DNA from: an uncultured Pelagibacteraceae bacterium | Lineage (GTDB): Bacteria > Pseudomonadota > Alphaproteobacteria > Pelagibacterales > Pelagibacteraceae | Length of the DNA stretch: 63,892 nt | Direction: 5' to 3' | Assembly (NCBI GenBank): GCA_902631255.1 | Contig: CACOXS010000004.1 | Coordinates: forward strand, 1 to 63,892 | Part shown: piece by piece, positions 1 to 63,892 of the stretch | Position numbering within the stretch: position 1 is the first letter of the stretch | How the letters are laid out: the number at the start of each line of letters is the position of its first letter | Program-made: the position numbers and the translations under genes | Notes under the pieces: generated by a model | Told to the model about the DNA's origin: nothing | The model's input: only the letters and a program-made list of their open reading frames with translations | The model's database searches: none

Positions 1-297
1 TCGACCGCAATATTCGAATGAAGATTTTTCAACTGATACAGAAAAAGACATATCGCTTTTTTCGATTGCAATATTATTCTCTTCGAAAAAATTCATTAAA
101 TTTGGGTAAGTTGCGTAATTAAAAACAATAAAACCTATATCAACAGGAACTTTTTTTGTACCAAACGGTAAATCAATAGTATGAGAGTGACCACCGAAAC
201 GATCTTCCTTCTCGAAAAGATCTACATGATGTTTTTTTGATAAGTAATATGCAGCGCTTAATCCTGATATGCCTGAGCCGACAACAGCAATCTTCAT
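1..297 (-). CDS. FAD/NAD(P)-binding oxidoreductase, amine-oxidase-like (partial, 3' end outside window)
   Basis: The first 99 codons are visible, reading leftward from an ATG at 295-297. The N-terminus is a Rossmann dinucleotide-binding motif (VVGSGISGLSAAYYLS) followed by FEKEDRFGGHSHT, typical of the predicted NAD/FAD-binding protein family related to amine oxidases (COG2907 type). It lies 6 bases downstream of gcvP, so it may be co-transcribed with the glycine cleavage operon. The substrate cannot be told from this fragment. Confidence 0.8.
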   Translation of the reverse strand, partial: MKIAVVGSGISGLSAAYYLSKKHHVDLFEKEDRFGGHSHTIDLPFGTKKVPVDIGFIVFNYATYPNLMNFFEENNIAIEKSDMSFSVSVEKSSFEYCGR

Positions 298-303
298 TAA
301 TTG

Positions 304-3174
304 TTAAGCCGCATCTTCTTTAAATTCATCTATGCTTGGACAAGTACAGAATATATTCTTGTCACCATAAACATTATCAACTCTTGCAACTGGAGGCCAA
401 AATTTATTAGCTCTTAAGAATTTTGCTGGATAAGCAGCTTCTGCTCTTGAGTATTTATGTGTCCAATCATCAGAAGCTAGTTCGCTGTCTGTGTGAGGAG
501 CATTTTTTATTGGATTGTCTATTTTATCAAATTCACCTGATTTAATTTTTTCAATTTCTTCTTTAATCTTAATTAAAGTATCACAAAATCTATCGAGTTC
601 TGACAAGCCCTCACTTTCAGTTGGCTCTATCATCATTGTACCAGCTACTGGCCATGACATAGTTGGTGCATGAAACCCATAATCTATTAATCTTTTTGCA
701 ATATCTTCTTCGGTTACTCCTGTCTCTGATTTAATATTTCTAATATCAATAATACATTCATGAGCAACATTTCCATTTGATCCTTTATACAGAATTGGAA
801 AGTGATCTTTTAGTCTATGAGCAATATAATTTGCATTTAATATTGCTACTTCAGTAGCAAGCTTTAACCCTGCTGATCCCATCATTTTAATGTACATCCA
901 AGAGATTGATAGAATACTTGAACTACCCCAAGGAGCTGCCGAGACTGCTCCAATGCCAGATGTTGGTCCACAATCTTTAATCACTGGATGATTAGGTAGA
1001 TAAACTTGTAAATGTCTTTTACAAGCAATTGGTCCCATACCTGGTCCTCCCCCGCCATGTGGAATACAAAATGTTTTATGTAAATTAATGTGACAGACAT
1101 CTGGACCAAAATTTCCAGGCTTTGCAACTCCAACTAAGGCGTTTAAATTTGCTCCATCCATGTAAACCTGCCCACCGTGTTTGTGAACTAACTCACAGAT
1201 ATCAGTTATTTTTTCTTCAAATACTCCATGAGTAGATGGATAAGTTACCATTAGTGCCCCAAGATTCTCTGAATGCTGTTCAGCTTTTTTCTTTAAATCA
1301 TCAAAATCAACATTTCCCTCTTTATCACAATTAACAACTACCACCTTCATTCCAACCATTTGTGCACTTGCTGGGTTAGTACCATGTGCTGAACTTGGAA
1401 TTAAACATATATTCCGATTAGCCTCACCTCTATCTAAATGATACTTTCTGATAACCATTAAGCCCGCATACTCACCTTGAGCACCTGCATTAGGTTGCAA
1501 AGAAACACCTGAAAAACCAGTTATAGAACGCAACCAATTTTTTAGATCAGTAAATAAATCTCTAAAACCTTCCATTTGTTCAATTGGGACAAACGGATGA
1601 GGTTCTGCAAATTCTTTCCATGATATTGGGATCATTTCGGCAGCAGCATTTAATTTCATCGTACAAGAACCAAGTGCAATCATAGTTCTATTCAATGCTA
1701 TATCTTTATCTTCTAATCTTTTTAAATATCTAAGCATTTCGGTTTCGGAATGATATGAGTTAAAAACTGGATGTTCTAAATATTTGGAAGTTCTTAATAA
1801 ATTTTTTGGAAGATTTGGTAAACTTACCGATGGATCTTCTTTTTTGATTGATTCTGCTGCATTAAAAATTTTTAATAGTTGATTTACTCTATATACGTTT
1901 TTTCTCTCATCAAATGAAACAGCAAGCATTTCAGAATTTACTTTTCTAATATTAACTCTCTGATTCAGAGCATTCTTATAAATTTGATCAGTCTTTTCTT
2001 TGGTAATAATCGTTACAGTGTCAAAAAAATTATTCGAATAAAGCTCGTATCCAGATTGTTTTATTTTATCAGCAAAACTTTTTGCTAATTGAGACACTCT
2101 TTCTGAAATATTTTTAATTCCATCCGGGCCATGATAAATAGCATACGCTGCTGACACAATTGCTAATAAAGCTTGAGCAGTACAAATATTACTCGTCGCC
2201 TTATCTCTTCTGATATGTTGCTCTCTAGTTTGTAATGATAATCTATATGCTTTATTACCATGTCTATCAACTGATACACCAACAATCCTTCCGGGCATTG
2301 ATCTTTTAAACTCATCTTTCGTAGCAAAAAAAGCTGCGTGTGGACCTCCATATCCCATTGGGATACCAAATCTTTGAGAGCTTCCAACTGCAATGTCGGC
2401 ACCAAGTTCTCTCGGCGTTTTTAATTTTGCTAGGGCTAACAGATCACAAGCTAACACCGCCTTCCCATTCTTTTTGTGAATTTTGCTAATTGCTTCACTG
2501 GGATCTTTAATATCTCCTAAAGTTCCTGGGTATTGTAAAATTCCACAAACTAAATCCTCTTTAAGTTGATCTAAAACTTCATCTTCTTTACCGACTAAAA
2601 CCTTTAAACCCATAGGTTCAGCTCTTGTTTGAATTACATTTATTGTTTGAGGGTGACAATCTTCAGAAACAAAAACTAAATTACTATCTTTTTTGTTTAA
2701 TCTGTGACTTAGACCCATGGCCTCTGCTGCTGCTGTGCCTTCATCTAATAAAGATGCATTAGCAATATCCATCCCTGTAAAGTCAACAATCATTTGTTGA
2801 AAGTTCAATAACATCTCAAGTCTTCCTTGAGCTACTTCAGGCTGATAAGGTGTATATGAAGTGTACCAACCTGGATTTTCTAGAATATTTCTCAAAATTA
2901 CGTAAGGTGTATAAGTTCCATAATAACCCATACCAATAAAATTTGAGTAAACTTGATTTTTTTTCGAAATTGCTCTTAACTTTCTTAACGCTTCGTACTC
3001 TGAATTTGAATCACCAATATTTAGTTCACCTTTAAACTTTATCTTTTCTGGAACAGTATTGTCAATTAAATCATCTAGTGACTTATAGTTTAATTTTTTT
3101 AACATTTTTGATTGGTCTTCTTTAGAAGGACCAATATGTCTTTTTAAAAAATCTTTTTCTGAATTAGGTAACAT
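304..3174 (-). CDS. gcvP: Glycine dehydrogenase (decarboxylating), P-protein
   Basis: The 956-residue product is the full-length single-chain P-protein of the glycine cleavage system. It decarboxylates glycine and passes the aminomethyl group to lipoyl-GcvH. The pyridoxal-phosphate site is visible around residue 700 as HKTFCIPHGGGGPGMG, and both homologous halves are present, so it is not the split gcvPA/gcvPB form. It is the last gene of gcvT-gcvH-gcvP, and its start overlaps the gcvH stop by one base. Expression should follow the glycine riboswitch upstream of gcvT. Confidence 0.98.
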   Translation of the reverse strand: MLPNSEKDFLKRHIGPSKEDQSKMLKKLNYKSLDDLIDNTVPEKIKFKGELNIGDSNSEYEALRKLRAISKKNQVYSNFIGMGYYGTYTPYVILRNILENPGWYTSYTPYQPEVAQGRLEMLLNFQQMIVDFTGMDIANASLLDEGTAAAEAMGLSHRLNKKDSNLVFVSEDCHPQTINVIQTRAEPMGLKVLVGKEDEVLDQLKEDLVCGILQYPGTLGDIKDPSEAISKIHKKNGKAVLACDLLALAKLKTPRELGADIAVGSSQRFGIPMGYGGPHAAFFATKDEFKRSMPGRIVGVSVDRHGNKAYRLSLQTREQHIRRDKATSNICTAQALLAIVSAAYAIYHGPDGIKNISERVSQLAKSFADKIKQSGYELYSNNFFDTVTIITKEKTDQIYKNALNQRVNIRKVNSEMLAVSFDERKNVYRVNQLLKIFNAAESIKKEDPSVSLPNLPKNLLRTSKYLEHPVFNSYHSETEMLRYLKRLEDKDIALNRTMIALGSCTMKLNAAAEMIPISWKEFAEPHPFVPIEQMEGFRDLFTDLKNWLRSITGFSGVSLQPNAGAQGEYAGLMVIRKYHLDRGEANRNICLIPSSAHGTNPASAQMVGMKVVVVNCDKEGNVDFDDLKKKAEQHSENLGALMVTYPSTHGVFEEKITDICELVHKHGGQVYMDGANLNALVGVAKPGNFGPDVCHINLHKTFCIPHGGGGPGMGPIACKRHLQVYLPNHPVIKDCGPTSGIGAVSAAPWGSSSILSISWMYIKMMGSAGLKLATEVAILNANYIAHRLKDHFPILYKGSNGNVAHECIIDIRNIKSETGVTEEDIAKRLIDYGFHAPTMSWPVAGTMMIEPTESEGLSELDRFCDTLIKIKEEIEKIKSGEFDKIDNPIKNAPHTDSELASDDWTHKYSRAEAAYPAKFLRANKFWPPVARVDNVYGDKNIFCTCPSIDEFKEDAA

Positions 3175-3554
3175 TATGCTGAAGTCTCCTTTGCAAATTT
3201 ATCGTAATCGTCTTTATTCATTAAAGTATCCATTTCCGATGGATCTTTTATTTTCAGTTTAAAAAACCACGCTGAATCCTCTGGGTCTTGATTAATCTTT
3301 GATGGATCATCTACTATAGCTTGATTGGTATCAACTACTTCACCACTCACAGGGGTATATACATCACTAGCAGCTTTGGTGGACTCAACAACACCAGCAG
3401 TACCATCTTTCTCAACGCTAGATCCTTTTTCTGGAAGTTCTGCAAAAACTATATCACCTAACATCTCCGTAGCATGTTTTGTAATACCAATTGTTGCAAC
3501 ATCTCCATCTAATTTAATCCATTCGTGTTCTTTAGAATATTTTACTTCACTCAT
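3174..3554 (-). CDS. gcvH: Glycine cleavage system H protein
   Basis: This 126-residue lipoyl carrier shuttles the aminomethyl intermediate between GcvP, GcvT and the L-protein. The lipoylation lysine is K60 in [10 protein letters not shown], preceded by the [12 protein letters not shown] strand usual for H proteins. It overlaps gcvT by one base at its start and gcvP by one base at its end, so translation is probably coupled. Confidence 0.98.
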
Positions 3555-4657
3555 TAATTTACCCCTTTGACATAACTTTTTTTATAAAATGGTAAGCTGC
3601 AAATACTTGCAGGATGTTTTTTACCTCTGACTTCTAAAAATACTTTAGTATCTTTTTTTGAGAATTCATTTTCCACATAACCCATTGCAACAGGTCCATT
3701 AACACTTGGTCCAAATGTACCACTTGTGATTTCTCCAATATGATCATCTGATTGATTAAATATTTTTGTCTTTTCTCTAGCAATAATTCTTCCCTCAGGT
3801 TTAATTCCAACTCTTATTTTGCTGACACCATCATTTAATTGTTTAATAATTATGTCAGAGCCAATAAAATCTCCTTTAGAGATTCTTTCTTTTGAAATAG
3901 CCCACTTTAAATTTGCTTCCACTGGAGTTTTATCTTTATCAAGATCATGACCATAAAGACATAAACCAGCTTCCAATCTAAGTGTATCTCTAGCTCCAAG
4001 ACCTATCAATTTAGATCCTTTGTTGATTAATTCTCTAGTTAATTGGTCTACAAAATCATTTGCGATAGATATCTCAAAACCGTCTTCACCCGTATAACCA
4101 GATCGCGTAATATAAACTTTCTGATTTTCAAATGTAAACCAGTTTCCAGACATAAAGTTAAGATCTTTTACACCATTAATAACATCATTTAGAATTTCTG
4201 ATGATTTAGGACCCTGAATGGCAATTAGAGATCTATTTTCATCCAGAACCATTTTGTACTTATCCTCAAGAAGTTCTTTTAAAATTTTAAAGTCATTATC
4301 TTTACATGCTGCATTGAGGATTATCAAAAAGCCTTCATTTGTTTTTGTGATAATTAAATCATCATGTATCCCAGCATCTTTGTCCATTAAGAAGCTGTAT
4401 TTTGAATGATTTAATTTCAAATTTTTAAGATCTAAAGGAAAAATTTTTTCTAAATCTTTAATTAAGTCTTCACCACCATAAATAAATAGCTGACCCATAT
4501 GGGAAACGTCAAAGATACCTGAGTGATTTCTTGTGAATTTGTGTTCTTCCACAATACCTTCCGAATATTGTATCGGCATTTGATAGCCCGCAAATTCAAC
4601 AAATTTTGCGTTACAATCTTGGTGTAATTGGTACAGCGATGTTTTTTTTGTTTCCAT
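3554..4657 (-). CDS. gcvT: Aminomethyltransferase, glycine cleavage T protein
   Basis: The 367-residue T-protein transfers the methylene group to tetrahydrofolate. The N-terminus has the conserved [21 protein letters not shown] pattern and [19 protein letters not shown] and the C-terminal [18 protein letters not shown] are also present. It is the first gene of the operon, with a tandem glycine riboswitch directly upstream. Confidence 0.98.
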
Positions 4658-4671
4658 ATTAACTCTTTGTA

Positions 4672-4830
4672 CCCATCTGTATATTTGCCTGAGAGTTTTG
4701 CTCCTTCGGCGAGAATTAAATCTCTTTCCAGAATTAATATGTTACGGTCCTTTTTGCCTGAGAGATTCCTGGGTGGTTGCTCCTTCGGCGCTACGATATT
4801 CTGTAGTCTCTCCCGTGGCAGGATATTCAT
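4672..4830 (-). promoter_or_regulatory. Tandem glycine riboswitch upstream of gcvT
   Basis: Read on the minus strand, two copies of the glycine aptamer core occur in series: GCCGAAGGAGCAA followed by CTCTCAGGCAAA. Aptamer 1 lies at about 4751-4814 and begins with GGGAGAGAC. Aptamer 2 lies at about 4683-4733. This is the classic two-aptamer glycine riboswitch, and it ends some 15-25 bases before the gcvT start. Glycine binding should switch gcvTHP on. The outer boundary (about 4830) is estimated. The 3' end of the EamA gene is only about 18 bases upstream, so the promoter may lie inside that gene or transcription may read through. Confidence 0.95.
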
Positions 4831-4847
4831 ACATGTATGGAAAAAAG

Positions 4848-5726
4848 TCAATCAGAAACAATTTTTTTTTGTTTACTTAAAAGCGAATAAAATTGTAATA
4901 AAACCGCAGAAAGTATAATTGCGCCACCAATTAATCCAAAGACAGAGGGTCTTTCACTTACAAAAAGGAATGCCCATATCGGTCCTAGGACAGATTCGGA
5001 TAACATTATGATTCCTACCATGGCAGATGGTGTTGTTCTTGCACCGATAGTTATAAATATAAAACCAAAACCAACTTGAAAAAAACCTGCGAGAAAACCC
5101 AAAAAGATATCATGAGGAGAAATCATAATTTTAGTAGAAAGCAAAAAACCAATTAAACATGAGCTCACGCCAGCAACGAACTGGGCTGGCACCATATCCA
5201 CAGAGGGAAATTTTCTCACAATCATTATTAAAACTGCAAAAGTAATTGGCATTGTAAAAGCTGCAAGGTTTCCAGATAATTCTCCAGGAGATAATGAGTT
5301 GCCAACCATTAATAAAACGCCTGTCATCGCCAGACAGATTGAAAACAGAGTAATTAAATTTATTTTTTCCTTTAGGAAAAAATACCCAAATATTGCAAGA
5401 AATAGTATTTGAAGTGAAATGATAAAATTAGTATTGGCAACAGTGGTATTGTACATAGCAAACACATATCCACAAAATCCAAAAGATAAAATAATTCCAC
5501 CAACAAATCCTGGAAATCCGGATTTATAAAACGATTCAATTGTTTTTCCTCTATAACTAATAATTAAGAAAGCTAGAACTGTTAAAGAAAAAAATAAAGA
5601 TCGCCAAAATAGAATTTGCCATAACGTGGCTCCCTCAAAAGATTTTACAATCAATCCACCAAAACTTAAACTTAATGCACCTAAAAAAATTAATAGTGGT
5701 CCGGGTAAGTTTCTTATAAAAGTCAT
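4848..5726 (-). CDS. EamA-family (DMT) permease
   Basis: The 292-residue protein is almost entirely hydrophobic. It has about ten membrane segments in two homologous halves, as in EamA/RhaT drug/metabolite transporters; the C-terminal half has SAMVGIIMLSESVLGPIWAFLF, typical of EamA. The ATG overlaps the stop of the upstream pxpC gene, and gcvT follows. The context suggests export of an amino-acid-related compound, but the substrate is unknown. Confidence 0.88.
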   Translation of the reverse strand: MTFIRNLPGPLLIFLGALSLSFGGLIVKSFEGATLWQILFWRSLFFSLTVLAFLIISYRGKTIESFYKSGFPGFVGGIILSFGFCGYVFAMYNTTVANTNFIISLQILFLAIFGYFFLKEKINLITLFSICLAMTGVLLMVGNSLSPGELSGNLAAFTMPITFAVLIMIVRKFPSVDMVPAQFVAGVSSCLIGFLLSTKIMISPHDIFLGFLAGFFQVGFGFIFITIGARTTPSAMVGIIMLSESVLGPIWAFLFVSERPSVFGLIGGAIILSAVLLQFYSLLSKQKKIVSD

Positions 5727-6670
5727 TAAATTTGTGAAATTAAATTTTGTGTCTCCAAGTCATATAATTTAAATAATGTTTCTGCATCAGCTAATTCGAC
5801 TTTTTTAAATTTAATCTTTGAACCTGGGGTTAATTGAACTAACTTGTCATAATCTGCACTGATAACAACTCCTATTTTAGGATAACCTCCAATAGTACCA
5901 TGATCTGAAAGCATAATAATTGGATTTCCATCCGCGGGTACTTGGATAACACCTTTTAATAAACCTTCCGATTTAATGTTGGTATCAACAATATTTTCTA
6001 TTTTTGGTCCCTCTAGCCTCATACCCATACGATCTGATAATTTTGATATTACAAATTCTTTCTCGAAAAAAACTTTTTTTCCTTCGTCAGAAAAATAGTC
6101 AAAATTTGTCCCCTGGATAACTCTGATATTTTCAATTTTTGAATTAATGTAATTTAATTTTTTATCAGTTAAATTTTTATTGATCTTTGAAATATTAATT
6201 TTTTGTCCATCCTCTATTTTTTTTCCATTATTTGCACCTATGTTTGCTTTTGTGTTAACAGAGCAACTTGACCATTGATAATTTACATCAAATTCGCCAC
6301 TTACTGCTAAATATCCATAAACAGATTTATTAGTGCTTATAATATCTAATTCATCACCATTTTCTAAGGTGAAAGATTGATAACAATTTCCTTCGATAAT
6401 ATTATTTTTCTTTCTAATTAAAAATTTTACATCTCCCGTAATTGCAAAATTAATATTTTCCCCAAGATACTTTAACAAAGGACCTTGGTAGGCAAATTCA
6501 ATTGTTGGAAAATTTACTTCATTACCAACAAGTTTGTTGGAAATTTGAAAATTTCTATTATCCATTGCTCCACTAAATGGAATACCAATATGATAAAGGT
6601 TGCCCCTACCTTGATCTTGAAATGTTGTGTTTATTCCAGCTCTTTTTATTTCAAAATAATTTTTATTCAT
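5726..6670 (-). CDS. pxpC: 5-oxoprolinase subunit C (KipA-like, biotin-dependent carboxylase-like domain)
   Basis: The 314-residue product matches the AHS2/KipA family: N-terminal GINTTFQDQGRGNLYHIGIP, central DRMGMRLEGP, then IMLSDHGTIGGYPKIGVV. With PxpA and PxpB it forms the prokaryotic ATP-dependent 5-oxoprolinase, which opens pyroglutamate to glutamate. It overlaps pxpB by 8 bases upstream and the EamA gene by one base downstream. Confidence 0.93.
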   Translation of the reverse strand: MNKNYFEIKRAGINTTFQDQGRGNLYHIGIPFSGAMDNRNFQISNKLVGNEVNFPTIEFAYQGPLLKYLGENINFAITGDVKFLIRKKNNIIEGNCYQSFTLENGDELDIISTNKSVYGYLAVSGEFDVNYQWSSCSVNTKANIGANNGKKIEDGQKINISKINKNLTDKKLNYINSKIENIRVIQGTNFDYFSDEGKKVFFEKEFVISKLSDRMGMRLEGPKIENIVDTNIKSEGLLKGVIQVPADGNPIIMLSDHGTIGGYPKIGVVISADYDKLVQLTPGSKIKFKKVELADAETLFKLYDLETQNLISQI

Positions 6671-7337
6671 TGTTATTGTAATATTGATCTTTAGTTATTT
6701 GCTCGAAAGTAACTACATCACCTGGATTAATTAAATTTGGATTATTCTCATTAGTCCTATCAAAAATAACTTGTGGTGTATTTCCAATAATATTCCACCC
6801 ACCAGGACTTTCGAATGTATAAACATTGGCAAATTGTTCTGTTAATCCAACTGAACCCTTGGGCACTTTTACTCTTGGTGTTTCCAAACGTTTTGCCTGC
6901 AACTCATTTTCTAGATCACCCAGAAAAGGCATTCCTGCAATAAAACCAGTCATGTAACAAAAAAATTCCTTACCAAAAAATTTCTCATAAATTTTATCAC
7001 GAGTTATTTGTAACTTTTCCTCTAATCTTTTTATATCTAATGAAAAATTTTCATCACAACAAACAGGTATTTTAATTTTATTGCTCTCTAAAACGTCATC
7101 ATTAATAACATTTAAATTTTCAATTTGTTGTTTGATTGTTTGAAAATTTTTTTTTCGTAGATCAAATGAAATAATTAATTTATTATATGAGGGAGTTAAG
7201 TTATTGATCCCATCAATATTTTCTTTTTGAATACTTTTAAAATATCGTATTACCTTACTATTTATTTCTTGGTTTACCTCAGTCCCAAAATCACAATACA
7301 AAGCTGCGTCACCAAGATTTGATATATTTTTAATCAT
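6663..7337 (-). CDS. pxpB: 5-oxoprolinase subunit B (KipI-like)
   Basis: The 224-residue product belongs to the AHS1/KipI family. Typical blocks are FCYMTGFIAGMPFLGDL, RLETPRVKVPKGSVGL and TFESPGGWNIIGNTP. It is transcribed divergently from pxpA. The two starts lie only about 21-27 bases apart, so promoters must overlap or sit inside the opposing genes. Confidence 0.94.
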   Translation of the reverse strand: MIKNISNLGDAALYCDFGTEVNQEINSKVIRYFKSIQKENIDGINNLTPSYNKLIISFDLRKKNFQTIKQQIENLNVINDDVLESNKIKIPVCCDENFSLDIKRLEEKLQITRDKIYEKFFGKEFFCYMTGFIAGMPFLGDLENELQAKRLETPRVKVPKGSVGLTEQFANVYTFESPGGWNIIGNTPQVIFDRTNENNPNLINPGDVVTFEQITKDQYYNNNE

Positions 7338-7358
7338 GCCATGTTATACTTACAAATT

Positions 7359-8138
7359 ATGAGTATGGAAATTAATATAAATTGTGATTTAGGTGAAAAA
7401 TCAAAACATCACTCAAATAAGTATGATCCAGATTTATTAGAAATCGTAAATTCAGCCAATGTTGCTTGTGGCTATCACGCTGGAGATGAACAAACCATGA
7501 ATCAAGTAGTAAAAATTTCGAAAAAAAATGGAGTGAGTATTGGTGCACATCCTTCTTTTAATGATCCAGAAAATTTTGGTAGAGAAAGAATGAATCTTTC
7601 TGAAAGTGAAATAAAAAAACTTATAATCGATCAATATGAAATTCTTCAAAAAATAGCTTCTTCCCATGGAGAAAGTGTATCTCATGTAAAACCTCATGGA
7701 GCCTTAAATAATATGGCATGTGAGGATATTGAATTGGCTACAATTTTAGCCAAAACTATTAAGGATATTAATAAAGACATAATATATCTAGTGCCTACTG
7801 GATCAAAAATGCAAGAAGCAGCAAAAAAATTAGACATGAAATTTGCTTGTGAAATATTTGCTGACAGAAATTACGAGGATGATGGCAATCTTGTATCTAG
7901 GAAGAAATCTCATGCATTAATAACTGACCCAGAACAAGCAAAAAAACATGTGTTAAAAATGGTGCAAACTCAGTCGCTTAATTGTCACAGCGGGAAGCAA
8001 ATACCTTGTGAAATCGATTCTGTTTGTATACATGGTGACAATTTAAGCTCATTAGCAACAGCTAAGTCGATAAGAGAGAACTTAGTTGAAAATGGCTTAG
8101 AATTAAAAACTTTAAACAAAATGAAAAAATTTATTTAA
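7359..8138 (+). CDS. pxpA: 5-oxoprolinase subunit A (LamB/YcsF family)
   Basis: The product of about 260 residues carries the family signature ININCDLGE at its start, ANVACGYHAGDE, and SHVKPHGALNN. An ATG at 7341 is in frame, but homologues begin close to the INCDLGE motif, so I prefer 7359 (MSME) or 7365 (MEIN). It is divergent from pxpB and followed one base later by a secreted TPR-like gene. Confidence 0.94.
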   Translation: MSMEININCDLGEKSKHHSNKYDPDLLEIVNSANVACGYHAGDEQTMNQVVKISKKNGVSIGAHPSFNDPENFGRERMNLSESEIKKLIIDQYEILQKIASSHGESVSHVKPHGALNNMACEDIELATILAKTIKDINKDIIYLVPTGSKMQEAAKKLDMKFACEIFADRNYEDDGNLVSRKKSHALITDPEQAKKHVLKMVQTQSLNCHSGKQIPCEIDSVCIHGDNLSSLATAKSIRENLVENGLELKTLNKMKKFI

Positions 8139-8139
8139 T

Positions 8140-8631
8140 ATGAAAAAAATTATCTTGTCTTTATCTGTTATATTTTTTGTCACAACAAACGCTTTTGCGG
8201 CTGGTTCGTCGTCTAGTTCTAGCGGATCAAGTTCAACAAAAACAAACTATGAAAAAGCGGTAGTGCATATAAAAAGTGCTAAAAAATATGAAAAAAAAGG
8301 AAAATTAGAAAAAGCACAAAAAAGTTACGCAAAAGCGCAAAAGCTTTTAATAAAATCAAACGAAAAAAAACCTGGTAAAGCTGATACTCTTAACTACTTA
8401 GGTTTCACAACTAGAAAACTGGGTGATTTTGAGAATGGTGAGAAGTATTACCTTCAGGGTTTAGCTATTGATCCAAAACATAAAGGTATTAACGAATATC
8501 TTGGTGAATTGTATGTTGCAACTAACAGACATAATCTTGCAGTTGAAAGGCTTGATGTTTTAAAAGGTTGTAATTGCGAAGAATATGATCAGTTAAAAGC
8601 TGTTATAGCTGGGGAAAAATCAAAATATTAA
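8140..8631 (+). CDS. Secreted TPR-like protein, first copy of a tandem pair
   Basis: The 163-residue protein has a clear Sec signal peptide (hydrophobic segment ending in NAFA/AG), a short serine-rich stretch, a lysine-rich helical part, then TPR-like helices (LNYLGFTTRKLGDFENGEKYY, GINEYLGELYVATNRHNLAVERL). The C-terminus has CNCEEYDQLKAVI. It starts one base after pxpA. The next gene is a close paralogue. It is probably periplasmic; its partner is unknown. Confidence 0.85.
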   Translation: MKKIILSLSVIFFVTTNAFAAGSSSSSSGSSSTKTNYEKAVVHIKSAKKYEKKGKLEKAQKSYAKAQKLLIKSNEKKPGKADTLNYLGFTTRKLGDFENGEKYYLQGLAIDPKHKGINEYLGELYVATNRHNLAVERLDVLKGCNCEEYDQLKAVIAGEKSKY

Positions 8632-8643
8632 TCTGTACTTAGT

Positions 8644-9192
8644 TTGAGAAAAACAATCCTAGTTTTATCAATATTATTTCTTGTCACTGGAAATGTTTTA
8701 GCTGCAGGTGGCGGCGGCGGTGGCGGTGGCGGTGGCGGTGGCGGATCGTCTAGCAATGGAGGAGAGCATACTGGTGCAAATGATGGCCCATCAGAGATTA
8801 GAACAAGCTATAATAGAGCAGTTTCAGCTATCAAATCAGCAAAATATTTTGAAAAAAAAGGTAAATTTGAAAAAGCAAAAAAAAAATATTTAAAAGCACA
8901 AAAACTTTTAATTAAATCAAATAAAAAGAGGCCTAATAAACCTGATACATTAAACTATCTAGGTTTTACAACTAGAAAGCTGGGTGATTTTGAGAATGGT
9001 GAAAAATATTACCTTCAAGGTTTAGCTATTGATCCGGAGCATATAGGTATAAATGAGTATCTTGGTGAGCTCTATGTTGCTACTAACAGACATAATCTTG
9101 CAGTTGAAAGGCTCGGGGTTTTAGAGGGTTGTAAGTGTGAAGAATACGATCAGTTAAAAGCTGTTATAGCTGGAGAAAAATCAAAATATTAA
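8644..9192 (+). CDS. Secreted TPR-like protein with polyglycine tract, second copy of the pair
   Basis: The 182-residue paralogue of the preceding gene starts at TTG (8644-8646). It has a signal peptide ending in NVLAAG, then a run of 13 glycines where copy one has serines, then a nearly identical TPR-like region and the C-terminal CKCEEYDQLKAVIAGEKSKY. The copies are so alike over the last 90 residues that a recent tandem duplication or gene conversion is likely. Its stop overlaps the convergent dctM gene by 4 bases. Confidence 0.85.
   Translation: MRKTILVLSILFLVTGNVLAAGGGGGGGGGGGGGSSSNGGEHTGANDGPSEIRTSYNRAVSAIKSAKYFEKKGKFEKAKKKYLKAQKLLIKSNKKRPNKPDTLNYLGFTTRKLGDFENGEKYYLQGLAIDPEHIGINEYLGELYVATNRHNLAVERLGVLEGCKCEEYDQLKAVIAGEKSKY
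8707..8746 (+). repeat. GGY-GGC microsatellite encoding polyglycine
   Basis: About 40 bases of alternating GGT/GGC triplets encode the glycine run of the second TPR-like protein. It is a GC-rich island in very AT-rich DNA. Such in-frame triplet tracts change length easily by slippage without breaking the frame. Confidence 0.85.
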
Positions 9193-10499
9193 TTTATATT
9201 TTTAATCATCTGTTCTGGCATCCATAAAGCTATTTCTGGAAAAATTACCACTAATATAACTGCTAAAACCATCAGTAAAAACAATGGGAATGCACTCCTC
9301 GCAATGTAACCCATATCTTTTTTTGCCATACCTTGAAGTACAAATAAATTAAAACCAACAGGTGGGGTTATTTGTGCCATTTCAACTACAATTACCAAAA
9401 AGATACCGAACCAAATCATATCAAAACCTGCTTGTCTTATCATTGGTTCAATAATTGCCATAGTTAAAACAACAGCCGAAATACCATCAAGAAACATTCC
9501 TAAAATTATATAAAAAATCATTAAAACAAATATCAAAACATATGGAGATAAATCCATATTTTGTATCCAAAGAGCTAGATTTCTCGGTAATCCGGTAAAT
9601 CCCATTGCTAAAGATAAAAATGTTGAGCCTGCTAAGATAAATGCAATCATACAAGATGTTTTAGTCGCTCCAAGTAAAGAAGATTTAAAAGTTTTTAATG
9701 TCAAACTTTTTTGAAAGTAAGACAATATTAATGCTCCAACAACTCCTAACGAGGCTGCTTCAGTAGCTGTTGCAATTCCTGTATATATCGATCCAATAAC
9801 AGCTAATATTAGAATAATTACTGGCAAAAGTTGTTTTGATCTTTTTATTTTTTCTAAAAATGAGTACTCCTCCAAAATTTTCGGCATAGATTTTTTATTA
9901 ATTAAAGACCAAATAATTACGTAAGACATGAATATTAGTGCAATCATTATCCCAGGAATAATCCCAGCAATAAATAATTTTGCTATAGACTCTTGGACAG
10001 CAACGCCATAGATAATCAATATAATTGACGGTGGTATCAGCAAACCTAATGTTCCTGAACCCGCTAAACTACCTAGTAAGATTTTTTCTGGATAATTTCT
10101 TTTTCTTAATTCGGGAATAGACATCTTGCCCACTGTTGCAACAGTTGCTGCTGAAGAGCCTGAAATTGCTGCAAATAATGCACATCCAACAACATTAACA
10201 TGGATTAAACCTCCTGGTAATTTTTGCATCCAAGGAGATAATCCTTTGAATAAATTTTCAGAAAGCTTTGTCCTAAATAAAATCTCACCCATCCAGACGA
10301 ATAGTGGTAATGCGGTAAGTGTCCAAGAGGATGATGTACCCCATATTGTAGTGGCCATTGCATCACCAACTGGTCTTGAGGTAAATAACATCATACCAAT
10401 TGCCGATACACCAATCATACTTAACGCAACCCAAATTCCAGATCCTAAAAAAAATAGCAAAACACTGATAAAGAAAATTGTTAAAAGTATTTCAGTCAT
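9189..10499 (-). CDS. dctM: TRAP transporter large permease (DctM family)
   Basis: The 436-residue protein has about twelve membrane segments. DctM hallmarks are GSLAGSGTLGLLIPPSIILIIYG, TATEAASLGVVGALIL and the C-terminal VEMAQITPPVGFNLFVLQG. It works with the small permease and binding protein just upstream, using an ion gradient to import an organic anion. It overlaps the small-permease gene by 4 bases. Confidence 0.95.
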   Translation of the reverse strand: MTEILLTIFFISVLLFFLGSGIWVALSMIGVSAIGMMLFTSRPVGDAMATTIWGTSSSWTLTALPLFVWMGEILFRTKLSENLFKGLSPWMQKLPGGLIHVNVVGCALFAAISGSSAATVATVGKMSIPELRKRNYPEKILLGSLAGSGTLGLLIPPSIILIIYGVAVQESIAKLFIAGIIPGIMIALIFMSYVIIWSLINKKSMPKILEEYSFLEKIKRSKQLLPVIILILAVIGSIYTGIATATEAASLGVVGALILSYFQKSLTLKTFKSSLLGATKTSCMIAFILAGSTFLSLAMGFTGLPRNLALWIQNMDLSPYVLIFVLMIFYIILGMFLDGISAVVLTMAIIEPMIRQAGFDMIWFGIFLVIVVEMAQITPPVGFNLFVLQGMAKKDMGYIARSAFPLFLLMVLAVILVVIFPEIALWMPEQMIKNIN

Positions 10500-10981
10500 T
10501 TAATCCTTTTTGCAGTTAAAATAAATTGATGAAAAACGCTTATAAAAAAAATTGTTGATCCGATAGCTACGCTTGATTGAGGAATCCAAATCAAAATTTC
10601 ATCTGCTCCTTCACTTCGTTCTTGAAATTTATAGGAAATAATTAACATTTTAATGAAATAAAAAGCTAGGTATCCTGAAAAAAAGCTTGCGATACTTAAA
10701 CACCAGGTTTCAATAAATTTTTTCTTTGCACCTGATAATTTTTCTAAAAAAAGTGTAATCCGGATATGCCCTCCTTCTACAAATGTGTACGCTAATGCAA
10801 AAAAAGATGCAGCAGCCATACAATAACCTGAATACTCTGCAAGACCTCTTATATAAAAACCAAATATTCTCGATGAGATACCAATAAGAATAAAAACTGC
10901 TACTAAAATTAAGAAAAAAGCAGCGACATAACCTGAAAATTTATAGAGTTTATTTAAATTTCTATCTAGTGATTTTAACAT
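10496..10981 (-). CDS. dctQ: TRAP transporter small permease (DctQ family)
   Basis: The 161-residue protein has four membrane segments and the DctQ pattern RGLAEYSGYCMAAASFFALAY..GGHIRITLF. Its start lies only 6 bases after a strong hairpin that separates it from the binding-protein gene. It overlaps dctM by 4 bases. Confidence 0.92.
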   Translation of the reverse strand: MLKSLDRNLNKLYKFSGYVAAFFLILVAVFILIGISSRIFGFYIRGLAEYSGYCMAAASFFALAYTFVEGGHIRITLFLEKLSGAKKKFIETWCLSIASFFSGYLAFYFIKMLIISYKFQERSEGADEILIWIPQSSVAIGSTIFFISVFHQFILTAKRIK

Positions 10982-10987
10982 AACAAT

Positions 10988-11018
10988 TTAAGGCCACTCA
11001 AATTTTAAGTGGCCTTAA
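10988..11018 (-). promoter_or_regulatory. Intercistronic hairpin between dctP and dctQ
   Basis: An 11-base-pair perfect inverted repeat (TTAAGGCCACT / AGTGGCCTTAA) encloses a 9-base loop. It begins about 14 bases after the dctP stop and ends 6 bases before the dctQ ATG. It is not followed by a U-run, so it looks like an mRNA-stabilising or partial-termination element. It could also hide the dctQ ribosome site. Confidence 0.8.
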
Positions 11019-11032
11019 TTTTAAGAATTGAA

Positions 11033-12004
11033 TTATTTATAACTTGATAAAACAGCAGCTCCTCTTGAACCAGCTTTTTGAGACCATTCCTTAGCCATAG
11101 TCTCTCCAACTTTTTCAAAATGAGCTTGAAGTGGTGCATTTACTTTACCGACTACCATACCAGCATCAGCTAAAGCTTTTTTATCACCAACGTTACCTTG
11201 TTTTGATAATTGCCAACCTTTTCTTTCAGCTAAAGCTGCTTGTTTCATAACAAGATCTTTAGTTGCCTGATCTAATTTATTCCAAGCATCTTTATTTACA
11301 ATTATCATGTTTTTTGGAAACCAAGCTGCAATATCATAAAAATATTTCACACCATTTTCCCAAATTTTTGAGTTTTTACCTGTGGTAGGTGATGTGATCA
11401 TACTTTCTACTGCACCTGTAGAAAACGCCTGACTAATTTCAGCAGCCTCTATTTTTGTAGGAGCCATTCCTGTTAACTCAGCGATTCTAATAGTAGCAGA
11501 ATTATAAGCTCTAAATTTAAGACCTTTTAAATCCTCAACAGAGTTAATTTCCTTTTTACTATATAAGCCTTGCGCTGGCCACGGCACAGCATAAAGAAAC
11601 ACTAAGCCTTTCTCGTCTAATCCTTTAACGATTTCGTCTTTTGACGCTTTATATAACTTCATTGCATCAGAATAAGACGTTGCTAAGAATGGTTGAGAGT
11701 CTACTTCTAAAAGTGGATCTTCTTTTCCTAAAGCTGACATAAATCTCTCACCAATCTGAGCTTGACCTGTTCTTACTGCTCTAAAAATTTCTCCACCTTT
11801 AAACAACGAACCACCAGGGTGTGTTACAATTGTTAACTTGCCACCACTTTTTTCAGTTACATTTTTTGCAAATTCAGCTGCGTTAGCAGAATGAAAGTTC
11901 CCCGCTCCATAAGCCAGAGCCATGTCCCATTTTTCTGCAATTGCAAGATTGATTGACAAAATTAATGAAACTAAAATAGTTGATAAATATTTTAAGAATT
12001 TCAT
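11033..12004 (-). CDS. dctP: TRAP transporter substrate-binding protein (DctP family)
   Basis: The 323-residue periplasmic protein has a Sec signal peptide ending near AIAEKWDM. Family blocks include the segment around GLKFRAYNSATIRIAELTG, whose arginine normally binds the substrate carboxylate, and EISQAFSTGAVESMITSP. It has a strong GGAGG ribosome site before the ATG. The substrate class is not evident. Confidence 0.94.
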   Translation of the reverse strand: MKFLKYLSTILVSLILSINLAIAEKWDMALAYGAGNFHSANAAEFAKNVTEKSGGKLTIVTHPGGSLFKGGEIFRAVRTGQAQIGERFMSALGKEDPLLEVDSQPFLATSYSDAMKLYKASKDEIVKGLDEKGLVFLYAVPWPAQGLYSKKEINSVEDLKGLKFRAYNSATIRIAELTGMAPTKIEAAEISQAFSTGAVESMITSPTTGKNSKIWENGVKYFYDIAAWFPKNMIIVNKDAWNKLDQATKDLVMKQAALAERKGWQLSKQGNVGDKKALADAGMVVGKVNAPLQAHFEKVGETMAKEWSQKAGSRGAAVLSSYK

Positions 12005-12117
12005 TTGTCCTCCATTTTTATACTGACTATTTCATTATGTATTAAAATAATTATCAATAAAAAAATAATACTACTTTTAATTGAATTATTTTTAATATTT
12101 TATACTATGTTCTTACT

Positions 12118-12729
12118 TTGTTAGAAGAAGCACTCATATTAATTCAGATTATTTTTATTGATATAATCTTAGCAGCAGATAATGCAATCATCATTGGCTT
12201 GATTGCTGCTAACTTTGCACCAAAACATAGAAGACAAATTATTTTATGGGGAGTGGTTGGTGCTTTAATATTTAAAGTTATTTTTGCGTTGTTTGCCACA
12301 TACTTATTTGAATTTTACTTTATCAAAATTTTAGGTGGTTTACTTTTAATTTGGATAGTTAACGATTTAAGAAAAGATCTTTTTGAAATAAAAAAAGTAA
12401 AATCACCAACGAAAAAATCAAAGGAACCGTCGTACATTCAAAGTGTTTATAAAGTTTTATTTGCAGATATTACAATTAGTTTTGACAATGTCATAGGTGT
12501 TGTTGGTGCTGCCAAAGGTAATTTTGGCTTCATGATATTTGGACTAGTTTTATCAGTAATTCTAACAGGAGCAATGGCGACATATCTTGCAAATTATATT
12601 CAAAAACATTTATGGATTGCCTATGTTGGTTTAGGTTTTATTCTTCTAGTAGCCCTTCAATTAGTAATCGGAGGTTTAGTAGACTTAGAAATTTTATCGA
12701 TCAACGAACAATTTAAAAAATATTTTTAA
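12118..12729 (+). CDS. TerC-family integral membrane protein
   Basis: The 203-residue protein has six to seven membrane helices and the two TerC signature segments, LAADNAIIIGL near residue 20 and DITISFDNVIGVVGAA near 120, whose acidic residues are thought to handle metal ions. The start is TTG at 12118; the ATG at 12107 is out of frame. Its end overlaps convergent panB by 4 bases. Confidence 0.9.
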   Translation: MLEEALILIQIIFIDIILAADNAIIIGLIAANFAPKHRRQIILWGVVGALIFKVIFALFATYLFEFYFIKILGGLLLIWIVNDLRKDLFEIKKVKSPTKKSKEPSYIQSVYKVLFADITISFDNVIGVVGAAKGNFGFMIFGLVLSVILTGAMATYLANYIQKHLWIAYVGLGFILLVALQLVIGGLVDLEILSINEQFKKYF

Positions 12730-13499
12730 TACGAGTGTTTTTTAGTTGGATATTTCTTAGATCTTACCTCTGAAGCATATTTTCTTAATCCGGCATTGAT
12801 ATATTTTTTTACGTTTAAAAATTGTTTAACAAATTTTATTTTTGTTTGATTTAAACCAATTAAGTCATCCGTAACAAGAACCTGACCATCGCAATGAACA
12901 GATGAACCAATTCCAATTGTTGGGATATTCAAATTTTTTGTAATTTGTTTAGCGATTGGGGTTTTAATACATTCCAGGACAATCGCAAAAACTCCATTAT
13001 TTTGAAGTAATAAAGCATCATTAATTAATTGATTGATCTCTTTTGTGGTCTTTCCTTTAGATTTAAATTTACCTTTGGTTGATTGGGGTAATAATCCAAG
13101 ATGACCCATCACAGGAATCTTGTTTTTAATTAATAATTTAATTTGATGGATTATTTTTTTTCCACCTTCTAACTTCACTGCATCACACTTGGTTTCCTTA
13201 ATTATTTTTTTAGCGTTCTTTAGAGCAGCGTTTGTTGTTGAATAGGTATTAAATGGCATATCAACAACCATTAAACTTTTTTTTACTCCAAGTCTTACGC
13301 TCTTAGAATGATTAATCATTTCTGTTAGAGTAACTTTTCTGGTAGTTGAATAATTGTACAATACTGAACCTAGCGAGTCACCCACTAGTACAATATCAAC
13401 ATATTTATCTACCTCTTCTGCAATATTTTTTGAATACGCAGTAAGACAAACAATTTTAGATTTATTTTTTTTATTTATAATTTTTTTTATTTTTTTCAT
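12726..13499 (-). CDS. panB: 3-methyl-2-oxobutanoate hydroxymethyltransferase
   Basis: The 257-residue ketopantoate hydroxymethyltransferase performs the first step of pantothenate synthesis with methylene-tetrahydrofolate. Visible motifs are [13 protein letters not shown] (metal site), [17 protein letters not shown] and [10 protein letters not shown]. It is the last gene after guaA, overlapping it by 4 bases. No other pantothenate gene is in the window. Confidence 0.95.
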
Positions 13500-15058
13500 T
13501 CAAGCTCAATGGTGCTCGGCGGTTTAGATGTAACATCATAAACTACTCTATTTACTCCTCTTATGCTATTTACAATTTTATTTGAAATCATTTGAATAAA
13601 TGATTTTTTGAAGTCATAAAAATCGGCTGTCATTCCATCCTCGGATGTAATTGCTCTTAATAAACACAAATATTCATAAGTTCGATTATCACCCATGACA
13701 CCTACTGTTTTGACTGGAAGCAATGCAGCATAGGCTTGCCAAATCTTATTATATAAATTGTGCTCTCTTAAAGCTTGAATAAAATAATTATCAGCTTCTT
13801 TTAAAATTTTGATTTTTTCTTTAGTAATAATACCAGGCATTCTGATCGCCAGTCCAGGTCCTGGAAACGGATGTCTTGAAATAATTTCTTTACTAAGTTT
13901 TAATTCTAATCCTAATTTTCTAACCTCATCTTTAAATAAAAATTTTAATGGTTCTACCAATTTAAGTTTCATTTTCTTTGGTAAACCACCTACATTATGA
14001 TGAGATTTGATCTTTGAGGTTTGGCTTCCAGTCACTGACTTACTTTCAATAAGATCTGGATAGAGAGTTCCTTGTGCTAAAAATTTTACATTTTTTATTC
14101 TTTTAGCGTATCTTTCAAAAATTTTGATAAATAAATTTCCAATTATTTTTCTTTTTTTCTCTGGTTCAGAAATATTGTTGAGCTTTCTCAAAAATTCATT
14201 CTCTGCATTCACATAAATTAGATTTATTTTCAATTTTTTTTTAAAAGTTTTAACTACTTGTATTTCCTCATTTTTTCTAAGAAGACCCGTGTTAACGAAG
14301 ATACAAAATAATTTTTTACCAATTGCTTTATTCAATAGTTGAGCGACAACACTGCTATCAACTCCACCTGATAATGCACATATTACTTTATTTTTGCCGA
14401 CTAAATTTCGAATATCTTTTATCAATTTAATCTTTTGATCTTTTGATGACCAATTTCTTTTAATTTTACATATCAAGAATATAAAATTATTTATTAATTT
14501 TTTTCCATTTTCTGTATGGGTAACTTCAGGATGAAACTGGACACCATAAAAATTTTTTTTCTTATTTTCAATTATAGCAAATTTCGAGTTTTGACTTGAG
14601 GCAATAACATTAAAATTTTTAGGAAGTTTCGAAACTTGATCAGCGTGACTCATCCAAACTTTATTAATATTTTTTTTATTAAAGAAGTTTTTTGTCAAAA
14701 TACTTTCCCTCTTTTTGCGAATATTTGCTAATCCAAACTCTCTATATTTTGATTGTTTTACTTTGCCACCATTAAGTTTTGATAAAATTTGATGACCAAA
14801 ACAAATACCTAAGACTGGTATTTGATTTTCGATAATCCTTTTATCAAAAGAATATTTATTAATTTGGTAAACATTTAATGGTCCACCTGATAAAATTATC
14901 CCTTTAATTGAATTATCAATATTTTTATTTTTAACCTTTTTATGACTAATAATTTCGGAATAAACTCCTGACTCTCTTATTCGCCTGGCTATTAACTGAG
15001 TAAATTGTGAACCAAAATCTATTATTAAGATTTTGTTCAAATTCTTATCAAGACTCAT
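13496..15058 (-). CDS. guaA: GMP synthase (glutamine-hydrolysing)
   Basis: The 520-residue enzyme converts XMP to GMP. It has an N-terminal class I amidotransferase domain (C86 in GICFGHQ, H176/E178 in QFHPE), the ATP-pyrophosphatase loop SGGVDSS at 230-236, and a C-terminal dimerisation domain ending in [10 protein letters not shown]. It overlaps a TPR gene upstream (4 bases) and panB downstream. Clustering with guaB gives the full IMP-to-GMP branch. Confidence 0.98.
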
Positions 15059-15489
15059 TTTTTTTTGGGTTCTATATTTGCAAGGGTGTCTAAAATTTCT
15101 TTATTTTCATTACAGAGTTTTTTGCAAACCTTAGAAAAAGTATTAGATAAGTCTTTTACTTTTGAATAATTAGATCTCTCCAAAGCTATTTTCATAGACA
15201 TTAATATTGCTTCCTCGTTATTAGGTTCAATTAATAATGTTGCTTCCAAATTTTTTTCTTCTTTATCTTGATCTTCTTGAATGTTGTAAATTTTTGCTAA
15301 ATAAAGATAAGAATTTGAGTCTTTAGGATTAAATACTATACCTCTTTCAAACATAAACCTAGCATCCTCATATTTTTTATCTTTGAATAATTTTAAACCT
15401 TGATTAAAAAAATTTTCATCCGCAATAGCAATACTCATGCTATTGATTATTAAATATAATAAAGAAATTAATTTAAATATTTTTGTCAT
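15055..15489 (-). CDS. Secreted TPR protein between guaB and guaA
   Basis: The 144-residue protein has a signal peptide (about 1-23, ending SIAIADE) and tetratricopeptide repeats ([49 protein letters not shown]). It is wedged between the two guanine-nucleotide genes with overlaps at both ends. A link to purine synthesis is positional only. Confidence 0.85.
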
Positions 15490-16571
15490 CAGTATTTACT
15501 ATCACTTTTAACGATATCGACATTATGAACCATACTTTCATAAAATCCAGCTTTTGTAATTTTAACAAATTGCGGTTTATATCTTAAATATTTTATCTGT
15601 TTGGAACCAAGATAACCCATAGATGATCTTAATCCACCAACTAATTTAAAAATTACTTTATCAACTTTACCTTTGTATTTTGCTAATCCTTCTACTCCCT
15701 CAGGCACATACTTTGAACTGTCTTTTTGTTTTTTTTGAAAATATCGATCAGCCGAGCCTTTGTTCATCGCTCCTACCGAGCCCATGCCTCTAAAACTTTT
15801 AAATAGTTTACCATTTTTTTTTATAAGTTTACCCGGCGTTTCATCAGTTCCTGCAAACAATGAACCTATCATAACTGCATCAGCGCCAGCAGCAAAAGCT
15901 TTAGCAAGGTCACCTGAGTATTTTATCCCTCCATCAGAAATAATTTTTACATTTTTATTCTTTATGCCGTTTCTCACATTTAATATTGCGCTTAATTGAG
16001 GAACTCCAATACCCGCGACCAACCTAGTTGTGCAGATAGAACCAGGACCAATCCCAACCTTAATTATATCAACGCCTAATTTAAGTAAAAATTTAGCTGC
16101 ATCTGGTGTTGCTATATTTCCAGCACATAGAGCTGTTTTTTTATTTTTAATTTTTTTGATAAATCTAATTATTTCAGAAACTTTTTTGGTGTGTCCGTGA
16201 GCAGTGTCCACAACAATCATATCCAATTTTTCTTTTAAAAGTGCCTTAGCTCTTTTAAACTCGTTAGGTCCCGCTCCTACAGCTGCACCTACCAGTAATT
16301 TTTGTTGTTTTACTCTCTTAACTTCAAGAACTTGTTTTTTAATATCTAAATTTCTGTGGATTATTCCTAATCCACCAGATTTTGCAATAGCAATAGCCAT
16401 TTTGCTTTCGGTTACGGTATCCATTGCTGATGATAAAAGTGGGATTTTAAGTTTTAATGAGTCTGTTAATTTTATACTCGTATCAACCTCTGAGGGTAAT
16501 ATTTCAGAGTACTTAGGAACTAAAGTAACATCGTCAAAGGTAAGTGCTTCTTTTATAGGAACCATAATCAT
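15489..16571 (-). CDS. guaB: IMP dehydrogenase lacking the CBS (Bateman) module
   Basis: The 360-residue protein has the complete IMPDH barrel: [35 protein letters not shown], and the catalytic cysteine C180 in GPGSICTTR. Usual IMPDHs are about 490 residues because two CBS domains sit inside the barrel. Here the chain passes from [17 protein letters not shown] (to about 88) straight to [10 protein letters not shown], so about 120 residues are absent. The reaction is IMP to XMP with NAD. Adenine-nucleotide regulation through CBS should be lost. Confidence 0.96.
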
Positions 16572-16602
16572 TTATATATGATTCCCCTCAAATTAAAAGT
16601 AT

Positions 16603-17214
16603 CTATCTAAGATTTTTACAAATAATAAAACTCTCTTTAGAGTCTTTGCGACTCGACTTAGGTTTAAAAACCTTTACTTCTTTAAAAATTTTTTTTCCTA
16701 GTGCGACAATTTCATTAAAAGATCTGCCCATAAATATTTTAGCAATAAAAATACCCTTTTCAGATATTACATCTTTTGAAAATACCATCGCCTCTTTACA
16801 TAACTCTCCAGTTTGAATTGCATCAACATCTTTTATTCCAGTCGTATTTACTGCCATATCAGACATAACCACATCAATCGGACTGTTAAGATTTGTTTTT
16901 ATTTTCTCTTGAATATTGCGCTCTGTGAAATCACCCACAATTTGAATAGTGTTTTTAATTTTTTCCATCTTTTTTAAATCTATCGAAATAATTGTTCCAT
17001 TTTTTACAACCTTCGAAGCATATTGAGACCAACTTCCTGGTGCAGCACCAATATCTATTACAGAAATTCCACCCTTAAAAACTTTAAACTTTTCGTTAAT
17101 TTCAATTAATTTATATGCAGATCTAGCTCTATAACCATCAACTTTAGATTGACGAACATAAGCATCTCTTCTTTGTTTATTAATCCAATTTTTTGAAATT
17201 TTATTTTTTTTCAA
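16603..17214 (-). CDS. rlmE: 23S rRNA (uridine-2'-O-)-methyltransferase, RrmJ/FtsJ family
   Basis: The 203-residue product has the FtsJ fold: YRARSAYKLIEINEKF, the SAM-binding GAAPGSWSQ, DMAVNTTG and KIFMGRS. It methylates the 23S rRNA A-loop in the large subunit. It ends a minus-strand run (psd, pssA, glycosyltransferase-like gene, rlmE). Confidence 0.93.
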   Translation of the reverse strand: MKKNKISKNWINKQRRDAYVRQSKVDGYRARSAYKLIEINEKFKVFKGGISVIDIGAAPGSWSQYASKVVKNGTIISIDLKKMEKIKNTIQIVGDFTERNIQEKIKTNLNSPIDVVMSDMAVNTTGIKDVDAIQTGELCKEAMVFSKDVISEKGIFIAKIFMGRSFNEIVALGKKIFKEVKVFKPKSSRKDSKESFIICKNLR

Positions 17215-18126
17215 CTAAATATCAAATCTTAAACTTTTATTAATCTTTTTCTTATCTAAAGTTTCTAATTCTATCTTTATACTTTTATCTACCCGCATAT
17301 CTTTACCATCTTTCCATATTCCAGCTGCAAGATGCATTATACCTATTTTGTAATTGGGAAGATAAGGTTCTACAAATGTTTTTTGATTTTCATCATATTT
17401 AGGTAAAAGATTACTAGTGATCCAATTACAATTTAAGGGTAAAAATTCTGTTTCAAGATCATCAATATAGACCGACATATTAATCGCTAATCCCTCGGAA
17501 CCAAAAATATTTCCAGCCTTTAGTGTTTCTGATAAATTGTTTTGCCACAAGCTCCACCCTTTTGAGTTTTTTTCCAAAGAAAACACGCCAATATTAATAT
17601 GTGGAGCAAAAGCAAGTTTTCTAGCTTTGTCAGTACCAATTTTTGATTTTATTGCATGTTTAAAATTCTGGGATTTAATTATTGCTAATTTTCCAAATAA
17701 CCAATTTACTTTTGACGTAATTTTGTAACCTGGTCCTATTGTTTGTGTAATACCCAACTTACCATTGTCGCAAGCTTGAAAATAAAGCTCGACAGAACTC
17801 CAATCATTTACCCAAGCATCACAATCAATCCACAAATATTTTTCATAGTTAGGAAAATATTTAGGTAAAAATGCCCTTGAGACTTGGCTTTTAAGCCATT
17901 CCTTTTCTTTAATTTTAGATTGAGGAACTTCAATATCCCACTCTGCAGATTTAATTTCATCTACTTTAGCAGATAATTTTTCTTTTTGATCTTTGTTTAA
18001 GCCTGCATCTAAAATACAGATCGCAACATTCTCACTTTCTTTAAATCTTTTTATAGAATTAATTAATTCCTCTAATAAAGGAAAATAGTTAGCATCAGCA
18101 AGAGAAACTATTGTGTTTTTTTTCAT
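17215..18126 (-). CDS. Putative glycosyltransferase (GT-A fold, DxD motif)
   Basis: The 303-residue cytosolic protein begins IVSLADANYFPLLEELINSI and contains YLWIDCDAWVND, a DxD-like metal/nucleotide-sugar motif near residue 105, then PHINIGVFSL, resembling family 8-type nucleotide-diphospho-sugar transferases. It sits directly after pssA (one-base overlap) and immediately before rlmE, so it could modify a surface lipid or glycan. Assignment to an exact family is uncertain. Confidence 0.6.
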   Translation of the reverse strand: MKKNTIVSLADANYFPLLEELINSIKRFKESENVAICILDAGLNKDQKEKLSAKVDEIKSAEWDIEVPQSKIKEKEWLKSQVSRAFLPKYFPNYEKYLWIDCDAWVNDWSSVELYFQACDNGKLGITQTIGPGYKITSKVNWLFGKLAIIKSQNFKHAIKSKIGTDKARKLAFAPHINIGVFSLEKNSKGWSLWQNNLSETLKAGNIFGSEGLAINMSVYIDDLETEFLPLNCNWITSNLLPKYDENQKTFVEPYLPNYKIGIMHLAAGIWKDGKDMRVDKSIKIELETLDKKKINKSLRFDI

Positions 18127-18929
18127 TAAAGTATGTCTTCAAGATCATCATCCTCTTGAATTTTGTCATTTTCATGTTGTTTTTTTAATTTTTGAAAATG
18201 AAAAAAGCTAATTGGTAATAAAAGCAAATAAACTAAAGAACTTATTGCAATTACATTAAATGTATAAACTAACAATAGTCCAAAAAATAGAACTATGCCA
18301 AATAATAAAAATATTGTTGTCTTTCTTGGTATGACAATTTTTTTAAATGAATAACTCGGAAACTTACTAATCAGAAGCAATGATGTTGCCACAAAAAATA
18401 TTGGAACAATAATATTAAAATTTAGTTGAATATAATCAAAACCACTCAGGCTTATTATTAGCGGAGTTAACAATAATATTGCACCTGCTGGAGATGGCAC
18501 TCCTTCAAAAAAGTTATCTTTCCAAGAAGGCTCTTGATTAGAATTAACATTAAATCTTGCTAATCTTAAAGCAACACAAATTACATAGACTAAACATAGT
18601 AACCATCCAAATCGACCTAAGGTATTTAATTTCCAGAAATACATAATGAATGCTGGAGCAACCCCAAAACTTATAACATCCGTCAAAGAATCTAATTCTT
18701 TTCCAACTTTTGAAGTCCCCTTAATAAGTCTGGCTATTCTTCCATCTAAACCATCAATCAAAGCAGCAAAAATTATTGCAATAATTGCTATTTCAAATCT
18801 TCCGTCCAAAGCAAATCGAATTGAACTTAAACCAATACATACACCCATCAGGGTTAGCATATTTGGTAAAATCATTCTTGCGCTTTTTTTATCCGCTACA
18901 ATTTTAAGATTTGGTTTTTTTTGTTCCAT
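18126..18929 (-). CDS. pssA: CDP-diacylglycerol-serine O-phosphatidyltransferase
   Basis: The protein of about 267 residues carries the CDP-alcohol phosphotransferase signature LIDGLDGRIARLIKG, then GKELDSLTDVISFG, and several membrane helices. It makes phosphatidylserine, which Psd decarboxylates. A longer start at 18977 would overlap psd by 47 bases; the ATG at 18927-18929 (MEQKKPNLK) just after the psd stop is preferred. The acidic C-terminal tail (EDDDLEDIL) is unremarkable. Confidence 0.94.
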   Translation of the reverse strand: MEQKKPNLKIVADKKSARMILPNMLTLMGVCIGLSSIRFALDGRFEIAIIAIIFAALIDGLDGRIARLIKGTSKVGKELDSLTDVISFGVAPAFIMYFWKLNTLGRFGWLLCLVYVICVALRLARFNVNSNQEPSWKDNFFEGVPSPAGAILLLTPLIISLSGFDYIQLNFNIIVPIFFVATSLLLISKFPSYSFKKIVIPRKTTIFLLFGIVLFFGLLLVYTFNVIAISSLVYLLLLPISFFHFQKLKKQHENDKIQEDDDLEDIL

Positions 18930-18930
18930 A

Positions 18931-19578
18931 TTATTTTTTTGCAAGTAGTGTCTCACCTGAAATAGCTTTTTGACCAACTTTTACAAGTGGCTCATAATTT
19001 TCATAATAGATATCAGCTCTACTACCAAATCGTATCATGCCAATACGATCTCCTTGTTTCAACTCTTGATCTTTATTTGACTCACAAACTATTCTTCGCG
19101 CAACCAGTCCAGCTATTTGAACAACTATAATATCATTGTTGTGAGGGTCTTTAATTCTAAAATAATTTCTTTCATTGTCTTCACTTGCTTTATCTAATGA
19201 AGCATTTACAAACTTGCCTGGCTTATATAAAATTTCCTCAATCTTCCCTGCACATGGGGTTCTATTGACATGACAATCAAAAACATTCATGAAAACGCTT
19301 ATCTTTTTAAATTTTTTATTCTCTAGACCAAGTTCTTTAGGCCCATCAACTTCTTCAACTTTAATTACCTCACCATCTGCTGGACTGACAAGATAATTAT
19401 CATCGTCTATAACAATTCTCTCTGGATCTCTAAAAAAATAATAAACCCAGATCGTTAAGACTAAGCCAATAAGGCCTAAGAAATTACTAAAAATATAAAA
19501 TACTATTGTGATTATTCCGGCTATAACTAAAAATTTATAACCTTCAGCGTGAATTTTTGGAAATATCTTACTAAACAT
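18931..19578 (-). CDS. psd: Phosphatidylserine decarboxylase
   Basis: The 215-residue proenzyme is of the short form common in alphaproteobacteria. Membrane segments lie near 14-48, then SPADGEVIKVE, DCHVNRTPCAG, and the self-cleavage site at S186 in RFGSRADIYY, which yields the pyruvoyl group. With PssA it supplies phosphatidylethanolamine. Confidence 0.95.
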   Translation of the reverse strand: MFSKIFPKIHAEGYKFLVIAGIITIVFYIFSNFLGLIGLVLTIWVYYFFRDPERIVIDDDNYLVSPADGEVIKVEEVDGPKELGLENKKFKKISVFMNVFDCHVNRTPCAGKIEEILYKPGKFVNASLDKASEDNERNYFRIKDPHNNDIIVVQIAGLVARRIVCESNKDQELKQGDRIGMIRFGSRADIYYENYEPLVKVGQKAISGETLLAKK

Positions 19579-19652
19579 ATTCTTCTATTTGATAATTTGT
19601 CATTAATATGTATATAAAATCGCGAAATTCAATTATTAAGATAAAAATTTAA

Positions 19653-20867
19653 GTGAGCAAAATTAGCGTTAAAAACCCAATAGTAGAGTTAGATGGCGAT
19701 GAAATGACCAGAATAATCTGGGAATTTATCAAGAAAAAATTAATACTTCCGTATTTAGATCTTGGCATCGAATATTACGATTTAGGAATGAAAAGTAGAG
19801 ATGACTCTGATGATCAAATCACTATCGACTCTGCGAATGCAATTAAAAAAATTGGTGTCGGTATCAAATGTGCAACCATAACTCCAGATGAAGCAAGAGT
19901 TGAAGAATTTAAATTGAAGAAAATGTGGAGATCTCCAAACGGAACTATTAGAAATATCATTGGAGGAACTGTATTTAGAGAGCCCATAATTTGTTCTAAC
20001 ATTCCTAAACTCGTACCCTCTTGGTCTGATCCAGTAGTGATCGGAAGGCATGCATTTGGAGATCAATATAGGGCAACAGATTTCAAAGTGCCTGGTAAAG
20101 GTAAGATGGAAGTAAAATGGACCTCTGAAGATGGTAAAGATGAAATTAAATATGAAGTATTTAATTTTACCGGTCCAGGAGTTGCTCTCTCAATGTATAA
20201 TTTAGATAAATCAATCGAGGATTTCGCAAGATCCTGTTTTAGTTATGGATTAATTAAGAATTGGCCAGTTTACTTATCAACAAAAAATACAATTCTAAAA
20301 AAATACGATGGAAGATTTAAAGATATATTTGAAGAAGTCTATAATAAAGAATTCAAGAAAAAATTTGAGGATGCAAAAATTACTTATGAACACAGATTAA
20401 TTGATGACATGGTAGCGTGTGCAATGAAATGGAGTGGCAAGTATATATGGGCATGTAAAAATTATGATGGTGATGTTCAATCAGATACCATGGCCCAAGG
20501 ATATGGTTCACTAGGTTTAATGACAAGTACACTGCTTACACCTGATGGAAAAATTATGGAGGCAGAAGCAGCTCACGGAACAGTAACTAGACATTACAGA
20601 ATGCACCAACAAGGTAAAGAAACTTCCACAAATCCAATTGCCTCAATTTTTGCATGGACAAGAGGATTAGCACACAGAGGGAAACTTGATGGTAATGACG
20701 AACTTATCAAATTTGCTAATACAATTGAAAAAGTTTGTATTGAAAGTGTTGAAAATGGCTCCATGACAAAAGATCTTGCAATTTTGGTTGGACCTTCAAG
20801 CAAATATTTAACAACTAATCAATTTCTGGATGTAATTGATAACAATCTTAAACAGAAGCTAAATTAA
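19653..20867 (+). CDS. icd: Isocitrate dehydrogenase (NADP+)
   Basis: The 404-residue monomer is of the eukaryote-like type II IDH family ([70 protein letters not shown]). It catalyses the TCA-cycle conversion of isocitrate to 2-oxoglutarate. The start codon is GTG at 19653. Its end overlaps the convergent alaS end by 9 bases. Confidence 0.97.
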
Positions 20868-23525
20868 TGCCTTTAGTTTTTCAAAAGCCTCATCAATTTT
20901 GTTTTTATCCTGTCCCCCTGCTTGGGCAAAATCTTTTCGGCCACCCCCACCTTTGCCACCAATAATTTCTGAACCTAATTTTGCAAATTTTACAGCATCA
21001 TATTTATCAATTAGTTTTTCAGTGATACCAACTCCTAAACCAACTTTATCTTCACTACTTGCGAAGACAATTACAATCCCATCGCCAAGTTCTTTTTTTC
21101 CACTATCAACTAATTTTCTCAGATCTTTAGGGGGTAAATCTTGAACTTTTTGAAATCGAACTTTTATATCCTTTATTTTTTGATCATTAATAATATTTTT
21201 TGTTTTATCTTGAAGAACAGAATTAACATTTAATTGTTCAAGTTGTTTTGAAAGATTTTTAATAATTTCTTTTAAATCTTTATTATCAACTTTCGGTTTA
21301 CCCCCAAGTTTGATTATTTGTGATGATAAGTCTTTGATAGTCTCCTCATCCTTTTGTACAGATAAAGTTGAAAGCTTTTCTTTATTCTTAATAAAATCCT
21401 CAAGCTGTTTATCTCTTAGAGCTTCAACTCTTCTAACTCCTGCAGCAATAGATGATTGACTGATTGTTTTAAATTTTCCAATATCTCCCGTGTTTTTTAC
21501 ATGTGTTCCACCGCATAATTCCGTTGAAAAATAAGCATCTTTTTCCTTACCCATTGAAACGACACGAACTTCTTCACCATATTTTTCACCAAAAAAAGCT
21601 AGCGCTCCCTTTTCTATTGCAGCTTTAGGTGTCATAATTCTTGTGGTCACTTCAGAACCATTTTTAACGTATTCGTTAACTAATTTATCTATTGTCTCTA
21701 ATTCCTCATTAGTAATCGGCTTCATGTGACTAAAGTCAAACCTCAAACGATCTGGTGCAACTAATGATCCTTTTTGCATCACATGCTTACCTAAAGTTCT
21801 TCTTAAAGACTCATGAAGTAAGTGAGTTGCAGAATGATAGGCTTTTAAATTGTTTCTTCTCTCAACATCAATTTTCATTTCAACTACATCATTAATTTTG
21901 ATTTCTCCGGTTTTAACTGATCCATAATGAACAAATAAATCTCCAAGTTTTTTTTGTGTATCCTCAACTTCAAAAACTGAATTTCCAGAAACTATTGTGC
22001 CTTTATCGCCAAGTTGTCCTCCTGACTCACCATAAAAAGGAGTTTGATTGGTTATAATCATTCCTTCTTCTCCAGTAGCTAATGATTTTGATTCCTGATT
22101 GTTTTTAATTAAATTTAACACTACTCCCTCAGATTGATTAGACTCGTAACCCAAAAACTCTGTAGGACCAGTTTTATCTTTAATTAAAAACCAAATTGCT
22201 TCCTCTGAGCTATCCCCAGATCCTTTCCAATTCTTTTTTGCAAGTTCTTTGCTTTTTTTCATCAACTCATCAAATCTTTGATGGTCAACTTTTAATGATT
22301 TATTTTTTAAAATATCTTCTGTGAGATCTAATGGAAAACCATAAGTGTCATATAATTTAAAAGCTACTTCACCTGATAACACTCTATCAATTTTTGAAAT
22401 TTCATCATTTAGAATTTTAATTCCTCGATCAAGTAAAACTAAAAATTTTTCTTCTTCCATTTTTAATGTTTCTGTTATCAAAGACTCGGATCGTTCTAAC
22501 TCTGGATAATTTCCAGACATTTCATTTTTTAAAGATTCAAAAATTTTGTAAAAAATAGGTTCTTTTGATCCTAATAAATGAGAATGCCTCATACCTCTTC
22601 TCATAATTCTTCTTAAGACATATCCACGACCCTCATTGGATGGTAGAACACCTTCAGCTAAAAGAAATGAACTTGCTCTTAAGTGATCAGCAATTACTCT
22701 AAAACTTGATATGTTATTTTCAACTTGTTTAACTTTAGTTACATCCGATATCGAACTTATTAATTTCTTAAAATGATCAGTTTGATAATTGTCGTGTGTG
22801 CCTTGTAAAAGAGCAGCTATTCTCTCCAATCCCATTCCGGTGTCTACAGATGGTTTGGGTAAATCTATTCTTTTATCTTTTGAAACTTGTTCATATTGCA
22901 TAAATACCAAGTTCCAAATTTCAATAAAACGATCTCCATCTTGATCTTTTGTTCCTGGTAAACCACCTTTTAAATGATCACCATGATCATAAAATATTTC
23001 TGAGCATGGTCCACAAGGACCTGTTTCACCCATTGACCAGAAATTATCTGATGTTGAAATTCTGATAATTCTATCATCGCTAAAACCCGCTATTTTCTTC
23101 CAAAAATTGAAGGCCTCATCATCTTCATGAAAAACTGTTACGTAAAGTCTATTTTTATCTAAACCAAAATCTTTAGTGATTAAATTCCATGCAAGTTCAA
23201 TTCCTCTCTCTTTGAAATAATCCCCAAAAGAAAAATTTCCCAACATTTCAAAAAAAGTATGATGTCTTGGAGTGTAACCAACATTTTCTAAGTCATTATG
23301 CTTACCTCCTGCCCTAACACATTTTTGAGAAGTGGTCGCTCTTTGATAATCTCTTTTTTCTAAACCGGTAAATACATTCTTAAATTGAACCATTCCAGAA
23401 TTGGCAAACATTAATGTCGGGTCATTATTTGGAACTAAATTACTAGACTCAACAATCTTATGATCATTCTTTTCAAAATATTTTAAGAACGTACTTCTTA
23501 TTTCATTTAATGATTTATCCGCCAT
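20859..23525 (-). CDS. alaS: Alanine-tRNA ligase
   Basis: The 888-residue enzyme has the class II catalytic core ([28 protein letters not shown]), the editing domain with zinc ligands HSATHLLH and CGGTHV, and a C-terminal C-Ala domain with [16 protein letters not shown]. Length and domain order are normal. Confidence 0.98.
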
Positions 23526-23575
23526 ACTTTAAAATACAGCTTTTTTATTCTATGTCTAGTTAGTGATAAAGGGGG

Positions 23576-23600
23576 AAAGGCGCTTATAACAAGCGCCTTT
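23576..23600 (-). terminator. Hairpin terminator downstream of recA
   Basis: A ten-base-pair inverted repeat (AAAGGCGCTT / AAGCGCCTTT) with loop ATAAC lies about 25 bases past the recA stop and just upstream of alaS. Read on the minus strand it is followed by C and T residues. Read on the plus strand TTTTATAATTT follows, but no plus-strand gene ends here. Confidence 0.7.
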
Positions 23601-23625
23601 TATAATTTAAAGATGACCTTTAATT

Positions 23626-24774
23626 TTAGTTCTTTTTAGAAGGAGTAGCTTCTTTTGCAGCCTCTTCTTTTTCGGCTACTTTCTTCTCTTTTTCAATTTT
23701 TTCAGGACTTAATGGATTTCCTTCAATTTTCTTTGAAATCACACCTGCTTTTTCTCTAATTGCCATTTCTATTTCTGCAGCGACTTTAGGATTTTGAGCA
23801 AGGTAAGTTTTTGCGTTTTCTCTACCTTGACCTATTTTTTCACCCTTATAAGCATACCATGCTCCTGATTTTTCAATAATGTCAGCTTTAGCACCTAGGT
23901 CAACTAACTCACCCATTTTGCTAATTCCTCTGCCATACATTAAGTCAAACTCAACAACTTTAAATGGTGGTGCAACTTTATTCTTAACTACTTTTACTCT
24001 TGTAGTATTGCCAATAATTTCATCTTTATCTTTGATAGCACCAATTCTTCTAATATCCATTCTTACAGATGAATAAAACTTCAATGCATTTCCGCCTGAT
24101 GTTGTTTCTGGACTTCCAAACATAACTCCAATTTTCATTCTAATTTGGTTAATGAAAATCATCATTGTGTTTGTATTTGAAATTGAACCAGTTAGTTTTC
24201 TTAAAGCCTGACTCATTAATCTTGATTGAAGACCAACATGATGATCACCCATCTCACCTTCAATTTCAGCTTTTGGAGTCAAAGCTGCAACAGAGTCAAT
24301 TACGATAACTGAAATAGAGCCTGATTTTACTAGTGTATCAGCGATTTCTAAAGCTTGCTCACCTGCATCTGGTTGAGAGATTAAAAGCTCCTCAGTATTC
24401 ACTCCTAATTTTTTTGCATAGACTGGATCTAAAGCATGCTCCGCATCAACGAATGCGCAAATTCCACCTGCCTTTTGAGCTTCAGCAACTACTTGTAATG
24501 CTAATGTTGTTTTTCCAGAACTCTCTGGTCCATAAACTTCAATAATTCTTCCTTTAGGTAAACCACCTATTCCTAAGGCTAAATCTAAACTTAAAGAACC
24601 TGTAGATATCGACTCGATATCCATCGCTCTTTTTTCGCCCAGCTTCATAACTGAACCTTTTCCAAAATTGTCAGTTATCTGGCTAATCGCAGCATCTAAT
24701 GCTTTGTTTTTTTCTTTAATATCCAATTCTTGATCTTTCGTAGATTTAACTACTTTTAAGTTATTTTTTGTCAT
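23626..24774 (-). CDS. recA: Recombinase RecA
   Basis: The 382-residue protein has the Walker A motif GPESSGKT at 82-89, the MAW segment [17 protein letters not shown] and the L2 region with [25 protein letters not shown]. The lysine/glutamate-rich C-terminal tail is typical. A LexA-like box lies 50-64 bases upstream of the start, so it is probably SOS-regulated. Confidence 0.99.
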
Positions 24775-24823
24775 TTTTTGCCTCTTTTCTTACTTTTTTT
24801 AACACTCGAATCATAAAATAAAT

Positions 24824-24838
24824 GTACACATTTTGTTC
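24824..24838 (-). promoter_or_regulatory. Probable LexA box upstream of recA
   Basis: On the minus strand the sequence is GAACAAAATGTGTAC, one base from the alphaproteobacterial LexA consensus GAAC-N7-GAAC. It starts with the same GAACAAAA as the perfect box in front of umuD. It lies upstream of a plausible -10 (TATGAT). Confidence 0.65.
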
Positions 24839-24879
24839 TCATTGGCAAGATATTTTATTTTCCTCAAAAAAACCAATAA

Positions 24880-26175
24880 TTATCTTATTTTTAGATAATC
24901 GCTGTTAAGCAATCCCAAAGACTTTAACAAATTAAACTGGGATAAAATGTAATTTCTCTCAGAATCAGCCAAAGAAATTTGAGCATTCAAAAGTAAAGAG
25001 TTGGATTGAATGACCTCTAAAGTTGTTCTTCCAGCCCCACTATTATATTCAGCAGTAATTCCCTCATTGGCAATTTCAGCAGCTTTAACTTGAGATTGAA
25101 CAGAGTTAAGTAAACTTCTATTAGATTGATAATTAGACCATGCGCTAGCTACATCAGTTTGATTTTGTTTTACAGCACTATCTAAAATCAATCTTTTTCT
25201 ATTTTCTAAACTTTGATTTTTTTTATACTTAGCAATATTTTTACCACCAGAAAAAAAAGGCCACGAAACAGTTGCTTTAACAGTGTCTTTTTCTCTCTCA
25301 TCGTATGTTGTGTTTAAATCTTCAGTATATGATCTTTCAAAAGATAATTTTGCAGTAGGTGCTAAATCTGATTTAGCCATTGATTTATCTTTAATAGATT
25401 GTTCGTACTCTAACTTTGCAATTATTAAATCAGGATTATTTTTCTTTGAAAGCTCAATTGCTGAATTAAGATCTCCTGGAAGTTCGTAGTTAACAATTGA
25501 ACTTTTATCCAATGATTGCACATCATTAATGCTGCCTATAATATTTTCATAATTTAATTTACTGGTTAATAAGTCATTTTGTGCTTTAATAAATTGAGCT
25601 TCAGCTCCCGCTAAAGAGGATTCTGATTGAGAAACATCTGATAAAGAAATTTGACCTCTGCTAAGTCTAATTCTATCGGTTTCAACTTGTCTACTTAAAA
25701 GATCAACGTTTGACCTATTAATTTCCAATTTTTCATTTGCTGAAATTAGTCCCGTATAAGCCTCGGTAGTTTTATATAAGATATCTTGTTCTTTTTTTAA
25801 TAATTTCGCTTTTGCAAGATCAATACCAATCTTATTTTTTGCAAGATCTGCACCTCTACCAAAATCTATTAGAGTCTGAGTAATTGAAACTGATCTTGTT
25901 GAAGGATCCACATCACTAATTGATGCACTACTTCCATTTTGATTGGTAAGTTTGTTAGTTTCTTCCTGGCTTTCAGTGCCCTCAAGTGTAATGGTTGGTA
26001 AATAAGATCCTCTTGCTATATTTAGATCTTGTTCAGAAACATTAATATTTTCTCTTTCTGCGTTAAGCTCTGAATTATTTTTATAGGCTTTTAATAAAGC
26101 ACTAGAAAAGGTCTCTGCATTTACTTCAGAAAATAAAAAGAATGACCCTAAAAAAATTAAAATTATTTTTTTCAT
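24880..26175 (-). CDS. tolC: TolC-family outer membrane efflux protein
   Basis: The 431-residue protein has a signal peptide (ending NAETFS) and two outer-membrane-factor repeats, each rich in long coiled helices; the blocks SITQTLIDFGRGADLAKNKIG and VSWPFFSGGKNIAKYKKN are the paired TolC signatures. It serves as the outer-membrane duct for type I secretion or RND efflux. No inner-membrane partner is next to it. The ATG of this gene overlaps the stop of the glycerate kinase gene. Confidence 0.9.
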   Translation of the reverse strand: MKKIILIFLGSFFLFSEVNAETFSSALLKAYKNNSELNAERENINVSEQDLNIARGSYLPTITLEGTESQEETNKLTNQNGSSASISDVDPSTRSVSITQTLIDFGRGADLAKNKIGIDLAKAKLLKKEQDILYKTTEAYTGLISANEKLEINRSNVDLLSRQVETDRIRLSRGQISLSDVSQSESSLAGAEAQFIKAQNDLLTSKLNYENIIGSINDVQSLDKSSIVNYELPGDLNSAIELSKKNNPDLIIAKLEYEQSIKDKSMAKSDLAPTAKLSFERSYTEDLNTTYDEREKDTVKATVSWPFFSGGKNIAKYKKNQSLENRKRLILDSAVKQNQTDVASAWSNYQSNRSLLNSVQSQVKAAEIANEGITAEYNSGAGRTTLEVIQSNSLLLNAQISLADSERNYILSQFNLLKSLGLLNSDYLKIR

Positions 26176-27101
26176 TTGGTTTTATATACTGCAGATTTGA
26201 TCTGATGGTTACTATTTAGATTAAAAATTATAGATGCATATTTAGGCATATTTTTAAACATATTCTGGGTTATTCTTTGGTATGTCTGCATAAAATTGAT
26301 GACATCTCCTCTACTCATTATTTTTAAATTCGATTTTACTTTACTTTTCACCCAAAGTTTTCTCTCTTGTTTCAATCTCCATTTCTGAAGTAGACTAAAA
26401 TTTTTTGCTCTTAAATAAATCAAGCAATTAAGTTGGGAATATAAGTTTTTGTATTTTGATTTCAATTGCTGGTTCACGTATTTTCTCCAAATTTGTTTTT
26501 GATCTTTGGCTTTTTCAAGAGAATTAATGTTTTTCTTTAAAGTATTATTTTTTTCTGATTTTGCACCAACACACCAACCTTCAAAAATAATTACATCAGG
26601 TCTAACTTTTAAGTCATACCAATTCTTTTTGTGAAAGCGGTCATCTATTGCTTTATTAAATGATGGCAACTTCAGCCTTTTAAATTTTCTACTTTTTGCC
26701 TTTCTAAAAAAACTCAACATCATATTAATATCATGTGTTCCTGGTACTCCCCTAGTTAAAAGCATCGGGTGAATTTTATTTGATAAATTAATTCTCTCTC
26801 TTCTAGTTTTATAAAAATCATCTATAGAAATTCTAAAAACCTTCAATTTAAAGTACTTTGTTAAAATAATTTTTATGAGTGAACTAATTGTGGTTTTGCC
26901 TGTACCTTGACCTCCTGCTAAACCCACAAAATAAGGTCTTTTTTTATCAGCTTTTTTACTAATCCAAAAACATAATGGAATTAAGAAAGACTTTATCATT
27001 CTTTCCTTATTCTTAAATTTATCTGCTTTTGTTTCTTGAGATTTAATAAACTTTAAACAATCTTTTTTTACCTTACCAAAGCATAAGCTGAATTGTTGCA
27101 T
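26172..27101 (-). CDS. P-loop kinase, probable D-glycerate 3-kinase (GLYK type)
   Basis: The 309-residue protein has a P-loop GGQGTGKT at 63-70, followed by SIDDFYKTRRERINLS, HPMLLTRGVPGTHD and IIFEGWCVGAKS. This pattern matches plant-type D-glycerate 3-kinases and their bacterial relatives, which make 3-phosphoglycerate from photorespiratory-type glycerate. It could link to serine/glycine metabolism. Confidence 0.8.
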   Translation of the reverse strand: MQQFSLCFGKVKKDCLKFIKSQETKADKFKNKERMIKSFLIPLCFWISKKADKKRPYFVGLAGGQGTGKTTISSLIKIILTKYFKLKVFRISIDDFYKTRRERINLSNKIHPMLLTRGVPGTHDINMMLSFFRKAKSRKFKRLKLPSFNKAIDDRFHKKNWYDLKVRPDVIIFEGWCVGAKSEKNNTLKKNINSLEKAKDQKQIWRKYVNQQLKSKYKNLYSQLNCLIYLRAKNFSLLQKWRLKQERKLWVKSKVKSNLKIMSRGDVINFMQTYQRITQNMFKNMPKYASIIFNLNSNHQIKSAVYKTK

Positions 27102-27106
27102 GAAAA

Positions 27107-27469
27107 TTATTTTTTATCTAATGGATGATTTTGACCATCGTTTACTGGAACTTCTTTCATATCGAAAGTATTTATTTCATCAATACAACCAACATTAAAT
27201 CCTGTCATTGCCGGATTGATCCTTGGATTATGATGTGTGTAAATCCCACAGTCAGAACAAAAGTAATGTTTCGCTACTTTTGAATGAAATTGATAAAGTT
27301 TTAATTTATCTTGGCCTTTAGTAATTTTAAAATCTTCATTTTTTACCATCGACATGATCGCTCCTTTTCTTTTACAAATAGAACAATTACATTTTATTAC
27401 TTTAGCTAAATCTCCGTCTAAATTAATTTCTGCTTCTACAGCACCACAATGGCAAACTAATTTTTTCAT
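27107..27469 (-). CDS. GFA / CENP-V family zinc protein
   Basis: The 120-residue protein has the zinc cysteines of the glutathione-dependent formaldehyde-activating (Gfa, DUF636) fold: CHCGAVEAE, KCNCSICKRKG and YFCSDCGIYTHH. Members bind zinc, but the formaldehyde role is unproven for most. It sits 5 bases before the glycerate kinase gene. Confidence 0.88.
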   Translation of the reverse strand: MKKLVCHCGAVEAEINLDGDLAKVIKCNCSICKRKGAIMSMVKNEDFKITKGQDKLKLYQFHSKVAKHYFCSDCGIYTHHNPRINPAMTGFNVGCIDEINTFDMKEVPVNDGQNHPLDKK

Positions 27470-28018
27470 TTATAAGTCTATTCTATACATTACTTCATTT
27501 CTTTTTAACATTGGCAAAGTAAATGGTGAATTGTAAGATGCTCTTATTGGAGGACTTAAAATAGTAATATTATCTTGTTTAAGCTGTTTTTCTAAGATGT
27601 CTTTATTCTTTAAAAAGTTTTGATCTGAAGATCTTCCAGAATATTTAATAACAGCAAAGTAACCACCCTCTATAGTTAAAACTTTTATTTCTGAATTGGA
27701 TGGCTTTGGCGTATTTTGTATATTAAATTTTGAAGGTAGATAAAATTGCATTGTCATATTTCCATTTTTGACTTCTTGAGTAACAGGAACTGTCATTTTA
27801 ATTTCTTTTTTTTCCTCATTGTTTCCTGAAATATAATTAAACAATTTTCTAAAACCATTACCTTGTATGGAATTTGTTTCAATGACTAAACGATCAGAAT
27901 ATTTTCTGATTTCATATTCTTTATTTTCTTTTACTATTTCATAATTTGCTTCCTCGTATGCCATAACTTGAGAATTTAAGGTTAATATTGAAATTAAAAT
28001 TATTAGAATTCCTCTCAT
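27470..28018 (-). CDS. SOUL-family heme-binding-like protein, exported
   Basis: The product of about 182 residues starts with a signal peptide (MRGILIILISILTLNSQVMA) and then YEEANYEIVKENKEYEIRKY, the SOUL/HBP family opening, with MTVPVTQEV and FYLPSKF later. An upstream in-frame ATG at 28060 would add 14 polar residues before the signal peptide, so 28018 is preferred. It abuts the GFA gene. Confidence 0.87.
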   Translation of the reverse strand: MRGILIILISILTLNSQVMAYEEANYEIVKENKEYEIRKYSDRLVIETNSIQGNGFRKLFNYISGNNEEKKEIKMTVPVTQEVKNGNMTMQFYLPSKFNIQNTPKPSNSEIKVLTIEGGYFAVIKYSGRSSDQNFLKNKDILEKQLKQDNITILSPPIRASYNSPFTLPMLKRNEVMYRIDL

Positions 28019-28088
28019 TTGATATCCAATTAAACTATCCTTGGTTAAAGTTATCCACAAGCATACAAAATATAGTTTCGATGTTCAC

Positions 28089-28110
28089 GTTTTGATTCAG
28101 TTTTGATTCA
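28089..28110 (+). repeat. Two abutting 11-base direct repeats upstream of umuD
   Basis: GTTTTGATTCA occurs twice with no gap, so the copies fall one helical turn apart. They lie about 72-93 bases before the umuD ATG, close to the divergent SOUL gene, and may be a regulator site. Confidence 0.45.
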
Positions 28111-28134
28111 ATTACGGACTCAAAATACAACCTA

Positions 28135-28163
28135 TTGACTACATTGTATAACTGCGCTACAAA
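28135..28163 (+). promoter_or_regulatory. Putative umuDC promoter
   Basis: TTGACT (28135-28140) and TACAAA (28158-28163) are separated by 17 bases. Transcription would start near 28170, inside the LexA box, leaving a leader of only about 12 bases and no clear Shine-Dalgarno. The -10 match is moderate. Confidence 0.45.
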
Positions 28164-28166
28164 TAA

Positions 28167-28181
28167 GAACAAAACAAGAAC
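28167..28181 (+). promoter_or_regulatory. LexA box directly in front of umuD
   Basis: The sequence GAACAAAACAAGAAC is a perfect GAAC-N7-GAAC, the LexA operator of alphaproteobacteria. It ends at the base before the umuD ATG, so bound LexA would cover the probable transcription start. Confidence 0.8.
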
Positions 28182-28577
28182 ATGAAGCTAACTATTCCCT
28201 ATTATCTGCATAAAGCTGGTGCTGGTTTTCCATCGCCTGCCACTGATTATATCGAGGAAGATATCGATCTAAACATGCATTTAATCAAAAATGTGCCTGC
28301 CACTTTCATCATCCGAGTACAGGGAAAATCTATGGTCGATGTTGGGATTAATGATGGGGATTTATTAGTTGTCGACAAAAGTTTAAAGCCAAAAAACTTC
28401 TCAACCGTTATTGCAAATGTTCATGACGAGCTCGTAGTTAAAACTTTAGTTCAAGAAAGAGATAAAAAATTTCTATCCTCAGGCTCTAAAGATTTTTCTA
28501 ATAGAATTTTGATTAACGAAGAGGAAGACGTCTTTATTTGGGGGGTTGTGACTTATGTCATCCATTCAACGTACTAA
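28182..28577 (+). CDS. umuD: UmuD-like DNA polymerase V protease subunit
   Basis: The 131-residue S24-family protein has the self-cleavage site A14-G15 followed by FPSPATDY, catalytic S50 in QGKSM and K87 in VVKTL. RecA-stimulated cleavage yields UmuD' for polymerase V. It overlaps umuC by 23 bases and has a LexA box abutting its start. Confidence 0.95.
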   Translation: MKLTIPYYLHKAGAGFPSPATDYIEEDIDLNMHLIKNVPATFIIRVQGKSMVDVGINDGDLLVVDKSLKPKNFSTVIANVHDELVVKTLVQERDKKFLSSGSKDFSNRILINEEEDVFIWGVVTYVIHSTY

Positions 28578-29835
28578 AAAAATAGGCCTGGTTGATTGTA
28601 ACTCTTTCTATGTTTCATGTGAAAGATTATTCAATCCAAGAATAAGAAAAAAACCTGTAGTTGTACTATCAAATAATGATGGTTGTATTATTTCTAGATC
28701 CAAAGAAGCAAAAGCTTTGGGGATCAAAATGGGTGAACCTTATTTTAAAGCAAAAGATATTATTGTTAAAAATAAAGTTGAGGTTTTTTCATCAAATTAT
28801 TCTTTATATGGCGATTTATCTAGAAGAGTAATGAGAACACTTAAAAGATTTAATACTGAAATAGAAGTGTATTCTATCGATGAAGCATTTATAGATTTAT
28901 CCAATTTTCCAGACTCTGAAGTTGAAAAAGTTGGTAGAGAAATTAGAGAAACAGTTTTGCAATGGACTGGTATTCCAACCAGTATTGGAATTGCAAAAAC
29001 TAAAACTTTAAGCAAAGTTGCAAATCATATTGCCAAGAAAAAACAATCAGGAGTAACTAGCTTAATTGGAATAGAGAATTTAGACCCTATTTTAGAAAAA
29101 GTTGAAATCAATGATATATGGGGTGTTGGCAGACAACTGACAAAATTCTATCAAAAAAATGGAATTTATAATGCTAAGCAACTTAAGAATAAATCTAATA
29201 CCTGGATCAAAAAATGTTCTAACGTTTTAAGCTCTAGAACTGCAATGGAACTTAGAGGAATACCTTGTATAAATTTAGAAACTACTCAAACTAAAAGAAA
29301 GAGCTGTGTAGTCTCAAGGTCATTTGGTAAAAGAATTGAAAAATTTCAAGAACTAAAAGAAGCAGTTGCCAATTACTGCTTGAATGCGTCTGAAAAAATT
29401 AGATCAGAGTCTCTAGTTGCAAAAGCAATTACAGTTTTCGTTCGAACCAGTCCGTTTCAAAGAGACTATGGTTATTATTCAAATGCTAAAACAGTTGATT
29501 TTCCTATTGCAACAAACAATAGTATTGAAACTGTTAAGACCGCAATTGCAATACTGGAAAACATATTCAAAAATGGTTATCGTTATCAAAAAGCAGGTGT
29601 AATGCTGACAGGACTGCGTAATGACGATGGCAGAAAAAATTTATTTTCATCTGAAAAAGATGAAAAAATAAAAAATTTAATGCGATCAATTGATAATACT
29701 AATTATAGATATGGCAGATCTACTTTAAGTCTTGCCAGCGCTGGAGTTCATAAAAAATGGAATATGCGAAGACAATATTCTTCTAAAATAGATACGGCTG
29801 ATTTTTATTCTTTACCGAAAATAAGAGTTGGATAA
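28555..29835 (+). CDS. umuC: UmuC-like translesion DNA polymerase (Y family)
   Basis: The 426-residue protein has the Y-polymerase palm motifs VDCNSFYVSCERLFNP and YSIDEAFIDLSNF, a PTSIGIAKTKTLSKVANHIAKK segment, and the C-terminal DUF4113-like tail (RRQYSSKIDTADFYSLPKIRVG). It is the catalytic subunit of error-prone polymerase V. It is the last recognisable core gene before the accessory island. Confidence 0.96.
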   Translation: MSSIQRTKKIGLVDCNSFYVSCERLFNPRIRKKPVVVLSNNDGCIISRSKEAKALGIKMGEPYFKAKDIIVKNKVEVFSSNYSLYGDLSRRVMRTLKRFNTEIEVYSIDEAFIDLSNFPDSEVEKVGREIRETVLQWTGIPTSIGIAKTKTLSKVANHIAKKKQSGVTSLIGIENLDPILEKVEINDIWGVGRQLTKFYQKNGIYNAKQLKNKSNTWIKKCSNVLSSRTAMELRGIPCINLETTQTKRKSCVVSRSFGKRIEKFQELKEAVANYCLNASEKIRSESLVAKAITVFVRTSPFQRDYGYYSNAKTVDFPIATNNSIETVKTAIAILENIFKNGYRYQKAGVMLTGLRNDDGRKNLFSSEKDEKIKNLMRSIDNTNYRYGRSTLSLASAGVHKKWNMRRQYSSKIDTADFYSLPKIRVG

Positions 29836-29839
29836 AACT

Positions 29840-30028
29840 TTACAACACATCCAAAAATTCTAAAAAATAACGTGGTACTTCTTCTTTACCAGATTTATAC
29901 TTTTTCATGTCTTCAGAATTTAGGGGAAACTCTTTGCCTTTTTTATCTAAGACAGAAAACTTGCCATTATCATCAACAAGCGTAAAACCTCTTTTTTTGC
30001 ACTCTTTAATTAGTTCTTTATAAGTCAT
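29840..30028 (-). CDS. Small hypothetical protein
   Basis: This 62-residue protein of mixed charge (MTYKELIKECKKRGFTLVDD...) converges with umuC, leaving 4 bases. The amino-acid pattern (amphipathic first helix, then a short beta-like LVDDNGKFSVLDKKGKEF) suggests a folded small protein. No family recognised. Confidence 0.55.
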   Translation of the reverse strand: MTYKELIKECKKRGFTLVDDNGKFSVLDKKGKEFPLNSEDMKKYKSGKEEVPRYFLEFLDVL

Positions 30029-30097
30029 TTAGAAAGTTTGCTATCAGAATTATAATACAATAAATTTAGGATAAAAATCAGTTAAAAGTGAGATTAT

Positions 30098-32422
30098 ATG
30101 GACAGAAAAAAAATATTTAAAGAAATTGAAAATGGTAATTTTTCACTTCAAGATGCTGATGAAAAGTTAAAAGCAGATAAAGAAATTGTTCTTGCAGCGT
30201 TAAAAGAATCTGGAGATGATCTTGAATATGTCGATGACAAACTCAAAACGAATAAAGAAATTGTTCTTGTAGCGGTAAAACAATCTGCCTATGCTCTTCA
30301 ATATGCCAATGACCAGTTAAAAGCAGATAAAGATGTTGTTCTTGAAGCGGTAAAATCAGCTGGCTATGCACTTCAATATGCCGATGACCAGTTAAAAGCA
30401 GATAAAAATTTTGTTCTTGCTGCGATAAAACAAGAGGGTTCTTCTGCTCTTGAATTTGCCGATAAAAAATTAAAAGGAGATAAAGAAGTTGTTCTTTTAG
30501 CAGTAAAACAATATGGTTCTGCTCTTGAATTTGCCGATAAAAAATTAAAAGGAGATAAAGAAGTTGTTCTTGCAGCCGTAAAACAAGAGGGTTCTGCTTT
30601 TCAATATGCCGATGACCAGTTAAAATCAGATAAAGATATTGCTCTTGCGCTGGTAAAACAAGATGTATCGTTTCTTAAACGTGCCGATGACAAGTTAAAA
30701 GCAGATAAAGATGTTGTTCTTGCAGCGGTAAAAAAAGAGGCTTCTGTTCTTGAATTCGCTAACGATAAGTTAAAAGCAGATAAAGATGTTGTTCTTGCAG
30801 CGGTAAAACAAGAGGGACAACGACAAACGCATTATCAAGCTTCTGTTCTTGAATTCGCCGACGATAAGTTAAAAGCTGACAAAGAAATTATACTTACAGC
30901 TGTAAAACAAGATGCTTCTACTCTTCAATACGCCGACGACAAGTTAAAAGCAAATAAAGAAGTTGTTCTTGCGGCTGTAAAACAAGATGGTTCTGCTATT
31001 CAATATGCCAATAAGAAGTTAAAAGCAGATAAAGAAGTTGTTCTTGCGGCGGTAAAAAAATATGGCTACGCTCTTGAATATGCCGATAAGAAGTTAAGAG
31101 CTGATAAAAAAATTGTTCTTACTGCGATAAAACAATCTGGTTCTGCTCTTTATGCTGCCAATAAGAAATTAAGAGCTGATAAAAAAATTGTTCTTACTGC
31201 GATAAAACAAGATGCTTCTACTCTTCAATACGCCGATAAAAAGTTAAAAGCAAATAAAGAAGTTGTTCTTACTGCGATAAAACAAGATGCTTCTACTCTT
31301 CAAAATGCCGATAAAAAGTTAAAAGCTAATAAAAAGATTGTTCTTGTAGCGGTAAAACAATATGGCCATGCTCTAGAATATGCCGATAAGAAGTTAAAAG
31401 CAGATAAAGACGTTGTTCTTGAGGCGGTAAAACAATCTGGTTCTGCCCTTGAATATGCCAATAAGAAGTTAAAAGCAGATAAAGAAGTTGTTCTTGCAGC
31501 TGCCAAAAAATACACCTCTGTTCTTGAATACGCCGATAAAAATTTAAGAGCAAACAAAAAATTTATTATTGCTGCAGTAAAACAATCTGGCTATGCACTT
31601 CAATATGCCGAAGACAAGTTAAAAGCTGATAAAGAAATTGTTCTTATTGCATTAAAAAAAGATGGTATGGCTATTCAATTCGCTAACGACAAGTTAAAAG
31701 TTGACAAAGAAGTTGTTATCGCAGCAGTAAAACAAGATGAAAATGCTGTTCAATATGCAGGGGACAAGGTTCGATTTGATAAGTCATTTATGAAAAAACT
31801 CCTTCCTAAAGAAGAAATTTTCGAAAAATATTTTATGGATAAAGAAAATTTAGAATATAAATATTCAGTTCATATTAGCGGGTCAGGTGGAGAAAGAAAA
31901 GCTGGCGAGATCTCAAAAAAGACATATGAGTTTTTTGCTAATGACAATGATTTGCTGACTTCCCATGTTTATCATGATGAAAATGGAGGCATACCAGAGG
32001 ATGTTCAGATAGGACCTTGGTATGACGCAGGTAGTTTTTTCGAGTCAACAAGTTATAGTTTTGGTGATAGTAAACTTGAACTCGATAGAGAAGATCAAAC
32101 GATTGAAATTCCTATGGACGAAAATTCATTAAAAAAGATTGGAGCTAAACTTATTCGAACTAAAAAAGATTTTATAGATGGTGTTAAAAAGGGGGAAACA
32201 GGTTATTTTTTCCTAGGTGAAAGAACTGAAAAAGGTGGTTTGAGCTCTGAACTTGTTATTGATCATCCTTTTGATCCTAAAAAACTAAAAGTGGAAACTT
32301 GTAATTTTAATGGATGGGAAACGATTGAATCTATTACTTACGATAACCAGGATATCGAACATCATATGGGGGATAGCACTTTTAAAGGTGAGGACTTTCA
32401 AGTAATTGAAGTAAAAAATTAA
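30098..32422 (+). CDS. DUF4116-type repeat protein with unique C-terminal domain
   Basis: In this 774-residue protein, after a related first unit (1-26), 21 repeats of about 25 residues run to about residue 560. The pattern is DKEVVLAAVKQ-x(3-4)-ALQYADKKLKA, which matches the DUF4116 repeat family. Repeat 4 has one extra residue, and repeat 9 carries an insertion (QRQTHYQ). Residues about 575-774 are non-repetitive and acidic, with no signal peptide or membrane helix; I do not recognise them. The repeats would form stacked helical pairs, likely a protein-binding solenoid. Confidence 0.85.
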   Translation: MDRKKIFKEIENGNFSLQDADEKLKADKEIVLAALKESGDDLEYVDDKLKTNKEIVLVAVKQSAYALQYANDQLKADKDVVLEAVKSAGYALQYADDQLKADKNFVLAAIKQEGSSALEFADKKLKGDKEVVLLAVKQYGSALEFADKKLKGDKEVVLAAVKQEGSAFQYADDQLKSDKDIALALVKQDVSFLKRADDKLKADKDVVLAAVKKEASVLEFANDKLKADKDVVLAAVKQEGQRQTHYQASVLEFADDKLKADKEIILTAVKQDASTLQYADDKLKANKEVVLAAVKQDGSAIQYANKKLKADKEVVLAAVKKYGYALEYADKKLRADKKIVLTAIKQSGSALYAANKKLRADKKIVLTAIKQDASTLQYADKKLKANKEVVLTAIKQDASTLQNADKKLKANKKIVLVAVKQYGHALEYADKKLKADKDVVLEAVKQSGSALEYANKKLKADKEVVLAAAKKYTSVLEYADKNLRANKKFIIAAVKQSGYALQYAEDKLKADKEIVLIALKKDGMAIQFANDKLKVDKEVVIAAVKQDENAVQYAGDKVRFDKSFMKKLLPKEEIFEKYFMDKENLEYKYSVHISGSGGERKAGEISKKTYEFFANDNDLLTSHVYHDENGGIPEDVQIGPWYDAGSFFESTSYSFGDSKLELDREDQTIEIPMDENSLKKIGAKLIRTKKDFIDGVKKGETGYFFLGERTEKGGLSSELVIDHPFDPKKLKVETCNFNGWETIESITYDNQDIEHHMGDSTFKGEDFQVIEVKN
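30176..31777 (+). repeat. In-frame tandem repeat array, 75-base unit, 21 copies
   Basis: The DNA encoding the DUF4116 repeats is itself repetitive. Blocks such as AAGTTAAAAGCAGATAAAGA and GTTGTTCTTGC recur about every 75 bases. Some neighbouring units are nearly identical, for example the two copies around 30460-30560, which suggests recent unit duplication or conversion. There is no spacer diversity, so it is not CRISPR. Confidence 0.9.
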
Positions 32423-32433
32423 GAATAAATTTA

Positions 32434-32546
32434 ATGGATAAAAAAGAAGCATTAAAAATAGTTCAAGAATCTGGGTCTGACTTAGTAAATCTATCTGATA
32501 AATTTAAAAAGATAAAGATGTTGTCTTAGAGAATTTAAAGTATTAA
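32434..32546 (+). pseudogene. Frameshifted remnant of a DUF4116-type repeat
   Basis: An ATG at 32434 opens MDKKEALKIVQESGSDLVNLSDKF, clearly one DUF4116 unit, but the frame ends at TAG 32527-32529. Shifting by one base after the A-run gives KDKDVVLENLKY and a TAA at 32544-32546, restoring the family pattern. It is probably a decayed duplicate of the preceding gene. Confidence 0.65.
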
Positions 32547-32569
32547 ATATCAGTAAGTTATTTAATTAT

Positions 32570-33922
32570 ATGGATATAACTAGCTCAATTAAAAAATACA
32601 AAAATTCAGTTACAAGGAAATATATCTCATTATCTAATGATGAAATAGATACAATCACAAAAGGAAATTACTGGTTTTCAAAAAAATATGATGGACAGTT
32701 ATGGTTTTATTCTAAATCAAATAAAAACTCAAAAATAATTAATTCTAATGAAAATGATATTTCAACTTTAACAAGTGAGATTAAAAAAGAATTAGACAAA
32801 AAATTATCAAAGACAAAAAATATTATTCTGGCAGGTGAATTATATTATTTAACAAAAGAAAGAGAGCGTTATGGAGATACTATTTCTGGACTTGGAGACA
32901 AATCAAAAAGAAAAAATCTTAGATTGGGTATCTTTGATATAGTCATATCTGATAAACTTTTAAGTAGTTTTGAGGAAAAATATAAATTTTTAAAAAAAAA
33001 CTTAGGTGAAAATTCTAAAAATTTGTCCCATGTATTAGAGCAAAAACAGATAAAACATTCAGATGTAAATAAATATTTTAAAGAAATAGTAATTAAAAAT
33101 AATGCTGAAGGTTTAATTATCAGAAATGATAGTATTGTTTACAAAATTAAAAAAGAAGAAACAGCAGACTTTTTAATTACCGGATATACATTAGGAAGTA
33201 ATGCCAATCAAATTAGATCTGTCTCTTTAGGAGTTTTTTTAAATGAAAAAGAAATTATGCATGTGGGTTCGTGTGGAAACATACCAACTAATTTAAGAAA
33301 AGATCTTTATAAAAAATTAACAAAATTAAAAGTCAGTTCAAATTTCCAAAAGATTGCCTCAAATGGATCTGCTTATAATTTTGTAAAACCTGAAATTGTT
33401 TGTGAAGTAAAATTATTAGAGTTTCAAGGAGATAAGTCAAACGATCAACCTATTCGACACTTAAAATATGAATATTCAAATAAGTCACTTAATGCAACAG
33501 GTAGAGCAAGATCGGTATCTGTTTTAAATAGTAATATAGTTAATATTCGATCAGATAAAAAAGCCAATTTTGATGATTGTGGTTTAAATCAGATTATAAG
33601 AATAAGTGGAATTCCTAAAGGTGAATTTAAAGAAATAAACAATAAAGATTTGCCTAAAAGTAAAATTATCAAAAGAGAGATATTTAAAAAAGAGAGTAAA
33701 AAAGGAATTGCTATTAAAAAATTTTTGTTTTGGAAATCTAATAAAGAAAAATCGTCAGATTATCCTTCTTTTCTTTGTTATTATTTAGATTATTCAGAAG
33801 GTAGGAGCGACCCTATCAAAAGAAAATTATATCCCTTTGAAGATGAAAAACTTGGTCTTGGACATTTGAAAAAACTAATCGATGAAAATGTCAAAAAGGG
33901 TTGGGAGAAACACAATGGCTAG
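32570..33922 (+). CDS. ATP-dependent DNA ligase-like nucleotidyltransferase
   Basis: The 450-residue protein carries the ligase motifs in order: I, KYDG with K39; III, LAGELYYL with E90; IIIa, LGIFDIVIS; IV, AEGLIIRN at 179-186; V, YKIKKEETADFLITGY with K192/K194. An OB-like part follows (HVGSCGNIP, then FVKPEIVCEVKLLEF, RHLKYEY). No N-terminal DNA-binding domain is present. Residues about 340-450 are an unrecognised extension. It should seal DNA (or RNA) nicks using ATP. It heads a tight plus-strand gene run. Confidence 0.8.
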   Translation: MDITSSIKKYKNSVTRKYISLSNDEIDTITKGNYWFSKKYDGQLWFYSKSNKNSKIINSNENDISTLTSEIKKELDKKLSKTKNIILAGELYYLTKERERYGDTISGLGDKSKRKNLRLGIFDIVISDKLLSSFEEKYKFLKKNLGENSKNLSHVLEQKQIKHSDVNKYFKEIVIKNNAEGLIIRNDSIVYKIKKEETADFLITGYTLGSNANQIRSVSLGVFLNEKEIMHVGSCGNIPTNLRKDLYKKLTKLKVSSNFQKIASNGSAYNFVKPEIVCEVKLLEFQGDKSNDQPIRHLKYEYSNKSLNATGRARSVSVLNSNIVNIRSDKKANFDDCGLNQIIRISGIPKGEFKEINNKDLPKSKIIKREIFKKESKKGIAIKKFLFWKSNKEKSSDYPSFLCYYLDYSEGRSDPIKRKLYPFEDEKLGLGHLKKLIDENVKKGWEKHNG

Positions 33923-34514
33923 AGAACTAATTCTTAGTCTCAATAAAAAGAACTCAAGTTTTGGAATATCTAAAATTGATAGAAAAAAACTTTATGGTTT
34001 CAAAAAAAGACTTTATTTAGATGAAAAAGGCAAAGAATGCTCGAGAGCTAATTTAGAAGAAGAAACTGGTATTGTTTTTGTTAGCAGTGATATCAGCAGC
34101 TCTTATTTAGATCATAAAGGTAATTTTATCGATAAAAAAGAACTGGAAGCAATTGATGATAATGGCAAAAAAGTAAGAAAGGAAGATTCAACTCTTGGCA
34201 AAGATGTGCAATTAAAATCTGCGTCTGAAGAAGATGCGTTGAATTTAAAAGTTAATTCAGTCTACCACCTAGAACCTAAAAATTTTGATAAAGATTTAAA
34301 ATCGAAATTGGATAAAGGTGAAATATTTAGTTTTCCTTTTAATTACTATTCAGATTTTAAATTAGAAGATGGAATTATTTTAAAAGGTGAAAAGGATTAT
34401 TTTGCTTTAATTGGAAGAAAAACGATGTGTAATTGGATTGGAGAACACAGTGATGAACTTCCTGAAGAAGTGGAAGAATTTGAGGATAATGATTTAGATT
34501 TTGAGATGATGTAA
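33915..34514 (+). CDS. Hypothetical protein, ligase-operon member
   Basis: The chosen ATG at 33915 overlaps the ligase stop by 8 bases. The protein of about 199 residues begins MARELILSLNKKNSSFGISKIDRKKLYG and ends in an acidic tail. It looks soluble and folded. Alternation such as LYLDEKGKECSRANL and SSYLDHKGNFIDKKELEAID suggests beta hairpins. The N-terminal pattern and ligase context faintly recall Ku, but not enough to call it. Confidence 0.75.
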   Translation: MARELILSLNKKNSSFGISKIDRKKLYGFKKRLYLDEKGKECSRANLEEETGIVFVSSDISSSYLDHKGNFIDKKELEAIDDNGKKVRKEDSTLGKDVQLKSASEEDALNLKVNSVYHLEPKNFDKDLKSKLDKGEIFSFPFNYYSDFKLEDGIILKGEKDYFALIGRKTMCNWIGEHSDELPEEVEEFEDNDLDFEMM

Positions 34515-35218
34515 TGACTACAGCTTTAAAAGAAATACATATAGAAAATTCAAAGAAAAGAGATGCCAGTGTCAGGTTTGTATCTTTAATAAGGGAAAAG
34601 GATCCAAAACTTGCTTATAAAGGTAAAACTATCAAAAATTCTAGATTATTGATTAGTTCTGATGAAACTTCAGAGGACAGTTTGATCAACAAACATAAAT
34701 CTAAATTAGCAGAAAGTATTTTAAAAGAGGATGTGGACGTTGATATTGAATATGCAGGAAAATTTATTGGTGATATCGATAGAATTTTATTTAACTCCAA
34801 AAATGAAATCCTTTATTCACCACCTAAAATCAAAGAGGTTTTATTTAGTAAAGAGGGAAAAGAAGTAAAAAAACAAGATCCAAAAGAAATTGTCCCCAAT
34901 GTAAGAGATGACACCCCTCCCCTTAAATGGACAGGTAAGTTTTTTAAAAGAGAAGACGTATTAAAAAAATTTGTAATTAATAAAAGTATCCAACTAAGAC
35001 ACACTGATGGTTTAACTTTTGAATTTTTATACGATATGGCAAAAACACTAGATGATAAAAAAAGTCTGATGTTTTTAGGGGGCGGTAAATCTGGCAAAGA
35101 GCCTTTAATATTTCAAACAAATGGAAGTCCATATAGAGGATTTTTAGATGGTAGAATAAATAAAAAACAATACCAATTAATTTTAAGACTAAGCAATATG
35201 GAGTTAAAAAATATATAG
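34514..35218 (+). CDS. Hypothetical protein, ligase-operon member
   Basis: The ATG overlaps the previous stop (TAATG). The 234-residue product is unrecognised. The C-terminal half looks strongly constrained: PPLKWTGKFFKREDVL, SIQLRHTDGLTFEFLYDMAK, LMFLGGGKSGKEPLIFQTNG and SPYRGFLDGRI. There is no signal peptide or membrane segment. Coupling to the ligase gene suggests a shared job. Confidence 0.72.
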   Translation: MTTALKEIHIENSKKRDASVRFVSLIREKDPKLAYKGKTIKNSRLLISSDETSEDSLINKHKSKLAESILKEDVDVDIEYAGKFIGDIDRILFNSKNEILYSPPKIKEVLFSKEGKEVKKQDPKEIVPNVRDDTPPLKWTGKFFKREDVLKKFVINKSIQLRHTDGLTFEFLYDMAKTLDDKKSLMFLGGGKSGKEPLIFQTNGSPYRGFLDGRINKKQYQLILRLSNMELKNI

Positions 35219-35228
35219 TAAAAATGAT

Positions 35229-35564
35229 ATGAGTGACCAAGAAGAAATTTCTAGCAAACTTTTGGAAAAAATAACTAAAGAATTTGACAATGATGGTGAC
35301 ATTATTGTTGGCGATGAGGACAAATTGATAATGATAAGATCAGGTTCAGAACATGATACCGAATACTATATCACTATTGAAAAAGTCTTAGGAGATGAAC
35401 CTGAAAATTATGAATATAAAATAATTGAACAATATTTAATGAAAAACGGTGATACCAACACAATGAAAAAAGCTCTAGAGGAATACCTTATGCATGCAAG
35501 TAAATTAAATTTAGCTAATGAGTATGGTGGAACAATTAAGTATTTAAATCAATTTTTTTCCTAA
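35229..35564 (+). CDS. Small acidic hypothetical protein
   Basis: This 111-residue acidic protein (DNDGDIIVGDEDKL..., then helical MKKALEEYLMHASKL) lies 10 bases after the preceding gene. No known family is recognised. Its size and charge would suit an adaptor or inhibitor, but that is a guess. Confidence 0.65.
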   Translation: MSDQEEISSKLLEKITKEFDNDGDIIVGDEDKLIMIRSGSEHDTEYYITIEKVLGDEPENYEYKIIEQYLMKNGDTNTMKKALEEYLMHASKLNLANEYGGTIKYLNQFFS

Positions 35565-35626
35565 AAATTAATATTCATTTTCTCTAAAACTAGGTACAAT
35601 GGATCTAAAAAAGATATAGTTTTGTT

Positions 35627-36121
35627 ATGCCGTTTAATATTAAAGAAAATTTTAAAGGTAAAAAATTAACTAAAATTTCAGTTCATTTACATAAAATATC
35701 TGAAAGAGAAGATGCTATTGGGACATATACTTTTGAGGATGGAACCACTAAGGAAGGCGGTGCATACCTCAACAATGTGTTGAGTGGTACTATAGATTTT
35801 CCCAATGAAGATGGAAATTTTAAAGATTTTACAGAAAGGTTAAAAGATAATGAATGGACTCAATATATTAGACAATTCATTGATAATTTTAGTGGTGAAG
35901 GAAAATCTATAGATTATGAAGAAGATGAGTTTGAGAATTGGGAACATATTGATACTAGTGATTGTGAATACGATGCAAATAAAGAACCAACTGACATATA
36001 TTTATATTTTGGAGATGAAGAAATTCAATTTAATTTAAATAATGAAAATTTATATGAATTTAAGGATTTGAAATATTCTAAAGAGGATATTATTGAACTA
36101 GTAAAACATTTTAATAAATAA
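35627..36121 (+). CDS. Acidic hypothetical protein
   Basis: The 164-residue protein has an FTSKK-like beta opening (KKLTKISVHLHKISEREDAIGTY..) and a very acidic second half (IDYEEDEFENWEHIDTSD). Its stop overlaps the next start by one base. Not recognised. Confidence 0.65.
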   Translation: MPFNIKENFKGKKLTKISVHLHKISEREDAIGTYTFEDGTTKEGGAYLNNVLSGTIDFPNEDGNFKDFTERLKDNEWTQYIRQFIDNFSGEGKSIDYEEDEFENWEHIDTSDCEYDANKEPTDIYLYFGDEEIQFNLNNENLYEFKDLKYSKEDIIELVKHFNK

Positions 36122-37374
36122 TGACTACAAAGAAAAAAAGTAAAAAGAAAAAAAGTAAAAAGAAAAAAGTCAAAAAAAAAGAGGACTGGTCAGAAATTTC
36201 ATTTTCAACTTCGGAATTAACTTATTATGATTTAATTGTTGAAGAAAAAAATTTAAATTCTATTGAAAAAATAAATGAACAAATTTCAAACGTTATTGGA
36301 GGTGGAGAAAATGTGTCTACATCCCATTTGGTCCTTGGAGATCTAAAACACTATAAGGATAAAGCCCTTAACTCAAGCTATCTCACAATAGACAGCACTG
36401 ATATCACTTCTTTTGATTACACAATTGAAAACCAAGGTAAATTAGTTGCAACACCAAAAAAGGGGGAAGTTGTTTTTATATTTTACTATCGTTATGACCA
36501 TGCAGGTTATTCTCTCACAAAAAATAAAAATTTTACTAATGTTTGTTTTAAAGTGAAATCGTTTAAGAACGAGGCGGTTTTGGCAGAAATGGACGACCCA
36601 GGTTTTGAACTCACTGCGCATGATGCAAGCGGTGGTGGTGTGATGTGTTTAGAAATTATATGTGCTAACGGAAAAACTTTTGAGGGATCGGTAGAGTACA
36701 AAGATGATTTAATTCAAGAGTTTCATACTTATCTTACTAATAAGCAAAAAAAACTTTCGCAAGATAAAGGTGAAAATTATTTAATCAAAATACGACCCTC
36801 TTTTCTATTCAATAAAATAAATGATTGGGAAAACGACGAAGGCCTAGATAAAGATGATAAACCAACTCAAGAAGCTACAGACTATTGTATTGTTCAGTTA
36901 AAAGCTTTTATTGATGAATTAAAAGAAAAAGTTGATGGAATAATTGGAGAAAAGATTCTAATAAGCACCAAACACCCAAGTTACTCCGATAGTTCCAAGG
37001 CCTCCTTTAATTCAGAAGACTTTCATGAATTAAGTGAATTTAAAAATACGTTTAAATCTATCGATTGGCAAGATCTAAATGTTTACATTTTATTAACAAA
37101 AGAAATATCAGGAAAAGATCTTAATAGTACATTTTTAAGTATGTCTGACTATGCTTTTGGTGCTAGCTATATTACTGAGGGTGAAATTGTTACTCAAGGT
37201 TATGACAATGGAGAATATGATACTGGCTATTTTGCTGTAACTCTAGGTAATTGGGATCTTGATGTAGAACAATATTTAAACAAAGGTAGTTATGTCCATT
37301 TGTCCTTAGAAGAATATAACAAAGTTTTGACTTATCTTACTAATAAGCAAAAAAAACTTTCGCAGAATAATTAA
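36121..37374 (+). CDS. Hypothetical protein with lysine-rich N-terminus and internal repeat
   Basis: The 417-residue protein opens with a lysine/serine run (about residues 3-21), then a globular part including VVFIFYYRYDHAGYSLTKN and DDPGFELTAHDASGGGVMC. The peptide TYLTNKQKKLSQ appears near residues 203-214 and again at the C-terminus, encoded by an exact 35-base repeat. Start and stop overlap both neighbours by one base. No family recognised. Confidence 0.7.
   Translation: MTTKKKSKKKKSKKKKVKKKEDWSEISFSTSELTYYDLIVEEKNLNSIEKINEQISNVIGGGENVSTSHLVLGDLKHYKDKALNSSYLTIDSTDITSFDYTIENQGKLVATPKKGEVVFIFYYRYDHAGYSLTKNKNFTNVCFKVKSFKNEAVLAEMDDPGFELTAHDASGGGVMCLEIICANGKTFEGSVEYKDDLIQEFHTYLTNKQKKLSQDKGENYLIKIRPSFLFNKINDWENDEGLDKDDKPTQEATDYCIVQLKAFIDELKEKVDGIIGEKILISTKHPSYSDSSKASFNSEDFHELSEFKNTFKSIDWQDLNVYILLTKEISGKDLNSTFLSMSDYAFGASYITEGEIVTQGYDNGEYDTGYFAVTLGNWDLDVEQYLNKGSYVHLSLEEYNKVLTYLTNKQKKLSQNN
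36727..36761 (+). repeat. 35-base direct repeat, copy 1
   Basis: Exact copy of 37330-37364, 603 bases (201 codons) apart and in the same frame. It encodes TYLTNKQKKLS and begins ACTTATCTTACTAATAAGC. Confidence 0.85.
37330..37364 (+). repeat. 35-base direct repeat, copy 2
   Basis: Exact copy of 36727-36761, placed at the very end of the same gene. Recombination between the two would remove 201 codons without changing the frame. Confidence 0.85.
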
Positions 37375-38030
37375 TGAATTTGAGCGAACATCAAAAGGTA
37401 AAGCTTCAAGCAAAAGGACATATTCATTGGATAGATAAAAAATCAAATAGTATTTATAAAATATATAAAATATTTAATCTTTTAGATGACTTAAAAGATA
37501 TTGAAAAAAGATTAAGTCAAATAGTTAAGCTTTCATCTTCAATGGATTTTATACCTCAAACAAATTATTTCTACGAGGAAGATTTACTAGTAATGAAACA
37601 AAAATGTTTAATAAATAAAAAAAAATTAAAAGAAATTGATCCTTCAGAAAAAATAAAATTAATAAAAAAATTTGCTCAATCACTTGATAAACTATATGCA
37701 GAGGAATTTGTACATGGTGATATTAATCGAAAAAATATCATCTATTCTGAAAATAACTTATTTTTAATTGATTTTGAACCATCACTACTACAAATTAAAG
37801 ATCAGACCAAGCAATGGATGTCCACAAGACCATATCGACATCACGCGGATATTCAAAATAATAATATTACAGCAAAGTCAGACTTTCTAGGTTTTGCATG
37901 TTTTGCAAAATGGTTTTTATTTAACAGCAATTGTCCACAGCATTATGTAAAGGAATGTTCAAAAATAATTACTAAGTTGAAATTTCAATCATCTCCTTTC
38001 CAAAACTTAATAAAACTATTTGCTAATTAA
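37374..38030 (+). CDS. Protein-kinase-like protein
   Basis: The 218-residue protein has the eukaryotic-like kinase core in compact form. A VAIK-like lysine lies in YKIYKIF (K29/K32). The catalytic loop is HGDINRKN (H114, D116, N121), followed by LIDFEPS (D133, DFE replacing DFG), an activation-segment-like STRPYRHHADI, then KSDFLGFACFAKWFL, resembling the SDVWSLG helix. It lacks a glycine-rich loop. Its start overlaps the preceding stop. Possible substrates are the neighbouring proteins. Confidence 0.72.
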   Translation: MNLSEHQKVKLQAKGHIHWIDKKSNSIYKIYKIFNLLDDLKDIEKRLSQIVKLSSSMDFIPQTNYFYEEDLLVMKQKCLINKKKLKEIDPSEKIKLIKKFAQSLDKLYAEEFVHGDINRKNIIYSENNLFLIDFEPSLLQIKDQTKQWMSTRPYRHHADIQNNNITAKSDFLGFACFAKWFLFNSNCPQHYVKECSKIITKLKFQSSPFQNLIKLFAN

Positions 38031-38075
38031 ACTAATTTGCTTTTGTCTTACTCTTATTTTATTTTAATTAGAAAT

Positions 38076-38663
38076 TTACTTATTTAATGAGTCGAAATAA
38101 TTAGTCAGAACTTCTTCTGCACTTTTTCCGTCTTCCACTTGTTTCTCTAACGAGGATATAATAGAAAAATCTTTAAAATCTTTATCTTTAAATAATGTAT
38201 TTTTGACTTCTACTAATTTGTCTCTCGCAGACAAAGGTTGGACTTTAGATTTTGTACCCTCACTTTTACTTTCTTTTGCGTTCATCATACGAACATTAAC
38301 TTGATCAGGTGATATTTTTTGAGCGTTGTCTAGAGTTGAAGAATTAACATATTGTCTTCCTTGAACTACAAGTGGAAAATCCACAAACAAGTCCTCAGAT
38401 TTTGAAAATATAAAGCATTTTTTATCTGGATCCATATAACCTTTGCTTGGATCTGATTTTTCAAATTTTTCTATATAATATTTTTTAACAACCATTTGAT
38501 TACTGCCAACAAGATATACATATGCATATTTTAAAGTATTGATCTTGTCATCTTTGATTGACCATTCACCAAGAGTTTTGTTTTGTTTGTCTTGTTTAAT
38601 ATTTTTGATGTAGTTTTCGTAGGTAACCGAAAAGACTAGACTATCTTCAACTAAATTATCCAT
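38076..38663 (-). CDS. Hypothetical protein
   Basis: The 195-residue soluble protein is convergent with the kinase-like gene. The N-terminal half appears beta-rich (INTLKYAYVYLVGSNQMVVKKYYIEKF), the middle polar, the end helical (LEKQVEDGKSAEEVLTNYFDSL). No family recognised. Confidence 0.65.
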   Translation of the reverse strand: MDNLVEDSLVFSVTYENYIKNIKQDKQNKTLGEWSIKDDKINTLKYAYVYLVGSNQMVVKKYYIEKFEKSDPSKGYMDPDKKCFIFSKSEDLFVDFPLVVQGRQYVNSSTLDNAQKISPDQVNVRMMNAKESKSEGTKSKVQPLSARDKLVEVKNTLFKDKDFKDFSIISSLEKQVEDGKSAEEVLTNYFDSLNK

Positions 38664-38678
38664 AACTTACTAATAAAT

Positions 38679-39378
38679 TTATTTCTCCAAATCCTTAATC
38701 ATTTCTTCAAGTGGTGTCCAGGTAAATTTTTCTCTTTCTAACTCATAACTATTTTTTTTGACTAAATAATTTCAAGGCATTTATTTCATCCTCCCAACCA
38801 TTTAAATTCCAAGCCTCATAAATTAAATCTAAACTCATATTATTTTCTGCTGCAAAACCCGCTGCATAAATCACTCCATTCGTTTCATAACTATCAATAA
38901 TAGATTCCCCTTGTTCAGCTAAAAAATAGTCTTCTTCATTTTCACTATCAACTATCCGAGTGGGTCTATATCCTCCCTCACATTCTTCAAACCAATCATT
39001 TAATTTTTTTAGTTCACTTTTATTAAATTTTCGTCCCATTATTTTTTCTGCCTCAAAAATTTCATCTGATTTTTTTTCATTGATTATCCAACTTAATAAT
39101 AATTCTTGAAAGCATCCTCCATCAGGTGTTTCATCAAATGATATAAATTGTTCTAAGCCTCCGTCTTCAAGTATCTTTTCAGTTATTTTATTAAACATCC
39201 ATTTATCTATTTGATTAAGTGAATGGGTTATTTCTTGAAACTGATAAGAATTACTTGAAAGTTTGATTGGTGAAAATAATAGTTCTTTTCCAGTTTTTAT
39301 AAATCCTGGTTTTATATTATTTTTTGTTTCTGGTATTTTTTTTTTCTTTCTTTTTTCTTTTTTGGCATTGTATACCAC
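38679..39378 (-). pseudogene. Hypothetical protein gene with a likely poly-A frameshift near its end
   Basis: The uninterrupted frame (38749-39378, 209 residues) starts with a lysine-rich stretch and ends ...LKLFSQKK. Its stop lies just after a run of eight A (minus strand). With nine A the frame continues as NSYELEREKFTWTPLEEMI and KDLEK to a TAA at 38679-38681, a convincing C-terminus. It may therefore be a frameshifted gene, or a sequencing error. Function unknown. Confidence 0.5.
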
Positions 39379-39505
39379 TCAATTAATTTCCTTTATTTAT
39401 CTTTGCAATTATTACTTGCTTATCTTTACTGAATTTTTAGTTCATCTGTAGAAATAGTGTTATTTTTAATTTTTTAAAAACTTTTTTTGTTTTCATTAAA
39501 AAGAT

Positions 39506-39715
39506 TTACTTTTTTTTGTATCCTTTTTTTAATTTGGATTTGATTAATTTTTCTACCTCAACTTTGGCTGCAGCTGGTGATTTAGCTTTTTTTATTGAAG
39601 TTTGTCCATTAGTTCCAACTTTCCCATAAAGAATATTTATTGAGGAACCTTTTGCCTCTATTTGCCAAAATTTGTTAGACTTAGCATCTTTATATACCAA
39701 TCTAGTTTTACTCAT
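39506..39715 (-). CDS. Stand-alone WGR-domain protein
   Basis: The 69-residue product is nearly only a WGR domain: FWQIEAKGSSINILYGKVGTNGQ followed by a lysine-rich helix. The WGR tripeptide is YGK here. WGR domains in PARPs bind DNA ends; small bacterial versions are of unknown role. A GGAGG-type ribosome site precedes the ATG. Proximity to a DNA ligase gene is suggestive. Confidence 0.85.
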   Translation of the reverse strand: MSKTRLVYKDAKSNKFWQIEAKGSSINILYGKVGTNGQTSIKKAKSPAAAKVEVEKLIKSKLKKGYKKK

Positions 39716-39803
39716 TTTTACCTCCTTTTTAATTCCTTAAGTTAATTTAAATTATTCTAGATATAAAGAGAAAAAAAATATAAATTTAGAGTCTCCATTA
39801 AAA

Positions 39804-40742
39804 ATGATAAAGCAAGTTGATAATAAGGAAATAAAAACTGAAAGAAACCGTTTAAAAGATAATATTTTTACAACATATGAAAAAACTAGAAATTTTAAAA
39901 AAATTTTTCAAAAAAAAAAAATGGGGAATATAGGTTCTCTCACTGCTAAAGTAGGTAAAATTGATCCACTCAAAGAAATATTAAAAGCTTTCATACCAAA
40001 TAAATTTGGACCAATTCTTGTAAAAAAAAAAATTACTAGTTTAGGGTATGAGACTGATTATAACATGGAAGCAGATTACTTTATTGAAAAATTAGGTCTT
40101 GTTTTTGAGTTTGACGGACCAGATCACTACAATAATCCTTTTAAAATGATTAGAGACGAAAGAAAATATAGAGCATTAAAATCAATTAAGAAAAATGGAA
40201 AAAAAGTTATAATAAGAATTATTAGAATTCCTTATTATTATCAACTAACAAAAGATGTGGCTAAATTTGTTTTTAGGGATCTTGTAAAATATTTTCGTAA
40301 AGATTTAAAAAAATTACCTAAAAATGGTTTTTATACAGACAAAAGGTATACCAAAGCTATTTCAAAAGTTTATAAAAATATTTTCACTGGTAAAACTGCT
40401 AAAAAAGAAATTGAGATTCCAGGATGTGGCCTGCAAAGAAGCGAACGAGTGCCTTCAGAATATTGTGAAAAAGGAATTGAAAAAATTTTAAATGATTTTA
40501 AAAAAATAACGATCAGACCACCAAAAAGTATTGAACATCAATACATGTGGGCTTTAAAATATTACGTAGACGACGTAAAAACTTATAAAAATAATTTTCA
40601 AAATCAAAGATTAATTCTTCCAACCTGGCATACTAAATTTATGGAAAGATACAAAAAAAATATTTCAAACAAAAAAGATGAACATTTACAATGTGTGTTT
40701 ACTAGAAATAAAGCCTCAATTCTTAGAACAAAGAAAATTTAA
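39804..40742 (+). CDS. PD-(D/E)XK / DUF559-like nuclease candidate
   Basis: This 312-residue basic protein has a central core: ADYFIEKLGLVFEFDGPDHY (D91, E102, D104), then D118xxR and KKVIIRIIRIPYYYQL. This resembles the Vsr/DUF559/RAP subset of the PD-(D/E)XK superfamily, in which the acidic pair and a later K or Q bind metal. The flanking regions are lysine-rich and unrecognised. No methylase lies nearby. Confidence 0.6.
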   Translation: MIKQVDNKEIKTERNRLKDNIFTTYEKTRNFKKIFQKKKMGNIGSLTAKVGKIDPLKEILKAFIPNKFGPILVKKKITSLGYETDYNMEADYFIEKLGLVFEFDGPDHYNNPFKMIRDERKYRALKSIKKNGKKVIIRIIRIPYYYQLTKDVAKFVFRDLVKYFRKDLKKLPKNGFYTDKRYTKAISKVYKNIFTGKTAKKEIEIPGCGLQRSERVPSEYCEKGIEKILNDFKKITIRPPKSIEHQYMWALKYYVDDVKTYKNNFQNQRLILPTWHTKFMERYKKNISNKKDEHLQCVFTRNKASILRTKKI

Positions 40743-40783
40743 AAATTTTTCTTTTAAACATCATTTCCCATATTTTTTGTGAT

Positions 40784-41347
40784 TTATTTCAATATATTAA
40801 TTATTTCGGATAATTCTTCCTCAAAATTTTCTGATTGCCCGATAGACCCTAATTGGCCTCTGTCATTAAGAAAATAATATACTTTTTCTTTTACACTTCC
40901 ATACGATTCACTCTCAAAATAAGAATGATTAATTTTTTTTCCACCCGAATGAATAGTATAATCTGTGAAAGTTCTATTTCCCCATTCATCCATGCAACCA
41001 TAAGTATTACCTTTAATTTTTATAGTTACTTCTTGAATATTGTCAGAAATGTCAATTTTAATGTCGGTATTCTCAAGTCCCTCCCAAGAAACTATTCTTA
41101 TCTTATTCTTTTCTATTTTAGGCAAATAGTTCTTTTCAGAATACTCGTTCCTGCACTTTATCTTTTTTTCATCTCCAATCTGCACTTTTTCATCAGAAAG
41201 AACAAAAACCTGCAATGAATTATTTTCATAGTTGTCATCAATAAATTTTTTTAACTCTGTCATTTTCATTTCAAAAAATTTTGGTGCATCCATATCAAAA
41301 TGATAAAGCATTATTTCTTCTATACCTTTTATTTTATAACTGCTCAT
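40784..41347 (-). CDS. Hypothetical protein
   Basis: This protein of about 187 residues starts at the ATG 41345-41347 overlapping the upstream stop; a longer in-frame start at 41377 is less likely. It contains KIKGNTYGCMDEWGNRTF and a beta-rich pattern. Unrecognised. Confidence 0.65.
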   Translation of the reverse strand: MSSYKIKGIEEIMLYHFDMDAPKFFEMKMTELKKFIDDNYENNSLQVFVLSDEKVQIGDEKKIKCRNEYSEKNYLPKIEKNKIRIVSWEGLENTDIKIDISDNIQEVTIKIKGNTYGCMDEWGNRTFTDYTIHSGGKKINHSYFESESYGSVKEKVYYFLNDRGQLGSIGQSENFEEELSEIINILK

Positions 41348-41676
41348 AAACTTTTTCCACTGCAGAACAGATACCACATTGCTGCAATTAGAGGGTTTTC
41401 AGATTTAGAACCTATAGCGCGAGCTGCATCTGACATTTTTATCATGGTCTTGCCATTTAAACCTTCTTTAATATCTTTTCCTTCGATCCGGCAGAGAACA
41501 TTTTTATCATCCTCTAGTTCTTTAATAAGATTTCCTTCAACACGGCAGACAATAAAATCTAATCCTTTACCACCAGGAGCACCTATTTTAATGTTATTTC
41601 CATTTACATGACATAATGTTTCTTCACCTTCTATTAAACATTTGCCATCAAATTTTAATTTCTTTTTTTTTGGCAT
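41344..41676 (-). CDS. Small hypothetical protein with repeated beta pattern
   Basis: The 110-residue protein contains three related strands: CLIEGEETLCHVNGNNIKIG, FIVCRVEGNLIKE and VLCRIEGKDIKEG. These suggest a small beta repeat fold with regularly placed cysteines. A helix follows. Coupled by overlap to the next gene. Not recognised. Confidence 0.65.
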   Translation of the reverse strand: MPKKKKLKFDGKCLIEGEETLCHVNGNNIKIGAPGGKGLDFIVCRVEGNLIKELEDDKNVLCRIEGKDIKEGLNGKTMIKMSDAARAIGSKSENPLIAAMWYLFCSGKSL

Positions 41677-41736
41677 AGGGTCTATTTAATTCTCATACAT
41701 TTCATTTTAGTCAGAAAACTTATTATTTTAAACAAT

Positions 41737-42081
41737 CTATTTTTTTTTTATTTTTAACAATTTTTTTTTGTTTCTTAACGTATTTATAATACTCAATTGA
41801 CTTTGATTAATCATTTTTTGAATATTATCTGCTAATAAGGCACTTGTTGCATTCATTGTTGAAATAGGGGTAATGCTATCTGAAACCTCTAACACAGAAT
41901 TTGATAGATAATTTAATCCATCTAACATCTTGTCTATTTTCTTTTCACCTTTATATGATCTTGCTTGTCTAAAACAAGTCATAGCTTGACGTGCACTTGC
42001 GGATGCTTTTCTTGAATGTTGACCTGTTCGACTAGCTTGAGTTAGTGCTACACCTTTTGTAAATATTGATCAAAATCCCAT
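41737..42081 (-). pseudogene. Hypothetical gene with in-frame TGA at codon 4
   Basis: A strong AGGAGG site precedes an ATG at 42079-42081. The frame reads MGF, TGA (42070-42072), then continues open as SIFTKGVALTQASRTGQ into the 81-residue part starting at 41982 and on to 41737. Reading TGA as TGG would give a 114-residue protein beginning MGFWSIFTKG. It is a probable recent nonsense mutation or base error. There is no better start before the ATG at 41982. Function unknown; long helices likely. Confidence 0.55.
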
Positions 42082-42144
42082 AATATCCTCCTAAATTATT
42101 ATTTTCTTTGAAGATTAACATAACTTCAACTAGTTTTAAAATTT

Positions 42145-42942
42145 ATGAAAAAAATTGCACTTTGCTATGATTTTGATGGAACTTTGTGTTCAGGGTACAT
42201 GCAAAATCAAAAACTTATTCCAGATTGTAATTTAGATGTAAAAGAATTTTGGACATCTGTTACTGAAAATTCAAAAAAAAATAATATCGATCCAACTCTA
42301 TCTTACATGCATCTATTGGAAGAAAAAATGCATCAGGCAAAAGTGGAAATTTCAAAACAAAATTTTAATAAATATGGTCAAAAGTTAAAATTATTTTCTG
42401 GTGTAAATGACTGGTTTAAAAGAATAAAAGATTTTGGAAAAAAAAATAATATTGAAGTTGAACATTATATTATCTCTTCAGGATTAACGGATATGATAGA
42501 AGGTTGTGATTTTAGCAATGAATTGAATAAGATTTATGCTTGCGAGTATATTTATAAAGATGGAAGAGGAATATGGCCAAAACTATCAGTAAATTATTCA
42601 AATAAAGTCCAATATCTCTATAGAATTCATAAAGGAGCTTTTGATGTCAGCGATCAAGAGGGAGTAAATCAAAAGAAATATTTTGGGGATCATATACATG
42701 TTCCTTTTGAAAATATGATTTTTTTTGGAGATGGTGAAACTGATGTTCCTACTTTCAATGTAGTAAATAAGAACAATGGCAAATCTGTTTGTATTTATGA
42801 AGAAGGAAATGAAAAATCAATGAGTATAGCAAAAAAATTATTTTCTGACGGAAGAGTTCATCATGTTGTTAAAAATAATTACGAAGAAAACTCTGATATT
42901 GATTTATTAATAAAAGATATAATTAAATCAAAAATAACTTAG
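42145..42942 (+). CDS. HAD-superfamily phosphatase-like protein
   Basis: The 265-residue protein has all HAD motifs: I, YDFDGTL (D9, D11); II, ISSG near 110-113; IV, FFGDGETDVPTF (195-204). A cap region lies between motifs I and II. It is likely a phosphohydrolase with an unknown substrate. It is transcribed away from the broken gene upstream. Confidence 0.85.
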   Translation: MKKIALCYDFDGTLCSGYMQNQKLIPDCNLDVKEFWTSVTENSKKNNIDPTLSYMHLLEEKMHQAKVEISKQNFNKYGQKLKLFSGVNDWFKRIKDFGKKNNIEVEHYIISSGLTDMIEGCDFSNELNKIYACEYIYKDGRGIWPKLSVNYSNKVQYLYRIHKGAFDVSDQEGVNQKKYFGDHIHVPFENMIFFGDGETDVPTFNVVNKNNGKSVCIYEEGNEKSMSIAKKLFSDGRVHHVVKNNYEENSDIDLLIKDIIKSKIT

Positions 42943-42956
42943 TAATCTTGATAATT

Positions 42957-43187
42957 TTATAAAAATTTCTTTATGTCTTTTTCTTGAATTGTTAAATAGT
43001 TTTTTATCCAAGCTATTTTACGTTTTTTTGCCTCTTTATTGTTTAGATTATATTCGTCAAAACTGGCATCACTTCTTCCATTCCAATAATCATATTGTTC
43101 AGAAGTTATTAATCCCATTGCAACCTCACCACCATACTTACTGATTGAAAAAGAATATTTTTTTTTAATTTCTTTTTTATTTGGCAT
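42957..43187 (-). CDS. Small hypothetical protein
   Basis: The 76-residue charged protein (YSFSISKYGGEVAMGLITSEQYDYW) is downstream of the channel-like gene and could be its partner. Not recognised. The ATG is 17 bases after the stop of that gene. Confidence 0.6.
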   Translation of the reverse strand: MPNKKEIKKKYSFSISKYGGEVAMGLITSEQYDYWNGRSDASFDEYNLNNKEAKKRKIAWIKNYLTIQEKDIKKFL

Positions 43188-43204
43188 ATCGAATCTTTTT
43201 AATT

Positions 43205-45244
43205 CTAAAGATCCCTATCTAATATTATATCTTTTCTATTATTTTGAACTCTTTTGTACAAATATATAGCAATACTTATTAGTGATAACGGAATAATGAA
43301 TTTCAAAAATCCACTTGTGTAATAATGTATTTTTTCAGTAATTAATGATGATAAACTGAAAGCGGTGATGGTGAAACCATTTACGATGTAAAACCAAATG
43401 AAAATAATATCAATGATTGTTAATTTTTTCGGTTCAGGTTTTTCAACAGAAAAATATAGAGCAATTGCTGATAAGAAAGTTGTGGTTAATATTCCTATAC
43501 TTTCACCCGATTTATCAAATCCTAAAAATACAGAATAGTAAACTAGGAAAGTTAAGAAGAACATTGGTATACCAATCTTAAAAAGAGTTGCGGTATTCTT
43601 TCTTCTTAAGGTCCAACCCAACCTATTTTCACTTGATACGGTAACTGTTTTTTTAAGATCAGTATCTTTGTATAAAAAGTTTTTCTTATATTTTATACCA
43701 GAGAAAGCATTCTCGATATGCCACTCATTTATATCAAATTCATCATCTACTAATTCTAGTGGAATTGGTTGCAAGATATGCTTAGAGTTATCTTTAAGTG
43801 TCATTGAAATGTAAACACTTTGCCAATCAAAAGGATAATTATCTGCAATTGCTAAGAAATCAAAATTTGCAACTATATAATATCTAACTGTATTATAATC
43901 ATCGTCATCTTTCCTTCTCCAAATTTCTTTTGAAGAAAACTTATCGTTCGTTGAAGATAAATTATTAAAAATTACCTGATCTAAAGGGTTATCTGACTGC
44001 GATACAAGATCTAAATAAAATTCTGCAGTCCATGTTTTTTCTTTAATATCAATATTGGTTATTCTGAGTACATCAATATAATTATATATTGTATTAAATT
44101 GCTGAATCTTACCATTTACTGTTGAAAATTGAGTTGGATGTAAAATTTTTGGAATTTTATATTTCTCATTTTGAAGTGAATTTGGAAATGAATAAGCATA
44201 ATTTTCTTTAAGTATATTTTCATTATTTTGATTAAATCCATATTGAATTCTCTTTCCAACAAATACGTCACTTTCATTATTGAAAGACAAAATACTCTCT
44301 AAAATTTTATCATCATTAATGTCTTCTGAATTATTTGCATAACATTTTTTTAGAGCCTGAAATGCAATTATAGGAATTTCAAGTCTAAATGTACTATCAA
44401 GTAATAATGCTTTGTCAGTTGGCGTTACGTTTTCTCCATAAATTTTTGACATTAAATCTTCAATAGAAACCGATGGAATTCCATGATTGCCTACTAATTG
44501 AATTAAGTTAAATGTTATTTTTTCAAATCTGTTCTCAATTGAACCAAATGTACTGATAACTTTGTTGTGTAAATTATTATCGAGTAAATGATTAAATACG
44601 TATTTAAATCTACTTAAATTAAGATCTAAAACTATTAAATCATCTGGTTTTAAGTCTTTAAAAATATTTTTTACTTTTTCATCCGCTTTTGTTTCATCAA
44701 AATTCTTAAAAGAAAAACTGGTAAAATTTTTATCATCGTTATGATTTTTTAGCATTTTTTCAGCCAATCTTAATTCTTGATGTAAAAAATAAATTTTATT
44801 TGATGAGTGATTTATAATTTCATTATCAATAAATTTTAATTTTGCTGGTTGATCTGCTCTTGAAACTTTAAATATTCTTTTTGAAATATTGGGATCTAAA
44901 TCCTTTAATCCTGTTGTTGTGATATTTTGTGGAAAATAAAAAAAATTTTTATCTTTAATCTTATCAATTATTGATGGATTATATTTATTTATAGAATGTC
45001 CATTGGTAAAGAAAGGATCATTTATTTCATTAAATTTACTCGATAACTGATTAATACCATCTTCTCCTCTTTGAACATGAAGAAAATCTATACTAAAATT
45101 AAATGGAAATTTTTTTCTCTTTATCTCTTCATTAATCTCTTCATTTATTAATTCACAACTTCGTCTTAAAAAGCCTGCAACAAAATTATTTTTTTCTTCA
45201 CCTATAGCAAGAGAAGAATACCAAACAAGGGATCTATAATTCAT
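43205..45244 (-). CDS. Pentameric ligand-gated ion channel homologue fused to a type I periplasmic-binding-like domain
   Basis: The 679-residue protein has three parts. Residues about 1-370 alternate strands and helices like type I periplasmic-binding/ANF-receptor proteins (SLAIGEEKNNFVAGFLRRSC...INEEIN near the start; KRIFKVSRADQPAKLKFI; KIYFLHQ). Residues about 385-550 resemble the Cys-loop extracellular beta sandwich (TWTAEFYLDL, ANFDFLAIADNYPFDWQSVYIS with the Pro-loop YPFD at 470-473, no Cys pair). Then come four membrane helices: M1 553-574 with KIGIP, M2 581-600, M3 608-635, M4 645-665. No clear signal peptide precedes the first domain. The ligand and ion are unknown. Confidence 0.75.
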   Translation of the reverse strand: MNYRSLVWYSSLAIGEEKNNFVAGFLRRSCELINEEINEEIKRKKFPFNFSIDFLHVQRGEDGINQLSSKFNEINDPFFTNGHSINKYNPSIIDKIKDKNFFYFPQNITTTGLKDLDPNISKRIFKVSRADQPAKLKFIDNEIINHSSNKIYFLHQELRLAEKMLKNHNDDKNFTSFSFKNFDETKADEKVKNIFKDLKPDDLIVLDLNLSRFKYVFNHLLDNNLHNKVISTFGSIENRFEKITFNLIQLVGNHGIPSVSIEDLMSKIYGENVTPTDKALLLDSTFRLEIPIIAFQALKKCYANNSEDINDDKILESILSFNNESDVFVGKRIQYGFNQNNENILKENYAYSFPNSLQNEKYKIPKILHPTQFSTVNGKIQQFNTIYNYIDVLRITNIDIKEKTWTAEFYLDLVSQSDNPLDQVIFNNLSSTNDKFSSKEIWRRKDDDDYNTVRYYIVANFDFLAIADNYPFDWQSVYISMTLKDNSKHILQPIPLELVDDEFDINEWHIENAFSGIKYKKNFLYKDTDLKKTVTVSSENRLGWTLRRKNTATLFKIGIPMFFLTFLVYYSVFLGFDKSGESIGILTTTFLSAIALYFSVEKPEPKKLTIIDIIFIWFYIVNGFTITAFSLSSLITEKIHYYTSGFLKFIIPLSLISIAIYLYKRVQNNRKDIILDRDL

Positions 45245-45252
45245 AGAAAAAT

Positions 45253-45663
45253 TTAATAAGCTAATTTACCATTAAGAATTATTGCGTAACCTGCTCCTGT
45301 ATAGTCTCCTTCACAATCAATGTATTTTTGAAATTCTTTTGTTACCTTTTTCTTATTTTTTTCATCTTGAAAAACTTCAGACAGTCTATCAGTCCAAATC
45401 TCACCTTTTTTGTTAATAATATCATCTCTTTCTTTATTAGATATGGTCTTATCATCTACCCAACAATACAAATATCCATCTGGATCACCTGAGTCTTGCT
45501 CACCTAATACTCCTCCTTCCCAATCCCAATAATCTAATTCCACTTTTATTTTTGGGTTATTTAAATGTAATTGGGTTATTTTTCTAATCATTTCTTCTGC
45601 TAATTTAAAAACTTTTTTTGTATTAGGATCTTTATTTGATGCAATTAAATCTTTTGTGCTCAT
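45253..45663 (-). CDS. Hypothetical protein upstream of the channel-like gene
   Basis: This 136-residue soluble protein is rich in acidic residues, with YWDWEGGVLGEQDSGDPDGYLYCWVDD in the middle and a C-terminal GAGYAIILNG strand. It ends 8 bases before the channel-like gene and is probably co-transcribed with it. Not recognised. Confidence 0.65.
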   Translation of the reverse strand: MSTKDLIASNKDPNTKKVFKLAEEMIRKITQLHLNNPKIKVELDYWDWEGGVLGEQDSGDPDGYLYCWVDDKTISNKERDDIINKKGEIWTDRLSEVFQDEKNKKKVTKEFQKYIDCEGDYTGAGYAIILNGKLAY

Positions 45664-45726
45664 TTCTACCCAATAAAAATTTAAATTGTTATCAATAATA
45701 AATCAATTAAAATTAACTTTTTAAAA

Positions 45727-46182
45727 ATGACTAAGATTAGAGATCCATTAAGCATTGAAAACATTTTATCAAATATGCTCAGTAAACTTAATGATGATGA
45801 GGTAAAAAATATTACAGGTAAGTCCATATCTCACTTCAGAAAATGTGGTGACCCTGATGACAAAGATCACAACTTATATTTAAGCGATGCCATCAAACTT
45901 GATATTTTAATGCAAAGAAGTCTCTTAGGAACTCCTCTGATAGACAATTTTCAACTATTTTTAGATAATGAGTTTAAAAAAGTTAATTCCTTTGAAAATA
46001 TAGAAAATACATTATTAAAAGTTGGTGGAAGGGTTGGAGATCTTATGGATGTTGTTCAAGAAGCTATGGATCCAGAAAGTCCTTTAGGAAAAGATTTAAG
46101 CAAGAAAGAAAAGGACCTTATTTCCAAGTCTATAATTGAATTAGAGGAAAAAATTGCAAAACTTAAGATGTCTATAAAATAA
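45727..46182 (+). CDS. Hypothetical protein, possible DNA-binding or phage-type regulator
   Basis: The 151-residue mostly helical protein includes ITGKSISHFRKCGDPDDKDH and LYLSDAIKLDILMQR, a layout reminiscent of helix-turn-helix phage regulators. This resemblance is weak. Divergent from the 136-residue gene. Confidence 0.6.
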   Translation: MTKIRDPLSIENILSNMLSKLNDDEVKNITGKSISHFRKCGDPDDKDHNLYLSDAIKLDILMQRSLLGTPLIDNFQLFLDNEFKKVNSFENIENTLLKVGGRVGDLMDVVQEAMDPESPLGKDLSKKEKDLISKSIIELEEKIAKLKMSIK

Positions 46183-46230
46183 CAAACTAATTTAGTCATC
46201 AAGATAATCATCAAAAATGAGTATTCTTTA

Positions 46231-46258
46231 AGTGAAATTTTTATAATCAAATTTCACT
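46231..46258. repeat. Inverted repeat between two island genes
   Basis: AGTGAAATTT and AAATTTCACT form a 10-base-pair stem with an 8-base loop in the spacer between 46182 and 46292. A-rich sequence follows on the plus strand, so it does not look like a rho-independent terminator for the upstream gene. Confidence 0.5.
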
Positions 46259-46291
46259 AAAAAAAAACTTAATATCACTTATATAGTAAAT

Positions 46292-46489
46292 GTGACTAAC
46301 AAATATTATAAAAAATTTCCAAATAAAGTTTTACTAAAAGACCTAAAAAAAATGACAGATAAAGAGTTTGATGAGTATTGTTCAAAAATAATAAAACAAT
46401 TATGCAAGTCAATGGCCGACGATTTAGATTTTTATGATTTTAAAAGTTACTCAACAACTAAAGGAGAGTCTTTGAATGAAGTTAATTAA
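46292..46489 (+). CDS. Small hypothetical protein
   Basis: The 65-residue protein is translated from GTG at 46292; the overlapping ATG at 46290 runs directly into TGA. It has a helical, charged sequence (DLKKMTDKEFDEYCSKIIKQLCKS). It overlaps the next gene by 14 bases. Not recognised. Confidence 0.55.
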   Translation: MTNKYYKKFPNKVLLKDLKKMTDKEFDEYCSKIIKQLCKSMADDLDFYDFKSYSTTKGESLNEVN

Positions 46490-46727
46490 AACATTTTTTT
46501 TTTTGTTTCTATTAACTTTTACCACTCATGCATTTGGTAAATCTAATGAGTATTATCAGATGGTGATAACTAATGTTTTAACTAATTGTAAAACTGATGA
46601 ATGTAGAAAATCTATATTTGAACAAGAAGTTCATATTGCTTTCTTTAATTTAATGGATGCAATACTTAATCAGTTACAATTTGAGCTATCACAAAAAAAG
46701 AAGGAAAAGTTATGGTCAAACGAATGA
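46476..46727 (+). CDS. Small secreted protein
   Basis: The 83-residue protein has a signal peptide (KTFFFLFLLTFTTHAFG) and a mature part of about 63 residues with two cysteines (TNCKTDECRKS) that may form a disulfide. First of three consecutive exported products with overlapping or adjacent ends. Confidence 0.65.
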   Translation: MKLIKTFFFLFLLTFTTHAFGKSNEYYQMVITNVLTNCKTDECRKSIFEQEVHIAFFNLMDAILNQLQFELSQKKKEKLWSNE

Positions 46728-46954
46728 TGATTTTCCTTTTTTTATTTATTCAATCAGTAAATGCTGATGAATGCACATACAAAACTGAAACAATTTCAGA
46801 AAATGGAGTGATTGTTTCAACAAAACAAATCAAGGTGTGTAATGAAACTGTTTATATGAGTAATGGTTTTTGGCATGACCTAATGTATTCGGAACAGGGT
46901 AATGAATTGTTTTGGAATACTATGATTTTTATTTTTTCAATGACAGGAGGTTAA
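46712..46954 (+). CDS. Small secreted protein
   Basis: The 80-residue protein has a signal peptide ending NADECTYKTE. The mature part has TISENGVIVSTKQIKVC and a hydrophobic end. It overlaps the preceding gene by 16 bases from the first ATG; later ATGs (46724 or 46727) are possible starts. Unknown family. Confidence 0.62.
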   Translation: MVKRMMIFLFLFIQSVNADECTYKTETISENGVIVSTKQIKVCNETVYMSNGFWHDLMYSEQGNELFWNTMIFIFSMTGG

Positions 46955-47392
46955 ATGAGAATAATACTAATAATGATAATTGGGTTAATGGTGAGTAATT
47001 GCTCAAATACATATGTAAAAAATAAAAAAAATATTTCTTCACCAAATGATTTAATGAAGTTTACTAATGTTTGGTGTGAAAAAAATAAATCCACAGATAA
47101 AGTAATTCGAATGTGTGGCCAAGGATGGTCAAAAGATCTAACGATTAGTGAACAGAAAGCAATTATGGATAGTAAACTAAAAATTGCAGATATTACTCAA
47201 CATAGTCTAAACAAAAATGAAAAGATTATCCTTAAGGATAATAAAAAAGGTGTAGATAAATCTTATGAGATGAATGCTGAGAATATATTAGAGGAAGCTA
47301 CAATCTCTGGATATAAAATTATATCTAAAAAAGTTCTTAAAGAAAAAAATGGTTGGAGAACAATGGTATTACTAGAATATAATTTAATTTGA
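46955..47392 (+). CDS. Lipoprotein, LPP20-like
   Basis: The 145-residue protein has a lipobox (MIIGLMVSNC, C16). The mature domain (GQGWSKDLTISEQKAIMDSKLKIAD ... GYKIISKKVLKEKNGWRTMVLLEYNL) resembles LPP20/FlgP-type lipoproteins. Starts directly after the previous stop, so the three exported proteins probably form one unit. A cell-surface assembly role is only a guess. Confidence 0.65.
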   Translation: MRIILIMIIGLMVSNCSNTYVKNKKNISSPNDLMKFTNVWCEKNKSTDKVIRMCGQGWSKDLTISEQKAIMDSKLKIADITQHSLNKNEKIILKDNKKGVDKSYEMNAENILEEATISGYKIISKKVLKEKNGWRTMVLLEYNLI

Positions 47393-47518
47393 AAAAAATG
47401 AAACTGAATAGAAATAATGACTACTAAACTTTGATAAAAATGAATAAAAAAACTATAGAATATCCACTTTATTAATATTAAAATAAACGTTAAATTTTAA
47501 ACTTTTTAGGAGAAATTT

Positions 47519-48232
47519 ATGAAACTAACTAAAGCAACTTACAGAGCACCAGACAATTACGGAGACACAAGTTTTGATATAGAAGCAAGTGTTGAAAACA
47601 AAAAAGAAGATATTGTAGATATGTCAGTGTCAGCATTAACTATTTTAGACGGCAATAATAATACTGTTGCATGTGAATATGACAGAGAAGATGCTTCTTA
47701 TGCAGAAAAAAATGAAACTTTTTCCGTTAATTTAAGTGCTTATGCAAAAGAGTATTTAATATCAGATTTTAAAAAAGCTAAAGCAATAGTAGATTTAACT
47801 ACATATAAAAAAGAGTTTAAAAAATTGGGTGATTTTGACATTCCTGCTGATCACAAATCCTGTATTCAAAGTAACAATCAAATTGAGTTCGGTAAATTAA
47901 GAGTGTATGGAGTGAGCATATTTAGGTACGACCCACCTGAGAACGCGAGTGAAGACCATACTGTGGCTTGTACAATCGCTGTAAAAAACATTTCGGATGA
48001 ATATATTCAAAAAGTGCAAATTAAAGTACAACTTATAGACAGAACTGGTTCTAACTTAGTTGATAGTGAAGACTATAGAGCCATTCCTCCGAATGGTTCA
48101 ATGAATTTTCAACCATCAGTTTATGCAAAATCGGGTAAGCTAAAGGGTGCTAAATTAGATATTTCTATTTCATCTTTTCATGAAATTGAACACTTTAATG
48201 CTGAAAGTTTACTTAAACTTAGCAAAGATTAA
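47519..48232 (+). CDS. Hypothetical protein with two beta-sandwich-like halves
   Basis: The 237-residue protein lacks a signal peptide. It has an AGGAG ribosome site. Two halves share a layout: ATYRAPDNYGDTSFDIEASVENKKEDIVDMSVSALTILD and SIFRYDPPENASEDHTVACTIAVKNISDEYIQKVQIKVQLID, each an FxLYD/Ig-like beta pattern, suggesting internal duplication. Unknown function. Confidence 0.7.
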   Translation: MKLTKATYRAPDNYGDTSFDIEASVENKKEDIVDMSVSALTILDGNNNTVACEYDREDASYAEKNETFSVNLSAYAKEYLISDFKKAKAIVDLTTYKKEFKKLGDFDIPADHKSCIQSNNQIEFGKLRVYGVSIFRYDPPENASEDHTVACTIAVKNISDEYIQKVQIKVQLIDRTGSNLVDSEDYRAIPPNGSMNFQPSVYAKSGKLKGAKLDISISSFHEIEHFNAESLLKLSKD

Positions 48233-48258
48233 ATAATTAAAAATTACAAGATTTTTTA

Positions 48259-48753
48259 ATGAAGATAGGTGAATATTTTAAAAAGTACAATATAAGAGTT
48301 TCAAATATAAATCCTGTTAAAAAAAATTTAAGTATTTTTAATACTAGTTTAAATACAAAAACTTTTAAAAACTTTTCAGACTTAAAAAGGTTTTTTGAAC
48401 AAAAAAAAATTGCGGTTCGACATTTTTATATTCCTGACCAGGGAACTATTCCTTTTTATTTAGAAATAAAAAAAATTAATAATTTCATTAAATATCAAAA
48501 GCAAAAATTAACAATAGAAGGTAAGTTAGATGATACCTTTAAGATTTTAAACAATCATGAATATTACGATGTTGATTGGTTCCTTAGATCAATGGAAAAT
48601 TTATTGTTACAAATTAAAGAAAAAAACTTTTTTCAATTGCGTAAATTTTTAAAAGTTTTAAAAAACAACGACCTATCTATTTTTAAAAAGACAATCAACC
48701 TGATTAATAATTTAAAAGCAAATAATATAGTTTTAAAAGAGTTTAAAACATAA
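48259..48753 (+). CDS. Hypothetical basic protein
   Basis: The 164-residue lysine- and phenylalanine-rich protein has strands at the start and long helices at the end (IKEKNFFQLRKFLKVLKNNDLSIFKKTINLINNLK). It is the last gene of the accessory island. Not recognised. Confidence 0.6.
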   Translation: MKIGEYFKKYNIRVSNINPVKKNLSIFNTSLNTKTFKNFSDLKRFFEQKKIAVRHFYIPDQGTIPFYLEIKKINNFIKYQKQKLTIEGKLDDTFKILNNHEYYDVDWFLRSMENLLLQIKEKNFFQLRKFLKVLKNNDLSIFKKTINLINNLKANNIVLKEFKT

Positions 48754-48783
48754 AAGCAACCATTTAGAAATTTTAACATTACC

Positions 48784-49614
48784 TCAATTTTTTATCAATT
48801 TAAAAAGTTTTTCTTTGCTACTTGTTCTAAAAAGATTGTCGTAATAAACAACTTGTGTCGGATATTCACCATGAATTTCATCTTTCCATCTACTAATCCA
48901 ACTGTGATAAATTCCAAATTTATTAAAAAATTTACCACCAAAACCTGTTCTGCCTTTGTAATCATTGTAAAGTACATCATTAACATACATCTTAATAAAT
49001 CCTTTATCCGGATCTTTAGACATTTTGGTGTGAAATATTATTGTAGTCCATTTATCTCTCATGTCATCGATTTTCAGATGTTTGTATATCAGTCCTTGAG
49101 AGTCCATTCCATTTACAGCAAAATATCTTGGTTCTAAATTACCTCTTTTAACTCTAAGCATCATTCTGGGGTGTCTTTGTTGATTGGTATTTCCCCACTC
49201 ATAAATCTGAAAAAGAGAAGTGCTAACAGGTTCAACTGTTTTAAAATCTTTAGGTATAAAAATACTCACTGAAATCCATTTTTCGCCCGTATATCTAGGT
49301 TTCGCAGAATACTCACTTCTCGCTCGATCTCCTCCCCCATGTCCAACCACAGCATCTCTGCCATTATTTGTGCAATCAGAATAATCGCCCTCTGGATCTC
49401 TACCACAATCTCTTGGCAACAATGTTATCTTCCAAGCTTTTTTTCCTAAAGCTGGAGATGTAACAGTTTCTCTAAACTTAGTTAACTTCTTACCTTTTGC
49501 TACACTTTTTTTCCATTGAAGATTTGTAATTTCTTTTGCATCAACTTTGTTAAGCAAATTAAATGGTCCTAAAAGAAATATACTTATTAAAAAAGTACAA
49601 AAAATTTTTTTCAT
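48784..49614 (-). CDS. Secreted polysaccharide-lyase-like protein (heparin lyase I type fold)
   Basis: The 276-residue protein has a signal peptide (1-26) and a jelly-roll type pattern: GHGGGDRARSEY, ISVSIFIPKDFK, SLFQIYEWGN, KWTTIIFHTKMSKDPDKGFI, VVYYDNLFR. This resembles the heparin-lyase-I-like family that includes alginate and glucuronan lyases. Substrate unknown. It is followed by two glycosyltransferase genes, so it may trim a self-made polysaccharide. Confidence 0.7.
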   Translation of the reverse strand: MKKIFCTFLISIFLLGPFNLLNKVDAKEITNLQWKKSVAKGKKLTKFRETVTSPALGKKAWKITLLPRDCGRDPEGDYSDCTNNGRDAVVGHGGGDRARSEYSAKPRYTGEKWISVSIFIPKDFKTVEPVSTSLFQIYEWGNTNQQRHPRMMLRVKRGNLEPRYFAVNGMDSQGLIYKHLKIDDMRDKWTTIIFHTKMSKDPDKGFIKMYVNDVLYNDYKGRTGFGGKFFNKFGIYHSWISRWKDEIHGEYPTQVVYYDNLFRTSSKEKLFKLIKN

Positions 49615-49619
49615 AAAAC

Positions 49620-50489
49620 TTATTTAATATTTTCTATGTCATTAATGTTAGATAAAGCTTTATCAAATTCAACCATATTTTCTCTTAAAGCTAAATTAGA
49701 AATTGAGTAGACAGCTATTAATAAAAACACTAAGGGCAATGCTGTCACCACAGAGGCATTGCTCTTAATCAGTAAAATATATAGAATAATAAATAAACCT
49801 GAACGGATTAAAAATGTTTTCCTAAAAACACTCATGATTGAAAGCGAATGTTTTATCAAATTAAAAAAACTCATTTTCGATGGACCGAAATATCTACTGC
49901 TTCTAATAGATGGTATTGGCAATAAATTATTTTCAATTTTTTTAAGTGATCCAGAAAAACTATTCCAGGTAGCTTTTTCTTTAACCATTTTTTCAACTGT
50001 ACTTTTTGGAAGGCATGTATAGTTTCCAAATTTAATTAACTTACCGGTAAAAGTTAACGTAATTAATTTATGAAATTGATAACAAATTTTAAAAATTAAT
50101 TTTTCTGATCTTTTTACTCTCTCACCAACTATTGGATTGTTATTTGAATTTTCTATTTGATTGATAAATTCTTTAATTTCTTCTGGTCTATCTTCTCCAT
50201 CTCCATCCATTGGAATAACATAATCAAAATCTTCTTTTTCAAAGATATATTTCAATCCAGTTGCAATACATCTAGCGTGACCTTGATTAATTTTCATATT
50301 AAGAATTTTAACTGATTGGATATTGTTAAAATCCTTTTGCCCTTCTTGACGATCATGTGTTGAAGCATCATTGACAATAATCACAGAGATTTCGTGATCT
50401 AGATCTGAAATATTATTATCAATTTCGTCCAGCAATTTTGAAACTGATTGCCAGTCATTATAAATAGGTACTAAAATTTTAATTTTCAT
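49620..50489 (-). CDS. Family 2 glycosyltransferase, dolichyl-phosphate-mannose-synthase-like
   Basis: The 289-residue protein opens KIKILVPIYNDWQSVSKLL and has VIVNDASTHDRQ, NQGHARCIATGLKYI and the DxD region IPMDGDGEDRPEEI. A C-terminal pair of membrane segments (about 220-270) anchors it. It likely charges a polyprenyl phosphate with sugar. It lies 8 bases after the ArnT-like gene. Confidence 0.9.
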   Translation of the reverse strand: MKIKILVPIYNDWQSVSKLLDEIDNNISDLDHEISVIIVNDASTHDRQEGQKDFNNIQSVKILNMKINQGHARCIATGLKYIFEKEDFDYVIPMDGDGEDRPEEIKEFINQIENSNNNPIVGERVKRSEKLIFKICYQFHKLITLTFTGKLIKFGNYTCLPKSTVEKMVKEKATWNSFSGSLKKIENNLLPIPSIRSSRYFGPSKMSFFNLIKHSLSIMSVFRKTFLIRSGLFIILYILLIKSNASVVTALPLVFLLIAVYSISNLALRENMVEFDKALSNINDIENIK

Positions 50490-50497
50490 TTAAAATA

Positions 50498-51820
50498 TTA
50501 ATATCTTCCCAAACAGACATCACCCACACAGATAAATTGTGATGAATTACTGAGTATCTCTTTGTTATTAAACCCCTCCCACTTCGGTCTAGATTTTAAA
50601 TGATATGAAAGGTTCCCAGCCTTCCACTCATCGCCAGTTACAAATTCAATTTCTTTATCAAAATCTTGATCCCATACATATTGAATTTTCATTGCAATTT
50701 CTTTTCCAGGATAATCCGTTCGTTTATCTGACTGCGATATTGAGACATAAGAATAAAGAATAGGTGATAAAAAAAATAGAAAAAGAAATCCATAAAGGAA
50801 TGAATTTATTTTTTTTAAATTAATTTGTGATTTTAAAAGATATAAAAATAATACTCCAAAAAATAAATAAAAAGGCGTCATCCACATTGTCCTGATTTTT
50901 GAACCAGTAATCAATGATGTCAGAACCATTAAGATGATAGGCATAAAGTTAATAAATAGTAAAAACATTAATTTTTTATCTTTTAAATTTAGCTTAAATT
51001 TTATCTGTTGAGCGAGTAACCAAATTAAAAATAAGAAAGGAACCAGTATTCCAATTTGTTTTGATAGAAATAATATGGGATTACTGATGTGATCTAGAAT
51101 ACCAGAACTTTCTAATCCTGTTCGATTTAATCCATATGTGATAGTTATAAAATCATTATTAAAGAGCCAAATTAAATGCGGGACTAATAAAACTAAAAAG
51201 ACCTCAATGGTTATCAAATATTTAAAATCAAATTTTTTAATTTTTTTGAAAAAGATCAAATAAATAAACAACAAATCTATTGATACCAAAAGGTAGATAA
51301 ACAAGTATTTAGATAAAAAACCAACCGCACCAAATAATCCAACTAGAAAACAATCTGAAAATTTAATTTCCTGTGACGAATAAATTTTCCATGCATAATA
51401 AACGACTAATGACCAAAATGGTAATTGGCAAACATTTACATTAAATTCAGGAGTGGTGAAATTATAGAAATAGATAGAAACTAATAATAAAACAGAAATT
51501 AAACTTAATTTTAAATCTCTAAAAATTTCTAAAGCAAATTTAAATACGTAATAAAAAGCAATTATTACGAATATTTGACTTAATAAATAATAAACCCAAT
51601 CTTGAGAACCAAAAATTTGGAAAAATACTTCAAGAAAAAAAGCACTCATGGGTGGATGTTTATTAAAACCCCAATCTAAATTACTTCCCCATGCTAAAGC
51701 CTCAATGGTGTCTAATGGTAAATTTTTATTTGTTAATGACGGAATCAGTGTCCAAATTATTAAATGCGATAATACAAAAATAAAAAATATATTATTAATA
51801 TTTCTATTTAAGACATTCAT
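50498..51820 (-). CDS. ArnT/PMT-like membrane glycosyltransferase (GT-C fold)
   Basis: The 440-residue polytopic protein has about eleven helices with the early DTIEALAWG and NKHPPMSAF loop typical of GT39/ArnT-like enzymes using lipid-phosphate sugars. An in-frame ATG at 51856 adds 12 residues; the start at 51820 (MNVLNRNINN) is preferred. Functions with the GT2 gene next door to glycosylate a lipid or protein. Confidence 0.85.
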   Translation of the reverse strand: MNVLNRNINNIFFIFVLSHLIIWTLIPSLTNKNLPLDTIEALAWGSNLDWGFNKHPPMSAFFLEVFFQIFGSQDWVYYLLSQIFVIIAFYYVFKFALEIFRDLKLSLISVLLLVSIYFYNFTTPEFNVNVCQLPFWSLVVYYAWKIYSSQEIKFSDCFLVGLFGAVGFLSKYLFIYLLVSIDLLFIYLIFFKKIKKFDFKYLITIEVFLVLLVPHLIWLFNNDFITITYGLNRTGLESSGILDHISNPILFLSKQIGILVPFLFLIWLLAQQIKFKLNLKDKKLMFLLFINFMPIILMVLTSLITGSKIRTMWMTPFYLFFGVLFLYLLKSQINLKKINSFLYGFLFLFFLSPILYSYVSISQSDKRTDYPGKEIAMKIQYVWDQDFDKEIEFVTGDEWKAGNLSYHLKSRPKWEGFNNKEILSNSSQFICVGDVCLGRY

Positions 51821-51898
51821 AAGTAAATATTTACAATAATTAACGTTGCTTGACACCCCTATTTTGCTGAATATACTCCCTCGAATTCAAATTGAAAG

Positions 51899-52423
51899 AT
51901 GCCTAAAACTAATAAAGTTAAAAAAAAGGTTACTAAAGCTAAAACTAAAACTGTAACTAAAGCAAAACCAAAGGTTACCAGCAAACCAAAAGAAATTAGC
52001 AAAGGACCTATCAAAATTTCTAAAACATATATTCCAAAAGAAACTGAAAAATATATGTGCGAAAAACATAAAGTTTTCTTTAGAATAAAATTACAGGAAT
52101 GGAAAAAAGAATTGGTTAGGGCAAATAATGAAGCTCTGTATAACGGCAGTATGGATGATAATAGTATTTCAGCTGATATTGTCGATCAAGCAAGTTCATA
52201 CACAGATAAAAATGTTGAAATGAAAGCGATTAATAGACAAATCAAACTGATTTCTGAAATTGATAAAGCTTTAGCTAGAATAAGAGAAGATACTTATGGA
52301 TTTTGCCTAGATACTGCAGAACCAATTGGGTTAAAAAGGCTAATGGCAAGACCTGTTGCAAAATATACTATAACTGCACAAGAAAAACATGAAAAGGATG
52401 AAAAAGTTCATGCCGATGACTAA
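51899..52423 (+). CDS. dksA: DksA-family transcription factor
   Basis: The 174-residue protein has a lysine/threonine/alanine-rich N-terminal stretch (about 1-40), a coiled coil, and a degenerate zinc region YGFCLDTAEPIGLKRLMARPVAKYTITAQEKHE. Only one of the four zinc cysteines remains there, as in other alphaproteobacterial DksA proteins. It acts on RNA polymerase with ppGpp in the stringent response. Confidence 0.92.
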   Translation: MPKTNKVKKKVTKAKTKTVTKAKPKVTSKPKEISKGPIKISKTYIPKETEKYMCEKHKVFFRIKLQEWKKELVRANNEALYNGSMDDNSISADIVDQASSYTDKNVEMKAINRQIKLISEIDKALARIREDTYGFCLDTAEPIGLKRLMARPVAKYTITAQEKHEKDEKVHADD

Positions 52424-52541
52424 AAAAAAGAAAAGTAAAAAAGTTCATAACCCAATCACTTATAATTTTACTAAAAAATATATTTACTATTATTATGGTT
52501 TTTTTTGGGTTCTACTATTATTATTTGTATTCATTAATTAA
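52410..52541 (+). CDS. Tiny single-helix membrane protein
   Basis: The 43-codon frame overlaps the dksA stop (ATG 52410, alternative 52416). Product: a basic start (TKKKKSKKVHNP) and one membrane helix (YYYYGFFWVLLLLFVFI). The next small frame starts directly after its stop. The charge pattern argues for translation, though homology is untested. Confidence 0.5.
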   Translation: MPMTKKKKSKKVHNPITYNFTKKYIYYYYGFFWVLLLLFVFIN

Positions 52542-52646
52542 ATGAACCAAAAATTAATTTTAATAATTATTGCAATCGTAGCTATAGAACTATCTGGTCA
52601 TGGAATTTTTGCTTCACTATTTAGATTAATTAGTTCAATGAACTAA
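52542..52646 (+). CDS. Tiny membrane protein
   Basis: The 34-residue frame MNQKLILIIIAIVAIELSGH... starts with ATG immediately after the TAA of the previous tiny ORF, so translation may be coupled. It is largely a single hydrophobic helix. Its stop overlaps the convergent glutathione transferase stop. Confidence 0.45.
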   Translation: MNQKLILIIIAIVAIELSGHGIFASLFRLISSMN

Positions 52647-53269
52647 GGCTTTGGCGGAACTTCATCTTTATTCATAAATTTAAAGCCCTTCTTCACTGCT
52701 TCTCTTTCAGATATCTCATTATACCATCTGTTAAGATTATTATAATTTTTTAGACCAATGTCATGCCACTCATGTCGTGCTATCCAAGGAAAAGTTCCAA
52801 TGTCGGCAATTGTATAATTTTCTCCAGCGAGATATTTTACTTTAGATAATCTTTCATCTAATTCTTCATATATTCTTTTGGATATCTTGAAATATCTTTC
52901 TTCACCAAACTGACTTTTGCCAGGGTTGTAATGATGAAATTGATGGTGTTGTCCTAACATAGGTCCAACATAACCCATCTGCGCCATCAGCCACTGGTTT
53001 ATTTCTAATCGATCTTTTATGTCATAAAATTTTCCACTTTGTTCGGCTAAATACATTAAAATTGCCCCTGACTCGAAAATATTCTTATTATTATCTTGAT
53101 CAATGATCACTGGTATTTTACTAAATGGACTTATCTTTTTAAATTCAGGTTTAAATTGATCACCTTTGTTGAGATCTATATTAACAACTTTGTATTCATA
53201 GCCAATCTCCTCAAGCATGATACTTATTTTTTTTCCGTTAGGAGTATTAGCAGAATAAAGTTCAATCAC
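52643..53269 (-). CDS. Glutathione S-transferase-like protein (YfcG/Nu type)
   Basis: The 208-residue protein has the YfcG-type start MIELYSANTPNGKKISIMLEEIG, cis-proline segment SPFSKIPVIID, the ES motif (IFESGAI), and an all-helical C-terminal domain. Probably a disulfide reductase using glutathione. It overlaps the ferredoxin reductase gene by 8 bases. Confidence 0.92.
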   Translation of the reverse strand: MIELYSANTPNGKKISIMLEEIGYEYKVVNIDLNKGDQFKPEFKKISPFSKIPVIIDQDNNKNIFESGAILMYLAEQSGKFYDIKDRLEINQWLMAQMGYVGPMLGQHHQFHHYNPGKSQFGEERYFKISKRIYEELDERLSKVKYLAGENYTIADIGTFPWIARHEWHDIGLKNYNNLNRWYNEISEREAVKKGFKFMNKDEVPPKP

Positions 53270-54281
53270 CTTTTACACCAAGACGCTCTTTAATGGTTTT
53301 TGATGAAGTGGTAAATTCAAATCGATATTTTTCATTAGGTCTTGCTAATTTAAAACAAGCTCTTGCAGCTAAAGCACCTTCGTGAAAACCAGATAAGATT
53401 AATTTTAATTTGCCAGGGTAATTACAAATATCCCCTACTGCATAAATGCCTTTTTGATTAGTTTCAAATTTTTCTGTATCTACTTCGATTGTTTTTTTAT
53501 CAATATTCAGACCCCAATTAGCGATTGGTCCCAATTGCATAATTAATCCAAAGAAACCTAAAACATAATCTGTTTTAATATTTTTAATTTCGTTATTGTC
53601 ATTTTTAATATCAATACTCTTTATCTGATTGTCTCCCTTGATCGAGCTCATTTGGTATTTTGTATAAAGATTTATTTTTCCTTCTTTAGCAAGTTCATTT
53701 ACTTTATCTACAGTTGCTTGTGCACCTCTAAAATCGTCTCTTCTATGAATTAAATTTACTTTTGAATTTTTTGATAATTCAACAGCCCAGTCTAAGGCAC
53801 TATCCCCTCCTCCAAAAATAGATACAGTTTTACCTTCAAATATTTTTTTATCTCTAATTGAGTAAAATAATGAATTATTTTCAAATTTTTCACATTCCTT
53901 TACTGGAAATTTTCTAGGTTCAAAAGAGCCTACACCTCCTGCAATTATTACATTTGGGGTTGAAAATTTTTTATCATTATTCGTTTTAACTATCCAATTT
54001 TCACCTTCTTTTTTTACTTCATCTACTCTTTCACTTAAATGAAATTTAATATCAAAAGGTTTTATTTGATTTATTAAATTATTAGTTAATTCTTCACCAG
54101 TGCATTCTGGAACTGCTGGAATATCGTATATTGGTTTATCAGGATAAAGTTCTATACATTGTCCACCTATTTTATCTAAGTTGTCGACTATTTCACAATT
54201 AAGTCCAATTAATTTTAATTGATGAGCTGTGAATAGTCCAGTTGGTCCTGCTCCAATTATTAATGCATCAGTTTTATTCAT
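53262..54281 (-). CDS. Ferredoxin-NADP+ reductase, thioredoxin-reductase-like
   Basis: The 339-residue flavoprotein has an FAD site (IIGAGPTGLFTAHQLKLIG), IGGQCIELYPDKPIYDIPAVP, an NADP site (IFGGGDSALDWAVEL), and GIYAVGDICNYPGK. The redox CxxC of thioredoxin reductase is absent, fitting the TrxR-like FNR class. It is adjacent to a ferredoxin gene. Confidence 0.93.
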   Translation of the reverse strand: MNKTDALIIGAGPTGLFTAHQLKLIGLNCEIVDNLDKIGGQCIELYPDKPIYDIPAVPECTGEELTNNLINQIKPFDIKFHLSERVDEVKKEGENWIVKTNNDKKFSTPNVIIAGGVGSFEPRKFPVKECEKFENNSLFYSIRDKKIFEGKTVSIFGGGDSALDWAVELSKNSKVNLIHRRDDFRGAQATVDKVNELAKEGKINLYTKYQMSSIKGDNQIKSIDIKNDNNEIKNIKTDYVLGFFGLIMQLGPIANWGLNIDKKTIEVDTEKFETNQKGIYAVGDICNYPGKLKLILSGFHEGALAARACFKLARPNEKYRFEFTTSSKTIKERLGVKGD

Positions 54282-54602
54282 TTATGACTGTTTGGAAGGT
54301 ATGTTAACTTCAAGTCCATCTAAATCATCAGACACAATTATTTGACAACTCAATCTGCTATTTTTTTTTGGTTCAAACGCCATATCCAACATATCTTCTT
54401 CTCCGTCCTCTTTAGCTGGAAGTTTATCAAACCAATCATCTTTTACATACACATGACATGTCGCACAGGCCATACCACCTCCACAATCTGCATCAATTCC
54501 AGGAATGTCATTCTGTACTGCGCCCTCCATGACAGTTAATCCATTTTGAACATCAACAGTATGATTTTTATTATCTTGAGTAATGAAGGTTATTTTTGCC
54601 AT
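54282..54602 (-). CDS. 2Fe-2S ferredoxin
   Basis: This protein of about 106 residues starts at [16 protein letters not shown] (ATG 54600-54602); a longer frame from 54650 would run through the terminator. Cluster cysteines occur in [17 protein letters not shown] and LSCQIIV. It is of the adrenodoxin/Isc type and is followed one base later by its likely reductase. Confidence 0.93.
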
Positions 54603-54628
54603 AAGTATTATATAGTTATGCAAAAAAA

Positions 54629-54660
54629 TAGGGCAAGTATGTGAAAACATACTCGCCCTA
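54629..54660 (-). terminator. Rho-independent terminator after proteorhodopsin
   Basis: Near-perfect inverted repeat: TAGGGCGAGTATGT and ACATACTTGCCCTA around a TTTC loop, one G-U type mismatch. Read on the minus strand a T-run follows. It lies 22 bases past the proteorhodopsin stop, so ferredoxin and downstream genes need read-through or their own promoter. Confidence 0.92.
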
Positions 54661-54681
54661 TAAATTTATTTTAAAGCGTAA

Positions 54682-55452
54682 TTATCTTGCTCTTGCACCA
54701 GCTGAACTTACTGCAGCAGCCCAGATTACTAGACCGAATGCAATTTTGTTAATAAAGTCAGCTAAGTTGTAAATCACGTTTAGTGAGTCAGCGTCTACTC
54801 CACCTGTTAGGTAACCAAAAATGTAACCTAATGGGTAAATAGCCCATCCTACTGTTACGATCATTCTCATTGCACCAAAAGCAGTAACAAGGGCTTTGTT
54901 TCCACTCTTAGCAGCAGCTTTTCCAGCTTCTCCTGAGAATATTTCATATAGAATGTATATCCAACCTGCCATACCGATTACAAAACCAAGTGTAGCGTTT
55001 ATATATCCAGCTTCTCCTAAATATCCACCGATTAACATTACTAATGAACCGATTAACAATCTCCAGAACATTCCAGAGTTTGCTTTTCTTACAGCTGCTA
55101 GAATTAAATAGAACTCTATCATCTGTAATGGCACAGTAATTAACCAGTCAATATATCTATACACTGTAGGTGAATCACCAGTAGTCACCCATACATCCCT
55201 CATGTACATGTAATGGATGAATGCAATACCAGTTACAAGACCAGCAACAGTTACTGACGTTTTCCAGCCAGGAGCCACTGTACCTCTCTCCATGAAGAAG
55301 AAAGCAGTAGCAGCCAACATACCCATTGAGATTATCCAGAAAGATATCCCAACAAAGTCATCTTGAGCTAACATAGTGGTCGCTGCGTTTGCAACACCTG
55401 TAATACCGATAAGGGCAACAGCTGCTAATGCAAACATTTTAAGTTTTTTCAT
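54682..55452 (-). CDS. Proteorhodopsin, blue-tuned light-driven proton pump
   Basis: The 256-residue protein has a signal peptide (1-23) and seven helices. Counting from the first Met, the proton acceptor is D102, donor E113, H80 pairs with the acceptor, and the retinal Schiff base lysine is K236. The offset from standard proteorhodopsin numbering is five. The tuning position (105 in the standard numbering) is Q110, so blue absorption is expected. Confidence 0.98.
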   Translation of the reverse strand: MKKLKMFALAAVALIGITGVANAATTMLAQDDFVGISFWIISMGMLAATAFFFMERGTVAPGWKTSVTVAGLVTGIAFIHYMYMRDVWVTTGDSPTVYRYIDWLITVPLQMIEFYLILAAVRKANSGMFWRLLIGSLVMLIGGYLGEAGYINATLGFVIGMAGWIYILYEIFSGEAGKAAAKSGNKALVTAFGAMRMIVTVGWAIYPLGYIFGYLTGGVDADSLNVIYNLADFINKIAFGLVIWAAAVSSAGARAR

Positions 55453-55480
55453 AAAAAACTCCCTCTTTAGTTAGTTTTTA

Positions 55481-55498
55481 TTAGTTTATATAAACTAA
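55481..55498. promoter_or_regulatory. 18-base perfect palindrome upstream of proteorhodopsin
   Basis: TTAGTTTATATAAACTAA is its own reverse complement. It lies 29-46 bases before the proteorhodopsin ATG. It may be an operator for a dimeric regulator, or a hairpin in the leader. A second weaker stem (GCTTAGG...CCAAGC) follows at about 55499-55516. A clear GAGGGAG ribosome site lies between the palindrome and the ATG. Confidence 0.5.
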
Positions 55499-55662
55499 GC
55501 TTAGGTTTCCCCAAGCAAAAGTTGTGGTTAAATACCAAATTAAAAGACTTTATTGAAGACTTAATTGTCATTAATTTACATTGATTTTACTTGTTTTTTA
55601 AAATTAAATACAATTTGTGATTTAAAAACCACAACAAATTATAACAACGAATCAAAATAACT

Positions 55663-57564
55663 ATGTCAGACAAATTCAGCAAAATTTACGATCTTTCTAT
55701 CAAAGATCCTGAAAAATTTTGGCAAGAGGCTGCAAATGACATCTTTTGGTTTAAGAAACCCACAAAAATTTTAAATAAATCTAATCCCCCTTTTTACAAA
55801 TGGTATGAAGATGGAGTGACCAACACATGTTACAACGCCTTAGATTTTCATATTGATCAAGGAAAAGGTGATAAAACTGCTCTAATTTATGATAGCCCTA
55901 TTACAGGAAATAAAAGTAAGTTCACTTACGAGGAATTAAGATCAAAAGTTTCAAAGTTTGCAGGCGCACTTAAGGATCAAGGCATTAACAAAGGGGATCG
56001 AGTAATAATTTACATGCCAATGATACCTGAAGCAGTTGTTGCAATGCTGGCTTGTGCAAGAATAGGTGCAATTCATTCAGTAGTTTTTGGTGGATTTGCT
56101 TCAAATGAGCTTGCGAGCAGAATTGATGATAGTAAAGCTAAACTTTTAGTGACCGCTTCATGTGGTTTTGAACCTGGACGAACTGTTGAATACAAACCTT
56201 TGGTTGATGATGCAATCAAACAAGCTCAACATAAAATTAGTAAGATGATTTTATTTCAAAGAAAAGATCACGAAGTAAAATTGAATGCGCCAATGGAGAT
56301 AAGTTGGGATGAAGCACATGCAAATGCTAAAGACACAGATTGTGTTGAAATGAATTCAAACGAGTTTGCCTACATACTTTACACCTCAGGTACAACTGGG
56401 ACGCCAAAAGGTATCGTTAGAGACATTGGGGGTCACATCGTTGCATTAAAATGGACGATGAAAAATATTTATAACATTGATGCAGATGATATTTGGTGGT
56501 CAGCAAGTGATATTGGTTGGATCGTTGGTCATTCCTATATTGTCTATGCTCCGTTGTTCAAGGGATGCACCACAGTACTGTTTGAAGGGAAACCTGTAGG
56601 CACACCTGATGCTGGAGCGTTCTGGAAAATTATTTCTGATTATAAAGTAAAATCTTTATTCACTGCACCAACAGCTTTTCGAGCTATTAAAAAAGAAGAT
56701 CCTGAAGGAAAATTTTTTTCTAAATATGATTTAAGTAAATTTGAAAGTTTATTTCTTGCAGGTGAACGTGCAGATCCTGATACAATTAAATGGGCAGAAA
56801 ATTTATTGAAAGTTCCAGTAATTGATCATTGGTGGCAAACTGAAACAAGTTGGGCGATTAGTTCAAATTGTACTGGTATTGAGATGATGAAAACAAAATA
56901 TGGCTCAGCTTGTAAAGCTGTACCAGGTTATGATGTTAAAATTATAAAATCAGATCAAACGTTAGCTAAACCAAATGAGATGGGAGATATTGTAGTAAAA
57001 TTACCTTTACCTCCGGGAACTTTTCCAACTCTTTGGAATGCAGATCAAAGATATAAAGAAAATTATATGTCAAATTATGAAGGTTATTATCAAACCTATG
57101 ATGCAGGTCACATTGATGAAGATGGTTACATCTGGATTATGTCTAGAACTGATGACATTATCAATGTTGCAGGTCACAGGTTATCTACGGGTGCAATCGA
57201 AGAAGTTTTATCAGAACATCAGTCAGTTGCAGAATGTGCAGTGCTTGGCATTGCTGATAAATTAAAAGGCCAATTACCTATTGGATTAATTGTTTTAAAA
57301 GCGGGAGTGGATAAAGATAATGAGACAATTACTAAAGAATGTGTTCAAATGGTGCGAGATAAAATTGGACCTGTGGCTGCTTTTAAAGTTGCAATTGTTA
57401 TTAAAAGACTGCCAAAAACAAGGTCAGGTAAAATTTTAAGAGGAACAATTAGAAAAATCGCTGATAGTGTTGAATATAAAATGCCTCCAACTATTGATGA
57501 TCCAGCAATTTTAGATGAGATCAAAGAGGATTTAATCAAAAATAATATTCTTAAAAGTGCTTAA
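55663..57564 (+). CDS. prpE: Propionyl-CoA synthetase (acyl-CoA synthetase, PrpE type)
   Basis: The 633-residue AMP-forming enzyme has YILYTSGTTGTPKGIVRD (P-loop), WWSASDIGWIVGHSYIVYAPL, and the C-terminal TRSGKILRG with the catalytic acetylatable lysine. The sequence GKPVGTPDAGAFWKII and FTAPTAFRAIKKEDPEG favours PrpE over acetyl-CoA synthetase. It converts propionate (perhaps acetate) to the CoA ester. Divergent from proteorhodopsin. Confidence 0.88.
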   Translation: MSDKFSKIYDLSIKDPEKFWQEAANDIFWFKKPTKILNKSNPPFYKWYEDGVTNTCYNALDFHIDQGKGDKTALIYDSPITGNKSKFTYEELRSKVSKFAGALKDQGINKGDRVIIYMPMIPEAVVAMLACARIGAIHSVVFGGFASNELASRIDDSKAKLLVTASCGFEPGRTVEYKPLVDDAIKQAQHKISKMILFQRKDHEVKLNAPMEISWDEAHANAKDTDCVEMNSNEFAYILYTSGTTGTPKGIVRDIGGHIVALKWTMKNIYNIDADDIWWSASDIGWIVGHSYIVYAPLFKGCTTVLFEGKPVGTPDAGAFWKIISDYKVKSLFTAPTAFRAIKKEDPEGKFFSKYDLSKFESLFLAGERADPDTIKWAENLLKVPVIDHWWQTETSWAISSNCTGIEMMKTKYGSACKAVPGYDVKIIKSDQTLAKPNEMGDIVVKLPLPPGTFPTLWNADQRYKENYMSNYEGYYQTYDAGHIDEDGYIWIMSRTDDIINVAGHRLSTGAIEEVLSEHQSVAECAVLGIADKLKGQLPIGLIVLKAGVDKDNETITKECVQMVRDKIGPVAAFKVAIVIKRLPKTRSGKILRGTIRKIADSVEYKMPPTIDDPAILDEIKEDLIKNNILKSA

Positions 57565-57889
57565 AACTTATTTATTTCTAATTGGTGCAATTTTTTGTGA
57601 GGTAGCCGGTACTATGCTATTACCAGTTTCACAAAACTTTACCAAACTTATTCCTACAACTTTTCTTGCAATATTTTATTTAACTGCTTTTTATCTATTA
57701 ACTTTTGTGGTGAACAAGCTTCCAATAGCAATCGTTTATGCTACTTGGAGTGGTCTTGGAATATTTACGATTGCAATATTAGGTTATATTTTTTTTAAGC
57801 AAACTTTAGCTTGGCAGGCAATTTTAGGGTTATTTCTAATTGTTATTGGTGTTGTGCTTGTCAATTCTTTTTCGGTTAAAAGTATTTAG
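57557..57889 (+). CDS. SMR-family small multidrug exporter
   Basis: The 110-residue protein has four helices, with the conserved Glu in helix 1 (GAIFCEVAGT, E15) and the YATWSGLGI segment. It starts at GTG 57557, overlapping the prpE end by 8 bases. It resembles EmrE-type proton-coupled exporters; the substrate could also be a metabolite such as guanidinium. Confidence 0.9.
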   Translation: MLKTYLFLIGAIFCEVAGTMLLPVSQNFTKLIPTTFLAIFYLTAFYLLTFVVNKLPIAIVYATWSGLGIFTIAILGYIFFKQTLAWQAILGLFLIVIGVVLVNSFSVKSI

Positions 57890-57946
57890 CCCATAATGAT
57901 CAACATATAAATTTAAATTTTTCTAAAAAATAATATTTATCTATTA

Positions 57947-58429
57947 ATGAAGCCTAAAGGATTTACTTTAATAGAATTGTTGGTGGTAGTTGCCATCATA
58001 GGAATTTTAGCAGCTGTAGGGGTCGTTGCTTATAATGGTTACACTGCAGGGGCAAAAAAGAATAGCCTCATTTCAAGACAAAAAATGGCAGTGAAATTTA
58101 TTTTAGCAGAGTTTGAAAGATGCAATCTTGGCCAAGAAGTTTATTTTAATAATGATACTTCTTTCGATCAATGTACTAGAATTCTAAATCCTGGCAGCTC
58201 CACTACCCGTAATTTAACAAAAGTAATCATTAATCACTTTAACAATGTCAATGAGTGGAAAAACGTGTTTAACAGCCTCAATCCTGGATCTACTGAAGGT
58301 AATAAAAGAACTTGTACATTAGGAAGTGTCTGTCTTGGAGGATATGTATCAGACAGGATTTTAGTAGTAGCTAATTACAACGACGTCCAAGAAGATTTTG
58401 TAATTAGCGAAATTATGATGAACTATTAA
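57947..58429 (+). CDS. Type IV pilin-like protein
   Basis: The 160-residue protein has a class III prepilin signal: MKPKG | FTLIELLVVVAIIGILAAV, then an extended helix and a globular end with four cysteines. No other pilus assembly gene is nearby. It may be a pilin or pseudopilin for DNA uptake. It is convergent with the dihydroorotase gene, overlapping by 4 bases. Confidence 0.9.
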   Translation: MKPKGFTLIELLVVVAIIGILAAVGVVAYNGYTAGAKKNSLISRQKMAVKFILAEFERCNLGQEVYFNNDTSFDQCTRILNPGSSTTRNLTKVIINHFNNVNEWKNVFNSLNPGSTEGNKRTCTLGSVCLGGYVSDRILVVANYNDVQEDFVISEIMMNY

Positions 58430-59733
58430 TCAAATTGAAGAGGGGTTCCTTCTGGATCTCCTAAAATTTTACCATTTTTCATTTTTGTTTTACCAGCAAT
58501 AATGGTAGCTACAGGTGTTCCTTTAAACTCAACATCATTAAAAGGTGACCAGCCACATTTACTCTCAATATTTTCATTCTTTATAACGATCTTTTTATTC
58601 ATATCGACAATTGTGAAATCAGCATCATAACCCTCTTTAATAAATCCTTTATTATTAATGCCAAAAATTTTAATTGGATTTTCACATACTAGGTTCATCA
58701 ATTGATTGAGTGATAATTTTCCATCATTAACATGGTTTAACATAACCGGCATAAGCGTTTGAACGCCTGGCATTCCTGAAGGTGAATTTGGATATTCTTT
58801 GTCTTTATTTGCTTTTAAATGTGGGGCATGGTCTGAGCCAATGGTATCATTGATATTATTTTTAACCGCATACCATAATCGATCGTAATGAGATTTATCT
58901 CTGATTGGTGGATTCATTTGTGCATAAGTTCCAAGTTTATCATAACAATCTGGAGCATAGATCGTTAAATGCTGTGGGGTGATTTCAAAAGTAATATTGC
59001 CTTTGTGTTGAGATAAGAAATCTATTTCTTGCTTGGTGGTAATATGAAGAACGTGAGCTTTCTTATTATATTTTTTAGCAATTCTGACAATCCTTCTAGT
59101 TGAGGAAATGGCACACTCCTCACTTCTCCACACAGGATGAGAATGAACGTCTCCATTTTTAATTAATTTTTTATTCCTATTTAAAATTTCCTCATCTTCA
59201 GAATGAACCGCAACAATTTTTGAGCAATGTTGAAAGACTTTATCGATATCCTCTTCAAGAGCTACTAAAAGATTACCTGTTGATGAACCTACAAATAATT
59301 TGATACCACAGCATCCCTCTAAGTCTTTCAGCTCTGCTAGTTGATTAACGTTTTCGGCTGTTGCACCAAAATAGAATGCGTAATTGCAATACATTCTATT
59401 TTTCGCAAGATCTAATTTTCTTTGAAATTCTTTTATATTGGACGTGGGTGGATTTGTATTAGGCATTTCAAATACTGCCGTGATACCCCCCGCAATTGCA
59501 GCTCTACTTCCTGAGTGAAGATCTTCAGTATCTGTTGAGCCAGGTTCTCTAAAATGAGTTTGGGTATCAATACATCCAGGCAAGACTATTAGGTTTTTTG
59601 CATCATACACTTCTTTTGCTTCTTCTGATACTTCACCAATTTTTGATATCTTACCGTCTTTAACAGCAACATCTTTATTTTCTAACTTCCCATTAATATA
59701 ACACTGTCCATTTTTGATTATTAGATCTAACAT
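58426..59733 (-). CDS. pyrC: Dihydroorotase
   Basis: The 435-residue amidohydrolase is of the class I DHOase type: GCIDTQTHFREPG (metal histidines), FEMPNTNPPT, AVHSEDEE, HILHITT-like block (HVLHITTKQ) and IGSDHAPH. It catalyses ring closure of carbamoyl aspartate in pyrimidine synthesis. A related hydantoinase/allantoinase role is less likely given the FREPG motif. Confidence 0.88.
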   Translation of the reverse strand: MLDLIIKNGQCYINGKLENKDVAVKDGKISKIGEVSEEAKEVYDAKNLIVLPGCIDTQTHFREPGSTDTEDLHSGSRAAIAGGITAVFEMPNTNPPTSNIKEFQRKLDLAKNRMYCNYAFYFGATAENVNQLAELKDLEGCCGIKLFVGSSTGNLLVALEEDIDKVFQHCSKIVAVHSEDEEILNRNKKLIKNGDVHSHPVWRSEECAISSTRRIVRIAKKYNKKAHVLHITTKQEIDFLSQHKGNITFEITPQHLTIYAPDCYDKLGTYAQMNPPIRDKSHYDRLWYAVKNNINDTIGSDHAPHLKANKDKEYPNSPSGMPGVQTLMPVMLNHVNDGKLSLNQLMNLVCENPIKIFGINNKGFIKEGYDADFTIVDMNKKIVIKNENIESKCGWSPFNDVEFKGTPVATIIAGKTKMKNGKILGDPEGTPLQFD

Positions 59734-59776
59734 TTTTGAGAAAAGTTATTATATTAAAATCAGACATCAATCAAAT

Positions 59777-60664
59777 ATGAATAATAGTGTTTATATATTA
59801 GAAGATAGAGCCATACTTTACGTCAATGGTTCAGATGCAAAAGATTTTCTTCAAAATCTGATTAGCAATGACATTAACAAAGTTACAGATAATTCCAGTT
59901 GTTTTGCATCATTGTTTACTCCGCAAGGTAAATTTTTATATGAATTTATGGTTGTGAAACACAAATTGGGTTACTTCATTGATTGTGAAAAATCTCAGTC
60001 TGATGAGATATTTAAACAATTAAATTTATATAAAATAAGATCAAAAGTAGAAATTCTTAATTTAAGTAACGAATTTGTGGTTGCAAGTTTTGGTTACGAA
60101 AAATATTTATCTATTAAAGGTGCAAAGGATATCTTGGGTTTTACATTTAAGTATAGAGAAGATCCAATTTTTTTAGATCCAAGAAATAAACACTTGGGTG
60201 CTAGACTTATAATTAATCTTGAAAAACTTTATTTATCTTTGAAAAAGCTTGATCTTAAAAACGATAAAATTGAAAACTATCATATGCATAGTCATAAACT
60301 TGGTATAGTTCCAAAAGACTTAAATAAATTGAAGAATAAATTATTTGGTATTGAGTGTAACTTTGAAGAACTAAATGGTATTGATTTTAAAAAAGGCTGT
60401 TATGTTGGGCAAGAAAATACTGCCAGAATAAAATTAAAAAATAAGCTTTCAAAAAGATTACTACCAATCGAGATTATTGATGGAGAATTAATGGAGAATG
60501 AAAGTGTTTTAAATAATAATGTTGAGATTGGAAAAGTCTTAATTAACGAAACGTATCCTTTTGCCCTAATTAAATATTTAGATTCAAATTTTGAAAAGGA
60601 CAAAATATTTCAAGGTAAAAATGGTTCTTTTAAAGTTTTCGTGCCCGAATGGCTAAAAATTTAA
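59777..60664 (+). CDS. IBA57/YgfZ-family folate-binding protein
   Basis: The protein of about 295 residues is GcvT-like and has the family signature KGCYVGQENTARIK. It helps repair or mature iron-sulfur clusters using tetrahydrofolate. The frame extends upstream to 59714, but that would overlap pyrC by 20 bases; the ATG at 59777 (MNNSVYILEDRAI) fits homologues. Confidence 0.9.
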   Translation: MNNSVYILEDRAILYVNGSDAKDFLQNLISNDINKVTDNSSCFASLFTPQGKFLYEFMVVKHKLGYFIDCEKSQSDEIFKQLNLYKIRSKVEILNLSNEFVVASFGYEKYLSIKGAKDILGFTFKYREDPIFLDPRNKHLGARLIINLEKLYLSLKKLDLKNDKIENYHMHSHKLGIVPKDLNKLKNKLFGIECNFEELNGIDFKKGCYVGQENTARIKLKNKLSKRLLPIEIIDGELMENESVLNNNVEIGKVLINETYPFALIKYLDSNFEKDKIFQGKNGSFKVFVPEWLKI

Positions 60665-60675
60665 ATAACTGAGTT

Positions 60676-60963
60676 TTAATTCCCCTCAACTAAAACTAGA
60701 TGAGCTTTGGCCGCTAATTCTCTAACCGCTTTAGCCGCTTGATATTTTTCTGACTCATAGAATTTACGAGCAGCATCAATGCTTTCAAATTCAATTAATA
60801 CAACAGTACCTAAATTTTCACCTTCTCTTACGTCAGGACTGGGTTCACGAACAAGAACTTTGCCACCGTGCTCTCCAATAGTTGGTCCGGACATTTGTTT
60901 AAACTTTTCCATACCTTCTTTATCGTGTTCTTTAAGATGTGCTATCAAATATCCTTTGCTCAT
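60676..60963 (-). CDS. DUF1330 family protein
   Basis: The 95-residue protein has a dimeric alpha/beta-barrel pattern: KGYLIAHLKEHDKEGMEKF, VLIEFESIDAARKFYESEKYQAAKAVR. Function of the family is unknown. GGAG ribosome site precedes the start. Confidence 0.9.
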   Translation of the reverse strand: MSKGYLIAHLKEHDKEGMEKFKQMSGPTIGEHGGKVLVREPSPDVREGENLGTVVLIEFESIDAARKFYESEKYQAAKAVRELAAKAHLVLVEGN

Positions 60964-61037
60964 AATTTTCTCCTTTATATTTTAATGTAACAAATCCTTA
61001 ACCAAGAGTCTAAATTGTTTTAAATTGAAAAAAATAA

Positions 61038-61056
61038 TGAGCACAATCTGAGCACA
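61038..61056. repeat. Short direct repeat (TGAGCACA twice) beside tRNA-Leu
   Basis: TGAGCACA occurs at 61038-61045 and 61049-61056, an 11-base period matching one helix turn. It lies in the spacer between the DUF1330 gene and tRNA-Leu. It may be a regulator or recombinase arm site. Confidence 0.35.
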
Positions 61057-61111
61057 CTTAGCTTAAAAATTTGAAATTTTTGATTAAAAAGTCCCCATAA
61101 AAAATTCATTT

Positions 61112-61197
61112 TGGTGCGGCTAGAGAGACTCGAACTCTCATGGACTAGGTCCACACGGCCCTCAACCGTGCCTGTCTACCAATTTCAGCATAGCCGC
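61112..61197 (-). tRNA. tRNA-Leu (anticodon GAG)
   Basis: On the minus strand, GCGGCTA and TAGCCGC form the acceptor stem. The D-loop has TTGGTAGACA, the anticodon stem-loop is CACGG-TTGAGGG-CCGTG giving anticodon GAG, a short variable arm follows, and the T-loop is GTTCGAGTC. Discriminator A and CCA are encoded. Length is 86 bases including CCA. Confidence 0.95.
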
Positions 61198-61254
61198 AAA
61201 TTTGACCCACATTAAATCAATGACAAGTAGGTTTCAAATTGATAAATTTTTATT

Positions 61255-62244
61255 ATGGAATTTAATCAGGAAGTAAAACAAGCAACTGATCCTATTTATA
61301 AAAAGATCTCCAAGGTTATGCCTGAAATTGAATGGTCAGTGCATGCTCCTTATATACATAAAATCAATAAGCTTAAAAAAGAAAAGAACGCAGTAATTTT
61401 AGCTCACAATTATCAAACCCCAGAAATTTATCATGGTATTGCAGATTTCTCAGCAGACTCTCTAGCTCTTGCTGTAGAAGCTTCAAAAACTTCAGCAGAT
61501 ATAATTGTTATGGCTGGTGTGCATTTCATGGCAGAAACTGCAAAACTAATGAGTCCAAATAAAAAAGTCTTACTACCTGATATGAAAGCAGGTTGTTCTC
61601 TTTCATCTTCAATTACAGGAAAAGATGTAAGATTATTAAAAGAAAAATATCCTGGTGTTCCAGTAGTCTCTTATGTCAATACTTCTGCGGATGTTAAAGC
61701 TGAAACAGATGTGTGTTGTACATCTGCAAATGCTGTAAAAATTGTAAAATCTTTAGGAGTTAAGAAAGTAATTTTTCTACCAGATGATTACCTTGCAAAA
61801 TATGTTGCTTCTCAAACAGATGTTGAGATCATTTCTTGGAAAGGAATTTGTATTGTGCATGATCAATTCAATGAAAAAGAAATTCAAAATATTAGAAAAA
61901 GCAACCCAGGGATAAAAATCATAGCTCATCCTGAGTGCCCACCAGATGTGATCAAAGCAAGTGATTTTGCTGGGTCAACTTCAGGAATGATAAATTATGT
62001 TAGAGATAATCAGCCTAAAAAAGTAATGATGGTTACTGAATGTTCAATGAGTGACAATATTCAAGTCGAAAATCCAAATGTAGAATTCATTAGACCATGC
62101 AACATGTGTCCTCATATGAAAAAGATAACCTTACCAAAAATATTAGATTGTTTAGAGAATGAAACTGGTGAAATTATTATGGATCAAGAAACAATCAATA
62201 AAGCAAGAATGTCTGTAGAAAAAATGGTTGCTATCGGCAGATAA
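61255..62244 (+). CDS. nadA: Quinolinate synthase A
   Basis: The 329-residue iron-sulfur enzyme makes quinolinate from iminoaspartate and dihydroxyacetone phosphate. Typical parts are ILAHNYQTPEIYHGIADF, PDMKAGCSLSSS, TEC(SMSDN) and CNMCPHMKKITL; three cysteines hold the 4Fe-4S cluster. nadC follows 5 bases later. Confidence 0.97.
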   Translation: MEFNQEVKQATDPIYKKISKVMPEIEWSVHAPYIHKINKLKKEKNAVILAHNYQTPEIYHGIADFSADSLALAVEASKTSADIIVMAGVHFMAETAKLMSPNKKVLLPDMKAGCSLSSSITGKDVRLLKEKYPGVPVVSYVNTSADVKAETDVCCTSANAVKIVKSLGVKKVIFLPDDYLAKYVASQTDVEIISWKGICIVHDQFNEKEIQNIRKSNPGIKIIAHPECPPDVIKASDFAGSTSGMINYVRDNQPKKVMMVTECSMSDNIQVENPNVEFIRPCNMCPHMKKITLPKILDCLENETGEIIMDQETINKARMSVEKMVAIGR

Positions 62245-62249
62245 CTTTT

Positions 62250-63082
62250 GTGTCTCAAATAAAACTTAGCGAAAATTTTATTAAAAATAATGTTAAACTT
62301 GCACTTAATGAAGATTTATATCCATCAGGTGACATTACTTCTGATTTAATCAAAAATAATAAAATTATAGAAGCAAAATTAATATCTAACCAAAACGCTG
62401 TTATTGGTGGGCTACTATTCGTAAAATATACATTTTCACTTATTGATAAAAAATTAAATTTATAGTAAAAAAGAAAGATGGATCTTTTGTTAAAAGAAAT
62501 TCAATAATAGCAATTATTAGAGGAAATAAAAAAAATATTTTGATAGCAGAAAGAGTTGCACTAAATTTTTTATCTCATATTTCGGGCATAGCCACAAAAA
62601 CAAATAAATTTGTAAAATTGGCAGGTAAAAAATGTAAAATTTGTTGCACTAGAAAGACTTTACCTAATTTAAGAGTTATACAAAAATATGCTGTAAAATT
62701 AGGTGGAGGAACTAACCATAGATTTAACTTAAGTGATGAATTTTTGATAAAAGACAATCATATTGCAAATTCAAACATAAGAGAATTGGTAAGTTTGGCA
62801 ATAAAAAATAAAAAAAGAAGGAAAATAACTGTGGAAGTAGATACAATTAAACAACTGAAGAAAATAATCGGATTAAAATTTGATCGTGTTTTATTTGATA
62901 ATATGAGTATTAAAAATTTAAAATTAGGAGTTAAGCTTGCAAAAAAATATTATCAAACTGAAGCTTCAGGAAATATAAATCTCAAAAAAGTTAAATCGAT
63001 TGCAAAGACTGGTGTAGATAGAATTTCTGTTGGTGGCATAACCCATAGCGCACCAACGATTGATTTTAAATTAGAAATTTAG
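62250..63082 (+). pseudogene. nadC: Nicotinate-nucleotide pyrophosphorylase gene, frameshifted
   Basis: Two in-order frames encode one protein. The first (GTG 62250 to TAG 62465) ends YTFSLIDKKLNL; the second continues as KFIVKKKDGSFVKRN..., RVALNFLSHISGIAT, CTRKTLPNLR, KDNHI and GVDRISVGGITHSAP. A run of six A at 62448-62453 marks the break; seven A would give LIDKKIKFIVKKKDG and a normal NadC of about 277 residues. The rest is intact, so it is a recent mutation, programmed slippage, or sequencing error. Normal role: quinolinate plus PRPP to nicotinate mononucleotide. Confidence 0.85.
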
Positions 63083-63450
63083 TTAACAAATTTTGAAAGA
63101 TCTGGTTTAAAATAATTTGGACCTTTCATTACTTTACCATGTTCATTATAAATTGGTTTTCCATCCTCGTCTAACTTGCTCATATTAGAATTTTGAACTT
63201 CATCAAAACACTTATCTAAATCAATTCCAAAAGCATGTCCTGCTCCATAAGTAACATACAAGATATCAGTTAAAGCATCAGCAACCTCTAATAAATCCTT
63301 ATTATTCATTGCATCTGTTAACTCATTCAATTCCTCTTTTATTAGATCTAATCGCAGTTTATTGATTTTATCTGTGCTAAATGAAGGTTTATTTTTAACC
63401 TCTTGACCAAAGGTTTTCATAAAAATTCCAACTTTATTAAAATTTGACAT
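63079..63450 (-). CDS. MazG-like nucleotide pyrophosphohydrolase
   Basis: The 123-residue all-helical protein has the metal motif LIKEELNELTDA and EVADALTDILYV, as in MazG/phosphoribosyl-ATP pyrophosphohydrolase-like enzymes. Possible house-cleaning NTP hydrolysis or a phage-derived gene. It is convergent with nadC (4-base overlap). Confidence 0.85.
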   Translation of the reverse strand: MSNFNKVGIFMKTFGQEVKNKPSFSTDKINKLRLDLIKEELNELTDAMNNKDLLEVADALTDILYVTYGAGHAFGIDLDKCFDEVQNSNMSKLDEDGKPIYNEHGKVMKGPNYFKPDLSKFVN

Positions 63451-63516
63451 AATGCTCCTGTAAGTTTTATAAAATTAATGTATATTTATAGTAATTTAAT
63501 ATTTGTCTATTAATCA

Positions 63517-63892
63517 ATGAAATTAAGAAAAGAATTCGATAGTATTGGAACAATTAATGTTCCTAATGATAAATATTGGGGAGCATCAACTCAAAGATCA
63601 AAAAAATATTTCGATATTGGAGAATTTCTAGTTAGACCAGTTTTAATTAGATCTATCGCAATCATTAAAAAAGCTGCTGCTATAGTTCATAAAAAAGAAA
63701 AACAGATTATACCAAAAATTTCTAATGCCATTGTAAAAGCATCCAATGAAGTAATCAGTGGTAAATTAGACGAACACTTTCCATTAAAAGTTTGGCAAAC
63801 TGGTTCTGGTACTCAAACGAATATGAATGTAAATGAAGTAATTGCAAATAGAGCAATTGAAATTTTAGGTGGAAGAAAAGGTACAAAAAAAA
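63517..63892 (+). CDS. fumC: Fumarate hydratase class II (partial, 5' part)
   Basis: The first 125 codons are visible; the gene runs past the window. Sequence includes [29 protein letters not shown] and [21 protein letters not shown], the fumarase/aspartase N-terminal signature region. The GTQTNMN and sequence start favour fumarase over aspartase. TCA cycle step fumarate to malate. Confidence 0.93.

Follow-up and report, generated by a model that had tools for sequence, protein, structure and literature searches.

The window analysed here, a stretch of 63,892 nucleotides from a SAR11 genome rated 57% complete, carries a gene that raises a question of topology: on which side of the membrane does a receptor lie whose two sensor-like domains are normally extracellular, when it is made without an export signal? 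A sequence-only reading had described the product as a Pro-loop receptor (Cys-loop superfamily) fused to a type I periplasmic-binding-protein (PBP-I) domain, had placed both domains outside the membrane, and had found the missing signal puzzling. The parts of the gene are as follows.

43205..45244, minus strand: the whole fusion gene, 679 aa from an ATG start, with PBP-I and Pro-loop receptor parts and without a signal peptide.
44165..45244, minus strand: type I periplasmic-binding-protein fold, residues 1 to about 360 (the fold match extends to about 385), beginning at the first beta strand, MNYRSLVWYSSLAIG.
43595..44164, minus strand: ligand-binding beta-sandwich of the Pro-loop receptor, residues about 361-550, from phmmer, profile, Foldseek and VIA comparisons.
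43826..43837, minus strand: Pro-loop YPFD, residues 470-473, with P471, F472 and D473 invariant in 11/11 rows.
43523..43585, minus strand: M1, residues 554-574 (hydrophobic stretch 554-577), with KIGIP and its proline P560, preceded by the basic pre-M1 residues RRK.
43445..43498, minus strand: M2, the predicted pore helix, residues 583-600 (hydrophobic stretch 582-600).
43352..43423, minus strand: M3, residues 608-631; the M3-M4 link after it is short and contains a single K in the window protein.
43256..43306, minus strand: M4, residues 647-663 (hydrophobic stretch 642-664).
43208..43255, minus strand: conserved basic C-terminal tail, KRVQNNRKDIILDRDL, residues 664-679.

The presence of a Pro-loop receptor joined to a type I binding fold in a SAR11 genome is borne out by phmmer, Foldseek, VIA and hhalign. 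Pentameric ligand-gated ion channels (pLGICs) were the top phmmer matches among PDB sequences (an octopus sensory receptor at 6e-4 and CRT1 at 6.9e-4, then a GLIC-GlyR chimera at 1.4e-3 and squid CRB1 at 8.1e-3), and a profile of 11 close orthologues did no better, its single match being the GLIC-GlyR chimera at E 0.0099. With a profile joining the SAR11 fusions to other fusions, E was 8e-31 for LivJ-type proteins and about 1e-12 for GLIC, values that are no test of the window protein alone because the profile contains the relatives. The HMM search suggested with the earlier reading turned out differently: no Pfam family scored above cut-off for the window protein, and Neur_chan_LBD/Neur_chan_memb (PF02931/PF02932) and Peripla_BP_6 were listed neither for it nor for the orthologues L007 and L008; the source genome was also unmatched by PF02932 in a search of 299 phylum genomes and by PF02931 in one of 247 family genomes. 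The link to Peripla_BP_6 is made via the predicted fold and via relatives that match this family, L029, L035 and L036 doing so at 4.2e-35 or better.

In the AF2 model (whole-chain mean pLDDT 57.6), the N-terminal half has block pLDDT values of 64-91 (residues 1-230), 42-65 (231-290) and 71-84 (291-320). Foldseek matched this half to PBP-I folds (LivJ/LBP, GABA-B and the iGluR ATD), and the bilobal binding fold that had been anticipated for it was recovered by VIA over model residues 1..386 (Z 14.3, 329 aligned, rmsd 4.2), the residue-level alignment of this half being unreliable. The channel half was modelled with pLDDT of about 23-75, below 50 over most of residues 464-679, and a second model, of residues 366-679, had a low mean of 48.5; this low confidence arises because only close orthologues were usable for modelling. 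The best 50 Foldseek rows listed for the second model were all pLGICs; their TM-scores, lowered by the poor quality of the model, were just about 0.2-0.4. VIA placed the beta-sandwich at Z 9.4 (113 aligned, rmsd 4.2) and Z 9.3 (106 aligned, rmsd 3.0), a match that, since both channel-half models are of low confidence, supports the pLGIC reading and does not alone prove it. The beta-sandwich and four transmembrane (TM) segments expected of a channel are thus both present. The individual motifs named beforehand, YPFD, KIGIP in M1 and a Pro-loop free of a Cys pair, lie exactly where they had been placed (the only Cys residues of the window protein are at 30 and 301), and the four helices coincide with the four hydrophobic stretches. 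The Pro-loop proline and aspartate, the basic pre-M1 segment and the M1 proline are retained; these are the elements that couple the ligand domain to the pore, and the proline of the Pro-loop is a conserved feature of the superfamily (Jaiteh et al. 2016, PMC4795631).

The gene is patchily distributed and under purifying selection. Its 11 relatives, at 68-99% identity, all come from Pelagibacteraceae or Pelagibacter records, the 99% relative being a fragment. The fusion gene occurs in 4/397 family genomes, the source genome counted, and the full fusion in at least 4 of 247 order genomes, the other matches listed being open frames of 351-569 aa; a class-level search matched the source genome alone of 385, few of which belong to its own family. 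No relatives were found among 150 pattern stretches of viral contigs, or by tblastn against phages and plasmids. The 14 SAR11 rows considered below amount to 11 distinct proteins because those of L013, L014 and L015 are identical to those of L009, L007 and L008, respectively; the 200-residue fragment L010 was excluded from the SAR11 fusion counts. All 11 share the same start and full length. Seven pairs of orthologues gave an overall dN/dS of 0.056-0.139, with the TM domain among the most conserved parts (0.007-0.043, computable in 6/7 pairs), values that are rough because many pairs have dS close to saturation. The window gene itself resembles a recombinant, its sensor half being 93% identical to L001 and 78% to L003, and its ligand domain and TM part 98-99% identical to L003 and 87-94% to L001; sensor halves may have been exchanged between SAR11 strains.

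The fusion is known in kind, and what is new is the absent export signal together with a reversed charge pattern. PBP-I+pLGIC fusions were reported in Magnetospirillum and Bradyrhizobium by Tasneem et al. (2004, PMC549065), so that the fusion as such is not new, and we rejected its architecture as a novelty. All bacterial pLGICs found by 2004 had a predicted signal peptide according to the same paper. Jaiteh et al. (2016, PMC4795631) named Pelagibacter among pLGIC-bearing organisms and removed extra N-terminal domains ahead of alignment; SAR11 together with a ligand-gated ion channel was not found in the open-licence literature searched. Our comparison set of proteobacterial fusions (L029-L036, L077-L085, L089, L090 and L093) is drawn up without the full-length matches G886:C83 and G865:C144 and without the proteins that PMC549065 describes from Magnetospirillum and Bradyrhizobium. 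These fusions share with the SAR11 form the order of PBP-I domain, beta-sandwich and four TM segments, the Pro-loop, and homology over residues 193-663 (hhalign, probability 94, E 1.3e-7). They differ from it in that 20/20 have a hydrophobic N-terminal segment, their M3-M4 loop is more basic, and no more than one K/R follows M4. When 28 rows were placed in a tree, the grouping of the SAR11 with the other fusions had low support (66/40) and the stem branch of the SAR11 clade was very long (2.82). Descent from signal-bearing fusions does not emerge from this tree, so that a "loss" of the signal is itself inferred; the signal may have been lost from a signal-bearing fusion ancestor, or the fusion may have arisen twice.

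More distant pLGICs were also compared. GLIC and other solved pLGICs have the same beta-sandwich and four-helix layout and the M1 proline, but are without an N-terminal PBP-I domain; GLIC itself has a Pro-loop without Cys, a signal peptide and an external ligand domain. DeCLIC is a bacterial pLGIC with an extra N-terminal domain, which however consists of two periplasmic beta-rich jelly-roll lobes rather than a PBP-I fold (PMC9897478). The stand-alone pLGICs of the same family (L040-L049) share the Pro-loop receptor core and differ in their hydrophobic N terminus (9/10) and canonical charge bias (+3 to +7). Distinct stand-alone pLGICs were matched in 9/247 SAR11-family genomes by PF02931 at E <= 0.01, and in L044, L045 and L049 the N-terminal part is longer. 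Proteins of another kind are encoded at L095:112-3222 (minus strand) and L099:1438-4458 (plus strand): their N-terminal half matches the PBP-I+pLGIC fusion profile to about position 528, their C-terminal end is an MscS-type channel domain (PF00924, E 4.3e-21 and 1.1e-17), no YPFD-like motif was found in them and Pfam Neur_chan_LBD was not listed. Here a receptor module has apparently been joined to a mechanosensitive-type pore; further open frames of about 1000 aa occur in the class of genome G830.

The missing signal peptide, flagged early as an odd feature, is shared by the SAR11 orthologues. The window protein starts with MNYRSLVWYSSLAIG, which is the first PBP-I strand in the model. When export signals were judged by N-terminal hydrophobicity (KD maximum over 15 aa), the SAR11 fusions scored 0.37-0.72 from Met and still only 0.38-1.13 (14 rows) when the whole open frame was read, so that none of the 11 distinct orthologues has a strongly hydrophobic N terminus. 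The full-length PBP-I+pLGIC relatives have a hydrophobic N-terminal segment ahead of that strand throughout (2.24-3.63 in 8/8 and 2.24-3.16 in 12/12), as do SAR11 LivK-type binding proteins (1.83-2.33 in 16/16) and 9/10 stand-alone family pLGICs (1.89-2.63), the exception L040 being low (0.49) because it is cut at the locus end. Two other low values have their own causes or context: L037 (0.25) is a long open frame of which the first 110 residues alone were scored, and L087 (0.98) is without its N-terminal part. Possible alternative starts exist: in L001, L008 and L015 a TTG precedes the ATG by 5-11 codons, and in L003, L009 and L013 an ATT precedes it within the open frame. In 13/13 orthologous loci the reading frame is closed by a stop codon 1-20 codons before the start (7 codons in the window), with just 1-4 codons between stop and start in 6/10 distinct loci (L003-L007 and L009). 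A longer start hiding a signal peptide was rejected on the strength of these close upstream stops and the low hydrophobicity of the whole open frame.

The loop charges also differ from those of other pLGICs. In the canonical orientation the M1-M2 and M3-M4 loops are cytoplasmic and the M2-M3 loop and C terminus external; we defined the charge bias as K+R in the former pair minus K+R in the latter. Pre-M1 was not counted, since every pLGIC in the comparison is basic there. This bias is -8 to -5 in 14/14 SAR11 fusion rows (11 distinct proteins), which as one clade count as one event, and 0 to +7 in 32/32 controls, two of which are 0. The controls comprise 20 PBP-I fusions, 2 other bacterial pLGICs and 10 SAR11 stand-alone pLGICs of the same family (+3 to +7), and are partly non-independent, some fusion pairs being 81-97% identical. 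An earlier count on 20 of the controls gave +2 to +7; L036 is now +1 instead of +3 because the alignment shifted. Left out of the table were L017/L038 (one gene, for which L038 yielded no motif-bearing open frame), L019 (incomplete) and the incomplete fusions L027/L087, L086, L088 and L091. With pre-M1 counted, the values are -12 to -9 for the SAR11 fusions versus -2 to +5 for controls; the groups separate with or without pre-M1, and its basic residues were therefore rejected as the cause of the result. The reversal can be located: each SAR11 fusion has 5-6 K/R after M4, where each of the 32 controls has at most 2, in a conserved tail of the form KRVxNNRKDIxLDRDL, and the M3-M4 link is reduced to roughly SSLITEKIHYYTSGF, with 1-2 K/R in the SAR11 fusions. 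As there are only four hydrophobic segments, the N and C termini should lie on the same side, and the absent signal, the basic flanks and the basic tail would all fit both ends inside.

We propose that the gene probably encodes an inward-facing pLGIC subunit with an N-terminal PBP-I sensor, upside-down relative to known pLGICs and with cytoplasmic termini. Both the lack of a signal and the charge reversal in the loops suggest that the sensor domains are in the cytoplasm, contrary to the external position first assigned to them; the positive-inside rule behind this reading is statistical. No pLGIC of reversed orientation was found among the papers listed from the open-licence literature searched, which gives the proposal a low prior. 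We also lean towards seeing here a natural reversed-orientation branch of Pro-loop receptors, in which a cytoplasmic sensor would let an internal metabolite open an ion pore. Five subunits would form the pore, as in a presumed pentamer, with the PBP-I and beta-sandwich domains hanging in the cytoplasm and binding an intracellular small molecule, perhaps an amino-acid-like metabolite as the PBP-I fold suggests. Sensor closure would reach M2 by way of the retained coupling elements (Pro-loop, pre-M1 and M2-M3), and the pore would open. An alignment of M2 with that of GlyR, taken from the orthologue profile search, places E581 of the window protein at -1' and L591 at 9' in the prime numbering of GlyR M2. 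E581 is invariant in the SAR11 fusions and would face the periplasm at the mouth of M2. Cation channels usually have a glutamate followed by R/K directly before M2 (PMC549065), and because the sequence here is E-S, cation selectivity is a guess. The channel might serve as an ion valve triggered from within the cell, or as a switch that depolarises it.

The gene lies in a variable neighbourhood, which includes the following two genes.

45253..45663, minus strand: cistron of 136 aa that stops 8 nt short of the fusion start, with no Pfam match.
42145-42942, plus strand: HAD-like protein matching the candidate phage-defence family PDC-S34 at E 7.5e-97.

L002 and L011 have the same cistron directly upstream as well, and it did not turn up in any other locus of the comparison. 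The directly upstream cistron varies between loci, and the fusion gene showed no constant partner. No terminator-like site was found around the fusion gene and promoter-like sites are not in excess there; the repeats detected, two weak families of two copies each and AT-rich inverted pairs lying far apart, were taken as chance. At 37374-38030 (plus strand) the window encodes a small protein-kinase/RIO-like gene, weakly similar to the defence kinases PD-T4-6 and MkoA. Near one fusion copy, L006:9171-10763 (minus strand) encodes a 530-aa protein that matches the DUF4116 repeat nine times (E 1.4e-144), and related ORFs (cluster c6) lie near L001, L009, L010 and L013.

How far the proposal holds depends on the alternatives. 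The SAR11 fusions could have the canonical orientation, their 550-residue N-terminal part being exported without a classical signal, with M1 as a reverse signal-anchor or through a dedicated helper, and the basic C-tail tolerated outside. In favour of this, the ligand-binding domain of known pLGICs is described as external (PMC549065), the SAR11 fusions keep the coupling elements (Pro-loop, M1 proline), and basic pre-M1 residues are common to all pLGICs compared. Against this stand the want of a strongly hydrophobic N-terminal segment, the 71 K/R within residues 1-550, and loop charges that oppose the positive-inside rule by 5-8 residues. Moreover, the signal-less N-tails that bacteria export are generally short. 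We regard the canonical orientation as unlikely. The four helices might instead form no channel and simply anchor a cytoplasmic binding-protein/beta-sandwich sensor, for which the long stem branch (2.82 changes per column) and the predicted status of the pore can be cited; the strong conservation of the TM domain (6/7 pairs) and the keeping of the Pro-loop, the M1 elements and the M2 segment speak against it, and we give it a slim chance. An artefact (a wrong start, a frameshift or a decaying gene) has nothing specific in its favour, the completeness rating of the window genome aside, and is made very unlikely, to the point of being negligible, by the orthologues, 11 distinct proteins with the same start and full length and dN/dS of 0.06-0.14.

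A role in phage defence, in which a cytoplasmic infection-linked molecule would open the inward-facing pore and depolarise the infected cell, is a special case of the inward-facing explanation and compatible with it. The patchy occurrence of the gene and its variable neighbourhood are in keeping with such a role, as are the PDC-S34 match next to it and the PDC-S34 genes close to the fusion copies L001 and L005, together with the weaker PADLOC matches of a kinase-like neighbour and of a gene in L002 that resembles Cas4. However, the channel protein itself matches no PADLOC model, the PDC-S34 gene lies on the opposite strand and is present in just 3/15 stretches (three of which repeat others, and some of which are short), and 8/10 neighbour proteins checked had no match, the exceptions being two PDC-S34 genes. 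The PDC-S34 neighbour is a lead for a defence role and not evidence of one, and we see an outside chance of this role being the actual one.

The inward-facing explanation, which we prefer, bears on the Pro-loop receptors at large. If this branch is flipped, the coupling of receptor to pore would work in either membrane orientation, and the SAR11 fusions would represent a natural experiment on the evolution of opposite membrane-protein topologies. The in vivo role of bacterial pLGICs has been stated to be unknown (PMC4795631), and a flipped branch would shift the question of that role towards intracellular signals.
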